From positions 1-48,428 of the forward strand of contig JALEGJ010000068.1 of the NCBI GenBank assembly GCA_022763115.1: a stretch of DNA of 48,428 nucleotides, in the 5' to 3' direction. This stretch comes from Aquisalinus sp. Its GTDB lineage: Bacteria; Pseudomonadota; Alphaproteobacteria; Caulobacterales; Parvularculaceae. A program made the translations under genes and the position numbers. How positions within the stretch are numbered: position 1 is the first letter of the stretch; every line of letters begins with the position of its first letter. This document shows, in pieces, positions 1-48,428 of this stretch. A model generated the notes under the pieces. That model searched no databases and was not told the DNA's origin. It saw only the letters and a list, made by a program, of their open reading frames with translations.

Positions 1-25
1 CGTAAAATGCGATTTGTGCAAACAT
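1..25 (-). CDS. nuoJ: NADH-quinone oxidoreductase subunit J, first codons only
   Basis: Only the first eight codons are in the window (MFAQIAFY), running off the left edge. The call rests on position: nuoJ follows nuoI in the canonical nuo order, and a hydrophobic MFAQIAFY-like start is usual for NuoJ, an antiporter-associated membrane subunit of complex I. The 106 bp between this start and the nuoI stop show no gene or clear regulatory signal. Confidence 0.6.
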
Positions 26-131
26 ATCTTCAGGTCAGGCGCCTTCGCGCTGTTTGATGTGGCCTGACAAGGCCCCTCGTTCCGTGTGACGTGCCCCGAA
101 CGGAGCACAGTAAAAGTTTCAGCGGCGCGGC

Positions 132-620
132 TTAGCGGTAAGGCGCGTCCATTTCCAGATTTTTTGCGATTTCTCTTTCCCAACGGTCGCCATTTTCCAG
201 CAGGCGATCCTTGTCGTAGAAAAGTTCTTCGCGGGTTTCCGTCGCAAATTCAAAATTTGGTCCCTCGACAATCGCATCCACCGGGCAAGCCTCCTGGCAG
301 TAGCCACAGTAAATGCACTTGGTCATGTCAATGTCATAGCGGGTTGTGCGCCGTGAGCCATCTTCACGCGGCTCCGCCTCAATGGTGATGGCCTGAGCCG
401 GGCAGATTGCCTCGCATAATTTACAGGCGATGCAGCGCTCCTCACCGTTGGGGTAACGACGCAGCGCGTGTTCGCCCCGAAAACGTGGCGACAACGGCCC
501 TTTCTCGAAGGGGTAATTTACCGTCGCTTTTGGCCGGAAGTAGTATTTCAGGGCCAGCCAGAAAGCGCCCAGAAAATCTTTCATGAACATGCCGTTCAGC
601 GCTTGCGCAACACGAGACAT
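132..620 (-). CDS. nuoI: NADH-quinone oxidoreductase subunit I (two 4Fe-4S clusters)
   Basis: NuoI of complex I (the TYKY homologue) carries clusters N6a and N6b and passes electrons from the NuoG arm toward NuoB and ubiquinone at the membrane junction. The 162-residue protein has the two expected cysteine motifs, [12 protein letters not shown] in the middle and [12 protein letters not shown] about 40 residues later. The length is normal for the family in alphaproteobacteria. Its start codon overlaps the nuoH stop by one base (TGATG), so the two are translationally coupled. Nothing unusual is seen. Confidence 0.98.
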
Positions 621-1681
621 CAGTTGGTCCTCCAGCTGTGGAACCAGTTTGCCAGATCAGGGAACAGGAGCATCATGCCCGCCACAAAAACGAGATAGGC
701 GACAGAGAACGGCAGGAACAACTTCCAGCCAATGCGCATCAACTGGTCATAACGATAGCGCGGCACGATGGCCTTCACCATGGCAAACAGGAAGAACATA
801 AACACGACTTTTGCGCCGAACCAGAACAGCGGGATCGCATTCAGGAAGGGTACATCTATCGGAGCGTGCCAGCCGCCAAGGAACAGAATGACTGTCATGG
901 CGCACATCAACACGATGTTGAGATACTCACCGATCATGAACAGGAGATACGGCGTCGAGGAATACTCCACCTGATAACCGGCAACGAGTTCTGACTCGGC
1001 TTCCGGTAGATCAAACGGTGGCCGGTTGGTTTCTGCCAGAGCCGAAATGAAGAACATCACGAACAGCGGAAAGAGCGGAATGAAATGCCAGTTGAGGATG
1101 CCCAATCCACGGTCCTGACTGTTCACGATGTCGGTCAGGTTCATGGAGCCCACCAGCAACAGAACGGAAATGATGATGAATCCCAGCGAGACCTCGTAGG
1201 AGACCATCTGCGCCGCAGAACGAAGTGATCCCAGGAATGGATATTTCGAGTTGGAGGCCCAGCCGCCCATGATGATGCCGTACACACCCAACGAAGAAAC
1301 AGCGAAAAGATAGAGTATGCCGACATTGATGTCCGAGACGACAAGGCCTGGACCAACAGGCACGACGGCCCAGCCGATGAAGGCGAGCACGAATGAAATG
1401 AACGGCGCCAGCAGGAAGACCGTCTTGTCAGCGCCCGCCGGGACAACAATCTCCTTCAACACAAACTTGAAGAAGTCAGCGAAAGACTGAAGCAGTCCGA
1501 AAGCGCCAACGACGTTCGGTCCTTTGCGCATTTGCACAGCAGCCCAGACCTTGCGGTCGAACAGAAGCAGGAAGGCGAGCGATACAAGCAGCACCACCAT
1601 CAGGGCGAGCGTCTGCAGAGTGGTGGACAGCGCACCGCTCCACCATACGTCCCAGTCTCTGCCTGTGAGAAATTCAATCAT
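620..1681 (-). CDS. nuoH: NADH-quinone oxidoreductase subunit H (membrane arm, quinone site)
   Basis: NuoH is the integral membrane subunit that links the hydrophilic arm to the proton-pumping arm and forms part of the quinone tunnel. The 353-residue product is strongly hydrophobic, with about eight to nine membrane spans. It contains the acidic loop typical of the family ([17 protein letters not shown]) around residues 220-240. The length is normal. It lies between nuoG, 85 bp upstream, and nuoI, which overlaps by one base. The gap to nuoG contains a hairpin at 1712-1741. Confidence 0.98.
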
Positions 1682-1711
1682 GCCGCGCCTTCTAACGTGC
1701 CTTTATTTGTT

Positions 1712-1741
1712 CGTGAAGTGGGTCTGTCTGCTCACTTCGCG
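1712..1741. other. Inverted repeat between nuoG and nuoH
   Basis: CGTGAAGTG and CACTTCGCG form a 9-bp stem with one G-T wobble around a 12-base loop, in the 85-bp gap between the nuoG stop and the nuoH start. No T-run follows on either strand, so it is not a classical terminator. An mRNA-processing or stability hairpin inside the operon is a reasonable inference. Confidence 0.4.
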
Positions 1742-1766
1742 CTTTTGTCGCGTTTGTCTGTTTCAT

Positions 1767-3887
1767 TTATTCCGCTGCCATGATTCTTTTTTCAACCAGA
1801 ATGGCTGAACATTCCGCCATGGTTTTACTGGCTCTGGCGACGGGATTTGTGAGGTAGTAATTTGCGACGGCAGACCGGAACGGTTCTGAAGTCAGCTCGC
1901 CCTTTTGGCCCAGCGCGGCAACATCAAACACATCTCCGGCTGGTGATTGGTCCAGGGCCCCAAGCACCGGTGCATCTTCAATCATGGCCTGACGTAGGGC
2001 GAAGAGATCATCATAAGGCAGCTTTTTGCCCAATCTCTCTGAAAAGGCTCGCAGGATGGCCCAGTCCTCACGCGCTTCACCAAACGGGAAGTACGCCCGG
2101 CTCGCCATCTGCACCCTGCCCTCGGTGTTCACATAGATGCCATGCTGTTCAGTATAGGCCGCGCCCGGGAAGATGATATCTGCTGCGCGTGCGCCTGCAT
2201 CGCCGTGATGGCCCTGATAGATGACAAAAGCGTTCTTCAGCTTTGACGTGTCGAGTTCATCGCAACCGAGGTTATAGACGACCTCGACACTGCCTGAAGC
2301 CGCGCCATCAAGTATGCCATTTACGGCAAGGCCGCCCTCACCCGGCAGGAAGCCAAGATCCAGTGCGCCAACACGCGCGGCTGCCGTGTGCAGAACATTA
2401 AAGCCATTCCAACCCTCGGTCACGGCACCGATGGATTGGGCCAGCTGACCGATTTCGGCGAGCAAGGCGCCGCTATCTGTGCGGTTGAGTACGCTTGTGC
2501 CAACGATAATGGCCGGGCGTTCAGCCTTTTTCAGCACGTCCAGGAAGCTGCTGTCGCCTTTTGCAAGCGCGGACAGGCTGTCAGGCCCTGCACCTAGATG
2601 CGTGTATTCGTATGTCAGATCAGCCGCATCACCGATGAGACCGATTTCCAGCTTCATGTCGTTGAGCCACATCTTGCGCAGGCGCGCATTGATGAGTGGC
2701 GCTTCAGTCCGTGGGTTGGCACCGATCAGCAGAACAGCATCTGCTTTCTCAAGGCCTGCAATGCCGCTGTTGAACAGATATGATTCGCGCGGGGCGCGGC
2801 TGCCATCAGCCATGACACCAAGACCTTCACCTGCCTGGCGGCAGTCCGTGTGCGGCGTTCCAATAGCAGCCATCAAGTCCTTCAAGGCCTTGACCGCTTC
2901 CGTTGGCACGAGATCACCCACCAGCGCAGCCACTTTTTCGGGCGCGGTGCCGTTCAGCTTTTGGGCAGCAGCCTCAAAGGCCTCGTCCCAACTTGCCGGT
3001 TGCAGTTTGCCATCCTTGCGGACAAAAGGCTGGTCGAGGCGCTGGCGGTTCAGCCCGTCCCAGATAAAGCGGGACTTGTCGGCCAGCCACTCCTCATTCA
3101 CGTCATCATGAAGGCGCGGCAGGATGCGCATAACCTCGCGGCCGCGCGCATCGACCCGGATGTTGGAGCCGACAGCGTCCATCACATCAATGGTTTCAGT
3201 TTTCCGCAATTCCCATGGGCGCGCGCTGAACGCATAAGGCTTTGAGGTCAACGCCCCGACAGGACAAACATCAATAAGATTGCCCGTCAGCTCGCTTTCC
3301 ACAGCCTTTTCCAGATACGTCGTGATCTCGGCATTCTCGCCGCGATTGACGAGGCCCAGATCATCCACCCCGGCCACTTCAGTCGCGAAGCGCACGCAAC
3401 GCGTGCACTGAATGCAGCGGGTCATGATCGTTTTGATGAGCGGCCCCATGTGCTTTTCCTCGACGGCGCGCTTGTTCTCCTCGAACCGCGTGCCATCACG
3501 GCCATACGCCATAGCCTGATCCTGCAAGTCACACTCACCGCCCTGATCGCAAATCGGGCAGTCCAGCGGGTGATTGATCAGCAGAAACTCCATCACCCCT
3601 TCGCGCGCCTTTTTGACCATTGGCGTATTGGTGAAAAGTTCCGGCGGCTGGCCTTCCGGCCCGGGGCGCAAGTCCCGCACATTCTGGGCGCAGGACGCAA
3701 CAGGCTTGGGCGGGCCGCCTTTCACCTCAATCAGGCACATGCGGCAATTACCCGCAACAGAGAGACGTTCGTGATAACAAAAGCGGGGAATTTCCTCGCC
3801 AGCCTCTTCACAGGCCTGCAGCAGGGTCAGGTCTGAGCGAACCTCGATTTCATTGCCATTGACTTTGATTGCGCGTGTATCGGTCAT
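1767..3887 (-). CDS. nuoG: NADH-quinone oxidoreductase subunit G (iron-sulfur arm)
   Basis: NuoG (75-kDa subunit homologue) carries the chain of Fe-S clusters N1b, N4 and N5 in the peripheral arm. The N-terminal ferredoxin-like domain shows CYHERLSVAGNCRMC and a following Cys. Next come the His-ligand region HPLDCPICDQGGECDLQ, CIQCTRCVRFA, and NLIDVCPVGALTSKP near residue 215. The rest is the molybdopterin-oxidoreductase-like fold without a cofactor. The length of 706 residues is near the family norm of about 690. It is the first gene of the nuoGHI(J) block. A GNAT gene lies 90 bp upstream on the same strand, and opposite-strand genes lie beyond, so this block needs a promoter at or just upstream of that GNAT gene. 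Confidence 0.98.
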   Translation of the reverse strand: MTDTRAIKVNGNEIEVRSDLTLLQACEEAGEEIPRFCYHERLSVAGNCRMCLIEVKGGPPKPVASCAQNVRDLRPGPEGQPPELFTNTPMVKKAREGVMEFLLINHPLDCPICDQGGECDLQDQAMAYGRDGTRFEENKRAVEEKHMGPLIKTIMTRCIQCTRCVRFATEVAGVDDLGLVNRGENAEITTYLEKAVESELTGNLIDVCPVGALTSKPYAFSARPWELRKTETIDVMDAVGSNIRVDARGREVMRILPRLHDDVNEEWLADKSRFIWDGLNRQRLDQPFVRKDGKLQPASWDEAFEAAAQKLNGTAPEKVAALVGDLVPTEAVKALKDLMAAIGTPHTDCRQAGEGLGVMADGSRAPRESYLFNSGIAGLEKADAVLLIGANPRTEAPLINARLRKMWLNDMKLEIGLIGDAADLTYEYTHLGAGPDSLSALAKGDSSFLDVLKKAERPAIIVGTSVLNRTDSGALLAEIGQLAQSIGAVTEGWNGFNVLHTAAARVGALDLGFLPGEGGLAVNGILDGAASGSVEVVYNLGCDELDTSKLKNAFVIYQGHHGDAGARAADIIFPGAAYTEQHGIYVNTEGRVQMASRAYFPFGEAREDWAILRAFSERLGKKLPYDDLFALRQAMIEDAPVLGALDQSPAGDVFDVAALGQKGELTSEPFRSAVANYYLTNPVARASKTMAECSAILVEKRIMAAE

Positions 3888-3977
3888 GTAGGATACTTTT
3901 ATTCAGAAAATTTTTGCATCCTTAGCGGGGTTCAGCACGCGATGCCAGTGTGAAAACCGGGAAAACAGCAGCCAGGG

Positions 3978-4526
3978 TCATTTCTCACGTGCGTTCTGCT
4001 GCATGATTAGCTCGGGGTCGCGATGCTCGCCAACCTTGAACTCGTATTGCTGTATCACGCTGAACCCGTAGCGCTGATAGAAGCGTTGCGCGCCATGGTT
4101 ATCGGCATAGACGCTGAGGTAAATGGGCGCGTAGCCGGAGGCGATAAGCCAGTCGCTCATCGCGCCCATCAGTTTCTGCCCCAGACCGCCACCCTGACAG
4201 GAAGACAAAATATAAAGACGCTTGATTTCTCCTGCGCTGGCAAGCGTTTCAGGGGATACGCCTTCGACTGGCAACGTACATGGGCCGGCCACAGCGTAGC
4301 CAACAGGCTCATTGCCTTTGTGAGCAAGCCAGACCCGATAGCGATCATCCTCGATCAACTTGAGGTATTGCTCTTGCGTGTGATTATCCAAGAGAAAGGC
4401 CTGCAAGTCGTCAGGCTTATAAAGATGACCGAATTTCTCGACGAAAGTTGCCTTGCCGAGCGCCGCAAGAACAGCAACATCTTCCAAAACAGCAATGCCA
4501 ATTCTTATCTCAGAGCCCAGTGTCAT
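3978..4526 (-). CDS. GNAT-family N-acetyltransferase
   Basis: The 182-residue protein has the acetyl-CoA pyrophosphate-binding loop of the GNAT fold (CQGGGLGQKL, around residue 113) and the C-terminal ADNHGAQRFYQRYGF segment of motif B. GNAT enzymes transfer an acetyl group from acetyl-CoA to an amine. The acceptor cannot be inferred. It is transcribed toward nuoG with a 90-bp gap and could share a transcript with it, but nothing ties its function to complex I. The N-terminal ATG at 4526 fits the usual GNAT length. Confidence 0.88.
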   Translation of the reverse strand: MTLGSEIRIGIAVLEDVAVLAALGKATFVEKFGHLYKPDDLQAFLLDNHTQEQYLKLIEDDRYRVWLAHKGNEPVGYAVAGPCTLPVEGVSPETLASAGEIKRLYILSSCQGGGLGQKLMGAMSDWLIASGYAPIYLSVYADNHGAQRFYQRYGFSVIQQYEFKVGEHRDPELIMQQNAREK

Positions 4527-4795
4527 AACGGGGAGGCATTACGGGGACTATCTTCCGCAATCAAGTGGGGGCGGCTTGAGCAGATCCTGCTACGTTTTCG
4601 GAAAAGTTTTCGCCCCTCTCGGGAGGAAAAAGTCTCTGAAAACGCACCAGCCAGACCTGTCGGCCTGATCTCGCCTTCTTCATAACCACCGCCAGCAAGG
4701 CCGAACAGCGGCATCATCCTCAATGTCAAAGAGCCGCAGGGCGGCAAACAGCCCCCTGCCCTGATTTCAGATAATCCGAAACAGGTCACATATAG

Positions 4796-4828
4796 AACAA
4801 AATATATATATTGTCAATCTATTTTGTT
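4796..4828. promoter_or_regulatory. Inverted repeat around the -35 box, candidate operator
   Basis: AACAAAATA (4796-4804) is repeated exactly in inverted orientation as TATTTTGTT (4820-4828), with a 15-base AT-rich spacer holding the -35 hexamer of the candidate promoter. The placement suits a repressor. No regulator gene is adjacent, so the binding protein is unknown. Confidence 0.45.
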
Positions 4829-4839
4829 TATGGTATGTT
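4811..4839 (+). promoter_or_regulatory. Sigma-70-like promoter of the hydrolase/PH-domain pair
   Basis: TTGTCA (4811-4816) and TATGTT (4834-4839) are separated by exactly 17 bases, 35 bp before the ATG at 4874. The longer reading frame that would start at 4811 begins inside this promoter, which supports 4874 as the translation start. Confidence 0.55.
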
Positions 4840-4873
4840 CTTTTTATTGCCTGGATTTCACGGGAGATCAATC

Positions 4874-5704
4874 ATGAAGAAGATCGCGGTGGCGGTGATT
4901 CACGGGATGGGTGCGCAAGGCGCAAAGGTATCCAATGACAGCGCCATACCCACCTTCTCGAAGCACTTGCGCAACCGCGTGCGCGGCGCATTCGGGACCG
5001 CCGCGTTCGATGAGACGGTTGCCTGGCGAGAAATCTTCTGGGCCGATATTCTGCAAGACAGGCAGGCGCGTTACCTCTCGGCGATCCGGCGACGGACGAG
5101 ATATGACGACCTTCGCCGGTTTGTGGTTCAGAACCTTGGCGATGCTGCGGCCTATCAGAAGACAGCCGATCCCGCCGATAATACGTATGAGAAAATCCAC
5201 AAACGGGTTGCCAAGGTGATCCGGGAACTCGATCAGGACACGGTCGATGGTGCGCCGCTGGTCGTAGTGGCGCATTCTCTTGGCGGGCATATCATATCCA
5301 ACCATATTTACGACATCAGCAAGTCGGGGACGACCGGAGGCAATTTCCGTAACTTGAAGACTCTAGCTGCCTTTGTGACGTTTGGCTGCAATATCCCGCT
5401 TTTCACTTTCTCCTATGCGCCGGAGCGGCTTTTTCCGATTGAATTTCCCGGTACGGATTTACCGGCAGGCAAACGGCTCTCGCCCTGGTGGCTGAATTAT
5501 TATGACAAGGACGATGTGCTGGGCTATCCGCTCGCAGATATTGGTCCGCGTTACAAAGCCATGGCGGAACGCGGCGAGCTCAAGGACATTTCGATCGACG
5601 CTGGTAACGCTCTGACTGCGTGGAACCCGGCTTCGCATAATGCCTATTGGCGCGATGATGATTTTTACGGCCCCGTCGCAAAGCTGCTGAGGAAATTGTT
5701 ATGA
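4874..5704 (+). CDS. Alpha/beta-hydrolase-fold protein (lipase/esterase-like)
   Basis: The 276-residue protein begins with a strand and turn typical of the fold (MKKIAVAVIHGMG) and has the nucleophile elbow VVVAHSLGGH near residue 140, with serine as the likely nucleophile. This pattern occurs in cytoplasmic lipases, esterases and acyl hydrolases. The substrate cannot be read from sequence. A candidate acid and histidine lie in the C-terminal third (GNALTAWNPASHNAYW). No signal peptide is seen with this start. The ATG at 4874, preceded by GGGAGA, was chosen over the upstream TTG because the latter lies in the promoter. The PH-domain gene follows about 100 bp downstream on the same strand. Confidence 0.75.
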   Translation: MKKIAVAVIHGMGAQGAKVSNDSAIPTFSKHLRNRVRGAFGTAAFDETVAWREIFWADILQDRQARYLSAIRRRTRYDDLRRFVVQNLGDAAAYQKTADPADNTYEKIHKRVAKVIRELDQDTVDGAPLVVVAHSLGGHIISNHIYDISKSGTTGGNFRNLKTLAAFVTFGCNIPLFTFSYAPERLFPIEFPGTDLPAGKRLSPWWLNYYDKDDVLGYPLADIGPRYKAMAERGELKDISIDAGNALTAWNPASHNAYWRDDDFYGPVAKLLRKLL

Positions 5705-5806
5705 TTATCATGACGCCTTGCCGGACGGCCGTGCCTTCCGGGAACAGACGCGTGTGTTGCGCGTATGGCTATTGCGTACAATGCGCATAATCATGCGGAG
5801 ACACAC

Positions 5807-6250
5807 ATGGCATCATATGTCAAAAAAAGTCTGGGTGACGGCGAGACCATCATTCGCAGTGCAGGTATTGCCTGGCCTTACCACCTCAAAGCCTGGCTAT
5901 TTCTGCTGATCCTCGGCATTCTGATAATTGGTATTTTTCTGTTTTTCCGTACCTATATCTGGATCTGGACAACCGAGTTCGCCATCACGGACAGACGCCT
6001 GCTGATGAAAGAGGGCTGGCTCAGCCGGGCAACGCAAGAACTTTCCCTTGATACGATTGAAGAAGTTGAGGTCAAACAGGGCTTTTGGGGTCGCCTGCTC
6101 GGCTTTGGCAGATTGCATTTGTCCGGTTCAGGCCGCGCCGAAATCTGTTCTCCGCCCATCAACGACCCTGTAGGCTTTCAAGCCCTCTTGTCTGATGCGC
6201 GCGAGCACCAGCTACACCCGGCAACCATGCCGGCTATAGAGCCAGCCTGA
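5807..6250 (+). CDS. Membrane-anchored bacterial PH-domain protein
   Basis: The product has 147 residues from the ATG at 5807, which has CGGAG six bases upstream. A hydrophobic segment of about 30 residues (roughly 30-60) is followed by a bacterial PH-type domain: FAITDRRLLMKEGWLSR, then TIEEVEVKQGFWGRLLGFG, then a strand around LSGSG. This matches YdbS/PH-2-like proteins, whose roles are poorly defined and probably involve membranes or protein binding. A start at 5765 would add 14 residues without a ribosome-binding site. It lies 102 bp after the hydrolase gene with no obvious promoter between, so an operon is likely. Confidence 0.8.
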   Translation: MASYVKKSLGDGETIIRSAGIAWPYHLKAWLFLLILGILIIGIFLFFRTYIWIWTTEFAITDRRLLMKEGWLSRATQELSLDTIEEVEVKQGFWGRLLGFGRLHLSGSGRAEICSPPINDPVGFQALLSDAREHQLHPATMPAIEPA

Positions 6251-6269
6251 TGATTTGAAAGGTGAACAG

Positions 6270-6686
6270 CTATTTGACGCCTGCCATTTTGCAAACCTCT
6301 TTCCATTCGGCAGCAGTCACAGGCTGCACAGACAGGCGGCTGTTATTGACCAGCACCATATCTTCGAGTTTCGGGTTTGCCTTAATGTCTGACAGCGTCA
6401 CCGGTTTTGGTACGGATTGAATAGCTTTGATGTCGACGCATTCCCAGCGTTCATCATCCGTTGTGGAGTCCTGATGCGCTTCAACGATTACCTCGACGAT
6501 TCCGACAATCTCTTTTTCTTTCTGGGAATGATAAAAGAAGCCACGATCCCCGACTTTCATCTCACGCATGAAATTGCGTGCTTGATAATTCCGCACACCA
6601 TCCCACTCTTCGCCATCATCTCCTTTAGCGAGTTGCTGATCCCAGCTCCAGGTGGATACCTCCGATTTGAACAGCCAGTAAGCCAT
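6270..6686 (-). CDS. EVE-domain protein
   Basis: The 138-residue protein starts MAYWLFKSEVSTWSWDQQ and continues with GVRNYQARNFMREMKVGD and FYHSQKEKEIVGIVEV, the hallmarks of the EVE domain (PUA-like superfamily). EVE domains bind modified bases in DNA or RNA, and many stand-alone members are of unknown role. The ATG at 6686 lies two bases after the nuoF stop, so it is cotranscribed with nuoF and probably translationally coupled. A longer frame upstream would overlap nuoF and lacks the conserved start. No direct link to complex I is known to me. Confidence 0.93.
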   Translation of the reverse strand: MAYWLFKSEVSTWSWDQQLAKGDDGEEWDGVRNYQARNFMREMKVGDRGFFYHSQKEKEIVGIVEVIVEAHQDSTTDDERWECVDIKAIQSVPKPVTLSDIKANPKLEDMVLVNNSRLSVQPVTAAEWKEVCKMAGVK

Positions 6687-6688
6687 AC

Positions 6689-7987
6689 TTACTCCGCCGC
6701 CTGCACCTGCACGTGGCCTCGGTCGGCGCGGTAGTTGTTGATGCGCTCTTCGATTTCCGGACGGAAATGCTGGATCAGGCCCTGCACCGGCCATGCCGCC
6801 GCATCGCCCAATGCACAGATAGTATGCCCCTCTATCTGGCCTGCCACATCCAGAAGCTTGTCAATTTCCTCCGTAGAGGAATTGCCCTCTGCCATACGTT
6901 CCAGCACGCGCCACATCCAGCCAGTGCCTTCCCGGCAAGGGGTACATTGGCCGCAGGATTCATGCTTGTAGAAGTAACTGATGCGGGCAATCGCCTTCAC
7001 GATGTCAGTGGATTTATCCATGACTATGACTGCGGCTGTGCCAAGACCTGATTTGTGCTCCATCAGGGCATCAAAATCCATCAGTACGTCGTCGCAGATA
7101 TCCTTGGGCAAACAGCGCACAGACGAGCCGCCCGGGATCACCGCCTTGAGGTTGTCCCAGCCACCACGCACGCCGCCGCAATGGGTCTCCAAAAGTGTTT
7201 TCAATGGAATGGACATCTCCTCTTCCACATTACACGGACGGTTCACATGGCCTGAAATACAGAACAGCTTGGTGCCAGCGTTGCGCTCGCGCCCGAACTT
7301 CCGGAACCACTCGGCACCGCGGCGAATGATCGTCGGCACCACGGCAATGGATTCGACATTATTGACCGTGGACGGACAACCGTAAAGACCTGCACCAGCC
7401 GGGAATGGCGGCTTGAGGCGCGGCTGGCCTTTCTTGCCTTCGAGACTTTCCAGAAGCGCCGTTTCCTCACCACATATATAAGCCCCTGCCCCGTGGTGGA
7501 CGTAGAGGTCAAAGTCCCAGCCATGGATATTGTCCTTGCCGATCAGCTTGGCCGCATAAGCCTCATCAATCGCGCGCTGCAGTTGCTCGCGTTCGAAGAT
7601 GTATTCGCCGCGGATATAAATGTAGCAGGCATGAGCTTTCATGGCGAAAGAGGCGACCAGGCAGCCCTCTATGAACAGGTGCGGATCGTGGCGCATGATC
7701 TCGCGGTCCTTGCAGGTGCCGGGTTCTGACTCGTCAGCATTGACCACGAGGTAATGCGGGCGGTCTTTCACTTCCTTCGGCATGAAGGACCATTTGAGGC
7801 CTGTCGGGAAGCCCGCGCCGCCACGGCCACGCAAGCCGGAATCCTTCACCTGATCGATAATCCAGTCATGCCCCATTTCCAAAATGTCTTTGGTCTGGTT
7901 CCAGGCCCCGCGCTGTTTGGCCGCTTCAAGGCGGTAATCCTGCAGGCCGTAGAGGTTTGTGAAAATGCGGTCTTTATCTTGAAGCAT
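6689..7987 (-). CDS. nuoF: NADH-quinone oxidoreductase subunit F (NADH and FMN binding)
   Basis: NuoF (51-kDa homologue) oxidises NADH with FMN and holds cluster N3. Visible motifs are the glycine-rich NADH site [15 protein letters not shown], the FMN segment [14 protein letters not shown], and the 4Fe-4S motif [15 protein letters not shown] with the distant fourth Cys in [12 protein letters not shown]. The length of 432 residues is typical. Genes on the opposite strand (8400-10010) separate it from nuoE, so it must have its own promoter, presumably in 7988-8089. Confidence 0.98.
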
Positions 7988-8089
7988 GGCTGGCTTTCGT
8001 CGCTGATCTAACGCTTGTGACTATAGGTATAGCAGCGCCCTGTTTGGCCAAATTTACTGTCGAGATCAATGGCAAAGCGCGGTCGTGTC

Positions 8090-8320
8090 TCAGCCGGATG
8101 CAACACTGATTGTCAGCAAAATTGTCACCAGACCTGCAGCAGCAACAATCATTGCTGCGATATGTGCACCAGACAGCCAGAGCACAATGCCAACAACCAG
8201 AGGTATGACAAGCTCCGCAAGGACAATCCAGGCAATCAATCGCTCAGGCAGGCTGCTTCGGTTTGCCGGATGATTAGGATCAAGGTCCGGATTATAGTGG
8301 CGGTTTTCCTCGTCCGACAT
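8090..8320 (-). CDS. Small two-span membrane protein with ENRHYNP motif (copy A)
   Basis: The 76-residue product starts MSDEENRHYNPDLDP and is followed by two hydrophobic segments (roughly 29-50 and 54-74). The ATG at 8320 has GAGG six bases upstream. The N-terminal EENRHYNPxLDP is shared with the 73-residue protein at 10357-10578. Across those 12 codons, seven differ silently and only one changes the residue (D to E), which shows that both are translated and under selection. I do not recognise the family. It is divergent from the M23 peptidase gene, with 79 bp between their starts. A cytoplasmic motif with a membrane hairpin suggests a docking role (inference). Confidence 0.8.
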   Translation of the reverse strand: MSDEENRHYNPDLDPNHPANRSSLPERLIAWIVLAELVIPLVVGIVLWLSGAHIAAMIVAAAGLVTILLTISVASG

Positions 8321-8399
8321 AAGCAACCTCGTGGTTCATTCTTTGGTAGTATCGACAGAGGGTTGAGAGTTGCAATCACCCATCCGCCATGAGAGCTTA

Positions 8400-10010
8400 A
8401 TGCGAGCCCCGAAGGAGAGCAGCAGGAGATTTTTGCATCCATTTTGCACGACTTGGACATGTTGCTTGCTGGCGCTGCTGCTCGCGCCAGCGTCGGCGCA
8501 AAACGATGAGCAAGAGCGCGCTTCTCCCGGCGAGGCCTTGCAAAGCCGTTTTCAACAAGTGCGCGACGATGGGCCGCGCCTGCCACCGCTCCCCTTTCGC
8601 GCGCCACCGCGGGAAGCTCGCCCGGATATTGACTGGGATGACGTTCAGGCAAAATTTGAAGCAGACCGCCAGAACGCCCGCGACGGGCTTCTCTCCCTGC
8701 AGGAAGATCCGGCCGAAAGATTGCCGAATCTCTCTCGCCGGGAATTGAATGCTGTCCTGATGCCGGTGCTCATTCCGGCAGCCGCTGATGTTGACCGTGA
8801 CAGCCTTGCTATCATCGGCCAGCTTGATGCTTATTCTGCGACTGGCACCCTGACGGACGGCACTGCGCTGCGTATCTCCGGCAGTCGCAAGAAGCTGGTT
8901 CTGGAGGAGCCACCGCGGGTTCTGGAAAAACTTAAACAGTTGCGCGCTGAAAAGCCGGAACTGCCTTCGCTGGAAGCAGCGTATATCATTACCCGGAGCG
9001 AAAGCTCGACGGACCTTTCCTTTTCCAGATTTGGCTGCGGCTATGTACTATCGCTCGTCTGCGATGACCCGAATAGCGACAGTCGGTGTGCAGAAGATGA
9101 TTATATTACGGCACTGGCTGACTCCCTTCAGCTACTGCGGGACAGGGAGCAAATCCGCTTTGATGATGGTAATAGCATATCTGATAGCTACCGAGATAAT
9201 GTTGGAGGTGAAACCGAAGAGGATACCTCTCCGCCCGATGTTGCTTCGAAGACATTGACAGAGACTGCGCAAGCAACAGTAGGCATTGATGTGGATATGG
9301 AAACCTCACTGGAAGTTACAGTCGAGAACATCTCTGCACCAACAAAATTGCTTGACGATCTTGGCAACAGCTTTTCGTTTCGGCCTGTCGGTGACCTGTT
9401 GCCGCAAAGCGGGCCGGGTTTTGAAGATAACACGGTTTACAGGGCAGATCTTGCTTTCCCGACGGAGGAGCGCGCGTTCCTGAACTCGCAAGTTTATCGC
9501 TATGGCGGGTATTATGGCTCTCTAAACGATATGCAGGGCGGGCAGTGCGCGCCGGAAAACTTCAGTTATCCGTGGCAGGACACGTTATGCGAAAAGCGCT
9601 CTCGCGAGCAGAAGTTGTGCCCGGGTGGCGGCCATGAGGGACTGGACATTCGCCCGGCGACCTGCACGAAAGACACGCACTGGGCGGTGGCTGTTGAGGA
9701 AACGCGTATTGTCGACATTCGCCGCCACTGGGTCACGCTGCAAAGCGCAGAGGGCACCATCTACAATTATCTGCACCTCAACATGTCTGATCTGTCGGTT
9801 GAGGTTGGCGATACTCTTTTGAAGGGTCAGCGGATCGGGCGGATTTCGAATGACTTTTTCAAATCTGACGGATCATCAGTAGCGACGACAATTCACCTGC
9901 ATTTTGAGATGTATGAAAATTATGTGGGAGATGAGCAGGACGAACCATTTTTTACCAAAGTCAATCCGTATGCAACATTGATTGCAGCCTATCATGAGAA
10001 GCATGATTGA
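8400..10010 (+). CDS. Secreted M23-family metallopeptidase
   Basis: The 536-residue protein has a signal peptide (hydrophobic LLALLLAPASAQ about 25-35 residues in), a long region of no recognised fold, and a C-terminal LytM/M23 domain. Zinc and catalytic residues are present: His412 and Asp416 in GGHEGLDIRP, His459 in YLHLN, and His499/His501 in HLHFEMYE. M23 enzymes cut peptide bridges in peptidoglycan, so a periplasmic cell-wall role is likely. The domain lacks one usual glycine stretch and carries several extra Cys (CAPENFSYPWQDTLC), perhaps disulfides. The ATG at 8400 has GAGAG upstream. A TTG at 8370 would add ten polar residues. It is flanked by the two ENRHYNP membrane proteins. Confidence 0.85.
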   Translation: MRAPKESSRRFLHPFCTTWTCCLLALLLAPASAQNDEQERASPGEALQSRFQQVRDDGPRLPPLPFRAPPREARPDIDWDDVQAKFEADRQNARDGLLSLQEDPAERLPNLSRRELNAVLMPVLIPAAADVDRDSLAIIGQLDAYSATGTLTDGTALRISGSRKKLVLEEPPRVLEKLKQLRAEKPELPSLEAAYIITRSESSTDLSFSRFGCGYVLSLVCDDPNSDSRCAEDDYITALADSLQLLRDREQIRFDDGNSISDSYRDNVGGETEEDTSPPDVASKTLTETAQATVGIDVDMETSLEVTVENISAPTKLLDDLGNSFSFRPVGDLLPQSGPGFEDNTVYRADLAFPTEERAFLNSQVYRYGGYYGSLNDMQGGQCAPENFSYPWQDTLCEKRSREQKLCPGGGHEGLDIRPATCTKDTHWAVAVEETRIVDIRRHWVTLQSAEGTIYNYLHLNMSDLSVEVGDTLLKGQRIGRISNDFFKSDGSSVATTIHLHFEMYENYVGDEQDEPFFTKVNPYATLIAAYHEKHD

Positions 10011-10078
10011 CGGCAACGACACTATATGCCTACTCTATGAGTGAAGTATAGTTGGACGGTAAGCCGCCCTCTTGCGCA

Positions 10079-10297
10079 TTAGGTTACTTCACGGACCTCG
10101 GAGTGGCTTTTGAGCACTTGATCGCCATCCTCCTGCTCTATCAGATAGGCAGGGCAGTCAGCTGAGGCTTCGCGCTTAACGCTGCTGCCCTTGATCGTTT
10201 TCTCAATATCAGAGGTATAGCGTGTGGTGATCTTGCCCGTGGCGGTGCCGTTGCCCCAATCCCATTCGACGCTCGTGCCTTGTTGATAGCCCGTCAT
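10079..10297 (-). CDS. DUF2945 protein (HVA1/TUDOR-like domain)
   Basis: The 72-residue protein matches the DUF2945 (hypervirulence-associated TUDOR domain) pattern: GTSVEWDWGNGTATGKI, then TIKGSSVKREASADCPAYLI, then QEDGDQVLKSHSEV. It is a small beta-barrel of unknown biochemical role. The ATG at 10297 has GGAAAG upstream. A frame starting at 10384 would add 29 residues not typical of the family. It follows the ENRHYNP copy B gene by 59 bp on the same strand and converges with the M23 gene. Confidence 0.88.
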   Translation of the reverse strand: MTGYQQGTSVEWDWGNGTATGKITTRYTSDIEKTIKGSSVKREASADCPAYLIEQEDGDQVLKSHSEVREVT

Positions 10298-10356
10298 ACG
10301 ATTTCTTTCCTTGTTATCAGGAAAGGCAACGAGCGAAATGGTACCAAGGTTCCGTG

Positions 10357-10578
10357 CTACATCATCGAGATGCTTGCAAGACACAGGGAAATCAGCAGGA
10401 CGAAAGCAACGATACCAGCGATCCAGCCAAACTGAATGGCAGCAAAAGCTGTTATGGCGGCGGTTAACAGTAGCTCCAGACCCAAAACCCCAAACCAGAA
10501 AGCGGCGTCTTTCCGCCCTGACGGGCTGGCGACATTCAGAGGATCCAGTTCAGGGTTATAATGACGATTTTCTTCCAT
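10357..10578 (-). CDS. Small two-span membrane protein with ENRHYNP motif (copy B)
   Basis: The 73-residue product starts MEENRHYNPELDP, followed by two hydrophobic spans (roughly 26-47 and 49-70). It shares the N-terminal EENRHYNPxLDP with copy A (8090-8320), but the membrane parts have diverged. The ribosome-binding site is weak. The family is unknown to me. The motif, not the membrane part, is what is preserved between copies, which points to an interaction or processing signal on the cytoplasmic side (inference). Confidence 0.78.
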   Translation of the reverse strand: MEENRHYNPELDPLNVASPSGRKDAAFWFGVLGLELLLTAAITAFAAIQFGWIAGIVAFVLLISLCLASISMM

Positions 10579-10606
10579 GCCGATGAACCATCCCTCGGTT
10601 GCTCAT

Positions 10607-10648
10607 CTTATATGTAGGAATGGCCAACTTATATGTAGGAATGGCCAA
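10607..10648. repeat. Perfect 21-bp tandem duplication
   Basis: The unit CTTATATGTAGGAATGGCCAA occurs twice head to tail (10607-10627 and 10628-10648) with no mismatch, in the 93-bp gap between the deacetylase stop and the ENRHYNP copy B start. The identity suggests a recent duplication. It contains TATATG-like steps and may affect a promoter of copy B, which is unproven. Confidence 0.9.
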
Positions 10649-10671
10649 CCCGTATTTTAAGTGCTGCGCGG

Positions 10672-11610
10672 TTAATTCCCGGCAGGGCAAGCGGCAGTAA
10701 CGCCGTATTCTCCGCGAAAGGCATCTTCGATCTGATCCTCGTTTATCGCGAAATGATCGAAAGTCTGACGCGCGCGCCCGTTCAGGCTGGCAATCGCTGC
10801 GATACGCCCCTGCCCCAGAAACCTTGTGTCAGGCTCGATATCAAAAATGGGGTCTTCATAGGCTTCGTCAGTAGAAATGATTTCCCAGCCATCTGCCTCA
10901 AGAGCCGAGACCAGATCAACGACAAAAAGTGCGCCAATGTCATTCTCATGCAGCAGCAGCGTATGTGCAGGCGAGCGCCCCATGGTCTCGCGCGCAGCTT
11001 CATCATAAAAGTTGGCTGCATTGACCAGCATATCCGTATAAAGACTTGAAAGCGCTGCCAGGCAAATGGGCTCGCCTGCTCGCACGGCTTTTTGATACAG
11101 CGACTCTAGGTGCCAGTCATAGTTGTCGACAGTCACATAAGCGTTGCGCAGACCGCGTTCTGCAAGGCCCGCCCGTATCGCGTCGCGCTTTTCCAGCGTC
11201 GGGGCTTCATTCAGAAACGGAAAGCGAAACCAGGGCCTTGTATTTTCGAACAGCGCCATGATTTCTGCCGCCCTGTCGATGTCAGCCAGATATTCTTCAA
11301 CCGTGACCTTGTAGAGCCAGGGGTGCGTGTGACTGTGATTGGCGAGAACATGACCGGCTGCAGCATATGACTGGATGCGCTTGAGGCGCTCCGGCGAGTT
11401 GATCGCCGCTGTTGTAATGAAAAAGGCGGCCTGCTCCACTCCCGCTTCAGCAAGGCCGGCAATCAGCAGAGCAGCGCGTTCATCACCCGTCATGGCGGCA
11501 TCGCTGCGCGGGGCATCATCATAGGTGAGTGAAATGCGTTTTTGCTCTGCAAACGCCTGCCCTGCCAGAAATGGCAAAGCAAGCAGCAGTATGAGAGCGA
11601 TGAGACGCAA
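10672..11610 (-). CDS. Secreted polysaccharide deacetylase (NodB-like, CE4)
   Basis: The 312-residue protein has a clear signal peptide (hydrophobic core after MRLIALILL, cleavage near AFA-EQ). CE4 motifs follow: TYDDAPR, with Asp31/Asp32 as base and metal ligand, and the metal site HSHTH at 92-96. NodB-homology enzymes remove acetyl groups from peptidoglycan or other N-acetylated glycans. The cleaved product would act in the periplasm. It starts four bases after the nuoE stop, so it is cotranscribed with the nuoA-E block, although it has no expected link to respiration. Confidence 0.9.
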   Translation of the reverse strand: MRLIALILLLALPFLAGQAFAEQKRISLTYDDAPRSDAAMTGDERAALLIAGLAEAGVEQAAFFITTAAINSPERLKRIQSYAAAGHVLANHSHTHPWLYKVTVEEYLADIDRAAEIMALFENTRPWFRFPFLNEAPTLEKRDAIRAGLAERGLRNAYVTVDNYDWHLESLYQKAVRAGEPICLAALSSLYTDMLVNAANFYDEAARETMGRSPAHTLLLHENDIGALFVVDLVSALEADGWEIISTDEAYEDPIFDIEPDTRFLGQGRIAAIASLNGRARQTFDHFAINEDQIEDAFRGEYGVTAACPAGN

Positions 11611-11614
11611 CAGT

Positions 11615-12280
11615 TTATTCCGCTGGCTTCGGCTCGCTGTTCGGCAGTTTGCCTACTGACTGTGCTGCGGACCCATCATACAATGCCGGGTCTGTAAGGC
11701 TTGTGTTATCCCCTTCCGGGTCTGACGTATGACGGCCTGGATTGAATGTGCCGGGCTCAACATACTCGTCCTTGTCGAGCTTCAGAAGAATTTCTTCAAA
11801 CTTCTCTGTGGTCAGATCTTCATAATAATAATCATTGATCTGAACCATTGGCGCATTACAGCAGGCACCAAGGCATTCAACTTCAAGCCATGAAAGGTTG
11901 CCGGACTCCGTAATCTTGTTCTCGGGGCCGATGACTTTACGGCAGACATCTTTCAGATCTTCAGCCCCGCGCAACATGCAGGGTGTCGTGCCGCAAAGCT
12001 GGACGAAATACTTTCCAACGGGCGCGAGATTGAACATCGTGTAGAAGGTGGCAACCTCATAGACCCGGATATAGGGCATATCGAGTTGATGGGCGATTGC
12101 CTCCATGGCTGGTATGGAAATCCAGCCCTCCTGCTTCTGAGCCTGCCAGAGAAAGGGAATGACAGCAGAGGCCTGTCGCCCCGCGGGATATTTGGCGATC
12201 TGCCCTTCACACCATTTCAGGTTTTCTTCTGTCCACTGAAAGCTGTCGGGCTGTTGCCGTGACGGTTTGCGTGCTGCCAT
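11615..12280 (-). CDS. nuoE: NADH-quinone oxidoreductase subunit E (2Fe-2S)
   Basis: NuoE (24-kDa homologue) holds cluster N1a next to the FMN of NuoF. Four Cys ligands are visible in the thioredoxin-like fold: LCGTTPCML and ECLGACCNAPM. The length of 221 residues includes a C-terminal tail of about 50 residues rich in Pro, Asp and Ser, as in many alphaproteobacteria. It starts three bases after the stop of the 143-residue membrane protein gene and is followed after four bases by the deacetylase gene. Confidence 0.97.
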   Translation of the reverse strand: MAARKPSRQQPDSFQWTEENLKWCEGQIAKYPAGRQASAVIPFLWQAQKQEGWISIPAMEAIAHQLDMPYIRVYEVATFYTMFNLAPVGKYFVQLCGTTPCMLRGAEDLKDVCRKVIGPENKITESGNLSWLEVECLGACCNAPMVQINDYYYEDLTTEKFEEILLKLDKDEYVEPGTFNPGRHTSDPEGDNTSLTDPALYDGSAAQSVGKLPNSEPKPAE

Positions 12281-12283
12281 GTT

Positions 12284-12709
12284 TCAAGCTCCTGTTGCGG
12301 CGCGCTCGTCCAGCGCCTGCATCTTATCAAGTCGTTTATGCGCCCCTTCAATGGTCCGGCGCAACATTGCGCTGCGGTAAGCGCGAATTAAACTGCCGAC
12401 CATGGGCAGACGTCCCGTGACATCACTACGGATGACAATCATGAAGAACAGCAACCCGGGCAGACGGCTAGTCAGTAACTCTGCCTCGCTCATCTCTGCG
12501 ATGCCGCCGTTCATAAAGTCCATCTGCAAAGGCACCATGATACCGCCCACAAACCCCGCGAAGATTAAAGCGTAAACCATTGCTCCGCCGCGCGTTGCCC
12601 AGGGACGACCGTCCATATGGCGCTTTCGCAAGATCGCGATTGCCAGAATGAAGAAGAGTAAAGCAATGACGCCAGCCGCCATTAGCTGCAGTTGTTGTAT
12701 CTCAGTCAT
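12284..12709 (-). CDS. Membrane protein of unknown function between nuoD and nuoE
   Basis: The product has 141 residues from the ATG at 12709, or 143 if TTG is used. About three hydrophobic segments are seen (residues 8-26, 43-60, 83-96), with positively charged loops (LRKRHMDGRPWATRGG) and a basic, helical C-terminus (RRTIEGAHKRLDKMQALDERAA). It begins 12 bases after the nuoD stop and ends three bases before nuoE, the tightest packing of any extra gene in this cluster. I know no family. A complex I assembly factor or accessory subunit is a fair hypothesis from position only. Confidence 0.72.
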   Translation of the reverse strand: MTEIQQLQLMAAGVIALLFFILAIAILRKRHMDGRPWATRGGAMVYALIFAGFVGGIMVPLQMDFMNGGIAEMSEAELLTSRLPGLLFFMIVIRSDVTGRLPMVGSLIRAYRSAMLRRTIEGAHKRLDKMQALDERAATGA

Positions 12710-12721
12710 GAACAATCCACG

Positions 12722-13942
12722 CTAGCGGTCAATCTCGCCGAACACGATATCGAGTGTGCCGATGATAGCTGACACGTCAGCGAGCATGTGGCCCTTGTTC
12801 ATCCAGTCCATCGCCTGCAAATGCGCATATCCCGGGGCGCGGATCTTGCACCTGTAAGGTTTGTTACTGCCGTCCGAAACGAGGAACACTCCGAACTCTC
12901 CCTTCGGTGCCTCCACTGCGGCGTAGACCTCACCGGCCGGCACTTTCGGGCCTTCCGTGTACAGCTTGAAGTGATGGATCAGCGCTTCCATGGATTCTTT
13001 CATGTCACCCCGACGTGGCGGTGCAACCTTGCCATCCGTGGACATGACAGGGCCCGGCTCGATCTTGGCGAGGCACTGTTTGATGATCGACAAGGACTGC
13101 TTCATTTCCTCCACGCGGCAAAGATAGCGATCATAGCAATCGCCGTTCTTGCCAAGCGGGATATCAAACTCCAGCTCATCGTAAATTTCGTAAGGCTGGC
13201 TCTTGCGCAAGTCCCAGGCGACGCCAGAACCGCGCAACATGACCCCTGTGAAGCCCCAGTCAAAGGCCTCCTCTTTCGAGACGACACCAATATCGGCATT
13301 ACGCTGCTTGAAGATACGGTTATCAGTAATCAGCGTTTCAATATCATCCAGAACGCGCGGAAACTCGTCACACCATTGACCAATATCATCGAGCAATTCC
13401 TGCGGAAGATCCTGATGCACACCGCCAACACGGAAATAAGCAGCGTGCATGCGGCTGCCACAGGCACGCTCGTAAAACACCATCAATTTCTCACGCTCTT
13501 CAAAGCCCCAGAGCGGTGGGGTCAGTGCCCCTACATCCATAGCCTGCGTCGTGATGTTCAGAATATGCGACAGGAGGCGGCCAATCTCGGAATAGATCAC
13601 ACGGATGATCTGCCCCCGGCGCGGCACTTCGATATCGAGCAGTTTCTCCGCCGCGAGACAGAAGGCGTGCTCCTGATTCATCGGCGCCACATAGTCGAGC
13701 CGGTCAAAATACGGGATCGCCTGCATGTAGGTCTTATGTTCGATCAGCTTTTCCGTACCACGGTGCAGAAGGCCAATATGAGGGTCGACGCGCTCGACGA
13801 CTTCCCCGTCAAGCTCGAGGACCAGACGCAACACGCCATGCGCTGCAGGATGCTGCGGCCCGAAATTGATCGTGAAATTGCGCTCCGAAGACGCATCGGA
13901 AGCTGAGTCAGTCACTTCGACTATACGTGTACCATCAGCCAT
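12722..13942 (-). CDS. nuoD: NADH-quinone oxidoreductase subunit D (49-kDa, quinone site)
   Basis: NuoD shares the ubiquinone pocket with NuoB. The N-terminal signature [19 protein letters not shown] is followed by [12 protein letters not shown] and by MNQEHAF near residue 105. Later motifs are [14 protein letters not shown] and a C-terminal [12 protein letters not shown]. The length of 406 residues is normal. The start ATG at 13942 has a strong GGAGG seven bases upstream. Upstream lies the four-helix-bundle element, which separates it from nuoC. Confidence 0.98.
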
Positions 13943-13963
13943 TTTGTACGCCTCCGGCGTTTA

Positions 13964-13984
13964 GTGAATGGTGAGTTGTGAGTG
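13964..13984. repeat. Inverted-repeat arm, distal to the four-helix-bundle gene
   Basis: GTGAATGGTGAGTTGTGAGTG on the plus strand. Apart from one bulged base and one A/G change it is the inverse complement of 14377-14398, so the two arms enclose the whole gene between them and could pair in the nuo transcript. Confidence 0.85.
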
Positions 13985-13996
13985 GTGATTGGTTCG

Positions 13997-14383
13997 TCAC
14001 TGTTTTCCTCCGCGCCGCATCAGTGAGCGGATCAGACCATTTAGCATCTTACCGATGCGCGTAATTTTCTCCAGCTGCTGTTTTGCTGGATCTTGCCCCA
14101 GAAAGTTAAGGCGCTCTGCGAGCATTGTCTGGGTTTCAAGCTCCTTGAGGGACCCTTGAGCAATTCTAAGAAACTGGATGAATGCCGCTGTCGTCTCCCG
14201 GCCATACCCTTCAGCGATGTTACTTGCAATCGATACTGATGCACGACGCATTTGCGCGGTTAATCCGTACATTTCAGTATTTGGAAAGCGAGAAGTCGCT
14301 CGGTAAACGTCTACGCTTAATTCCATCGAAAACTTCCATACATCAAGGTCTCGGTAATCTGTGATTTTCTCTGTGTCATTCAC
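13997..14383 (-). CDS. Four-helix-bundle protein, 23S rRNA intervening-sequence (S23/IVP) family
   Basis: The 128-residue protein has the family pattern DLDVWKFSMELSVDVY near the N-terminus, then LTAQMRRASVSIASNIAEGYGR and a helical QFLRIAQGSLKELETQ segment. The family forms homopentameric four-helix bundles. Members are encoded in rRNA intervening sequences or act as Avd partners of diversity-generating retroelements. No reverse transcriptase is present here. It starts with GTG at 14383 inside the inverted-repeat arm, with AGGTGA just upstream; the ATG that overlaps it is out of frame. The start is seven bases from the GFA stop. Function unknown. Confidence 0.9.
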   Translation of the reverse strand: MNDTEKITDYRDLDVWKFSMELSVDVYRATSRFPNTEMYGLTAQMRRASVSIASNIAEGYGRETTAAFIQFLRIAQGSLKELETQTMLAERLNFLGQDPAKQQLEKITRIGKMLNGLIRSLMRRGGKQ

Positions 14384-14398
14384 AACTCACCTATTCAC
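14377..14398. repeat. Inverted-repeat arm, proximal to the four-helix-bundle gene
   Basis: Read on the minus strand this arm is GTGAAT, a single extra A, GGTGAGTTGTGA, then ATG. It matches the arm at 13964-13984 in inverted orientation with one bulge and one mismatch. It overlaps the stop codon of the GFA gene (14391-14393) and the GTG start of the inner gene. Confidence 0.85.
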
Positions 14399-14810
14399 CA
14401 TTCGCTGCGAATGCAGCAATCACTTCCGCCCCGGTCATTTGTTTTGTGTGCTGCGTAAATGAATGCCAGTCCGGCTTTTCGTCGATGAAGATTTCCTTGA
14501 CGAGTTCAAAGCCGCTTGCATCCGACAACGCGGTGACGGAGATATTCGCGTGGCTGCCGTCCTGCATACGCCAGAAAAGGCTGGAGCCACATTTCTTGCA
14601 GAAGCCACGCTCTCCCCACTCAGAGGCGCGATAAAGTCCGAGGTCCGGACTGTCACTGACCTCAAGGTCGCTGCATTCCGTGAGAATGGTGATGCCGCCA
14701 GCCCATGTCTGACACATATGGCAATGGCAGATTTCAGCATGGCGCGCATCTATAGTCGCCTGAAACTGGACGCTTCCGCAAAGGCATTTTCCAGAGACTG
14801 TCTCTGCCAT
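14391..14810 (-). CDS. GFA-family zinc protein
   Basis: The 139-residue protein has the zinc-binding pattern of the GFA/CENP-V family: KCLCGSVQF at the N-terminus, CHCHMCQTW near residue 28, and FCKKCGSSLFW near residue 70. The name comes from glutathione-dependent formaldehyde-activating enzyme, but most members have no proven reaction. It starts three bases after the nuoC stop and ends inside the inverted-repeat arm. It may have lost or gained its last residues (FAANGE) when the element inserted. Confidence 0.9.
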   Translation of the reverse strand: MAETVSGKCLCGSVQFQATIDARHAEICHCHMCQTWAGGITILTECSDLEVSDSPDLGLYRASEWGERGFCKKCGSSLFWRMQDGSHANISVTALSDASGFELVKEIFIDEKPDWHSFTQHTKQMTGAEVIAAFAANGE

Positions 14811-14813
14811 GGC

Positions 14814-15413
14814 TCAACTTGCCTTTTCGTCACCCGGAAGCTCGTATTCCGCCCCTTCCCAGGGAGAGAGATAGTCGAAATTGCGGTATTCCTGTGTCAG
14901 TTTGACTGGCTCGTACACGACGCGGGCTTGCTCATCATCATAACGCACTTCCACATGGCCCGTCAGCGGGAAGTCCTTTCGTAAGGGATACCCTTCGAAA
15001 CCGTAATCCGTGAGAATGCGGCGCAGATCCGGGTGGCCCTCAAACTGGATACCGTACATGTCGAAGGCTTCTCGCTCGAACCAGTCCGCACAGGGGAAAA
15101 CATCAATCGCCGTGGGAATATTCTCGCCCTCGGCAACAGGCGCCTTGACCCGGATTCGCTGGTTGTTGTGCATACTCAGCAGATGATAGACCACATCGAA
15201 GCGCTTGCTGCGCTCGGGATAGTCCACACCGCACAAGTCGATGAGCTGGATAAAACGGCACAGGCGGTCGTCACGCAGGAATTTGAGCACCGGCACGATC
15301 GTGTTGGCGCTGACCGTGAGCGTCAACTCATCATATTCAAGCTTCGCCGCCGAGAGGTCTTCCCCCAGCTTCGCCTCGATATGCTCTTTCAATTCAATAA
15401 GGTCTTCGTTCAT
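14814..15413 (-). CDS. nuoC: NADH-quinone oxidoreductase subunit C (30-kDa)
   Basis: NuoC is a structural subunit of the hydrophilic arm next to NuoD. The 199-residue protein has the family motif [20 protein letters not shown], then [20 protein letters not shown]. The length is normal and it is not fused to NuoD. It is separated from nuoB by two TonB-C-domain genes. The 104-bp gap upstream contains a palindrome and a -10-like box, so it may have a local promoter. The ATG at 15413 has GAGACC upstream. Confidence 0.98.
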
Positions 15414-15431
15414 GGATGGTCTCAGAAACGG

Positions 15432-15459
15432 AATATAGCAACTAATCGCTCGAACGAGC
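15432..15459 (-). promoter_or_regulatory. Palindrome and -10-like box upstream of nuoC
   Basis: GCTCGAACGAGC (15448-15459) is a perfect palindrome. On the minus strand TATATT (15432-15437) lies 10 bases after it and 18 bases before the nuoC start. No good -35 hexamer is present, as expected for an activator-dependent promoter. This would let nuoC and the genes after it be expressed independently of the inserted TonB-C genes. It is a suggestion only. Confidence 0.3.
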
Positions 15460-15517
15460 TAATAAGTGCCTTCTATATAGACCCGGCCCAACCTGCAACA
15501 TTGGTTTCTGCGGTTAT

Positions 15518-16006
15518 TTATTGCCCCAGAGGGTTAGACAGGTTTGGTCCATAATCATCCTGCAGGATAAACACAAAGGTTGTGCGCGCCTTTCTGTACA
15601 ACGGGGCGGGTGTAGCTTCTCCCTCATACGTATACTGGAACCCGCGCACTGACATTGCTGCATACTCATCGAAACAGGGATGCGCACTTCTGACGACACA
15701 GATGTTATGAGGCCCCTTCTCCATGTCTATATCAAACTGAATAGTCGTTCTATGCTCAATGTCTGTCGGCATGAATTGGCAACGATTTGGATATGGTGGA
15801 GGTGTAGCGCTTATACGCCGGTAACCCTCGGGCTGGTCGTTTTCAGCGATTTCCAGCTCGGCTTCAGTGCAATATGGCGGCGCTTCGGGTGGTATTATTT
15901 GACTAAGCGCTATCTCTGCTTCCCGAGGATTGGTGTGATAAAGGTAAGCGATAACAGCTATGCTTATGATAATTATGGATAGTAGTGTTAGCAGGAATGT
16001 ACGCAT
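15518..16006 (-). CDS. TonB C-terminal-domain-like protein, membrane anchored
   Basis: The 162-residue protein has an N-terminal membrane span (LLTLLSIIIISIAVIAYLY) and a C-terminal half resembling the TonB C-terminal domain: PPPYPNRCQF, then IQFDIDMEKGPHNICVVRS and a conserved-looking FDEYAAMSVRGFQYTY. TonB proteins couple the inner-membrane proton gradient to outer-membrane transport, but there is no ExbB/ExbD and the linker is very short, so energy transduction is doubtful. The next gene upstream encodes a second protein with the same domain. Base composition is lower in G+C than in nuoC. Confidence 0.68.
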   Translation of the reverse strand: MRTFLLTLLSIIIISIAVIAYLYHTNPREAEIALSQIIPPEAPPYCTEAELEIAENDQPEGYRRISATPPPYPNRCQFMPTDIEHRTTIQFDIDMEKGPHNICVVRSAHPCFDEYAAMSVRGFQYTYEGEATPAPLYRKARTTFVFILQDDYGPNLSNPLGQ

Positions 16007-16046
16007 AGTGACACCTTGGAAGTAACGACTGCCCCTTAACTACTTT

Positions 16047-17111
16047 CTACTCCTCAAGGCGAAAAACGAATACCGTTTCTACGTCAGGATGTATAACGGG
16101 CTCACCGTTCACCAGCTTTGGCTTGTATATCCATTGCTGAACCGCCTTGATTGCCGGCCTTGCGAGACAGTCATAGTCACTCTCCACCACGCGCGCATTA
16201 TCTACCTTGCCAGTCGGCATGACATCAAATCTAACTTTAATCCTTAAATTCTCCCCGACGGGTGTGCGATCTACATTTTGGCAACCGTCTGGGTACTCAG
16301 GCGGGAAGCGCCGTTCAACCACGGCATTTCGGTTTCTTTGCGCAATCCCAAGTATATCAAATGTGGACGCATCTATACGCGCTACATCCGGGAGCTGTCC
16401 TGCGGAGAAATCATAACGTTCCTCTTGGGGAAAAGCTTGATTATAGGCAGAATACAATTCTTGCCTCCTATCATTCTCTCCCAACTCGTAATAGATACTA
16501 TCCAATATGCCAAAAAACGATTTCTCAGGTTCGAATATAGGCTGAAATACAGCTGCATAAGCAGGTTCTTTAGCAGCTGAAAACTTTTCCTGCGCATAGA
16601 GTGAAGCCGCGTATCTAAACTTTGTATGCCGTTGTATTGGCTGGCTTTTTTCTTCTGCTCTTGTGATAATCTGCCCTAGTATTCGTTCTGCATCGTCATA
16701 AAATCCGTACGCAAAGTAAATAAATGAGGCCAAGCCCACAATGTCCTGATCTCTATCCACACCGAGTGCATTTAATGAGAACGCCGCCTCCAGATCATCA
16801 ACTGCGGCTCCATAGTCTACTGGCTCTGTTTTCAGGACATAGCCTGCTCGAGCCTCCAGCAGCGTAGCTTTATCCTTAGGACAAATGTCCTTACTATTAA
16901 GAAACTCTGTTATTTCAGCAATAGCTCTAACATTTTCATCGGAAGTGTTTTGATAGCGATTGATTTTCTTTAGAAAATCTTGAGTTTCTTCTTGCAGAAA
17001 TATTGTTCTGCAATCTTTATCTTCCTGAGCGAATGCCACAGTCGGCAGATAGAGAATATTGACCACAAATACGGCCAATATTGCCGGAATAATATCAAAC
17101 CCTTTTACCAT
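16047..17111 (-). CDS. Secreted repeat protein with TonB C-terminal domain
   Basis: The 354-residue protein has a signal peptide (IIPAILAVFVVNILYLPTV, cleavage near AFA-Q). A helical middle region has TPR-like features. The C-terminal TonB-type domain shows FPPEYPDGCQ, IKVRFDVMPTGKVDNARVV and AVQQWIYKPKLVNG. It resembles periplasmic TonB-C proteins rather than a true TonB, since there is no Pro-rich spacer after a membrane anchor. The composition is strikingly AT-rich: 18 of 60 bases in 16921-16980 are G or C, against 40 of 60 in a sampled line of nuoD. This suggests acquisition. It lies between nuoB and nuoC in their orientation. Confidence 0.72.
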   Translation of the reverse strand: MVKGFDIIPAILAVFVVNILYLPTVAFAQEDKDCRTIFLQEETQDFLKKINRYQNTSDENVRAIAEITEFLNSKDICPKDKATLLEARAGYVLKTEPVDYGAAVDDLEAAFSLNALGVDRDQDIVGLASFIYFAYGFYDDAERILGQIITRAEEKSQPIQRHTKFRYAASLYAQEKFSAAKEPAYAAVFQPIFEPEKSFFGILDSIYYELGENDRRQELYSAYNQAFPQEERYDFSAGQLPDVARIDASTFDILGIAQRNRNAVVERRFPPEYPDGCQNVDRTPVGENLRIKVRFDVMPTGKVDNARVVESDYDCLARPAIKAVQQWIYKPKLVNGEPVIHPDVETVFVFRLEE

Positions 17112-17152
17112 GCCAGTCCCCTAAGTAACGTGCCTAGCATAGAGCAATAAAA

Positions 17153-17731
17153 TTATCTGACAATGTTGCCTTCGCGGCGGATTTTCTTTTGTAGCTGCAA
17201 GAGGCCGTAGACCAGTGCTTCTGCGGTTGGCGGGCAGCCTGGCACATAGATGTCGACAGGCACGATACGATCACAGCCGCGCACCACTGAGTAGGAATAG
17301 TGGTAATATCCCCCGCCATTGGCGCAGGAGCCCATGGAAACCACGTAACGCGGTTCCGGCATCTGGTCGTAGACCTTGCGCAAGGCCGGTGCCATCTTGT
17401 TGGTCAAGGTGCCAGCAACGATCATCAGGTCAGACTGGCGCGGACTGGCGCGTGGGGCCATGCCGAAACGCTCAAGATCGTAGCGGGGCATGGACGCCTG
17501 CATCATCTCAACGGCGCAGCAGGCAAGACCAAAGGTCATCCACATCAGGGAGCCGGTGCGAGCCCAATTGATGACAGCATCCGCAGGCGCTGTGAAATAG
17601 CCACGGTCCGCCAACTCATCACTGAGTTGATTGTAAAACGGGTCCTTGTCGGTGGGACTATACCGCTCACCCCGCGCACGTGCAGCAGCACCATAAGCGG
17701 GCGTGACGGGCGTTTTGTCTTCTAGCGCCAT
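17153..17731 (-). CDS. nuoB: NADH-quinone oxidoreductase subunit B (cluster N2)
   Basis: NuoB binds the terminal 4Fe-4S cluster N2 that reduces ubiquinone. Ligands are visible in [11 protein letters not shown], in [11 protein letters not shown] and in [12 protein letters not shown]. The length is 192 residues from the ATG at 17731, normal for the family. This start was chosen because AAGGAG lies seven bases upstream (17739-17744); a longer frame from 17752 has no such site. It overlaps the nuoA stop by ten bases, so translation is coupled. Confidence 0.97.
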
Positions 17732-18117
17732 TCCAGCGCTCCTTTCTTCCATTCATAGGCAAAGCCAACGAAAAACACGGCCAGGAACGTAAACATCGAC
17801 CAGAAAGCAAATATCTGGAAGTCCCGATCCATGCCCAGTTCCGGATTAAATAGCGTTACTGCCCAGGGGAACAGGAAGGCCACATCAAGGTCCACAATAA
17901 TAAAAAGAATGGCCACGATGTAGAACTGAACATCGAACTTCATGCGCGCATCATCGAAGGCTTCAAAGCCACATTCATAGGTGGACACCTTTTCAGGGTC
18001 CGGGTCGGTTGGTGCCAGCACCATGGGCAGTATCAGGAAAAGGACACCGAACACGGATGCCAGCCCCAGGAAAATCAGGATTGGCAGGTAATTGAGCAGG
18101 AACTCTGAGCTGGCCAT
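17722..18117 (-). CDS. nuoA: NADH-quinone oxidoreductase subunit A
   Basis: NuoA is a three-span membrane subunit near the quinone site. The 131-residue protein has the conserved loop [22 protein letters not shown] and the acidic second span [15 protein letters not shown]. It is the first gene of the nuo cluster. Upstream sits a leader with two hairpins. The ATG at 18117 has AAGGTGA about seven bases upstream. Confidence 0.97.
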
Positions 18118-18145
18118 CTATCTATCACCTTACAGCTTCAACAAG

Positions 18146-18194
18146 GCTGCCTTTGCTGGCAGCAGAACTTTGGCGGAACCTAGAAAGGTCCGCC
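18146..18194. promoter_or_regulatory. Two hairpins in the leader between panB and nuoA
   Basis: GCTGCC-TTTGCT-GGCAGC (18146-18163) is a perfect 6-bp stem. GGCGGAACC-TAGAAA-GGTCCGCC (18172-18194) is an 8-bp stem with one bulged base. Both lie in the 151 bp between the panB stop and the nuoA start, 30-80 bp before nuoA. No T-run follows on the minus strand, so neither is a standard terminator. They may limit read-through from panB or act in the nuo leader RNA. Confidence 0.45.
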
Positions 18195-18268
18195 ATCAAG
18201 ATCAACGATAATCGCAGTTTTCCCGGTAATTATGACAGTCGGCCCTGAGGCGTCTTTAACCTTATTTT

Positions 18269-19096
18269 TCAGGCGCCGGATTTCTTCAACTGATAGGTTT
18301 CCGCCTTGCCGGGGAAATTGCGACTGCGCACATCGGCAGCATAATCCTCCACAGCGGAGAGGATCTCGGATTTGAGATTACCGTAACGGCGGACGAATTT
18401 CGGGGTCCAGTCAACCATGCCAACCATGTCATCTGTCACGAGTATCTGACCATCGCAGGATGCTGACGCGCCGATGCCGACCGTCGGACAGGAAACGATA
18501 CTGGTGATTTCGCCTGCCAGCTCTTCTGCAACCCCTTCGATGACGATGGCGAAGGCACCGGCATCATCCGCTGCTTTTGCTTCAGCGATCACGCGGTCAC
18601 GTTCATCATTATTGCGGCCTTTGGCACGGAAACCGCCATCCACATTCACGGCCTGGGGGCGCAGGCCTACATGACCCATCACGGGAATACCCCGCTCGAC
18701 AAGATGTTCAATCTGTCTTGCCGCATATGTCCCGCTTTCAATCTTTACAGCCTGGCAGCCGGTTTCTTTCATCAAACGGGACGCATTCATGAAAGCCTGA
18801 TCCGAACTCGTTTCGTAAGAGCCGAAAGGCATGTCAACAACGACAAATGCCTGTTGTGCCCCGCGCATCACTGCCTGCCCGTGCAAGATCATCATTTCCA
18901 TGGTGACACCGACTGTCGACGGCAGGCCATGCACAACCATGCCGACACTGTCCCCCACCAGTATGAGGTCGCAATGAGCGTCGAGAAGCCCGGCCATTGG
19001 CGCGTCATAAGCTGTCAGACAGACCAGCGGGGTGCCGTCTTTGGCTTTGCGAATATCCTTCACCGTCTTGCGGGTGACTATTTCCTGTTTTGACAT
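18269..19096 (-). CDS. panB: 3-methyl-2-oxobutanoate hydroxymethyltransferase
   Basis: PanB adds a hydroxymethyl group from 5,10-methylenetetrahydrofolate to 2-oxoisovalerate, giving ketopantoate, the first step to pantothenate and coenzyme A. The 275-residue protein has the typical opening (TAYDAPMAGLLDAHCDLILV), GDSVGMVVHGLPSTVGVTM, the GHVGLRPQ motif and IGASASCDGQILVTDDM. The length is normal. It is the gene upstream of nuoA on the same strand, with a 151-bp gap containing hairpins. panC is not adjacent. Confidence 0.97.
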   Translation of the reverse strand: MSKQEIVTRKTVKDIRKAKDGTPLVCLTAYDAPMAGLLDAHCDLILVGDSVGMVVHGLPSTVGVTMEMMILHGQAVMRGAQQAFVVVDMPFGSYETSSDQAFMNASRLMKETGCQAVKIESGTYAARQIEHLVERGIPVMGHVGLRPQAVNVDGGFRAKGRNNDERDRVIAEAKAADDAGAFAIVIEGVAEELAGEITSIVSCPTVGIGASASCDGQILVTDDMVGMVDWTPKFVRRYGNLKSEILSAVEDYAADVRSRNFPGKAETYQLKKSGA

Positions 19097-19232
19097 CTGC
19101 CGCCCTTAGCAGGCGCAGCATTTACCAGCAAGCGCCTGCAGCGGGTGGCGCGGCCGGGACATGATACAGCATCAGAGTATTTTAACCATTCGCGTTAATT
19201 ATCCGCTGCTTGTGACAGGGACAGGGCGCGTC

Positions 19233-21389
19233 ATGAGTAATATCACGACTGACAATCAGGAGCTGATCGGGGATTCACTCGCAGCTGTGATCATTCGGCT
19301 GGTGACGATTATCGCTGTCAGTACCGTATTGATTTGTACCGCAGTGTGCGTCGTCGTTCTGTTCCACAACCTGCGGGCGCAAAAAATGACCGAAATCAGC
19401 AGACACGCTGCTGAGCGAGCCGAGAACCAGCAGGAAATATTCAACCAGGTGGCCGCGTTGGAGCGAAAAGCCATCAGACTTTTGAATTATCGTCTTGAGA
19501 ACATAACGACAGCCCAATCAGTGCAAGAATTTGACCGGCTCTTTCCACTTCAGGAAGACGGAACACGCCGCAGCCACCCTGCCCTGTTTGACGGCTTTGT
19601 GTCGTCCGACGGGGAATACGTGCACGGCGTAGGCAGCTTCATCTCAAATGGCGAGACTATTTCAGATGAAGAAAAGCACCTGATCGTGAGTGCCTATCAT
19701 GTGATCAAACAGATCGGCCCGGTGATCGAGCCCTACTTCGATAATTTCTGGTTTTTTACGCCCGCCAACCAGCTGATTATCTATGCGCCCCATCGAGAGG
19801 ACAGACTGATGTTCTATCGTGAAAGTGCTCCTGCAGATCTTGATTTTACGGGTCAGCCTTTTGAGGTGAATACGCGCTTTGATGTGAATCCCGCTCGGGT
19901 CATGACCTGCACAGACCTGACCGCAATCATGTATGACAATTCAGGCCGTACCCTGACATCTGGCTGCCAAACACCAATTGACATTGAGGGAGAGCTCATT
20001 GGTGCTTTCGGGATCAGCCTGCCGCTTGATGGCTGGCTCAAGGATGCTGTTGAGCCAGCGGTCGAATTTGCAACGCCAATGCTGATCAACGGCTCCGGTG
20101 ACCTCATTGCCCACCCTGACATGTTGGCTCCATCTAATGATAATCTGCAACTGGCCGCAGACCTCACAGAAACGCTGGGCCTTGGCAAATTAGCCCAGAT
20201 AGCGGCGGTAGGTGCGAGTTCAGATATTATTACAAAGGGCCCCTACTATCTTGCCTATCAGAAAATAGCAGGACCTGAATGGACATTGGTGATGGCTGTC
20301 GACAGAAGTTATATACTCGGCAAGGTGATCAATGTCATTTTCCCCATACTGATATTTGTTATCATCGCGACAAGCGGAGGGATATATCTTCATTACAGGC
20401 TCTTGCGCTATAGTATCGCAAAGCCTCTTTACAAATTGAGTATGTCAGCGCGTAGCAAAAGTCAGAACGCAGAAAATACGATCCGGTTACTCAGCAGCAG
20501 AACGGATGAAGTGGGGACTCTTGCTACCGCCATTTGCGAGCGCGATGACCGGTTCAGAGCCCTTGTGGCGTCGCTTGAAAACGTTGTCAGTGAACGAACA
20601 CATAAGCTGCGTCAGAGGGAAGAAAGCCTGCAGCGCCTGAACAAAAGCCTGAAGGAATTTGCTTTTGTCGCCTCGCATGATCTGAAAACTCCCCTTCGTC
20701 AAAGCGAAGCGTTTATCCATGTATTGCGAGAGGAACTCGAGCGCACGGAAACGCCAATTACAGATGACGCGCAAGAGGCCCTCGATATCATCATGTCCTG
20801 CAGTCAGCGTATGCGGCACATTGTCAAAAGTCTTTACGAACTGAGCAGCACAGATACAGCAGAAGTTGAGCGCGAACAGGTTAGTCTTGATAAAGTTGTT
20901 CACGAAGCCGCAGACCAGGTCCGCATCCTGCTGAAAGAAACTTCTGCTTCGTTGGAAATTTCGCCACTACCGGATGCCCTGGGCTCCACTGGTATGCTAA
21001 CGCAGCTTTTCCAGAACCTGATTGTTAACGCCTGCAAATACTCAGGCGACGCCTCTCCTGTAATCCGCATCTATGCCGGTCGCTCAGTCGATGAAAAATG
21101 CCGGATTATTCTGGAGGATGAAGGCACCGGAATCGCTGAAGATTATGCTGAAAAAGTCTTTGAGCCTTTCAAACGACTGGTGCGCAAGGATGAAATCGAA
21201 GGGGCTGGTATCGGGCTGGCATTATGCCGGAAAATTGCCCAACGCCACGAGGGCGATATCAGACTGGACCCGGATTATGATCACGGAGCCAGATTTATCA
21301 TTACTCTGCCGGGCGTCTGCGTTGCCTCCATTGAGGCACCAGAGACCGAAAATAAAGACATCCCCGAGCCTGAAATTAAGGTTGCCTAG
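19233..21389 (+). CDS. Membrane-bound sensor histidine kinase
   Basis: The product has 718 residues from the ATG at 19233, with AGGG upstream; an upstream start would add 24 residues. Order of parts: a membrane span (about residues 14-40), a periplasmic sensor region of some 330 residues with a Cache-like look, a second span (about 370-390), a HAMP-like stretch and coiled coil (VVSERTHKLRQREESLQRL), HisKA with phospho-acceptor His482 (FVASHDLKTPLR), then an ATPase domain with NLIVNACKYSGD, EDEGTGIAEDYAEKVFEPF and GAGIGLALCRKIA. No response regulator is adjacent, so it is an orphan kinase. The signal is unknown. Confidence 0.9.
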   Translation: MSNITTDNQELIGDSLAAVIIRLVTIIAVSTVLICTAVCVVVLFHNLRAQKMTEISRHAAERAENQQEIFNQVAALERKAIRLLNYRLENITTAQSVQEFDRLFPLQEDGTRRSHPALFDGFVSSDGEYVHGVGSFISNGETISDEEKHLIVSAYHVIKQIGPVIEPYFDNFWFFTPANQLIIYAPHREDRLMFYRESAPADLDFTGQPFEVNTRFDVNPARVMTCTDLTAIMYDNSGRTLTSGCQTPIDIEGELIGAFGISLPLDGWLKDAVEPAVEFATPMLINGSGDLIAHPDMLAPSNDNLQLAADLTETLGLGKLAQIAAVGASSDIITKGPYYLAYQKIAGPEWTLVMAVDRSYILGKVINVIFPILIFVIIATSGGIYLHYRLLRYSIAKPLYKLSMSARSKSQNAENTIRLLSSRTDEVGTLATAICERDDRFRALVASLENVVSERTHKLRQREESLQRLNKSLKEFAFVASHDLKTPLRQSEAFIHVLREELERTETPITDDAQEALDIIMSCSQRMRHIVKSLYELSSTDTAEVEREQVSLDKVVHEAADQVRILLKETSASLEISPLPDALGSTGMLTQLFQNLIVNACKYSGDASPVIRIYAGRSVDEKCRIILEDEGTGIAEDYAEKVFEPFKRLVRKDEIEGAGIGLALCRKIAQRHEGDIRLDPDYDHGARFIITLPGVCVASIEAPETENKDIPEPEIKVA

Positions 21390-21439
21390 ACACGTATCTG
21401 ACCCTCAGATGTGGTTTCATCACTTTGGGGAACTCATAA

Positions 21440-22297
21440 ATGCGTCGAATACTAATTCTTATTCTTCTATGTGCCGGTCTCACTGCACTCATCCTGTGGC
21501 CGGTTTCCCTTCAGCCTGAGCATGTATTTTTCTCGGATGCGCCCCGAAGCCGGGCCGAGGTTATCGCACATGGGGCCGGACAAGGCGTGCAGCCGCCCAA
21601 CACCCTGCCAGCTCTTGCAACTGCGGTGTCTATGGGGGCTGATATTCTGGAAGTCGATGTTCAGCGCACAAAAGACGGCATTCTCGTTCTTCTGCATGAT
21701 GATACGCTCGACAGAACAACGAATATGAGCGGCGCCATCGCGGAAATGACCTGGGCCGAGGTTTCGCAAGCCCGGGCCGACACTGTCACCATCGAAGCGT
21801 TGAATGGTAACATCGGAGTGCCAAGAGTTGATGTCGCCCTCGCCCAACATCGCAACAACCGCTGGCTCATCGAAATCAAACCAGGTCCGGAGCGGCTCCA
21901 AGCTGCAACTGAGTTATGCGCGGAAATCCAGAGACAGGAAATGAGTGATCAGGTCATGGTCGCCGCTTTCGATCACGCCACTTTGAAGCAATTCAGGAAT
22001 GACTGCCCTGATGTTGCAACCAGCATGTCCGCGACCGAGGTGCGGAATTTCGTCATCGCGGCACGGCTCGGCCTATCCCGCTTCGTACCGACACCCGCAA
22101 TCGCCATGCAGATTCCCCGCGAGCAAGGTGGCCTCAATCTGGTACATCCACGCGTCTTGAGCGCAGCACGTGCGCGGAATATCCGGGTTCACGTCTGGAC
22201 AATCAACTCCCCTGAGGAAATGCAGGACCTTCTCGCACTTGGTGTTGACGGAATCATTACCGATTATGTGGAAGTGCTGGGAAAACTGGTCTGGTAA
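21440..22297 (+). CDS. Glycerophosphodiester phosphodiesterase family protein, exported
   Basis: The 285-residue protein has an N-terminal signal or anchor (ILILILLCAGLTALILW) and a GDPD TIM-barrel domain. The catalytic His of VIAHGAGQG, the metal ligands in EVDVQRTKDG and the second His in VLLHDDTLDRTTN are present, as is WLIEIKPG. The usual HRG and PENT are replaced by HGA and PPNT, so a conserved Arg and Glu are missing. GDPD enzymes split glycerophosphodiesters into glycerol-3-phosphate and an alcohol. Localisation would be periplasmic or membrane-bound. It follows the kinase gene by 50 bp. Confidence 0.88.
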   Translation: MRRILILILLCAGLTALILWPVSLQPEHVFFSDAPRSRAEVIAHGAGQGVQPPNTLPALATAVSMGADILEVDVQRTKDGILVLLHDDTLDRTTNMSGAIAEMTWAEVSQARADTVTIEALNGNIGVPRVDVALAQHRNNRWLIEIKPGPERLQAATELCAEIQRQEMSDQVMVAAFDHATLKQFRNDCPDVATSMSATEVRNFVIAARLGLSRFVPTPAIAMQIPREQGGLNLVHPRVLSAARARNIRVHVWTINSPEEMQDLLALGVDGIITDYVEVLGKLVW

Positions 22298-22330
22298 CCA
22301 TTCTCTACCAGAGGCACAGCCAGCGAATAC

Positions 22331-22828
22331 TCAACGATCTTCAATCGCCGTAATCGTATCAACTGCAAGGAGCGCTTCATCAAGGCTGTCCTGGACTGAC
22401 TCCAGCTTTTGCAGCATCTCATTAAGCCTGACAAGCAACTCATCTGCTGACTGATCAGTTATGCTGTCCGGCACATTCTCCCCCACAGCATCGGAAGCTT
22501 CGGCGGCTGAAGAGCTATGATCGTCAGCTTCCGGTAACCATGGCTCTCCTGCCAGCGCTTTGCGGCCGATCTCGGCGACATATTGTGCGCCATTATCCTT
22601 GAAGATCTGCTGCACACCCTTGGTGGTGTATTTCTCTTCATGCAAGAGGGTTTTCACGCCATTTAGAAGTTCGATGTCGTAAGTGCGATAGAAGCGCCTA
22701 CCCCCAGCGCGTCGCATCGGCCTTATGTATCCGAAAGTATCTTCCCAGTGTCTCAGGACATGTTGCGGCAGATCGAGTTGTTCGGCTGCCTCGCTTATGG
22801 TTCGAAAAGCGTCGGGGGATTTGGTCAC
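22331..22828 (-). CDS. MerR-family transcriptional regulator
   Basis: The 165-residue protein has an N-terminal MerR winged helix-turn-helix ([20 protein letters not shown], then [20 protein letters not shown]) and an acidic C-terminal part that ends in a coiled coil ([20 protein letters not shown]). There is no metal-binding Cys. Its start overlaps the ihfA stop by four bases (ATGA). This plsX-fabH-ihfA-merR order is widespread in alphaproteobacteria. The target genes are not known. Confidence 0.92.
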
Positions 22829-23154
22829 TCAGCTGCCCTGTTCCTGCTCTCCCCGCCCTGCATTGTTTTGTTGATATGATCCTTGAGCACATGAGATGGT
22901 CGAAAGCTCAGTACGCGGCGTGGTTTTATCGGAACTTCTTCCCCCGTTTTTGGATTACGTCCGATCCGCTCATTCTTCTCGCGCACAGCGAACGTGCCGA
23001 AGGACGAAAGCTTCACGGTTTTTCCTTCTTCAAGGCGGTCAGCTATTGTCTCAAGAATGTTTTCGACCAGTTCTGATGACTCATTACGCGACAGGCCGAC
23101 ATTGCGATAAACGGCTTCAGTCAGATCTGCGCGTGTCAGAGTTTTGCTAGCCAT
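22825..23154 (-). CDS. ihfA: Integration host factor subunit alpha
   Basis: IhfA pairs with IhfB to bend DNA sharply at specific sites, helping recombination and transcription. The 109-residue protein has the HU/IHF signature [20 protein letters not shown] and the DNA-inserting arm [20 protein letters not shown]. The ATG at 23154 ([20 protein letters not shown]) matches the family start. A frame open further upstream would add 19 residues without support. It lies downstream of fabH and overlaps merR by four bases. Confidence 0.95.
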
Positions 23155-23267
23155 ATTATAACCCCGATGTGTAATGATGGCAGAATAGACAAAACTGAGC
23201 ACCGGGGTCAATAAACTATATCAAGTAAGCCTTTGAAATATCGTAGTTTTATGTCGGCATGCTGAAA

Positions 23268-24239
23268 TCAGTAGCGCAGCAGGGCAGCCCCCCAGGTCAA
23301 TCCGCCCCCCATTCCTTCCAGCATTACTAGATCACCCGATTTTATGCGTCCTTCTTGAAGGGCTGTATCGAAAGCGAGCGGGATGGAGGCCGCTGACGTA
23401 TTGCCGTGCTGGGCAATCGTGGAGATCACCCGGTCTTTCGAGATACCGAGTTTTTTGACGACTCCGTCAATGATACGCTGATTGGCCTGATGCGGCACGA
23501 AGATATCGATCTCGGCAGGCGCGATGCCAGCGGCATCTGCGGCTTCCATCATGGCAGATGAGATGCGATTGACGGCTTCCCGAAATACCTTGTTGCCTTG
23601 CATACGCAAGTGGCCTGCTGTCTGCGTTGACGAAACACCGCCATCGACATGCAGGAGGTCAACCATGCTCCCGTCGCATCGAAGGCAACTTGAAATAATG
23701 CCTTTACCGTCTGCCTGATCTGCTGGCTCTGCCGATAGCACAAAAGCGCCTGCACCATCGCCAAACAGAACGCAGGTCGTACGGTCTTCCCAGTCGAGAA
23801 TACGCGAGAAGGTTTCTGCGCCAATCACCAAGGCCTGTTTGTGCTGACCAGAGGCGAGGAACTTTTCTGCGGTGGAGAGGGCATATACGAACCCGGTGCA
23901 CACAGCATGAATATCAAATGCAGCCCCCTGACGGATGCCAAGCTTGGCCTGAACGATCGCCGCCGTCGCCGGAAAGGTCAGGTCCGGCGTTGCAGTTGCA
24001 ACAATCACGAGGTCAATGTCATCTGGCCCAAGACCCGCCTGCTCCATGGCGCGCCTTGCTGCGCCGACGGCAAGATCTGAGGTAAGCTCGTTTTCCGACG
24101 CGATAAAGCGCTGCGTGATCCCGGTACGCTCCCTGATCCATTCATCAGACGTATCCACCCTTTCGGACAGGTCTGCATTGGTCACAACTTTTTCGGGCAA
24201 ATAGCTGCCCACGCCTTTCACGACGGCTTTGAAACTCAT
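23268..24239 (-). CDS. fabH: 3-oxoacyl-ACP synthase III
   Basis: FabH condenses acetyl-CoA with malonyl-ACP to start fatty acid synthesis. The 323-residue protein has the Cys-His-Asn triad in AVCTGFVYAL, PHQANQRIID and HGNTSAASIP, and ends GGLTWGAALLRY as expected. The start shares one base with the plsX stop (TAATG). The length is normal. Confidence 0.98.
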   Translation of the reverse strand: MSFKAVVKGVGSYLPEKVVTNADLSERVDTSDEWIRERTGITQRFIASENELTSDLAVGAARRAMEQAGLGPDDIDLVIVATATPDLTFPATAAIVQAKLGIRQGAAFDIHAVCTGFVYALSTAEKFLASGQHKQALVIGAETFSRILDWEDRTTCVLFGDGAGAFVLSAEPADQADGKGIISSCLRCDGSMVDLLHVDGGVSSTQTAGHLRMQGNKVFREAVNRISSAMMEAADAAGIAPAEIDIFVPHQANQRIIDGVVKKLGISKDRVISTIAQHGNTSAASIPLAFDTALQEGRIKSGDLVMLEGMGGGLTWGAALLRY

Positions 24240-25339
24240 TACACGATGGCCTTTTGCTGGCTTTTTTGTTCTTCAGTGTCTTGATTACTCTGCGTGAGCG
24301 CCCGTTCTGTGCGGCGTTCCACTTTTGCTATGGTCGTTTTGATCTCATCCCGGAACGGGTTACGCGCAAGATTTTCTGCCGTGAGCAACGCTGCCGCAAT
24401 GCCGTCTGCGTCGCTACTGCCATGACTTTTCAGTACCAGACCGTTCAACCCCAAAAGCGGAGCGCCGTTCACCCGGGACGGGTCCATGCGCGACTTCAAT
24501 CTCTTGAGAGAGCCCATCATCAATGCCGCGCCCATTTTTGAAAGCAGTGTGGCTGTCAACGATTCCCGCACCCAGCCGCCGATCATGCGCGCAGTGCCCT
24601 CGGCGGATTTCAGCGCGATGTTGCCCGTGAAACCATCTGTCACGATTACATCGACTGTACCCTTGGCGAGATCATCGCCCTCGACAAAGCCGTAAAAGTC
24701 CATTTCAGGGTCTGCTTCGCGCAAGGTGGTCGCTGCGGTTCTGATGAGTTCATGGCCTTTCAACTCTTCAGCCCCGACATTCAGAAGGCCGACTTTTGGC
24801 TTCTGCTTGCCCGTGAGTGCCCGGTAGTAAGCCTCTCCCATGATTGCAAATTGTACAAGCTGGGTCTCGTTCGCTTCTACATTCGCACCAACATCGAGAA
24901 CAACGCCATTCCCGCCCTGAATATTGGGCCAAAGTGCCGTAATGGCAGGACGGTCCACGCCTTCAATCATGCGTAATTGCAGCACTGACATGGCCATCAG
25001 GGCACCGGTGTTGCCACAGGATACGGCCGCAGAGACCTCGCCTTTCTTGACCGCTTCAATCGCCGCCCACATTGACGTGTTGCGCCCTCGACGCATGACT
25101 TGCGTCGGCTTGTCCTGCATTGTGACCACCGCCTCGGCGTGGCGAATGCGAATCTTGTTGCTGTCAAGATCAAGCCCTGCGCCCGGACCATGCTCGCGTA
25201 TCCGTGCTTCATCCCCGGCCAGGACGACTGATGCTTCAAGACCTTTTTGAAAAGCCTGACGGCAGCCTGCCAACAGGGTTTCGATGCCCTTGTCGGCCCC
25301 CATCACATCCAGGGCTATAGCCAGTTGCTGATTTGACAT
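24239..25339 (-). CDS. plsX: Phosphate acyltransferase
   Basis: PlsX makes acyl-phosphate from acyl-ACP for phospholipid synthesis. The 366-residue protein starts LAIALDVMGADKGIE and has SCGNTGALMAM, NVGAEELKGHELIR and IVTDGFTGNIALKSAEG. It heads the plsX-fabH-ihfA-merR run and overlaps fabH by one base. The C-terminal tail (QSNQDTEEQKSQQKAIV) is longer than in many homologues. Confidence 0.98.
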   Translation of the reverse strand: MSNQQLAIALDVMGADKGIETLLAGCRQAFQKGLEASVVLAGDEARIREHGPGAGLDLDSNKIRIRHAEAVVTMQDKPTQVMRRGRNTSMWAAIEAVKKGEVSAAVSCGNTGALMAMSVLQLRMIEGVDRPAITALWPNIQGGNGVVLDVGANVEANETQLVQFAIMGEAYYRALTGKQKPKVGLLNVGAEELKGHELIRTAATTLREADPEMDFYGFVEGDDLAKGTVDVIVTDGFTGNIALKSAEGTARMIGGWVRESLTATLLSKMGAALMMGSLKRLKSRMDPSRVNGAPLLGLNGLVLKSHGSSDADGIAAALLTAENLARNPFRDEIKTTIAKVERRTERALTQSNQDTEEQKSQQKAIV

Positions 25340-25430
25340 GTCCGGTCGGAACTTTCCTTATTCCGGCGCAAAATACAGAGTCCGCGCAACGATGCAACGT
25401 CACTGTTTATCGTTATTTTTCAAAGATATC

Positions 25431-25940
25431 CTAGTTTGGTTTCAATATGGAGAATGGCGACAGGTTTCGGTCATCCTTGCCGCTGGACGGCATTTCCGCG
25501 CCCTCTTTTCGGGGATACTGGGTCATCTCGAGTGAAAGTTGTTGCACCGCAATATCATGCAAATCCAGATAATCTGCTTCCAGCGGCTCTGGTTCGTCAT
25601 CTTCTATTGAAACCTCTTCCTCGCCAGTGACCTCGGGCAGTGGTTCCGTCGTAAAGTCCAGCGCGAAGTCAGCCGCAACACTCTCTGGCAGTTCGTCAAG
25701 GGTGACCACGCATATGCGTGTAAGGTCCGCCCACAGTTTACCAGTCAGATGAATCAGCACACCAGACTTTATGAGGGTAAAATCTGCTTCAAGCCTCTGA
25801 ACGGCAGGTACATCAAGTCGCCTCGCCGCCTCTTCCAGCTCCGCAGGGGAAAGCCTTACCTGATATGGTCTTGGCGTGTCGCCAAGGTCTGCCAGCCCGA
25901 CCCTGCTTGCAGCATCTTTTTTATCCGGGTTTGCTGTCAT
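25431..25940 (-). CDS. YceD/DUF177 family protein
   Basis: The 169-residue protein has the DUF177 features: the TRICVVTLDELPESV segment in place of the common double-Cys motif, a central acidic stretch (EEEVSIEDDEPEPLEADYLD), and DLHDIAVQQLSLEM with a following YPR. The family is linked in other bacteria to 23S rRNA accumulation and usually lies next to rpmF and plsX. Here rpmF is absent and plsX lies 91 bp downstream. Confidence 0.9.
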   Translation of the reverse strand: MTANPDKKDAASRVGLADLGDTPRPYQVRLSPAELEEAARRLDVPAVQRLEADFTLIKSGVLIHLTGKLWADLTRICVVTLDELPESVAADFALDFTTEPLPEVTGEEEVSIEDDEPEPLEADYLDLHDIAVQQLSLEMTQYPRKEGAEMPSSGKDDRNLSPFSILKPN

Positions 25941-25948
25941 GTTCCTGC

Positions 25949-26494
25949 TTACGCCTCCGCTTTCAACACATCAGGGAAGCGAATAACCCCCAGCATGATA
26001 CGATCCACCGTTTGACTGGCCAGATCAGCTTCAGCTCTCAGTACATAATCCACCATACAGCTAATGATTTCCGGATTGTATTCTTCATCATCATAAATGT
26101 TGCGCGCCAGTGCCTTGCCCAAAGCATCACGATCCTCCTCATCGAGAGCAGTGCCATAGGCCCTGACCCGCCCATAAAAGGCCTCGGCCAGACCCCGAAC
26201 TTTCTTGCCGACAGTCAGATCACCCGCCCCCATTTCGCGCAAGGAATGGTCCATGTTTCGGAACATCACGTTGAACAGCTTTTGTGAGAAACGCTCGCGC
26301 GCCCTTGCATCATCTTTCAGACGGCGCAGGGCAAGAAACATGTGCAGGGTGATAAGGTCAAACCGCCCCTCTTTCGTATCAGGCACCTCCAGATCAAGAT
26401 AAAAAGCCTCACGCCGCGCCTGCTCCACGATGTCAGCATAGAGGTCTGTGGCGGCTTCCTGAACTTCATCAGGCTTGAAAAGAGAAAATATCAT
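25949..26494 (-). CDS. Ubiquinol-cytochrome c chaperone (CBP3 family)
   Basis: The 181-residue protein has the CBP3 domain (FYLDLEVPDTKEGRFDLITL, then MFLALRRLKDD and FNVMFRNMDHSLREMGAGDL). In mitochondria Cbp3 helps make and assemble cytochrome b of the bc1 complex; the bacterial relatives are found in alphaproteobacteria and probably act likewise. It precedes the YceD gene by eight bases. This gene is a useful taxonomic hint and fits an aerobic respiratory chain. Confidence 0.93.
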   Translation of the reverse strand: MIFSLFKPDEVQEAATDLYADIVEQARREAFYLDLEVPDTKEGRFDLITLHMFLALRRLKDDARARERFSQKLFNVMFRNMDHSLREMGAGDLTVGKKVRGLAEAFYGRVRAYGTALDEEDRDALGKALARNIYDDEEYNPEIISCMVDYVLRAEADLASQTVDRIMLGVIRFPDVLKAEA

Positions 26495-26536
26495 CGAAAA
26501 TATACCCGTTCATGGCGTATCTGTAACAGTCTCATC

Positions 26537-26567
26537 ATGTAAGCGGCTTGGCAAAGCGCCGCTACAT
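26537..26567. promoter_or_regulatory. Inverted repeat over the omlA -35 box
   Basis: ATGTAAGCGGC (26537-26547) and GCCGCTACAT (26558-26567) are inverse complements with one extra A, around a ten-base spacer. The spacer holds the -35 hexamer of the promoter at 26548-26575, so a bound protein would block it. It may equally be an operator for the divergent CBP3 gene, whose start is only 42 bp away. Confidence 0.5.
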
Positions 26568-26575
26568 ACTATACA
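26548..26575 (+). promoter_or_regulatory. Sigma-70-like promoter of the OmlA/BamE gene
   Basis: TTGGCA (26548-26553) and TATACA (26570-26575) are separated by 16 bases, 33 bp before the ATG at 26609. It is one of the two best promoter matches in the window. Confidence 0.6.
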
Positions 26576-26608
26576 TAGAAAATTCACTGGTCTGAGACAG
26601 GTTTGATT

Positions 26609-27064
26609 ATGTTACGTGTGATTGTTCTTATTACCGTTGTTGTTGCGCTGGCAGCTTGTGTTTCCACGCGTGCCCGTCACGGATACATTATTGAACGCGG
26701 CGAAAACGAACTGACAGCAGAGGCCGGTGTCGACACGAAAACCAGTGTGCTGGCGCGCTATGGTGAGCCTTCCATTGTACCCTCTCTGAACGACAACACG
26801 TGGTACTACATTTCATCGACCAGCAATGCGCGCGCCTATTATCAGACCCAGACAACGACCCGCACAGTGATTGCATTCAACTTTGATACCGATGGCAAGG
26901 TCACGGAGGTCAAAGAATACAATCTGAAAGACGGCATGCAGATCGAACTTGTGGATCGCGAGACGCCTACCCGTGGCAAGGAACTGTCAATTATCGAGCA
27001 GCTTGTTGGCAATGTTGGCCAGCTGCCGACGACAGGCGAAGGCGAAGGCCCGGGTGGTCCTTAA
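26609..27064 (+). CDS. Outer membrane lipoprotein, SmpA/OmlA (BamE) family
   Basis: The 151-residue protein has a lipoprotein signal peptide with lipobox LAAC (Cys17) and the SmpA/OmlA domain: TKTSVLARYGEPSIVPSLND, then NTWYYISST and VIAFNFDTDGKVTEVKEYNL. The family includes BamE, a part of the BAM complex that folds outer-membrane proteins. The C-terminal tail (TGEGEGPGGP) is low in complexity. The ATG at 26609 was chosen because it starts the signal peptide directly. It is divergent from the CBP3 gene and converges with thiL, overlapping its stop by four bases. Confidence 0.92.
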   Translation: MLRVIVLITVVVALAACVSTRARHGYIIERGENELTAEAGVDTKTSVLARYGEPSIVPSLNDNTWYYISSTSNARAYYQTQTTTRTVIAFNFDTDGKVTEVKEYNLKDGMQIELVDRETPTRGKELSIIEQLVGNVGQLPTTGEGEGPGGP

Positions 27065-28059
27065 GGGACGAAGTGATTATACCCGGCTTTAGCCACATCT
27101 ATCACACTCCCATCTGACGACAGAAATTCAACGCGGCCTGCCGACTTGTCCGTAGAGACCCCTATCTTTGTCACGTCCACATTGGCTTGTTTCGCCAATT
27201 CCAGAAATTCTGGCGTATCAGACGGTTTGACCGCACATAAAATCTCATAGTCGTCACCACCGGTTGCCAGGGTCACCAGAGCTGCCTGCATGTCTGGCTG
27301 CACCGCACACCATGACCTCGCCGCGTCAGACAATGGCAGGTTGCCTGAATCAATATCAATTCCCACACCCGACGCGCGCGCCAGATGCCCTGCGTCCGCA
27401 ATGAGGCCATCAGAAACATCCAGCGCAGCCGTAGCTTTTGCTGCGATGACTGGTGCAAGAGCAAGCCTTGGTTCAGGAAGCCGGTACCGGCCAAGCAGAT
27501 ATTGTGCATGCGCTTCTTTCGATGAGAGCTTGCCGGAGGCTACAGACAACCCCAAGACAGCATCACCAATTGTACCGGTTACGAAGATATAATCGCCGGG
27601 CATCGCTCCATTCCGGCGCACGAGATCTCCGGATAGAGGAGCTTGGCCAAAAATTGTCAGTGAAACAACAATCTGACCTCGCCCTGATTGCCTCGTTGTA
27701 TCCCCACCCAGCAGAGAGATACCAAAAATCTCCTGATCTAGCGCAAGTCCTGCCGCGAACCCGGCAATCCAGTTTTCGTCTGTCTCCGGTGTTAAAACCA
27801 ACCCCAGCATGTATGCGCATGGCTGTGCGCCCTTGGCAATGATGTCAGATATATTCACCCGCAAAGCCTTGCGCGCGATAAAGTCTGGCGGGTCGTCCGG
27901 GAAAAAATGAACCCCTGATACGAGAACATCCTTGCTCACCACATTGTCAGTGCTCAGGAGCGCAATGTCGTCTTTCAGACCGAAGCCGCCCTTCCCTGCC
28001 AGAGGCGCAAAGTATTTTTCGATCAGTCCAAATTCGTCAAGTGGTTCCTTGGCAAACAT
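27061..28059 (-). CDS. thiL: Thiamine-monophosphate kinase
   Basis: ThiL phosphorylates thiamine monophosphate to the active diphosphate cofactor. The 332-residue protein has the N-terminal GLKDDIALLSTDN with VSGVHFF, then GGDTTRQSGRG, TGTIGDAVLGL, ALDVSDGLIADAGHLARAS and GGDDYEILCAV. The length is normal. It follows nusB by 14 bases, the usual alphaproteobacterial arrangement. Confidence 0.97.
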   Translation of the reverse strand: MFAKEPLDEFGLIEKYFAPLAGKGGFGLKDDIALLSTDNVVSKDVLVSGVHFFPDDPPDFIARKALRVNISDIIAKGAQPCAYMLGLVLTPETDENWIAGFAAGLALDQEIFGISLLGGDTTRQSGRGQIVVSLTIFGQAPLSGDLVRRNGAMPGDYIFVTGTIGDAVLGLSVASGKLSSKEAHAQYLLGRYRLPEPRLALAPVIAAKATAALDVSDGLIADAGHLARASGVGIDIDSGNLPLSDAARSWCAVQPDMQAALVTLATGGDDYEILCAVKPSDTPEFLELAKQANVDVTKIGVSTDKSAGRVEFLSSDGSVIDVAKAGYNHFVP

Positions 28060-28073
28060 GCGTCACGCCTGTT

Positions 28074-28559
28074 CTACAGTGCTTCATCCACCCGCACTTC
28101 AGACGCCGCCTTGTCAAGCAAGGCATTGACGAGATTGGCCTCATCTGTGCCTTCGTCGAAAAACGAAGCTGCAATATCAGTGTATTGATCGATTATTGTT
28201 GGGAATGGCACATCAGCACGCCGGATAAGTTCGAACACGCCGCATCTCAAGATCGCCCGCACGGTAGCGTCAAGCCGCTTCAGCGACCATCCTTCCCGAA
28301 GCAGCCGATTGATGAAGTTATCTATCTTGTGCTGCAGATCAACAGTGCCCCGCAGGATATCCTCGAAAAACGCCTCATCGGCGTGGCGTAACATGGAGCC
28401 ATCCATTTCGCCCCCAAGGCGGTGATCCTTATACTCACGGATAACGCTTTCAAGACCGGTGCCAGCATGTTCCATCTGATAAAGCGCCTGAACGGCAGCG
28501 AGCCGCGCCATATTCCGTGCATCAACATCTGCACTGATTTCCGTAACCGCTTTTACCAA
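28074..28559 (-). CDS. nusB: Transcription antitermination factor
   Basis: NusB joins NusE on boxA RNA for antitermination in rRNA operons. The 161-residue protein is helical with ARLAAVQALYQMEHAGTGLE near the N-terminus and the C-terminal FPTIIDQYTDIAASFFDEGT and EANLVNALLDKAA. It lies between nrdR (nine bases) and thiL (14 bases). The riboflavin genes commonly found before nusB are absent. Confidence 0.96.
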   Translation of the reverse strand: MVKAVTEISADVDARNMARLAAVQALYQMEHAGTGLESVIREYKDHRLGGEMDGSMLRHADEAFFEDILRGTVDLQHKIDNFINRLLREGWSLKRLDATVRAILRCGVFELIRRADVPFPTIIDQYTDIAASFFDEGTDEANLVNALLDKAASEVRVDEAL

Positions 28560-28568
28560 AACCTGACC

Positions 28569-29027
28569 CTACTCTGACTGTCCAGCCATACGGCTGAGAA
28601 ACTTCTCAAAATCCTCGACGCGCGAAAAGTTGTTATAAACGGACGCATATCGCACGAAGGCAACCTCATCCAGCTCTTGCAACCCCTGCATGACCATTTC
28701 ACCAAGTATACTGGAACTGATCTCGGTATCGCCCATCGCTTCCAGTTTGCGCACGATAGACGACACCATGGTTTCGACCTTGTCCTGATCGATGTCGCGC
28801 TTGCGCACGGCAATGCTGATCGACCGCACCAGCTTTTCCCTGTCGAAGGGAACCTTCTTGCCGGAACTTTTCAGAATAACAAGCTCGCGCAACTGGACAC
28901 GCTCGAACGTGGTGAAACGCGCCCCGCAGTTACCACATAAGCGACGACGACGGATGGCTGCACCATCTTCCGTCGGACGCGAGTCCTTTACCTGGGTATC
29001 TTCACTGGCACAAAACGGGCAGCGCAT
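28569..29027 (-). CDS. nrdR: Transcriptional repressor of ribonucleotide reductase genes
   Basis: NrdR binds ATP or dATP and represses ribonucleotide reductase genes. The 152-residue protein has the N-terminal zinc ribbon (MRCPFC and LCGNCGARF) and the ATP-cone domain ([20 protein letters not shown]). The second of two consecutive ATG codons was chosen: GGAGG lies six bases upstream of it, and MRCPFC is the usual start. It sits between glyA and nusB. Confidence 0.97.
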
Positions 29028-29072
29028 CATGTGCCTCCTGTCTAGCGGCTAACTGATCTAGCTGCCCATTGC

Positions 29073-30359
29073 TCAGCTGTAAATCGGGAACCTGTCTGTC
29101 AGCTCCCGAACCTGAGCAAAAACTGCCTTTTCAGCTGTTTCGTTGTTCTCACCATTCTCGGCAAGGCCGTCGAGGACTTCTGCAATCAGGCTGCCAACCA
29201 GTCTGAACTCATCGACGCCAAAGCCGCGCGTCGTACCTGCGGGCGAGCCTATCCTGATGCCTGACGTTATGGCCGGTTTCTCAGGATCAAAAGGAACACC
29301 GTTTTTGTTGCAGGTGATCCCCGCACGCTCCAGGCTTTCCTCAGCCATGTTGCCTTTCACTCCCTTGGGGCGCAGGTCAATCAGGGCCAGATGGGTATCT
29401 GTTCCGCCGGAGACAACAGCATATCCGGCATCAACCAGAACCCCCGCCATGGCTTGCGCGTTGTTGATCACAGACTGTGCATAGTCCCTGAATGCAGGCT
29501 GAAGCGCTTCCCCAAAAGCCACCGCCTTGGCGGCAATGACATGCATCAGCGGTCCACCCTGCAATCCGGGAAAGAGGGCAGAACGGCATTTCTTGGCAAT
29601 ATCATCGTCGTTTGTCAGGATCAGACCGCCACGCGGACCGCGTAGCGTCTTGTGCGTTGTGGTTGTGACAACATGAGCATGATCAAGCGGGCTTGGATAG
29701 GCACCCCCCGCGACCAGACCGGCAAAATGGGCCATATCCACCATCAGAATTGCGCCGACGCTATCCGCCACCTGACGAAAGCGCGCAAAATCAATGATTC
29801 TGGAATAGGCAGAGCCACCTGCAATAATCAGCTTCGGCTGATGCTTTTGCGCCAGATCAGCAAGCTGGTCATAATCAATCAGATGGTCATCCTCGTTGAC
29901 TGAATAATGCACAGCATTGAACCATTTACCTGACTGATTCACTTTGCTGCCGTGGGTCAGGTGTCCGCCTGCGGCTAGGTCCATACCAAGAAATGTATCA
30001 CCTGGCTTAAGCAGGCTCATAAAGACAGCCTGATTGGCCTGACTGCCCGAATGAGGCTGCACGACAGCATGCTTGCAAGAAAACAGTTGGGTGGCACGGG
30101 AAATGGCCAGTTCCTCAGCTTTGTCGACCTCCTCGCAACCGCCATAATATCGACGCCCGGGATACCCCTCTGCATATTTGTTCGTCAGAACTGAGCCCTG
30201 AGCCTCCAGCACAGCGCGCGAGACAATGTTCTCAGAGGCAATCAACTCAATCTGCTCTTGTTGACGACGCAGCTCAAGATCGACAAACCCTGACAGATCA
30301 GGGTCAGCATCGGCCAGGCTTGTACCGAAAAAGGCTGTTGGAGTGGTGATTGTGCTCAT
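29073..30359 (-). CDS. glyA: Serine hydroxymethyltransferase
   Basis: GlyA interconverts serine and glycine while charging tetrahydrofolate with a one-carbon unit. It has 428 residues from the ATG at 30359 ([11 protein letters not shown]); an upstream start would add 14 residues. Visible motifs are [17 protein letters not shown], the [16 protein letters not shown] segment, [11 protein letters not shown], and the PLP lysine in [16 protein letters not shown]. It is the first gene of glyA-nrdR-nusB-thiL. Confidence 0.98.
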
Positions 30360-30672
30360 AATCTCGCTGCCAGAATTTGTGTGCGTTAACGTGCCACACA
30401 CGTAAATTGCTCGCCCTCAAAGTCAACTGTCAGGGCATTGCGCGTGTTAAACCAGCGGTTGCGCGATCAGTACAGCCCAACTCTGGATGCCCCCTGCCTT
30501 GCACTAAATATCTGAAATTACGGCAAAAACTGCACTAAGACCTTGATAACTATATAACATAGCATTAAGCGAAGCTTCATACTTAGTTATAGTATATCAT
30601 ATCATTGCAAAAACTTCCGATGCTTTTGGTGAACATCCATCACCTTCGAGCAGAACCAGAAAGGAATAGCTG
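30360..30672. promoter_or_regulatory. Divergent regulatory region between glyA and mucR
   Basis: This 313-bp region separates glyA (minus) from the MucR gene (plus). The part nearest mucR is very AT-rich: 17 of 60 bases in 30541-30600 are G or C, with many TpA steps (TATATAACAT, AGTATATCAT). Ros/MucR proteins favour such DNA and often repress themselves. Nearer glyA is CGTTAACG flanked by TGTG and CACAC, a possible operator or promoter part. No gene is seen here. Confidence 0.5.
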
Positions 30673-31131
30673 ATGGCAGGCAAGAATGATGCCCATGACG
30701 TTAATGAGCTGCTTAATCTGACGACAGACATCGTCGCAGCTTATGTCAGTAATAACAAAGCCTCTGCCGAGGAGCTGTCTTCGCTGCTGCACAGCACTTA
30801 CTCGACATTGAACGCTCTCAATGCTGGCGAAGGTGGTGGCCTGACGAACAAGGAACCTGCTGTTCCTGTAAACAAGTCAATTACGCCCGATTACATTATT
30901 TGCCTTGAAGACGGCAAAGAGCTGAAGATGCTGAAGCGGTATATTCGCACACAGTATGGTCTCTCTCCTGAAGAATATCGTCGTCGCTGGGGTCTGCCCG
31001 CAGACTATCCAATGGTTGCCCCAAATTACGCCAAGAAACGCTCGGCATTTGCCAAGAAAATCGGACTTGGTAAAGCTGCCGGCGCAAAGCGCACCACCAA
31101 GAAGGTGACGCGGAAAAAGAGAAAAGCCTAA
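30673..31131 (+). CDS. Ros/MucR-family transcriptional regulator
   Basis: The 152-residue protein has the MucR layout: a helical N-terminus (LNLTTDIVAAYVSNN), then SITPDYIICLEDGKELKMLK, YGLSPEEYRRRWGLPADYP and VAPNYAKKRSAFAKKIGLG, with a basic tail (KRTTKKVTRKKRK). MucR proteins act as H-NS-like regulators of many genes, including cell-cycle and surface genes. At the positions of the four Ros zinc ligands this protein has Cys, Asp, Tyr and Tyr, so a normal zinc site is unlikely. A strong terminator follows eight bases after the stop. AGGAA upstream supports the start. Confidence 0.93.
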   Translation: MAGKNDAHDVNELLNLTTDIVAAYVSNNKASAEELSSLLHSTYSTLNALNAGEGGGLTNKEPAVPVNKSITPDYIICLEDGKELKMLKRYIRTQYGLSPEEYRRRWGLPADYPMVAPNYAKKRSAFAKKIGLGKAAGAKRTTKKVTRKKRKA

Positions 31132-31134
31132 AAT

Positions 31135-31166
31135 AAAAAACGCCCCGCAAATGCGGGGCTTTTTTC
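31135..31166. terminator. Bidirectional intrinsic terminator between mucR and hemA
   Basis: GCCCCGC-AAAT-GCGGGGC (31142-31159) is a perfect 7-bp GC stem with a four-base loop, preceded by six A and followed by seven T. It fits termination for mucR on the plus strand and, read on the minus strand, for hemA, whose stop codon is 25 bp away. Confidence 0.93.
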
Positions 31167-31183
31167 TGTGCTATTGCGTGGCT

Positions 31184-32401
31184 TCAGGCCGCGACACGCT
31201 TGAGATCAAGATCAATCCACACTTTATCCAAGGCCTGTACCAGCTGCTCCATGTGCTGATCCGAATGCAGCGGTGTCGGTGTGAACCGTAACCGCTCGGT
31301 GCCTTTCGGCACTGTCGGATAATTGATCGGCTGAACGTATATATTGTGCTCTTCCAGCAGGAGATCCGAGACCTCTTTGCAGGCGACAGGATCACCAACA
31401 AAAACCGGCACGATATGACTGACCGACGGCATCACCGGAAGCCCCGCTTCACGCAATATGGTTTTCATGCGCGCAGCGCGCTCCTGATGTTTTTCACGCA
31501 AATCAGAAGCTTTTTTCAAAAACCTGACGCTTTCCAGGGCACCCGCCACCAGAACGGGTGACAGTGCTGTCGTAAAGATAAAGCCGGATGCGTAAGAGCG
31601 TACAGCGTCAATCAGGTTTGAAGAGCCCGCAATATACCCGCCCATGACGCCGAATGCCTTGCCGAGCGTGCCTTCAATCAGGTCAATGCGATGTTCAACG
31701 CCATCTCGCTGAGCAACACCGCCGCCCTTGTAACCGTACAGCCCGACACCGTGCACTTCGTCGAGATAGGTGAAGGCGTTATACTTGTCGGCCAGATCGC
31801 AAATCGCTTCAATCGGGGCAATATCCCCGTCCATTGAATAAACGGACTCGAAAGCAATGATCTTTGGTTTATCAGCCGGCAGGTCTTTCAGAAGACTTTC
31901 AAGATGCTCGACGTCATTATGGCGCCAGATCAGCTTTGGACCTTTGCCGCCGCGAATCCCTTGGATCATGGAAGCGTGGTTCAATTCATCAGACAGGATG
32001 ATACAGTCCGGCAAGATGCGACTGAGGGTAGAAAGCGTTGCTTCATTGCCCACATATCCGGAAGTGAAGAGAAGTGCGGCTTCTTTTTCATGAAGGTCAG
32101 CAAGTTCCTCTTCCAGCAAGACATGAAAATGTGTTGTCCCGGCAATATTCCTGGTGCCACCCGCCCCGACACCAACCTTGTCGATGGCTGACTTCATGCC
32201 GTTCACGACATGCTCATTCTGGCCCATGCCGAGATAATCATTGGAACACCAGACAGTGACTTCTTTCTCGCCTTCAGGTCCGTGATACATCGCCTGTGGA
32301 TAGCGCCCACGACAGCGCTCAAGGTCAGCGAAAATACGATACCGGCCTTCCGCTTTCACAGCTTTCACAGCTGAATCAAAAGCGCGTTCATAATCTACCA
32401 T
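31184..32401 (-). CDS. hemA: 5-aminolevulinate synthase
   Basis: This PLP enzyme joins glycine and succinyl-CoA to give 5-aminolevulinate, the first step of haem and tetrapyrrole synthesis in alphaproteobacteria. The 405-residue protein has [31 protein letters not shown], the [11 protein letters not shown] aspartate site, and the PLP lysine in [14 protein letters not shown]. Upstream lie an AACTA-AATG-TAGTT palindrome and, 110 bp from the start, a Fur-box-like sequence, suggesting iron or haem control. A MarR regulator and hemB follow on the other side. Confidence 0.97.
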
Positions 32402-32430
32402 TTAAGGCATCCCCGAATTTGTCCTGTCAG

Positions 32431-32444
32431 AACTAAATGTAGTT
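32431..32444. promoter_or_regulatory. Palindrome just upstream of hemA
   Basis: AACTA and TAGTT are exact inverse complements around the spacer AATG, 30-43 bp before the hemA start, where an operator would lie. The neighbouring MarR regulator is a candidate binder, but the sequence in front of marR itself (TTAGT, eight-base spacer, ACTAA) has a different arrangement. Confidence 0.35.
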
Positions 32445-32510
32445 ATGCGTAAAAAATGCCAATCCTGCAACGGCTTGGCAGACGCTTTCGTCAAATAATT
32501 CAGGGATTTA

Positions 32511-32525
32511 TGAGAATGACTCTCA
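32511..32525. promoter_or_regulatory. Fur-box-like 7-1-7 palindrome upstream of hemA
   Basis: TGAGAAT-G-ACTCTCA matches the 7-1-7 geometry of Fur-family operators, with six of seven positions complementary. It overlaps the stop codon of the MarR gene and lies 110 bp before the hemA start. Iron control of hemA is known in several alphaproteobacteria, so the position makes sense, but which regulator (Fur/Mur, Irr or another) cannot be told. Confidence 0.4.
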
Positions 32526-33044
32526 GAGACGGAATCTGATCTGATCAGCCCAGAAACGCTCAAGGCGTTCGAGCGCAACATTGGTACCACAGATCATACC
32601 AGCATTGACGTCACCAACCTGCACAACAGAACCAAGTTGGCGATCGAACAGACTGACCAGTGTATCACGCACTTCGATACCTTTTTCAGTCAGAGAGACA
32701 CGCACAGACCGTTTATCTGTCTTGCTGCGTTCATGGCGAATGTACCCAGCCTCAACCAGCTTCTTCAGATTATACGAAACATTGCTGCCAAGGTAATGGC
32801 CACGTGAGCGCAGCTCCCCGGCGGTCAATTCGGCATCACCGATATTATACAGCAACAAAGCCTGCACAGCATTAATATCAGCCTGACCCAGACGCTCCAG
32901 CTCATCCTTGATCACATCGAGAAGTTGACGGTGAAGTCGTTCAATCAAATGGAGAAGTTTCAAGTAGACCGATTTCAGGTCACCCTCATTATCTTCCCCG
33001 ACTGTTCCCACCAACTGGGTGCTTACTGATGCTTCTGCTACCAT
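32523..33044 (-). CDS. MarR-family transcriptional regulator (LdtR-like)
   Basis: The 173-residue protein has a MarR winged helix: INAVQALLLYNIGDAELTAG, then RGHYLGSNVSYNLKKLVEAG and YIRHERSKTDKRSVRVSLTE. Its length and its place beside hemB resemble LdtR, a regulator found in Rhizobiales and Liberibacter; that name is only a likeness. It is divergent from hemB (141-bp gap) and lies 121 bp before hemA on the same strand, so it may govern itself, hemB or hemA. Confidence 0.88.
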   Translation of the reverse strand: MVAEASVSTQLVGTVGEDNEGDLKSVYLKLLHLIERLHRQLLDVIKDELERLGQADINAVQALLLYNIGDAELTAGELRSRGHYLGSNVSYNLKKLVEAGYIRHERSKTDKRSVRVSLTEKGIEVRDTLVSLFDRQLGSVVQVGDVNAGMICGTNVALERLERFWADQIRFRL

Positions 33045-33185
33045 TTGTTATTGCCTCTGACACAAGGTACGCTACTCACCGGAAGACATTAGTATCGAAC
33101 GACTAAAGTGTGGTTAAGCTGATTGTTTCTTTATGGGACCATTTCAGATCAGACTGGCCTGCTTTGAGACAAAGAGCCCTGATAG

Positions 33186-34196
33186 ATGACAGATTTCACA
33201 GGAAACGGACAATCTTATCCGTACACGCGGCTGAGACGGCTGCGCTCCAGCAACTGGTCGCGTCAATTGCATGCTGAAAATGCACTGACCGTCAATGATC
33301 TCATCTGGGCCATAATCCTTAAAGATGGCAAGAATGCGGAAGAGTCTGTCGAACATATGCCGGGTGTTTTGCGATTATCGCCGGATCGGGCGGTTGCAGC
33401 GGCAGAGAAAGCACGCAGTCGTGGTATCAACGCGCTGGCGCTGTTTCCTTACACCAGTACACAAGAGCGCTCTGCTGATGCGGCGACTGCCCTGAGCGCT
33501 GACAATCTGATGTGCCGCACGGCACAGGCCATCAAGCAGGCCGTACCCGAGATCGGCCTGATCTGCGATGTCGCTCTCGATCCTTACACAGACCATGGCC
33601 ATGACGGCCTGTTGGAGAATGGCGAAATCCTGAATGACGAAACGGTCGATGTTCTCTGTCAGCAGGCTGTGCTCCAGGCCAGAGCCGGATTTGATATCGT
33701 TGCCCCGTCAGACATGATGGATGGCCGCGTTGGGGCAATCAGACGCACTCTCGAAACGGAAGGCCTGACGCATACGCAGATCATGTCCTATGCCGTAAAA
33801 TATGCGTCTTGCTTCTATGGCCCCTATCGCGGCGCCATTGGCTCACAGGATGTGCTGAAGGGGGACAAAAAAACCTATCAGATGAATCCGCTGAACACCG
33901 ATGAAGGCTTGCGGGAAGTGGCGCTTGATCTACAGGAAGGTGCCGACAGCGTCATGGTCAAGCCTGGCCTGCCCTATCTGGACATGGTCACCCGGGTTAA
34001 GGAAGCCTTCAAAGTCCCGACTTTCGCCTTTCAGGTATCAGGAGAGTACGCGATGATCAGTGCAGCCGCAGAAAACGGGGCGCTGGACCGAAACCGCACT
34101 ATCATCGAGTCACTGCAATGCTTCAAACGCGCCGGTGCTGACGGGATTATTACGTATTTCGCTCTGGAAGCAGCGGAGTTGCTACAGAAACAGTAA
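33186..34196 (+). CDS. hemB: Porphobilinogen synthase (Mg-type)
   Basis: HemB condenses two 5-aminolevulinate molecules to porphobilinogen. The 336-residue protein has both active-site lysines (YAVKYASCFYGPYR and SVMVKPGLPYLD) and YQMNPLNTDEGLREVALDL. The metal site that holds three Cys in zinc enzymes reads ALDPYTDHGHDGLL, without Cys, so this is the zinc-independent magnesium type common in alphaproteobacteria. hemA is encoded nearby on the opposite strand. Confidence 0.97.
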   Translation: MTDFTGNGQSYPYTRLRRLRSSNWSRQLHAENALTVNDLIWAIILKDGKNAEESVEHMPGVLRLSPDRAVAAAEKARSRGINALALFPYTSTQERSADAATALSADNLMCRTAQAIKQAVPEIGLICDVALDPYTDHGHDGLLENGEILNDETVDVLCQQAVLQARAGFDIVAPSDMMDGRVGAIRRTLETEGLTHTQIMSYAVKYASCFYGPYRGAIGSQDVLKGDKKTYQMNPLNTDEGLREVALDLQEGADSVMVKPGLPYLDMVTRVKEAFKVPTFAFQVSGEYAMISAAAENGALDRNRTIIESLQCFKRAGADGIITYFALEAAELLQKQ

Positions 34197-34216
34197 GCCA
34201 TTAGCGCCGAGACATC

Positions 34217-35080
34217 CTATGCCTTCTGCCTGTCAATACGGCTGACGAGGCTGGATGTATCCCAGCGATTGCCGCCATTTTCTGCAACCTCCTTGTAATA
34301 AGAATCAATCAGCTTCGTGACCGTCAGGTCAGCATCGAACCTGCTGCCTTCACAGAAGACAATATCCAGATCCTTGCGCATCCATTCCACAGCGAAACCG
34401 AAGTCGAACTTGCCCTCCACCATCGTCTGCCAGCGATTTTCCATCTGCCAGCTCTGGGCTGCGCCGCCAGAGATTGCCTCAAGAGTCTTGTCCGTATCGA
34501 TGCCGGACGCCTTGGCAAAGGCAACAGCTTCGGACAACCCTTGCAGGAGGCCCGCAATAGCAATCTGATTAACCGACTTGCATAATTGCCCATGCCCGAC
34601 GGGGCCAATATGAACAATGCGCTTTGCATAAGCCTGCATCAAAGGCTCAGCATTGTTCAGGTGACCCTCTTCACCACCACACATCAGCGACAATGCCCCG
34701 TTTACGGCACCAGCTTCACCGCCGGATACAGGTGCATCCAGAAATCCGACATTTCGAGACTCAGCAAGTTCTGCGAGTTTCTCGGCGCAGGAAGCTGAGG
34801 TGGTCGTATGGTCAACGTAAATGCTCCCGGCGCTCATGGCCGCAAGCGCTTCGCGGCCAACCGCCAGACTGTCTTCATCATTCCCGACACAGGCAAACAC
34901 GAAGTCAGCCTCTTGCACGGCCAGTTCGGGCGTCTCGGCAACCTTTCCCTCGTACTCGTCCAGCCACTGCTGTGCTTTTGAAGTTGTGCGATTGTAGACC
35001 GTGACTTCGTGACCGGCTTTAGCGAGATGGCCTGCCATGGGATAGCCCATCACACCTAAGCCCAGAAATGCGCACTTCAT
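34217..35080 (-). CDS. NAD(P)-dependent oxidoreductase, 3-hydroxyisobutyrate dehydrogenase family
   Basis: The 287-residue protein has the Rossmann start FLGLGVMGYPMAGHLAKAGH, the substrate-binding DAPVSGGEAGA motif near residue 118, and the catalytic lysine region GQLCKSVNQIAIAGLLQG. The family reduces or oxidises small beta-hydroxy acids (3-hydroxyisobutyrate, tartronate semialdehyde, succinic semialdehyde). The substrate is open. It begins directly after the flavin reductase stop, so the two form an operon. Confidence 0.93.
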   Translation of the reverse strand: MKCAFLGLGVMGYPMAGHLAKAGHEVTVYNRTTSKAQQWLDEYEGKVAETPELAVQEADFVFACVGNDEDSLAVGREALAAMSAGSIYVDHTTTSASCAEKLAELAESRNVGFLDAPVSGGEAGAVNGALSLMCGGEEGHLNNAEPLMQAYAKRIVHIGPVGHGQLCKSVNQIAIAGLLQGLSEAVAFAKASGIDTDKTLEAISGGAAQSWQMENRWQTMVEGKFDFGFAVEWMRKDLDIVFCEGSRFDADLTVTKLIDSYYKEVAENGGNRWDTSSLVSRIDRQKA

Positions 35081-35578
35081 TTAATTTTCCTCTGAAATTA
35101 CAGGGCCTTCCAGATAATTTCTGCCAACATACATTAACGGGGCGTGATCTTTGTAATCTAGGTCAACCACGCGCCCCACAAGGATAACGTGATCTCCAGC
35201 GTCGTGCCGCGCTTCGATCTCACAATCTATGCTCGCAAGCCTATCTTTGAGAACGGGCGCGCCGGTCACCATGGTTTCGACCTCAACGCCCTCAAAGCCA
35301 TGCTGGCCAGGCGTGGCAAATCGCCCTGACATGTCAGCCTGGTCGCTTTTAAGGATGGTGACAGCGTAGTTGTTTGCTTGCGCAAAGGTGTTATAGACGC
35401 TGGATGTCTTGTCGATGCACCACAATACCAGAGGCGGGTCTAAAGACACCGAAGTAAAGGAATTGACCGTAAGCCCTAATGGCTTTACGCCCTCGCCTTC
35501 AGGCTTGCAGGAGACGATCGTCACGCCGGTTACGAATCTGGCAAATGCGTTTTTGAGATCAGCAGGATCAGATATCAT
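35081..35578 (-). CDS. Flavin reductase-like FMN-binding protein
   Basis: The 165-residue protein has the split-barrel flavin reductase pattern: FVTGVTIVSCKPEG, LTVNSFTSVSLDPPLVLWCI near residue 38, and NNYAVTILKSDQ. Such proteins supply reduced FMN or FAD to a partner monooxygenase, but no oxygenase gene is adjacent. It abuts the dehydrogenase gene with no spacer. Confidence 0.92.
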   Translation of the reverse strand: MISDPADLKNAFARFVTGVTIVSCKPEGEGVKPLGLTVNSFTSVSLDPPLVLWCIDKTSSVYNTFAQANNYAVTILKSDQADMSGRFATPGQHGFEGVEVETMVTGAPVLKDRLASIDCEIEARHDAGDHVILVGRVVDLDYKDHAPLMYVGRNYLEGPVISEEN

Positions 35579-35729
35579 TCAGCCTCACCACTCCACGAAA
35601 TACATAAAGATCATGGTCAAGCACGCTCCTGCCTATAGGCGCAAGAGGGTGTTCTGCTAAAAGAGCGCTTTGTAACCGTCCTCAACAGGGCTCCTTTTTC
35701 AAGCAGTACAGGCCCACAAAGACAGAATC

Positions 35730-35743
35730 TGATTAGCTAATCA
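35730..35743. promoter_or_regulatory. Perfect 14-bp palindrome before the SLC13 transporter gene
   Basis: TGATTAGCTAATCA reads the same on both strands. It ends two bases before the ATG at 35745. The core TTAGCTAA resembles the half-sites of MarR/SlyA-type operators (TTAGC and GCTAA). It is probably the site of a repressor acting at the promoter or the leader of this transporter gene. Confidence 0.5.
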
Positions 35744-35744
35744 T

Positions 35745-37598
35745 ATGCAGGAACTGATGACAGGCGAATGGCAGATGTGGATGACGATGGCAATCATCGG
35801 CATCATGATTGTGCTGTACAGCCTTGATCGCTTTTCCATGGAAATGGTTTCTGCCAGTGCTGTGATTATGCTGCTGGTGTTCTTCCACTTCTTTCCCGTG
35901 GAAGATGACATGGGCCGAAATGTGCTGAACTCTGGCACCCTGCTGAGCGGTTTTGCCAGCCCGGCGCTGTTTGCCATTATGGGATTGCTGATTATCGGTC
36001 AGGGCATGTTCCAGTCAGGCGCCCTGGAATTCCCCACGCGGATGCTGGTCGATGCCTATGAAAAGCACAGCTTTCTGGCTCTGGCTGCTGTCTTCATTTT
36101 CGTCGTCGTCATCAGTGCCTTTCTGAACAACACGCCCGTTGTGGTCATGTTCATTCCGATCATGGCTGCCATCGCGGCCCAGAGCAAAGTCGCGCCCTCA
36201 CGGCTAATGATCCCGCTGTCTTTCATGTCCATCTTTGGCGGTATGCTGACGGTGATCGGCTCTTCAACAAACCTCCTGGCCGTTGAAGCATTCGCCAATG
36301 TAACTGGCGAGAGGATTGATTTCTTCGCCCTGTTTCCCATCGGGATCGTTCTGACAATCATTGGTGGCACTTACTTATTACTGGCAAGCCGCTGGCTTCT
36401 GCCGGATCGCACCGCCCAGAACGTTCGTGGCGGTGAAAGTGACGGCAAGCAATTCATCGCGCAGATCGAGATTAACCGTGGACACCCGCTGATCGGACGC
36501 GGCGCTGTCGCAGGTATGTTCCCAGACTTGCCGGATGTCACCGTGAGAATGGTGCAACGGCGTGAAGAAGCGATGCTGCCGCCCTATGATGACTTTGTTT
36601 TCAGGCTTCATGATACGGTCATCATTGCCGCCACCCGCAAAGCGCTCACCAACCTGCTGCGTTCAAAACCGGATATCCTCGCAGGGGTCATGAGCGAAAT
36701 CGACATTCAGGAGGACAACAACACAGGCGGCGAGCTCACCATGGTCGAGGCAATCGTTGCCCCCGGCTCGCGCATGATCGGGCGCACTATCGCCCAGATC
36801 GGTTTCCGCTATCAGACCAATTGCGTGATTCTGGGGATACAACGCCGCAGCCGGATGATCCGTTCGCAGATGCACTCAATCAGGCTGGAGGCAGGTGATG
36901 TTCTATTGCTGCTCGGGGACATCAAGGATGTCCGCGCCCTTCGAACAGACAGGGATATAGTGCTGCTCGAATGGTCCATGACCGGCCTGCCCGAACCGGG
37001 CAACGCACGCAAAGCTGCAATGATCTTTGCCCTCGTTGTAGGAACCGCAGCCTTTGGTATATTCCCGATCGCGATTGCAGCCTTTCTGGGCGCAACGCTC
37101 ATGGTGGCCGCCGGGTGTCTTAATGTCCGGCAGGCGTCGCGAGCTATCGACAGACGTATTTTCCTGCTGATCGGTTCCGCCCTTGCCATGGGTATTTCTC
37201 TGGAAATGACGGGCGGTGCAGCCATGATTGGTGGCTGGCTTGTCTCAATGGCGCAGGTTGGTGGCCCTATCCTGCTGATCTCCCTGTTCTTTATTCTTTC
37301 CGCTGCCTTGACGAACGTCCTCTCCAACAACGCAACAGCGGTGCTGTTCACACCGATTGCTGTCAACGCGGCGATTGCCGCTGAAATCGACCCACTTATT
37401 CTCCTTCTGACAGTGATCTTCGGGGCCAACTGCTCATTTGCCACGCCCGTTGCCTATCAGACAAACCTGCTGGTGATGGCCCCCGGGCATTACAAATTCA
37501 GGGATTTTCTCGCGATTGGTATTCCGCTGATCCTGATCTTGTGGGTTGTTTATACGATCGTTGCCCCAATTTATTTCCGAATGACGGGGCTTCTTTAG
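35745..37598 (+). CDS. SLC13/DASS-family transporter with two TrkA-C domains
   Basis: The 617-residue membrane protein has about ten spans in two halves, with FLNNTPVVVMFIPIM and SIFGGMLTVIGSSTNLLA in the first and LTNVLSNNATAVLFTPIAV in the second. Between the halves (about residues 210-410) lie two RCK-C/TrkA-C regulatory domains. This layout is shared with sodium:sulfate and dicarboxylate symporters. The substrate is unknown. The ATG at 35745 sits directly after a palindrome. The ATG four codons later (35757), with AGGAA before it, is an alternative start. Confidence 0.9.
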   Translation: MQELMTGEWQMWMTMAIIGIMIVLYSLDRFSMEMVSASAVIMLLVFFHFFPVEDDMGRNVLNSGTLLSGFASPALFAIMGLLIIGQGMFQSGALEFPTRMLVDAYEKHSFLALAAVFIFVVVISAFLNNTPVVVMFIPIMAAIAAQSKVAPSRLMIPLSFMSIFGGMLTVIGSSTNLLAVEAFANVTGERIDFFALFPIGIVLTIIGGTYLLLASRWLLPDRTAQNVRGGESDGKQFIAQIEINRGHPLIGRGAVAGMFPDLPDVTVRMVQRREEAMLPPYDDFVFRLHDTVIIAATRKALTNLLRSKPDILAGVMSEIDIQEDNNTGGELTMVEAIVAPGSRMIGRTIAQIGFRYQTNCVILGIQRRSRMIRSQMHSIRLEAGDVLLLLGDIKDVRALRTDRDIVLLEWSMTGLPEPGNARKAAMIFALVVGTAAFGIFPIAIAAFLGATLMVAAGCLNVRQASRAIDRRIFLLIGSALAMGISLEMTGGAAMIGGWLVSMAQVGGPILLISLFFILSAALTNVLSNNATAVLFTPIAVNAAIAAEIDPLILLLTVIFGANCSFATPVAYQTNLLVMAPGHYKFRDFLAIGIPLILILWVVYTIVAPIYFRMTGLL

Positions 37599-37723
37599 AC
37601 TTTTTCAAGAGTGATCGTGAAAACAGCACACCTTTTGCAATCACCTATTCGACCAACAATACACCTTGCCGACAGCAACGGCATTGCATAGCGTTATGAG
37701 CGCATGAGCAGAGTATCTACAGC

Positions 37724-38485
37724 GTGACGAAACCTTTTGAACATTCCCGGACCGAGTTCTACCTGACCTCCCCTACGCCCTGCCCGTATTTACGCGGGCG
37801 CAAGGAGAGAAAGGTGTTCTCCTTCCTGTCAGGGCCGACAGCGCCCGAACTTAACGCCCTGCTGACACAAAGAGGTTTCCGCCGTTCACAGAATATCGTT
37901 TACTTGCCAGCCTGTGATACCTGCTCTGCCTGTAAGCCTGTCAGGGTTGTCGCAAACGAGTTCCAGTTTGGTAAATCATGGCAACGCATTCGCAACCGGA
38001 ACCGGGATGTGCGGCGCGTTAATGCTGCCCCGCAAGCCACCAGCGAGCAATTCTCGATATTGCGGGCCTATCTCGACGCCCGGCATTCTGATGGCGGCAT
38101 GTCGGACATGACGGTTCTCGATTATACCAGCATGATTGAACAGACTTCCGTTGACACGCTGGTTCTCGAATATCGTCAGACCACCCCAGATGGTGAAGAT
38201 CGGCTACTGGGTTGTAGTCTGACCGACAGGCTGCCTGACGGGCTTTCCATGGTGTACAGCTTTTTTGATCCGGATGAAGAGGCCCGCAGCCTCGGGACTT
38301 TTATGATTCTGGATCATATCAGCTATGCTCTGGAGCTGGGTCTGGATCATATCTATCTCGGCTACTGGGTCGATGGCAGCGCCAAGATGGATTACAAGGC
38401 GCGTTTCCAGCCGCTGGAAGAATGGACCAGCAATGGCTGGCAACGGCTGACCTTGAAAAAGCCTTCACATCGCAAAAGCCGATAA
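37724..38485 (+). CDS. bpt: Aspartate/glutamate leucyltransferase (N-end rule)
   Basis: Bpt moves leucine from leucyl-tRNA to proteins that start with Asp or Glu, marking them for ClpAP. The 253-residue protein has the family's N-terminal Cys motif (CPYLRGRKER), VYLPACDTCSACKPVRV, and the C-terminal GLDHIYLGYWVDGSAKMDYK. It begins with GTG at 37724; the length is normal. It lies near hemB, as in several alphaproteobacteria. Confidence 0.95.
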   Translation: MTKPFEHSRTEFYLTSPTPCPYLRGRKERKVFSFLSGPTAPELNALLTQRGFRRSQNIVYLPACDTCSACKPVRVVANEFQFGKSWQRIRNRNRDVRRVNAAPQATSEQFSILRAYLDARHSDGGMSDMTVLDYTSMIEQTSVDTLVLEYRQTTPDGEDRLLGCSLTDRLPDGLSMVYSFFDPDEEARSLGTFMILDHISYALELGLDHIYLGYWVDGSAKMDYKARFQPLEEWTSNGWQRLTLKKPSHRKSR

Positions 38486-38580
38486 GCCATTTTTGGCAGT
38501 CACGGCTGGAGGACGGCGAACTGTCCAACTGGACCTGCCCCTCGAAAAGCGCCAAGATAGGCGCAAAAGGGATTAGAGGG

Positions 38581-39753
38581 ATGGTCAAGACACCTAACTT
38601 GACGACGGCACCAGCCAAACCAAAACGGCTGAACAGGCGCAAATTTCTGACCGTTGGTGCAATTGGCGCAACGACACTTGCCGCAGGCTGCGATTGCAAG
38701 GACCGCTGCGGCGGCCCTGCTGTCGCGGAAACCGGTATAAACGGCATCGCCGACCGTGAACTTAAAATGGTGACAACCTGGCCCCGGGACTTTCCCGGTC
38801 TTGGCGATGGCGCAGAAAATGTGGCCCGGTACATCACAGAGATGAGCGGCGGGAAGATGCGCGTCACACTGTACGCAGCAGGCGAACTGGTCGGCGCGTT
38901 TGACTCATTCGATGCAGTCGCCGGCGGGTCGGCAGACCTTTATCACGGGGCAGAGTATTACTGGACGTCCCGCTCCCGCGCTTATGCGTTTTTCACATCC
39001 GTACCGTTCGGCATGACAATTTCCGAGATCATGGGCTGGATCGAGTATGGTGGCGGGCAGCAACTCTGGGACGAACTGGCCGGTGAGTACAACATCAAGC
39101 CTTTCGGGGCCGGCAACACCGGGCACCAGATGGGCGGCTGGTTCAAGAAAGAAATCAACTCCCTGGAAGATCTTCGGGGCCTGAAAATCCGTATGCCGGG
39201 CATCGGCGGCGAGGTCATGCGACGCACTGGGGCGACGGCGGTATCCCTGCCCGGCAATGAGCTCTATCAGGCGCTGCAATCCGGGGCTATTGACGCAACT
39301 GAATGGGTTGGCCCCTGGAACGATATTGCTTTCGGCTTCTACCGGGAGGCGAATTTCTATTACTGGCCGGGCTTCCACGAACCCGGGGCCATGCTTTCTA
39401 CAGGCATGAACCTTGATCTGTGGAATGATCTTTCATTGCAGGAAAAGGCCATTGTTGAGAATGCCTGCCGTGCTGCGAACCACCAAATGATTGCACAGTA
39501 TGCCCATAATAACTCGATTGGGCTTAAAACGCTGCTGCAAGAGCACAACGTGCAGCTTCGCCAGATGCCGGAAGATGTGATGGCCGAACTGGCAAGAAAT
39601 ACCAAGATCGTCTTTGAGGAGATTGCAGCAGAAGACGACCTTTCTGCACGAATTTACGACAGCTATCGCGAAGCGTTGCTGGCAGGTGCCGAATGGAACC
39701 GGATTTCGGATGAAGCCTATATGGCTGTACGCCGCGAACTGCTGGATCTCTAG
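38581..39753 (+). CDS. TRAP transporter substrate-binding protein, TakP-like
   Basis: The 390-residue protein starts at ATG 38581, with GAGGG upstream. It carries a Tat signal (RRKFLTVGAIGA) followed by a Cys-rich stretch (GCDCKDRCGG), perhaps a lipid-anchored or disulfide-bearing N-terminus. The DctP-type domain has GNTGHQMGGWFKKEIN, LKIRMPGIGGEVMRR and IDATEWVGPWND, the last two close to what I recall of the 2-oxoacid-binding TakP. Substrates are therefore probably 2-oxo acids. A longer frame upstream overlaps bpt and is less likely. It is the first of three TRAP genes. Confidence 0.93.
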   Translation: MVKTPNLTTAPAKPKRLNRRKFLTVGAIGATTLAAGCDCKDRCGGPAVAETGINGIADRELKMVTTWPRDFPGLGDGAENVARYITEMSGGKMRVTLYAAGELVGAFDSFDAVAGGSADLYHGAEYYWTSRSRAYAFFTSVPFGMTISEIMGWIEYGGGQQLWDELAGEYNIKPFGAGNTGHQMGGWFKKEINSLEDLRGLKIRMPGIGGEVMRRTGATAVSLPGNELYQALQSGAIDATEWVGPWNDIAFGFYREANFYYWPGFHEPGAMLSTGMNLDLWNDLSLQEKAIVENACRAANHQMIAQYAHNNSIGLKTLLQEHNVQLRQMPEDVMAELARNTKIVFEEIAAEDDLSARIYDSYREALLAGAEWNRISDEAYMAVRRELLDL

Positions 39754-39756
39754 GGG

Positions 39757-40380
39757 ATGCTGGAGCTGATTGGAAATATCCTGATGGTCATCGCAGGGCT
39801 TTCCTGCCTGCTCATGCTTCTGCCTGTTGCGCTACTCCTGACTGGCGCCCCCGGCATCACCGACTTGAGCCAAAAACTGGCCGGGCTTGCCGATGAGATT
39901 AACACACGCGTTGCACGAAGTATCATGTGGCTGGCACTGACGATGGCGATGGTTCAGGTGGCGATTGTCGTCATGCGATACGTATTCGGCATAAATTTTA
40001 TCTGGCTACAGGAAAGCATCATCTACATGTTTGGTTTCCTGTTTTTGCTAACCGCCGGCTACGCGCTGATCCAGAATGAGCATGTACGCGTCGATATTTT
40101 CTACCGAGACGCGTCGGAGCGCCGCAAAGCCCTTGTCGATTTCGCTGGCACTTACCTGTTTCTGTTTCCCATTTGCATCCTGATTGTCTGGGCGGCCGGG
40201 CCGTATGTAGCGCGCGCCTGGGATGTGATGGAAGGCTCGCGCGAAGCATCCGGCATACAGGCGGTGTTCATTCTAAAGACCCTTATTCCGCTGTTCGCCG
40301 TGTTGCTGGCGCTGGCAGGATTTTCTATCGCCACAAAAGCGGCCATCGTTCTGCGTCCCGTCAGGGAGGCCAGTGAATAA
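39757..40380 (+). CDS. TRAP transporter small permease subunit
   Basis: The DctQ-type subunit of 207 residues has about four membrane spans plus an extra N-terminal hydrophobic segment. The typical WLQESIIYMFGFLFLLTAGY followed by EHVRVDIFY is present around residues 88-115. It bridges the binding protein and the large permease. It starts three bases after the binding-protein stop and ends directly at the large permease start. Confidence 0.93.
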   Translation: MLELIGNILMVIAGLSCLLMLLPVALLLTGAPGITDLSQKLAGLADEINTRVARSIMWLALTMAMVQVAIVVMRYVFGINFIWLQESIIYMFGFLFLLTAGYALIQNEHVRVDIFYRDASERRKALVDFAGTYLFLFPICILIVWAAGPYVARAWDVMEGSREASGIQAVFILKTLIPLFAVLLALAGFSIATKAAIVLRPVREASE

Positions 40381-42003
40381 ATGGCCGAGTTCCTCGATAA
40401 CCTGATTATCTGCTGGTGCGCCTGCGCCGGATGGCTTGATATCGCCATGATTATCACTCTGTGCGCTCTGCTCCTGGCAGGCTATCCGGCGGCTTTTAGC
40501 CTCGCCGGCACGGCGCTTATTTACGGACTACTTGGCTTGTCTATGGGGGCATTCGATATTGCCTTCTTCTCGGAACCATATCCCATACGGATTTTCGGGA
40601 TCATCAATAATCAGGTTCTGATCGCTGTTCCCCTCTTCGTGCTGATGGGCGTTGTGCTGGAGAAATCCAGAATTGCCGAAGAGCTTCTCGACAATATGGC
40701 GAAACTGTTCGGCAGCATGAATGGCGGGCTCGGTATTTCTGTCACCATTGTGGGGGCGCTGCTTGCAGCCTCCACTGGTATCGTCGGCGCAACAGTGGTG
40801 ACCATGGGGCTTTTGTCCCTGCCAACAATGCTGCGGCGTGGTTATTCTCCGGCCTTTGCATCTGGCTCGATTGCTGCTGCCGGGACGCTCGGGCAAATTA
40901 TTCCGCCTTCCATCGTTCTGATCCTGCTTGGCGACCAGATCTCCAACGCCTGGCAGAAAGCGCAGCTACAGCAAGGTGTGTACGCGCCGGAAACAGTTTC
41001 AGTGGGCGATCTCTTTGCCGGCGCCTTGCTGCCCGGATTGATGCTGGTCGGGTTTTATCTGGCCTATCAGTTGATCGTTGCCCTGCTTAATCCAAAAGCC
41101 GCCCCTGCCATCCCGAAAGAAACGGGCGAGAGCTATTCCCAGATTGTGGCAGCCGCCCTGAAGACCCTGCCAGCACCGCTACTTTTGATCGTGGCTGTGC
41201 TCGGCTCCATTTTGGGTGGCATCGCGACTCCAACCGAAGCGGCAGCCGTTGGCGCCGCAGGTGCCATACTGATTGCCGGTTTCAGGCTATGTCCCAAAAC
41301 CGGCTGGGACGGTCGCCCCCTTCTGATTGCTGGAACTTTCGCGACCGGAATTCTCCTGCTGCTCACCACAACATTGGACCTGCGTGTTGGCCGAGAGGAG
41401 ATCAGCGGCATTGAAAATCTGGGGATTTTCGCTGCGACGGTCTGCTGCCTGCTGATCGCCTTGAGCCTGATTTCGAGCCTTTATCATCTGCTTAAAGAGA
41501 AAATGCTGGCCCCGGTTGTTGAGAAAACAACGACAGTGACCACCATGGTATTCACAATCCTGATTGGCGCCGCGCTTTTCTCTCTCGTCTTCCGGGGGCT
41601 TGGCGGTGATGAGACGGTCGCTCATGCTCTCGCCAACATTCCCGGCGGCGTAACAGGTGCTGTTATCGCTGTCATGCTGGTCATGTTTATACTCGGCTTT
41701 TTCCTCGACTTCATCGAGATCACGCTGGTCGTGGTGCCGCTTGTTACCCCTGCCCTGTTGTTGATGGGTGTGGACCCCGTATGGCTTGGCGTGATGATGG
41801 CCGTGAATCTGCAAACATCATTCCTGACGCCACCTTTTGGCTTTGCCCTGTTCTATCTGCGCGGTGTTGCGCCTGACAGTGTTCGCACTGCACAGATTTA
41901 TCGAGGTGCCCTGCCATTTGTTTTGATACAGGTCATTGCGCTTGCAGCACTCGCGCTGTTCCCGCAACTCGCAACCTGGTTGCCAGACCTGCTTTATCAG
42001 TAA
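40381..42003 (+). CDS. TRAP transporter large permease subunit
   Basis: The DctM-type subunit of 540 residues imports the substrate with sodium. It has many membrane spans and DctM motifs (VPLFVLMGVVLEKS, ASTGIVGATVVTMGLLSLP, GTLGQIIPPSIVLILLG, FLTPPFGFALFYL). It is about 100 residues longer than the standard DctM because of an extra hydrophobic section around residues 300-380, seen also in other TakP-type systems. It abuts the DctQ gene with no spacer. Confidence 0.95.
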   Translation: MAEFLDNLIICWCACAGWLDIAMIITLCALLLAGYPAAFSLAGTALIYGLLGLSMGAFDIAFFSEPYPIRIFGIINNQVLIAVPLFVLMGVVLEKSRIAEELLDNMAKLFGSMNGGLGISVTIVGALLAASTGIVGATVVTMGLLSLPTMLRRGYSPAFASGSIAAAGTLGQIIPPSIVLILLGDQISNAWQKAQLQQGVYAPETVSVGDLFAGALLPGLMLVGFYLAYQLIVALLNPKAAPAIPKETGESYSQIVAAALKTLPAPLLLIVAVLGSILGGIATPTEAAAVGAAGAILIAGFRLCPKTGWDGRPLLIAGTFATGILLLLTTTLDLRVGREEISGIENLGIFAATVCCLLIALSLISSLYHLLKEKMLAPVVEKTTTVTTMVFTILIGAALFSLVFRGLGGDETVAHALANIPGGVTGAVIAVMLVMFILGFFLDFIEITLVVVPLVTPALLLMGVDPVWLGVMMAVNLQTSFLTPPFGFALFYLRGVAPDSVRTAQIYRGALPFVLIQVIALAALALFPQLATWLPDLLYQ

Positions 42004-42016
42004 TCTGATTCAGTTG

Positions 42017-42601
42017 TTAAGCCGGGGCACAACATCGGACCAGATTAGATTGGGAGAGTTTTGTGATCGTTGAAAGCAGCACAGGGTAGTCTAGCTCAAC
42101 AACGTCATAAAACGTCAAATGATCCCACATACTAATCAGGTAAAACTCTCTATAAGTTATTTCATCTTGTGCAAAACATTGTCCCCGCTCTTCCAGCCAG
42201 ACTATTCCTTGCAAGATTGCCTGCCTCGCCTTCTGGAAATAGGGATATTTATCTGGTTCCATGCCAGTTCGGGTAGACAATACCAATTTGACATCATTCT
42301 CCATGATGCCGTTCATCACTGCGCGAAGATTCAAACTCTCGGTATCTTCCGTCAGCACACCATATGCGTCTGCGGGATCAAATTTTCGAACGACGTAGCG
42401 CGCGATATTGTCAGACTCAAAAACAAACTGCTGTCCATCACTTAGTACGGGTACAGACATAAGCGAGTTGCCACCAAATATCTCTTTATCAATATCAGCA
42501 ACATTACCCGGATCATCCAACTCATATGGCAAGCCAAGGTGGTCTAACAAAAGCCTGACTTTTCGAGAAAAGTGTGACCTTGGTGTCGCTGTGAGCCTCA
42601 T
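42017..42601 (-). CDS. Glutathione S-transferase-like protein
   Basis: The 194-residue protein has the thioredoxin-like N-terminal half of GSTs (SHFSRKVRLLLDHLGLPYEL, then VPVLSDGQQFVFESDNIARY) and an all-helical C-terminal half. The Ser in SHFSRK is a candidate glutathione contact. No substrate is indicated. It starts four bases after the cysK stop, so it is cotranscribed with cysK. A sampled line has only 24 of 60 bases as G or C, against 40 of 60 in cysK, suggesting a later gain. Confidence 0.85.
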   Translation of the reverse strand: MRLTATPRSHFSRKVRLLLDHLGLPYELDDPGNVADIDKEIFGGNSLMSVPVLSDGQQFVFESDNIARYVVRKFDPADAYGVLTEDTESLNLRAVMNGIMENDVKLVLSTRTGMEPDKYPYFQKARQAILQGIVWLEERGQCFAQDEITYREFYLISMWDHLTFYDVVELDYPVLLSTITKLSQSNLVRCCAPA

Positions 42602-42605
42602 GAGG

Positions 42606-43646
42606 TCACAACTGATAATTCGGCGTGGACTTGGAAATTGTTTTCTCTTCGTCGTTCATATCGGCTTCAATGTCCGTGAACAACGGCGTTGAGAGATAGC
42701 GCTCGCCTGTATCCGGCAGCATACAGAGTATCGTTGAGCCCTTTTCTCCTGTATTTGCGACATCCATCGCCGTTGCAAAGGTGGACCCACCCGAAATGCC
42801 GGTGAAGATACCCTCTTTCTGGGCCAGTTCCTTTGACCAGTGCATACCGTCTGCGCCTGTTACTTTCAGCACCTGATGAATGGTGCCGGCATCAATAGCT
42901 TCCTGTGCCACATACGGAATGAAATCCGGCGTCCAGCCCTGAATGGGATGCGGCGACCAGGCCGGGTGACTGCTGGCTGGTGAGTTGTCATCGTTGCGAG
43001 CCTGCGGCGTGCCATCAGTGAGCAAGGCAGCACCATCAGGCTCGCTGACAACGATCTTTGTGTTTGGTAGTTCCCTGGCAAAAACGCGGGAGACGCCGGA
43101 AAGGGTTCCGCCAGTACCATAGCCGGTCACCCAGTAATCGAGCGACTGCCCGGCAAAATCATCAACGATCTCCCGCGCGGTCGTACGGGCGTGCATATCT
43201 GGATTTGCGGCGTTCTCGAATTGCCGGGTCATGAACCAGCCATTTTGTTCCGCCAGCTCTTTGGCCTTGTTGACCATGCCGGTCCCCTTCTCGGCAGCCG
43301 GGGTCAGCACGACCCTGGCACCGAGAAAGCGCATCAGGCGCCGCCGCTCTAGGCTGAAACTCTCTGCCATGGTGATGACAAGCGGATAGCCTTTCTGCGC
43401 ACAGACCATGGCAAGGCCAATACCGGTATTGCCGCTGGTTGCTTCCACAACCGTTTGACCAGGTTTCAGATCACCTGACTTTTCAGCCGCTTCGATCACA
43501 CCAAGCGCCAACCGGTCTTTCACGGAACCAAGCGGATTGAAAGCTTCAACCTTGACGAACATGTTGATGCCTTCCGGCGCCAGTCGGTTGATCTTCACAA
43601 CAGGCGTACGCCCGACGGTTTCGAGAATGTTCTGGTAAACGGGCAT
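42606..43646 (-). CDS. cysK: Cysteine synthase (O-acetylserine sulfhydrylase)
   Basis: CysK makes cysteine from O-acetylserine and sulfide with PLP. The 346-residue protein has the PLP lysine in NPLGSVKDRLALG, the substrate loop EATSGNTGIGLAMV, GYGTGGTLSGVSRVF and TGISGGSTFATAMD. It is about 30 residues longer than standard CysK, owing to an insertion after the SEPDGAALL segment (GTPQARNDDNSPASS) and a C-terminal tail. The ATG has AAGGAT upstream. The haloalkane dehalogenase gene is divergent, 162 bp away. Confidence 0.95.
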   Translation of the reverse strand: MPVYQNILETVGRTPVVKINRLAPEGINMFVKVEAFNPLGSVKDRLALGVIEAAEKSGDLKPGQTVVEATSGNTGIGLAMVCAQKGYPLVITMAESFSLERRRLMRFLGARVVLTPAAEKGTGMVNKAKELAEQNGWFMTRQFENAANPDMHARTTAREIVDDFAGQSLDYWVTGYGTGGTLSGVSRVFARELPNTKIVVSEPDGAALLTDGTPQARNDDNSPASSHPAWSPHPIQGWTPDFIPYVAQEAIDAGTIHQVLKVTGADGMHWSKELAQKEGIFTGISGGSTFATAMDVANTGEKGSTILCMLPDTGERYLSTPLFTDIEADMNDEEKTISKSTPNYQL

Positions 43647-43808
43647 GTGATCCTTCCGGAGATTGGTGCGTGCCGACGGGTGTAGGCGACCCGTGCCGTG
43701 GGCGTCAATTCACAGAAGATTGACCGCGACCACTGCTATTGTCTTGCGAACAGGGTTGCCTGCCTGTGCGCTGTGCGAGAAGCTGAACAAAATGGAAGGA
43801 GACAGACC

Positions 43809-44732
43809 ATGACCATCAATGCCTTGCGCACACCGGATGAGCGCTTCGACAATCTGCCGGGCTGGGATTATGCCCCGAATTATATTGAAGACCTGCCGGG
43901 CTATGAAGGGCTTCGAATGCATTATGTTGACGAAGGACCGAAAGACAGGACGACCTTTCTCTGCATTCACGGTGAGCCAAGCTGGAGTTATCTGTTCCGT
44001 AAAATGATGCCTGTCTTCACGGCAGCGGGACATCGCGTTGTCGCCGTTGACATGTTCGGTTTCGGACGCTCTGACAAACCCGCAGATGATGAGGTGTACA
44101 CATATCATTTCCATCGTAATGCCCTGCTCGCATTTGTCGAGAAACTTGACCTGAAGGATGTTTGCCTCGTGGTTCAGGACTGGGGCGGACTGCTGGGCCT
44201 GACCCTGCCGATGGCAGCGCCAGAACGCTATACCCGCCTGATCGTCATGAACACCGGGCTACCGGGCGGTGAGGAAGCCGGAGAAGGATTCTCTGCCTGG
44301 CGGGCCTTCAACCGAGCGAACCCGGATCTGGACATCGCCGGCTTGATGCAACGGGCAACACCCATTTTATCCGACGCGGAAGCCGCCGCTTACGCGGCCC
44401 CTTATCCCGATCAATCCTATAAAGGTGGTGTACGCCGCTTCCCGGAACTCGTCATGATGAAGGAACAGGGCAAGGACCTGACGCCCCTTTCAAGCGAGGG
44501 AGTTGAAACCTCACTGGCAGCGCGCAAATTCTGGTCAGAAGACTGGTCCGGCGACAGCTTCATGGCAATCGGAATGCAGGATCCGGTGCTTGGCCCGCCA
44601 GCGATGCAGTTCCTGCGCTCCCTGATTAAAGGGTGCCCGGAAGCGATGGAAGTTGCTGACGCCGGTCACTTCGTACAGGAATGGGGCGGCCCGATTGCCG
44701 AAGCGGCACTGGAGAAATTCGGGTTAAAATAA
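43809..44732 (+). CDS. Haloalkane dehalogenase, DhlA-like (subfamily I)
   Basis: The 307-residue alpha/beta hydrolase has the dehalogenase nucleophile Asp124 and halide-binding Trp125 in VVQDWGGLLGLTLP, His287 in DAGHFVQEWGG and Asp258 in IGMQDPVLGP, which form the triad. Trp164 in FSAWRAFN fits the second halide-binding Trp. HGEPSWSYLFRKMMPVF is the oxyanion segment. Such enzymes convert chlorinated or brominated alkanes to alcohols by hydrolysis. The ATG at 43809 has AAGGAG upstream, and the longer upstream frame has no support. It resembles what I recall of DhlA but lacks about 11 residues of the cap. Confidence 0.93.
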   Translation: MTINALRTPDERFDNLPGWDYAPNYIEDLPGYEGLRMHYVDEGPKDRTTFLCIHGEPSWSYLFRKMMPVFTAAGHRVVAVDMFGFGRSDKPADDEVYTYHFHRNALLAFVEKLDLKDVCLVVQDWGGLLGLTLPMAAPERYTRLIVMNTGLPGGEEAGEGFSAWRAFNRANPDLDIAGLMQRATPILSDAEAAAYAAPYPDQSYKGGVRRFPELVMMKEQGKDLTPLSSEGVETSLAARKFWSEDWSGDSFMAIGMQDPVLGPPAMQFLRSLIKGCPEAMEVADAGHFVQEWGGPIAEAALEKFGLK

Positions 44733-44747
44733 TCTGCCTACGGCAGA
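44733..44747 (-). terminator. Hairpin after the convergent pdhC and dehalogenase genes
   Basis: TCTGCC-TAC-GGCAGA (44733-44747) is a perfect 6-bp stem. On the minus strand, downstream of pdhC, it is followed by TTATTTT, which suits a weak intrinsic terminator; on the plus strand no T-run follows. It lies just after the dehalogenase stop and five bases beyond the pdhC stop. Confidence 0.45.
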
Positions 44748-44752
44748 CTATA

Positions 44753-46105
44753 TCACAACAACATCGTCTTGGGTTGTTCGATGAAGCGTTTGAAGGCGGC
44801 GAGGAACTCTGCGCCGACAGCGCCATCGACGACCCGGTGATCGCAGGTAAGTGTGACGGTCATCATGGTGGCGATATCCAGTGCGCCATCCTTGACAACG
44901 GGGCGTTGCTCCCCGGCACCGACGGACATGATGGCCCCCTGGGGCTGATTGACGATTGAAGAAAAGCTCTTGATGCCGAACATGCCGAGGTTGGAGACAG
45001 AGAAAGTACCACCCTGATATTCTTCGGGTTTCAGTTTTTTCTCTTTGGCGCGGGCGGCCATGTCTCTTATTTCTTCTGAAATCTGGACCAGGCCCTTTGT
45101 CTCAGCTTTCCAGACAATCGGCGTAATCAGGCCGCCATCTATGGCAACAGCCACACCTATGTCTGCGTGTTTATGGCGAATGATTGCTTCATCTGTGTAG
45201 GATGCATTTGCCGCCGGCACACGCTTCAGGGCAAGCGCTGAGGCCTTGATGATGAGATCATTGACAGAAATCTTGTAATAGCCATCAGCGCCTTTTTCAG
45301 GAGACATGGCGTTGATGTCCTTCCGGAAGGCCAGCAATTCGTCGAGTTCACAGTCGATGTTCAGCGGGAAGTGCGGCACTTCCTGATTAAAACTCTGGCC
45401 AAGACGCTTTGCGATGGTTTTCCGCATACCGTCATTCTTGATGGCTTCATAGCTGTCTGCCGGATAGAGGCGCTCATCCAGCGCCCCGGCAGTTGGCACA
45501 GCCGCTGCTGCTGACGATGATGTTTGAGCGCTCTGCTGTTCGACAGCCTTGCCAGCACCTTCTTCGAGCGCTTTTTCGATATCACGCTTGACGATGCGGC
45601 CATGGGGGCCCGAACCGTTCAACTGGCTGAGATCCAGACCTTCATTTTGTGCCATACGTTTGGCCAGCGGTGATGCCTTGACGCGATCTCCGTCCGCTGA
45701 CTGCTGGCTCGGGCCAGAGGCCGCACCATTTGGTTTTGCAGGCGCGTCAGCACTTTTTTTCTCCGGCGCTTGTTCTGCCTTGGCATCCGGCTCAGCCTTG
45801 CCGCCAGAAGAATCGCTGGCTGACGATTTCAGCGAGGCTTCGTCAATATCGCCTTCTGACTCCCCTTCTTCGAGAAGGATGGCGATAGGCTCATTGACCT
45901 TCACGCCTTCAGAGCCCTCGCTCACCATGATCTTGCCGATCTTCCCCTCGTCAACGGCCTCGACTTCCATCGTCGCCTTGTCGGTTTCGATTTCGGCAAT
46001 CACGTCTCCGGATGATACCTCATCGCCCTCCTTGACCAGCCATTTGGAAAGAGTGCCCTCTTCCATGGTCGGGGACAGTGCAGGCATCAGGATGGGCGTC
46101 GGCAT
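44753..46105 (-). CDS. pdhC: Pyruvate dehydrogenase E2, dihydrolipoamide acetyltransferase
   Basis: E2 moves the acetyl group to CoA and forms the core of the complex. The 450-residue protein has one lipoyl domain with the lipoyl lysine in [13 protein letters not shown], a Ser/Ala-rich linker ([18 protein letters not shown]), an E1/E3-binding domain ([20 protein letters not shown]) and the catalytic domain with [18 protein letters not shown]. The length is normal. In the usual operon it directly follows pdhB; here a protease gene of 1.2 kb is inserted, 17 bp upstream of its start. Confidence 0.97.
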
Positions 46106-46122
46106 GTCTTATCTTCTCCGGA

Positions 46123-47337
46123 TTATTGTTGGGTTGCCAAAGCAGGCTGTGCAGACTCTGCTTCTGGTGCATCCTGTGCCAGTGTTTGCGCGTCCAGAAC
46201 AGCCACTTCTGTTTCGTGACACTTCTCCCGGTTCGCGGTGCAGAATGCGACCAATGTATCAATGTCGTCGATATACCCTTCAAGACTGACCAGGCCAGCA
46301 ACAAAACCCGGCGTGGAGCAGTTCTCTGCGCCGAATACAGCCTCGGTGAAAGACACCATACCAATGACAACAGTGCGCCCGTTGATCTGGCCTGTCACCG
46401 GCGTACCGCTATCTCCCTGGCACAGTCCTTTAACTTCGCCGTCCCCGTCGGCAACACGAATGACGCGCAGCGAGGACTCTGCGACATCCAGTTCAACCTT
46501 GCGCAACGAGTTTGAGGCAAAGCCTGTTTCGGTTGTGCCAAAGCCACGGCCTGTGACAGTTTCCACGGTCGGGATCATCAGAGCTTCTTCCGGCGTTGGC
46601 CACGGGGCTGGCGGGATAAAGTCCGGGAGTGGTTCGTCAAGCTCGATCAGGGCAATATCCTCGCGCAGAATGTTCCGCTCGTACCCGGCATGGATGTAGG
46701 CCCGTTGCGACACGCGCCGGATCGCCAGCGGGCTGTCGAGGTCCGTTGATCCGGCGATGATTTCAATTTCATTGAATGCGCCTTCAACACAGTGGGCCGC
46801 CGTCACAATCCAGAGGCTATTATAAACACCTCCACCGCATAGTTCTGTTGCAATCAACAGGCGGCCATCAAAAACCCGCTCTGTATGGACACGCAACCCA
46901 ACCAACCACGGTACTTCGAAGATATCGTCTTCCACTCCGCCAACAATTGCCTGCACCTGCGCCGTTGTAAAACTGGCAACGGTTTCTTCCGGTGTGATGG
47001 AGGCGATCTCCGGCAGGTCTTCCTTGCCGGGGTGGTTGGCGATGAAGCTGGTCTCCCGCAATGTCGTTGCAAGCAAAGCAGGTGCAGTCGCTACCTCTTC
47101 CTCGATAACAGGGCCTGCGAGAATGGGGCCGGACTCTTCTGAAGCGTCCCCTTGCTCCTCGGCAACTGTCCGTTCCTCATCCGCATTTCCCCATAGACGG
47201 CTGACATTTTTTTGCACCCATTCCCGAGAGTTATCTGCGATCGGGTCAACCCGTTCGACAAGCTCATCCGGTGCCAGCCAGATCATGGCGGCAACGCCGA
47301 CAACGATCAGAACCAAAATCCACATGAAAAAACGCAT
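46123..47337 (-). CDS. Membrane-anchored trypsin-like serine protease
   Basis: The 404-residue protein has an N-terminal membrane anchor (MRFFMWILVLIVVGVAAMIWL), an acidic spacer of about 100 residues, and an S1 protease domain with the triad His182 (WIVTAAHC), Asp227 (REDIALIEL) and Ser310 (CQGDSGTPV). The usual GDSGG is GDSGT here. Paired Cys fit an oxidised compartment, so the protease probably faces the periplasm. The ATG at 47337 has GAGGAG eight to nine bases upstream. It lies between pdhB (67 bp) and pdhC (17 bp) in the same direction. Its substrate is unknown. Confidence 0.87.
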   Translation of the reverse strand: MRFFMWILVLIVVGVAAMIWLAPDELVERVDPIADNSREWVQKNVSRLWGNADEERTVAEEQGDASEESGPILAGPVIEEEVATAPALLATTLRETSFIANHPGKEDLPEIASITPEETVASFTTAQVQAIVGGVEDDIFEVPWLVGLRVHTERVFDGRLLIATELCGGGVYNSLWIVTAAHCVEGAFNEIEIIAGSTDLDSPLAIRRVSQRAYIHAGYERNILREDIALIELDEPLPDFIPPAPWPTPEEALMIPTVETVTGRGFGTTETGFASNSLRKVELDVAESSLRVIRVADGDGEVKGLCQGDSGTPVTGQINGRTVVIGMVSFTEAVFGAENCSTPGFVAGLVSLEGYIDDIDTLVAFCTANREKCHETEVAVLDAQTLAQDAPEAESAQPALATQQ

Positions 47338-47404
47338 AATCCCCACTCCTCAAGCTGACATTACCTTAACACAAGAAGCCGGGAGGGCGATAAACATCTG
47401 CGCC

Positions 47405-48428
47405 TCAAATATAGAGGACTGATTTCGCGGCTGCGACTACCTTGTCGGCGTTGGGCAGGCTCAAGGCCTCCAGATTGGCCGCGTAAGGCAATGGCGTGTC
47501 TTCCTGTGTGACACGCGCTGGCGGTGCATCCAGATAATCAAAAGCATGCTGGGTCACTTGCCAGGCAATCTCGGCCCCGACACCAAACGGTGCCCAGCTC
47601 TCTTCAACTGTCACAAGCCTGTTGGTCTTTTTGACCGAGTTGATAACGGTTTCCGTATCAAGCGGACGCAGGGTGCGCAAATCAACGACTTCTGCCGAGA
47701 TACCTTGTTCGGCCAATTTGTCCGCAGCCGCGAGCGCGAACATGACCCCGCGCGAGTGAGAAGAAATTGTCAGGTCCGTCCCTTCCCTGACAACTTTGGC
47801 CTTGCCGATGGGCAGGACAAAGTCTTCCATGTCCGGCACCTCGCCCTTGTCGCCATAGAGCAGCTCATGTTCGAGGAAGACGACCGGATTGGGGTCACGA
47901 ATGGCTGCCTTCAGCAGTCCCTTGCAGTCTGCTGCCGAATAAGGTGCGATCACGATCAACCCCGGCACACTGCCATACCAGGCCGAATAATCCTGGCTGT
48001 GCTGCGCGGCGACGCGAGAAGCAGCCGCGTTCGGCCCCCGGAAGACAATCGGGCAGCCCATCTGACCACCGGACATGTAGCGGGTTTTTGCGGCGGAATT
48101 GATGATGTGGTCGATCGCCTGCATGGCGAAGTTCCAGGTCATGAATTCCACAATCGGCTTCAACCCGGCGAAGGCGGCGCCTACGCCGATCCCGGCAAAG
48201 CCATACTCGGTGATCGGTGTGTCCACGACCCTGCGCTCACCAAACTCCTGCAGCAGCTCGCGGGTAACTTTGTACGCGCCCTGATATTCCGCGACTTCCT
48301 CGCCCATGACGAAGATATCTTCGTCGAGGCGCATCTCCTCGGCCATGGCGTCGCGCAACGCATCGCGCACTGCCGTCTCAACCATTTTGGTGCCTTCGGG
48401 GATTTCAATATCCGCTTCCGGCGTAAAG
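47405..48428 (-). CDS. pdhB: Pyruvate dehydrogenase E1 beta subunit, 5' end outside window
   Basis: PdhB is the beta subunit of thiamine-diphosphate-dependent E1. The visible 341 codons include the linker [20 protein letters not shown], then [20 protein letters not shown], the [19 protein letters not shown] segment and, at the C-terminus, [15 protein letters not shown]. The frame stays open through the right edge. In alphaproteobacteria a lipoyl domain usually precedes this part, so the ATG within it (48385) is not the true start; that domain would lie beyond the window. Confidence 0.95.

Follow-up and report, generated by a model that had tools for sequence, protein, structure and literature searches.

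An S23/IVP gene at the nuoC/nuoD junction of Aquisalinus sp. is one copy of a widespread class bounded by inverted 7- or 8-base arrays

Structure of the nuoC/nuoD locus

The S23/IVP gene found in the window (the whole 48,428-nt stretch of Aquisalinus sp. DNA analysed here) is one copy of a widespread class in which an S23 gene is enclosed by inverted arrays of tandem 7- or 8-base repeats. Inverted arrays with a matched unit are present at both ends of the window element, with some degeneracy of the repeats. Judged from sequence, the locus is fairly likely to be a promoterless, transcript-borne element resembling the intervening sequences (IVSs) of rRNA, with arms that would pair in the mRNA and probably be cut by RNase III. 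None of the three parts (S23 protein, rRNA IVSs, heptamer arrays) is new by itself, but their union as a cross-phylum class appears to be; no link between S23 and heptamer arrays was found in the literature covered, open-access PMC only, which is weak evidence of absence. An architecture common to many phyla joins two puzzles, the origin of rRNA IVSs and the heptamer repeats of bacteria. The locus comprises the following features.

14814–15413, minus strand: nuoC (Complex1_30kDa; PF00329, 165.6 bits), upstream host gene
14391–14810, minus strand: GFA-family gene (PF04828, 55.7 bits), last codons and stop within the upstream arm
14377–14406, minus strand: upstream arm, degenerate tandem heptamers AGCGAAT-GGTGAAT-A-GGTGAGT-TGTGAAT-G (from sequence, inverted repeat and fold)
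13997–14383, minus strand: S23/IVP four-helix-bundle gene, 128 aa, GTG start (PF05635, 130.5 bits; NF008911, 162.6; TIGR02436, 127.9)
13963–13992, minus strand: downstream arm (plus strand AGTGAAT-GGTGAGT-TGTGAGT-GGTGATT-GG), complementary to the upstream arm in the transcript
13948–13960, minus strand: small palindrome ACGCC-GGA-GGCGT with the nuoD Shine-Dalgarno (from sequence and fold; similar ones elsewhere)
12722–13942, minus strand: nuoD (Complex1_49kDa; PF00346, 419 bits), downstream host gene

Gene order on the minus strand is nuoC, the GFA-family gene, the S23/IVP gene (cut-off for an S23 call with PF05635, 33.8 bits) and nuoD, and the S23 gene is in sense with its neighbours, GFA, S23 and nuoD all being on the minus strand. 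The whole element (arms plus S23 gene) spans ~430 bp, is present as a single copy in the genome, and has the S23 ORF as the sole ORF of at least 70 aa between its arms. The inverted repeat with one bulge and one mismatch that the initial annotation had described tightly around the S23 gene was recovered, and with it the IVS-like plan, an S23 ORF (PF05635) enclosed by a long inverted repeat able to form a stem. Its placing of the GFA stop, the ribosome-binding site and the S23 start in the outer (upstream) arm is likewise borne out by the sequence: this arm contains the GFA stop (14393–14391), a Shine-Dalgarno-like AGGTGA and the S23 GTG start (14383–14381).

The key feature of the arms, overlooked in that annotation, is that they consist of tandem 7-base repeats. 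In the sense (minus) strand the upstream arm (14406–14377) reads AGCGAATGGTGAATAGGTGAGTTGTGAATG and the downstream arm (13992–13963) reads CCAATCACCACTCACAACTCACCATTCACT, both being degenerate tandem heptamer arrays with units GTGAATG/GTGAGTT/GTGAGTG. The match at lag 7 is 12/21 upstream and 17/21 downstream, a modest level from which we take the window copy to be degenerate. The downstream arm contains the only two matches in the window to a three-unit heptamer pattern (0.07 expected by chance in 48 kb), and the rest of the window genome has none with up to one mismatch allowed. The arms pair across ~22 bp, interrupted by the bulge and the mismatch. Folded by itself, the stem has a predicted energy of −29.2 kcal/mol (z = −7.7 against 200 shuffles), and folding of the full 481-nt region (z = −2.2) retains it in the MFE and centroid structures alike. 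Elsewhere in the window, two ORFs (162 aa, and 354 aa with TonB_C; 15518–17111) lie between nuoB and nuoC, so the nuo operon is interrupted there too, besides the GFA and S23 genes.

S23 elements with arrays across phyla

Within the family, 31 S23 copies were identified at several sites in 22 of 62 genomes, a sporadic presence like that of IVSs. The flanks of 30 of these copies were read, and contain heptamers in tandem that run in opposite orientation at either end, the word varying by element (GGGGATT, GGGGACT, AGGTTGC, GGCAGTA, GGGCAAT, GCGAATA, GTGCGTA and GTGAATG). Self-match in these flanks is 0.776 at lag 7; outside lags 7 and 14 it stays at 0.42–0.48.

Scanning the contigs of genomes gave 80 diverse S23 loci, their hosts spanning many bacterial phyla as well as archaea (Methanophagales). 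With a threshold of at least 16/21 match at lag 7, a 7-base array is present in 84/158 S23 flanks versus 47/1553 control windows taken at these loci (p about 1e-63, Fisher test). Arrays of 7 or 8 bases were found on at least one side at 67 of the 80 loci, the other 13 having no clear array on either side. Inverted local alignment of the arms gave a median score of 35.5 within elements and 16 between elements. Further S23 genes with such repeats at their borders, which the initial annotation had suggested looking for, are numerous across bacterial phyla and archaea.

Heptamer arrays also occur without S23. In a second alphaproteobacterial genus, 30 of the 41 genomes carry GGCAGTA arrays (0 for a control pattern), and the 20 array sites that were read have no S23 gene between the repeats, many being inverted pairs with a short loop; one genome (G368) carries arrays and lacks S23 altogether. 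Beside gene ends in one alphaproteobacterial genus (L194–L213), numerous short-looped inverted pairs of heptamers without S23 look like small non-autonomous relatives or terminators. The abundance of S23-free arrays in some genomes (see also PMC4692102) would fit independent simple-sequence repeats, with S23 genes merely landing in heptamer arrays or persisting beside them. We give this explanation little credence, since the arms are inverted and have a common unit within an element, units follow both protein clade and unit length, and the window unit forms no further array in its genome.

Repeat units are element-specific and matched between ends

Units were compared among 79 non-redundant 7-base elements. 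The mean distance between units (in positions) is 1.11 for the two ends of one element and 3.11 between elements, random heptamers giving 3.66, and a weak consensus, T[AG]G[TGC][GC]A[GA], is common to the units. In 55 of the 73 untied cases the two ends of an element resemble each other more closely than they do the nearest related element, with the reverse in 18 (p = 1.7e-5), which indicates that the two ends of an element change together. This joint change may reflect selection for pairing or arm-to-arm copying, the data fitting either. Snap-back copying of host flank, at which the nuo elements of one genus had hinted, was rejected because the inverted match generally stops at the arrays (own 9.35, cross 8.52).

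Unit similarity tracks protein similarity (Mantel r = 0.27, 0/2000 permutations). In some clades the unit at either end is of 8 bases, e.g. TAGGGCAG, with TAGGCAG in the sister clade, and a second S23 subfamily has the 8-base unit GAGGAACT at both ends. Unit length (7 or 8) clusters on the S23 tree, with 11 changes versus 29 for shuffled labels. In a group of S23 elements apparently at one site (L158, L162, L164, L175, L180, L184–L187, L219, L221 and L225), an extra G has turned the 7-base GGCAGTA into an 8-base unit in both arms, a natural case of paired change in two arms.

Relation to rRNA intervening sequences and proposed mechanism

IVSs of rRNA are removed from the RNA by RNase III with no ligation afterwards. 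The Coxiella IVS is 428 nt long with a 28-bp stem containing one mismatch and a bulge, the stem is cut by RNase III, and IVS function and origin are described as unclear (PMC4990558). Elements of the present class resemble the rRNA IVSs of Coxiella and Leptospira in having an S23 ORF in the loop of an inverted repeat, a similar size, optional presence and location on the sense strand of a host transcript. The window element differs in lying between protein genes rather than in a 16S or 23S rRNA helix, and in having arms made of tandem heptamers. Two S23 copies in one genome (L149 and L150), which we take to be embedded in 23S rRNA from the conserved flanking sequence, have identical surroundings and a stem of TCAGGAA/TCAGGGA heptamers. 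Such stems in 23S-embedded copies make classical IVSs and the operon elements look like one kind. A search of 398 genomes with the L149/L150 protein gave strong matches in the same genome only, with weaker ones besides. None of the 80 diverse S23 loci matches the 23S flanks of L149; the non-rRNA location of the window element, between GFA and nuoD, which the initial annotation had treated as an oddity, thus stands as a location but is the rule rather than the exception.

In the mechanism that we favour, the S23 gene, presumably without a promoter of its own, would ride in sense orientation within a host transcription unit. Folding predicts that the arms form a long-range stem in the transcript with the S23 ORF in the loop, and this prediction is supported by the arms staying matched while the unit drifts. 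By analogy with rRNA IVSs, which have the same family of protein and, in the single instance here, a heptamer stem, RNase III probably cuts this stem, which would release the loop and divide the mRNA between upstream and downstream genes. If stems are cut, many bacterial operons hold an optional mRNA cleavage site overlooked by annotation. With the upstream stop only 7 nt before its start, S23 probably owes its translation to ribosomes that reinitiate after the upstream gene, and pairing of the arms would hide the S23 start. The protein itself probably binds the arms or the looped RNA or DNA, serving persistence or spread of the element, an action suggested by selection on the protein and by its co-inheritance with unit sequence and length.

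A more tentative extension, which we consider possible but on the doubtful side, is that S23 and its arms constitute a self-perpetuating two-part system that actively keeps or makes the arrays identical and is the source of rRNA IVSs and of many dispersed heptamer and octamer arrays. Were this true, the repeat word would drift among elements, with both ends changing together. Cyanobacterial STRRs are tandem heptamers comparable to the arrays of Xanthomonas and Nostoc. In the latter two genera, GGGNATC / GGGGA(C/T)T arrays (Rehm 2015, PMC4692102) are like those described here in being intergenic tandem heptamers near stop codons, mostly transcribed and, in Xanthomonas, often in inverted pairs (70–75 cases), but are described as G-quadruplex repeats, generally without mobile-element association and with no link to S23; that paper names no source element for the arrays.

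Orientation and selection on S23

Both neighbouring genes are co-directional with S23 at 108 loci and both opposite at 2, neighbour strand being assigned by a coding-composition score that misassigned a few upstream genes, the window's own included; some of the cases with neighbours of mixed orientation are also scoring errors. This score replaced strand assignment by longest ORF, which proved unreliable in GC-rich DNA. The sense bias could reflect selection rather than mechanism. For S23, dN/dS is 0.03–0.15 (20 pairs with estimable dS), and such strong purifying selection implies that the protein matters to something. Copies L020, L029, L164 and L217 have an in-frame stop, so decaying S23 copies exist alongside strongly conserved ones.

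The nearest solved relative of the window protein is PDB 2gsc (96 bits), the title of which, as it appears in a reference quoted in PMC10053308, concerns the quaternary structure of five four-helix bundles. The four-helix bundle of S23 is homologous to Avd/bAvd of diversity-generating retroelements (30.4 bits with bAvd, under a cut-off of 40 bits). In contrast to Avd systems, the window genome has no reverse transcriptase (no PF00078 match in an assembly 95.6% complete), which speaks against retro-mobility through a resident enzyme.

Gain, loss and replacement at the nuoC/nuoD junction

Of the five further genomes in the window's genus, only one contains S23. In the closest relative examined (L034; 90.7% and 91.7% DNA identity on the two sides of the site) there is a clean empty site of the kind that the initial annotation had proposed seeking in close relatives, GFA running straight into nuoD with stop and start overlapping, and with a GFA 3′ end that differs from that of the window. 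GFA/nuoD without S23 is found in L035, and nuoC/nuoD with neither GFA nor S23 in L036 and L037, while L038 has nuoC-S23-nuoD and no GFA. The empty site and the S23-free junctions within one genus indicate that the element is optional here. No recombinase or partner enzyme was identified, nor a target-site duplication, for which the boundaries are blurred by differences of the GFA 3′ end and nuoD leader from the empty site.

In the second alphaproteobacterial genus, 30 nuoD loci were read, and junction states were called where nuoC was recognisable. These comprise empty junctions (two forms), S23 elements of type GTAGTGA or GTGAATG, and other small inserts; one junction (L243, genome G379) has a GTGAATG-type 3′ flank with the element absent, a probable near-precise deletion or excision scar. 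The states (empty, A-type, B-type and other) are interspersed across the nuoCD tree of this genus. Within one genus, the divergence between elements of the same type is close to that of the adjoining nuo genes, with the exception of the pairs L251/L254 and L250/L256, which are more alike than their flanks. Divergence similar to that of the nuo flanks speaks against a recent transposition burst and points to old presence with repeated loss and replacement and some transfer. On S23 trees the window protein pairs with that of L002, apart from the main alphaproteobacterial nuo-site group, the forks near the window having moderate support (SH-aLRT 87–88). This pairing argues against a single ancestral insertion at nuoC/nuoD, and there were probably at least two gains. 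Mobility as suggested in the initial annotation is thus upheld in the sense that elements were repeatedly gained, lost and replaced in the course of evolution, with no recent burst of copies seen.

Inverted ends, patchy distribution, empty sites, the near-precise scar at L243 and the MITE-like S23-less inverted pairs would also suit a DNA transposable element, with the arms as terminal inverted repeats, S23 as an unrecognised mobility factor and RNA folding as incidental. This is unlikely: an orientation bias of 108 versus 2 is not expected without selection, no transposase motif, target duplication or burst of near-identical copies was seen, and the ends differ among elements, whereas transposases usually need fixed ends. 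The window element likewise has neither the transposase nor the fixed shared terminal repeats of DNA transposons, IS or MITEs. Compared with MITE/REPIN-type elements, the class shares inverted repeats and has short S23-less versions, but S23 elements encode a conserved protein and their end sequence differs among elements.

Retention by the host must also be weighed, S23 and stem then being a regulatory module that splits or attenuates operons and tunes the downstream genes. Strong purifying selection on S23, recurrence at the same junctions (nuoC/nuoD, murB/ddl) and a stem able to occlude start codons are in keeping with such a module, which is nevertheless improbable given the scattered presence at nuoC/nuoD on the nuoCD tree of one genus with interleaved states, the differing S23 types at one junction, and insertion sites that are many and functionally unrelated. 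A transcript-borne, IVS-like element is the reading that we retain.

Different small ORFs occupy the nuoC/nuoD junction in L235 and L238, one with a short GGCAGTAGAG remnant, so this junction takes insertions repeatedly. A palindrome in the nuoD leader, with the Shine-Dalgarno in or near its loop, was noted in the window and in L002, L004–L006, L011, L019–L021 and L157. It takes the forms ACGCC-GGA-GGCGT, TTTGCC-GGA-GGCAAA, GCACC-GGA-GGTGC and AACGC-GGA-GCGTT, the stem sequence differing among loci with pairing apparently preserved, and is present at element-bearing nuo junctions and absent from the compact empty junctions of the window's genus.
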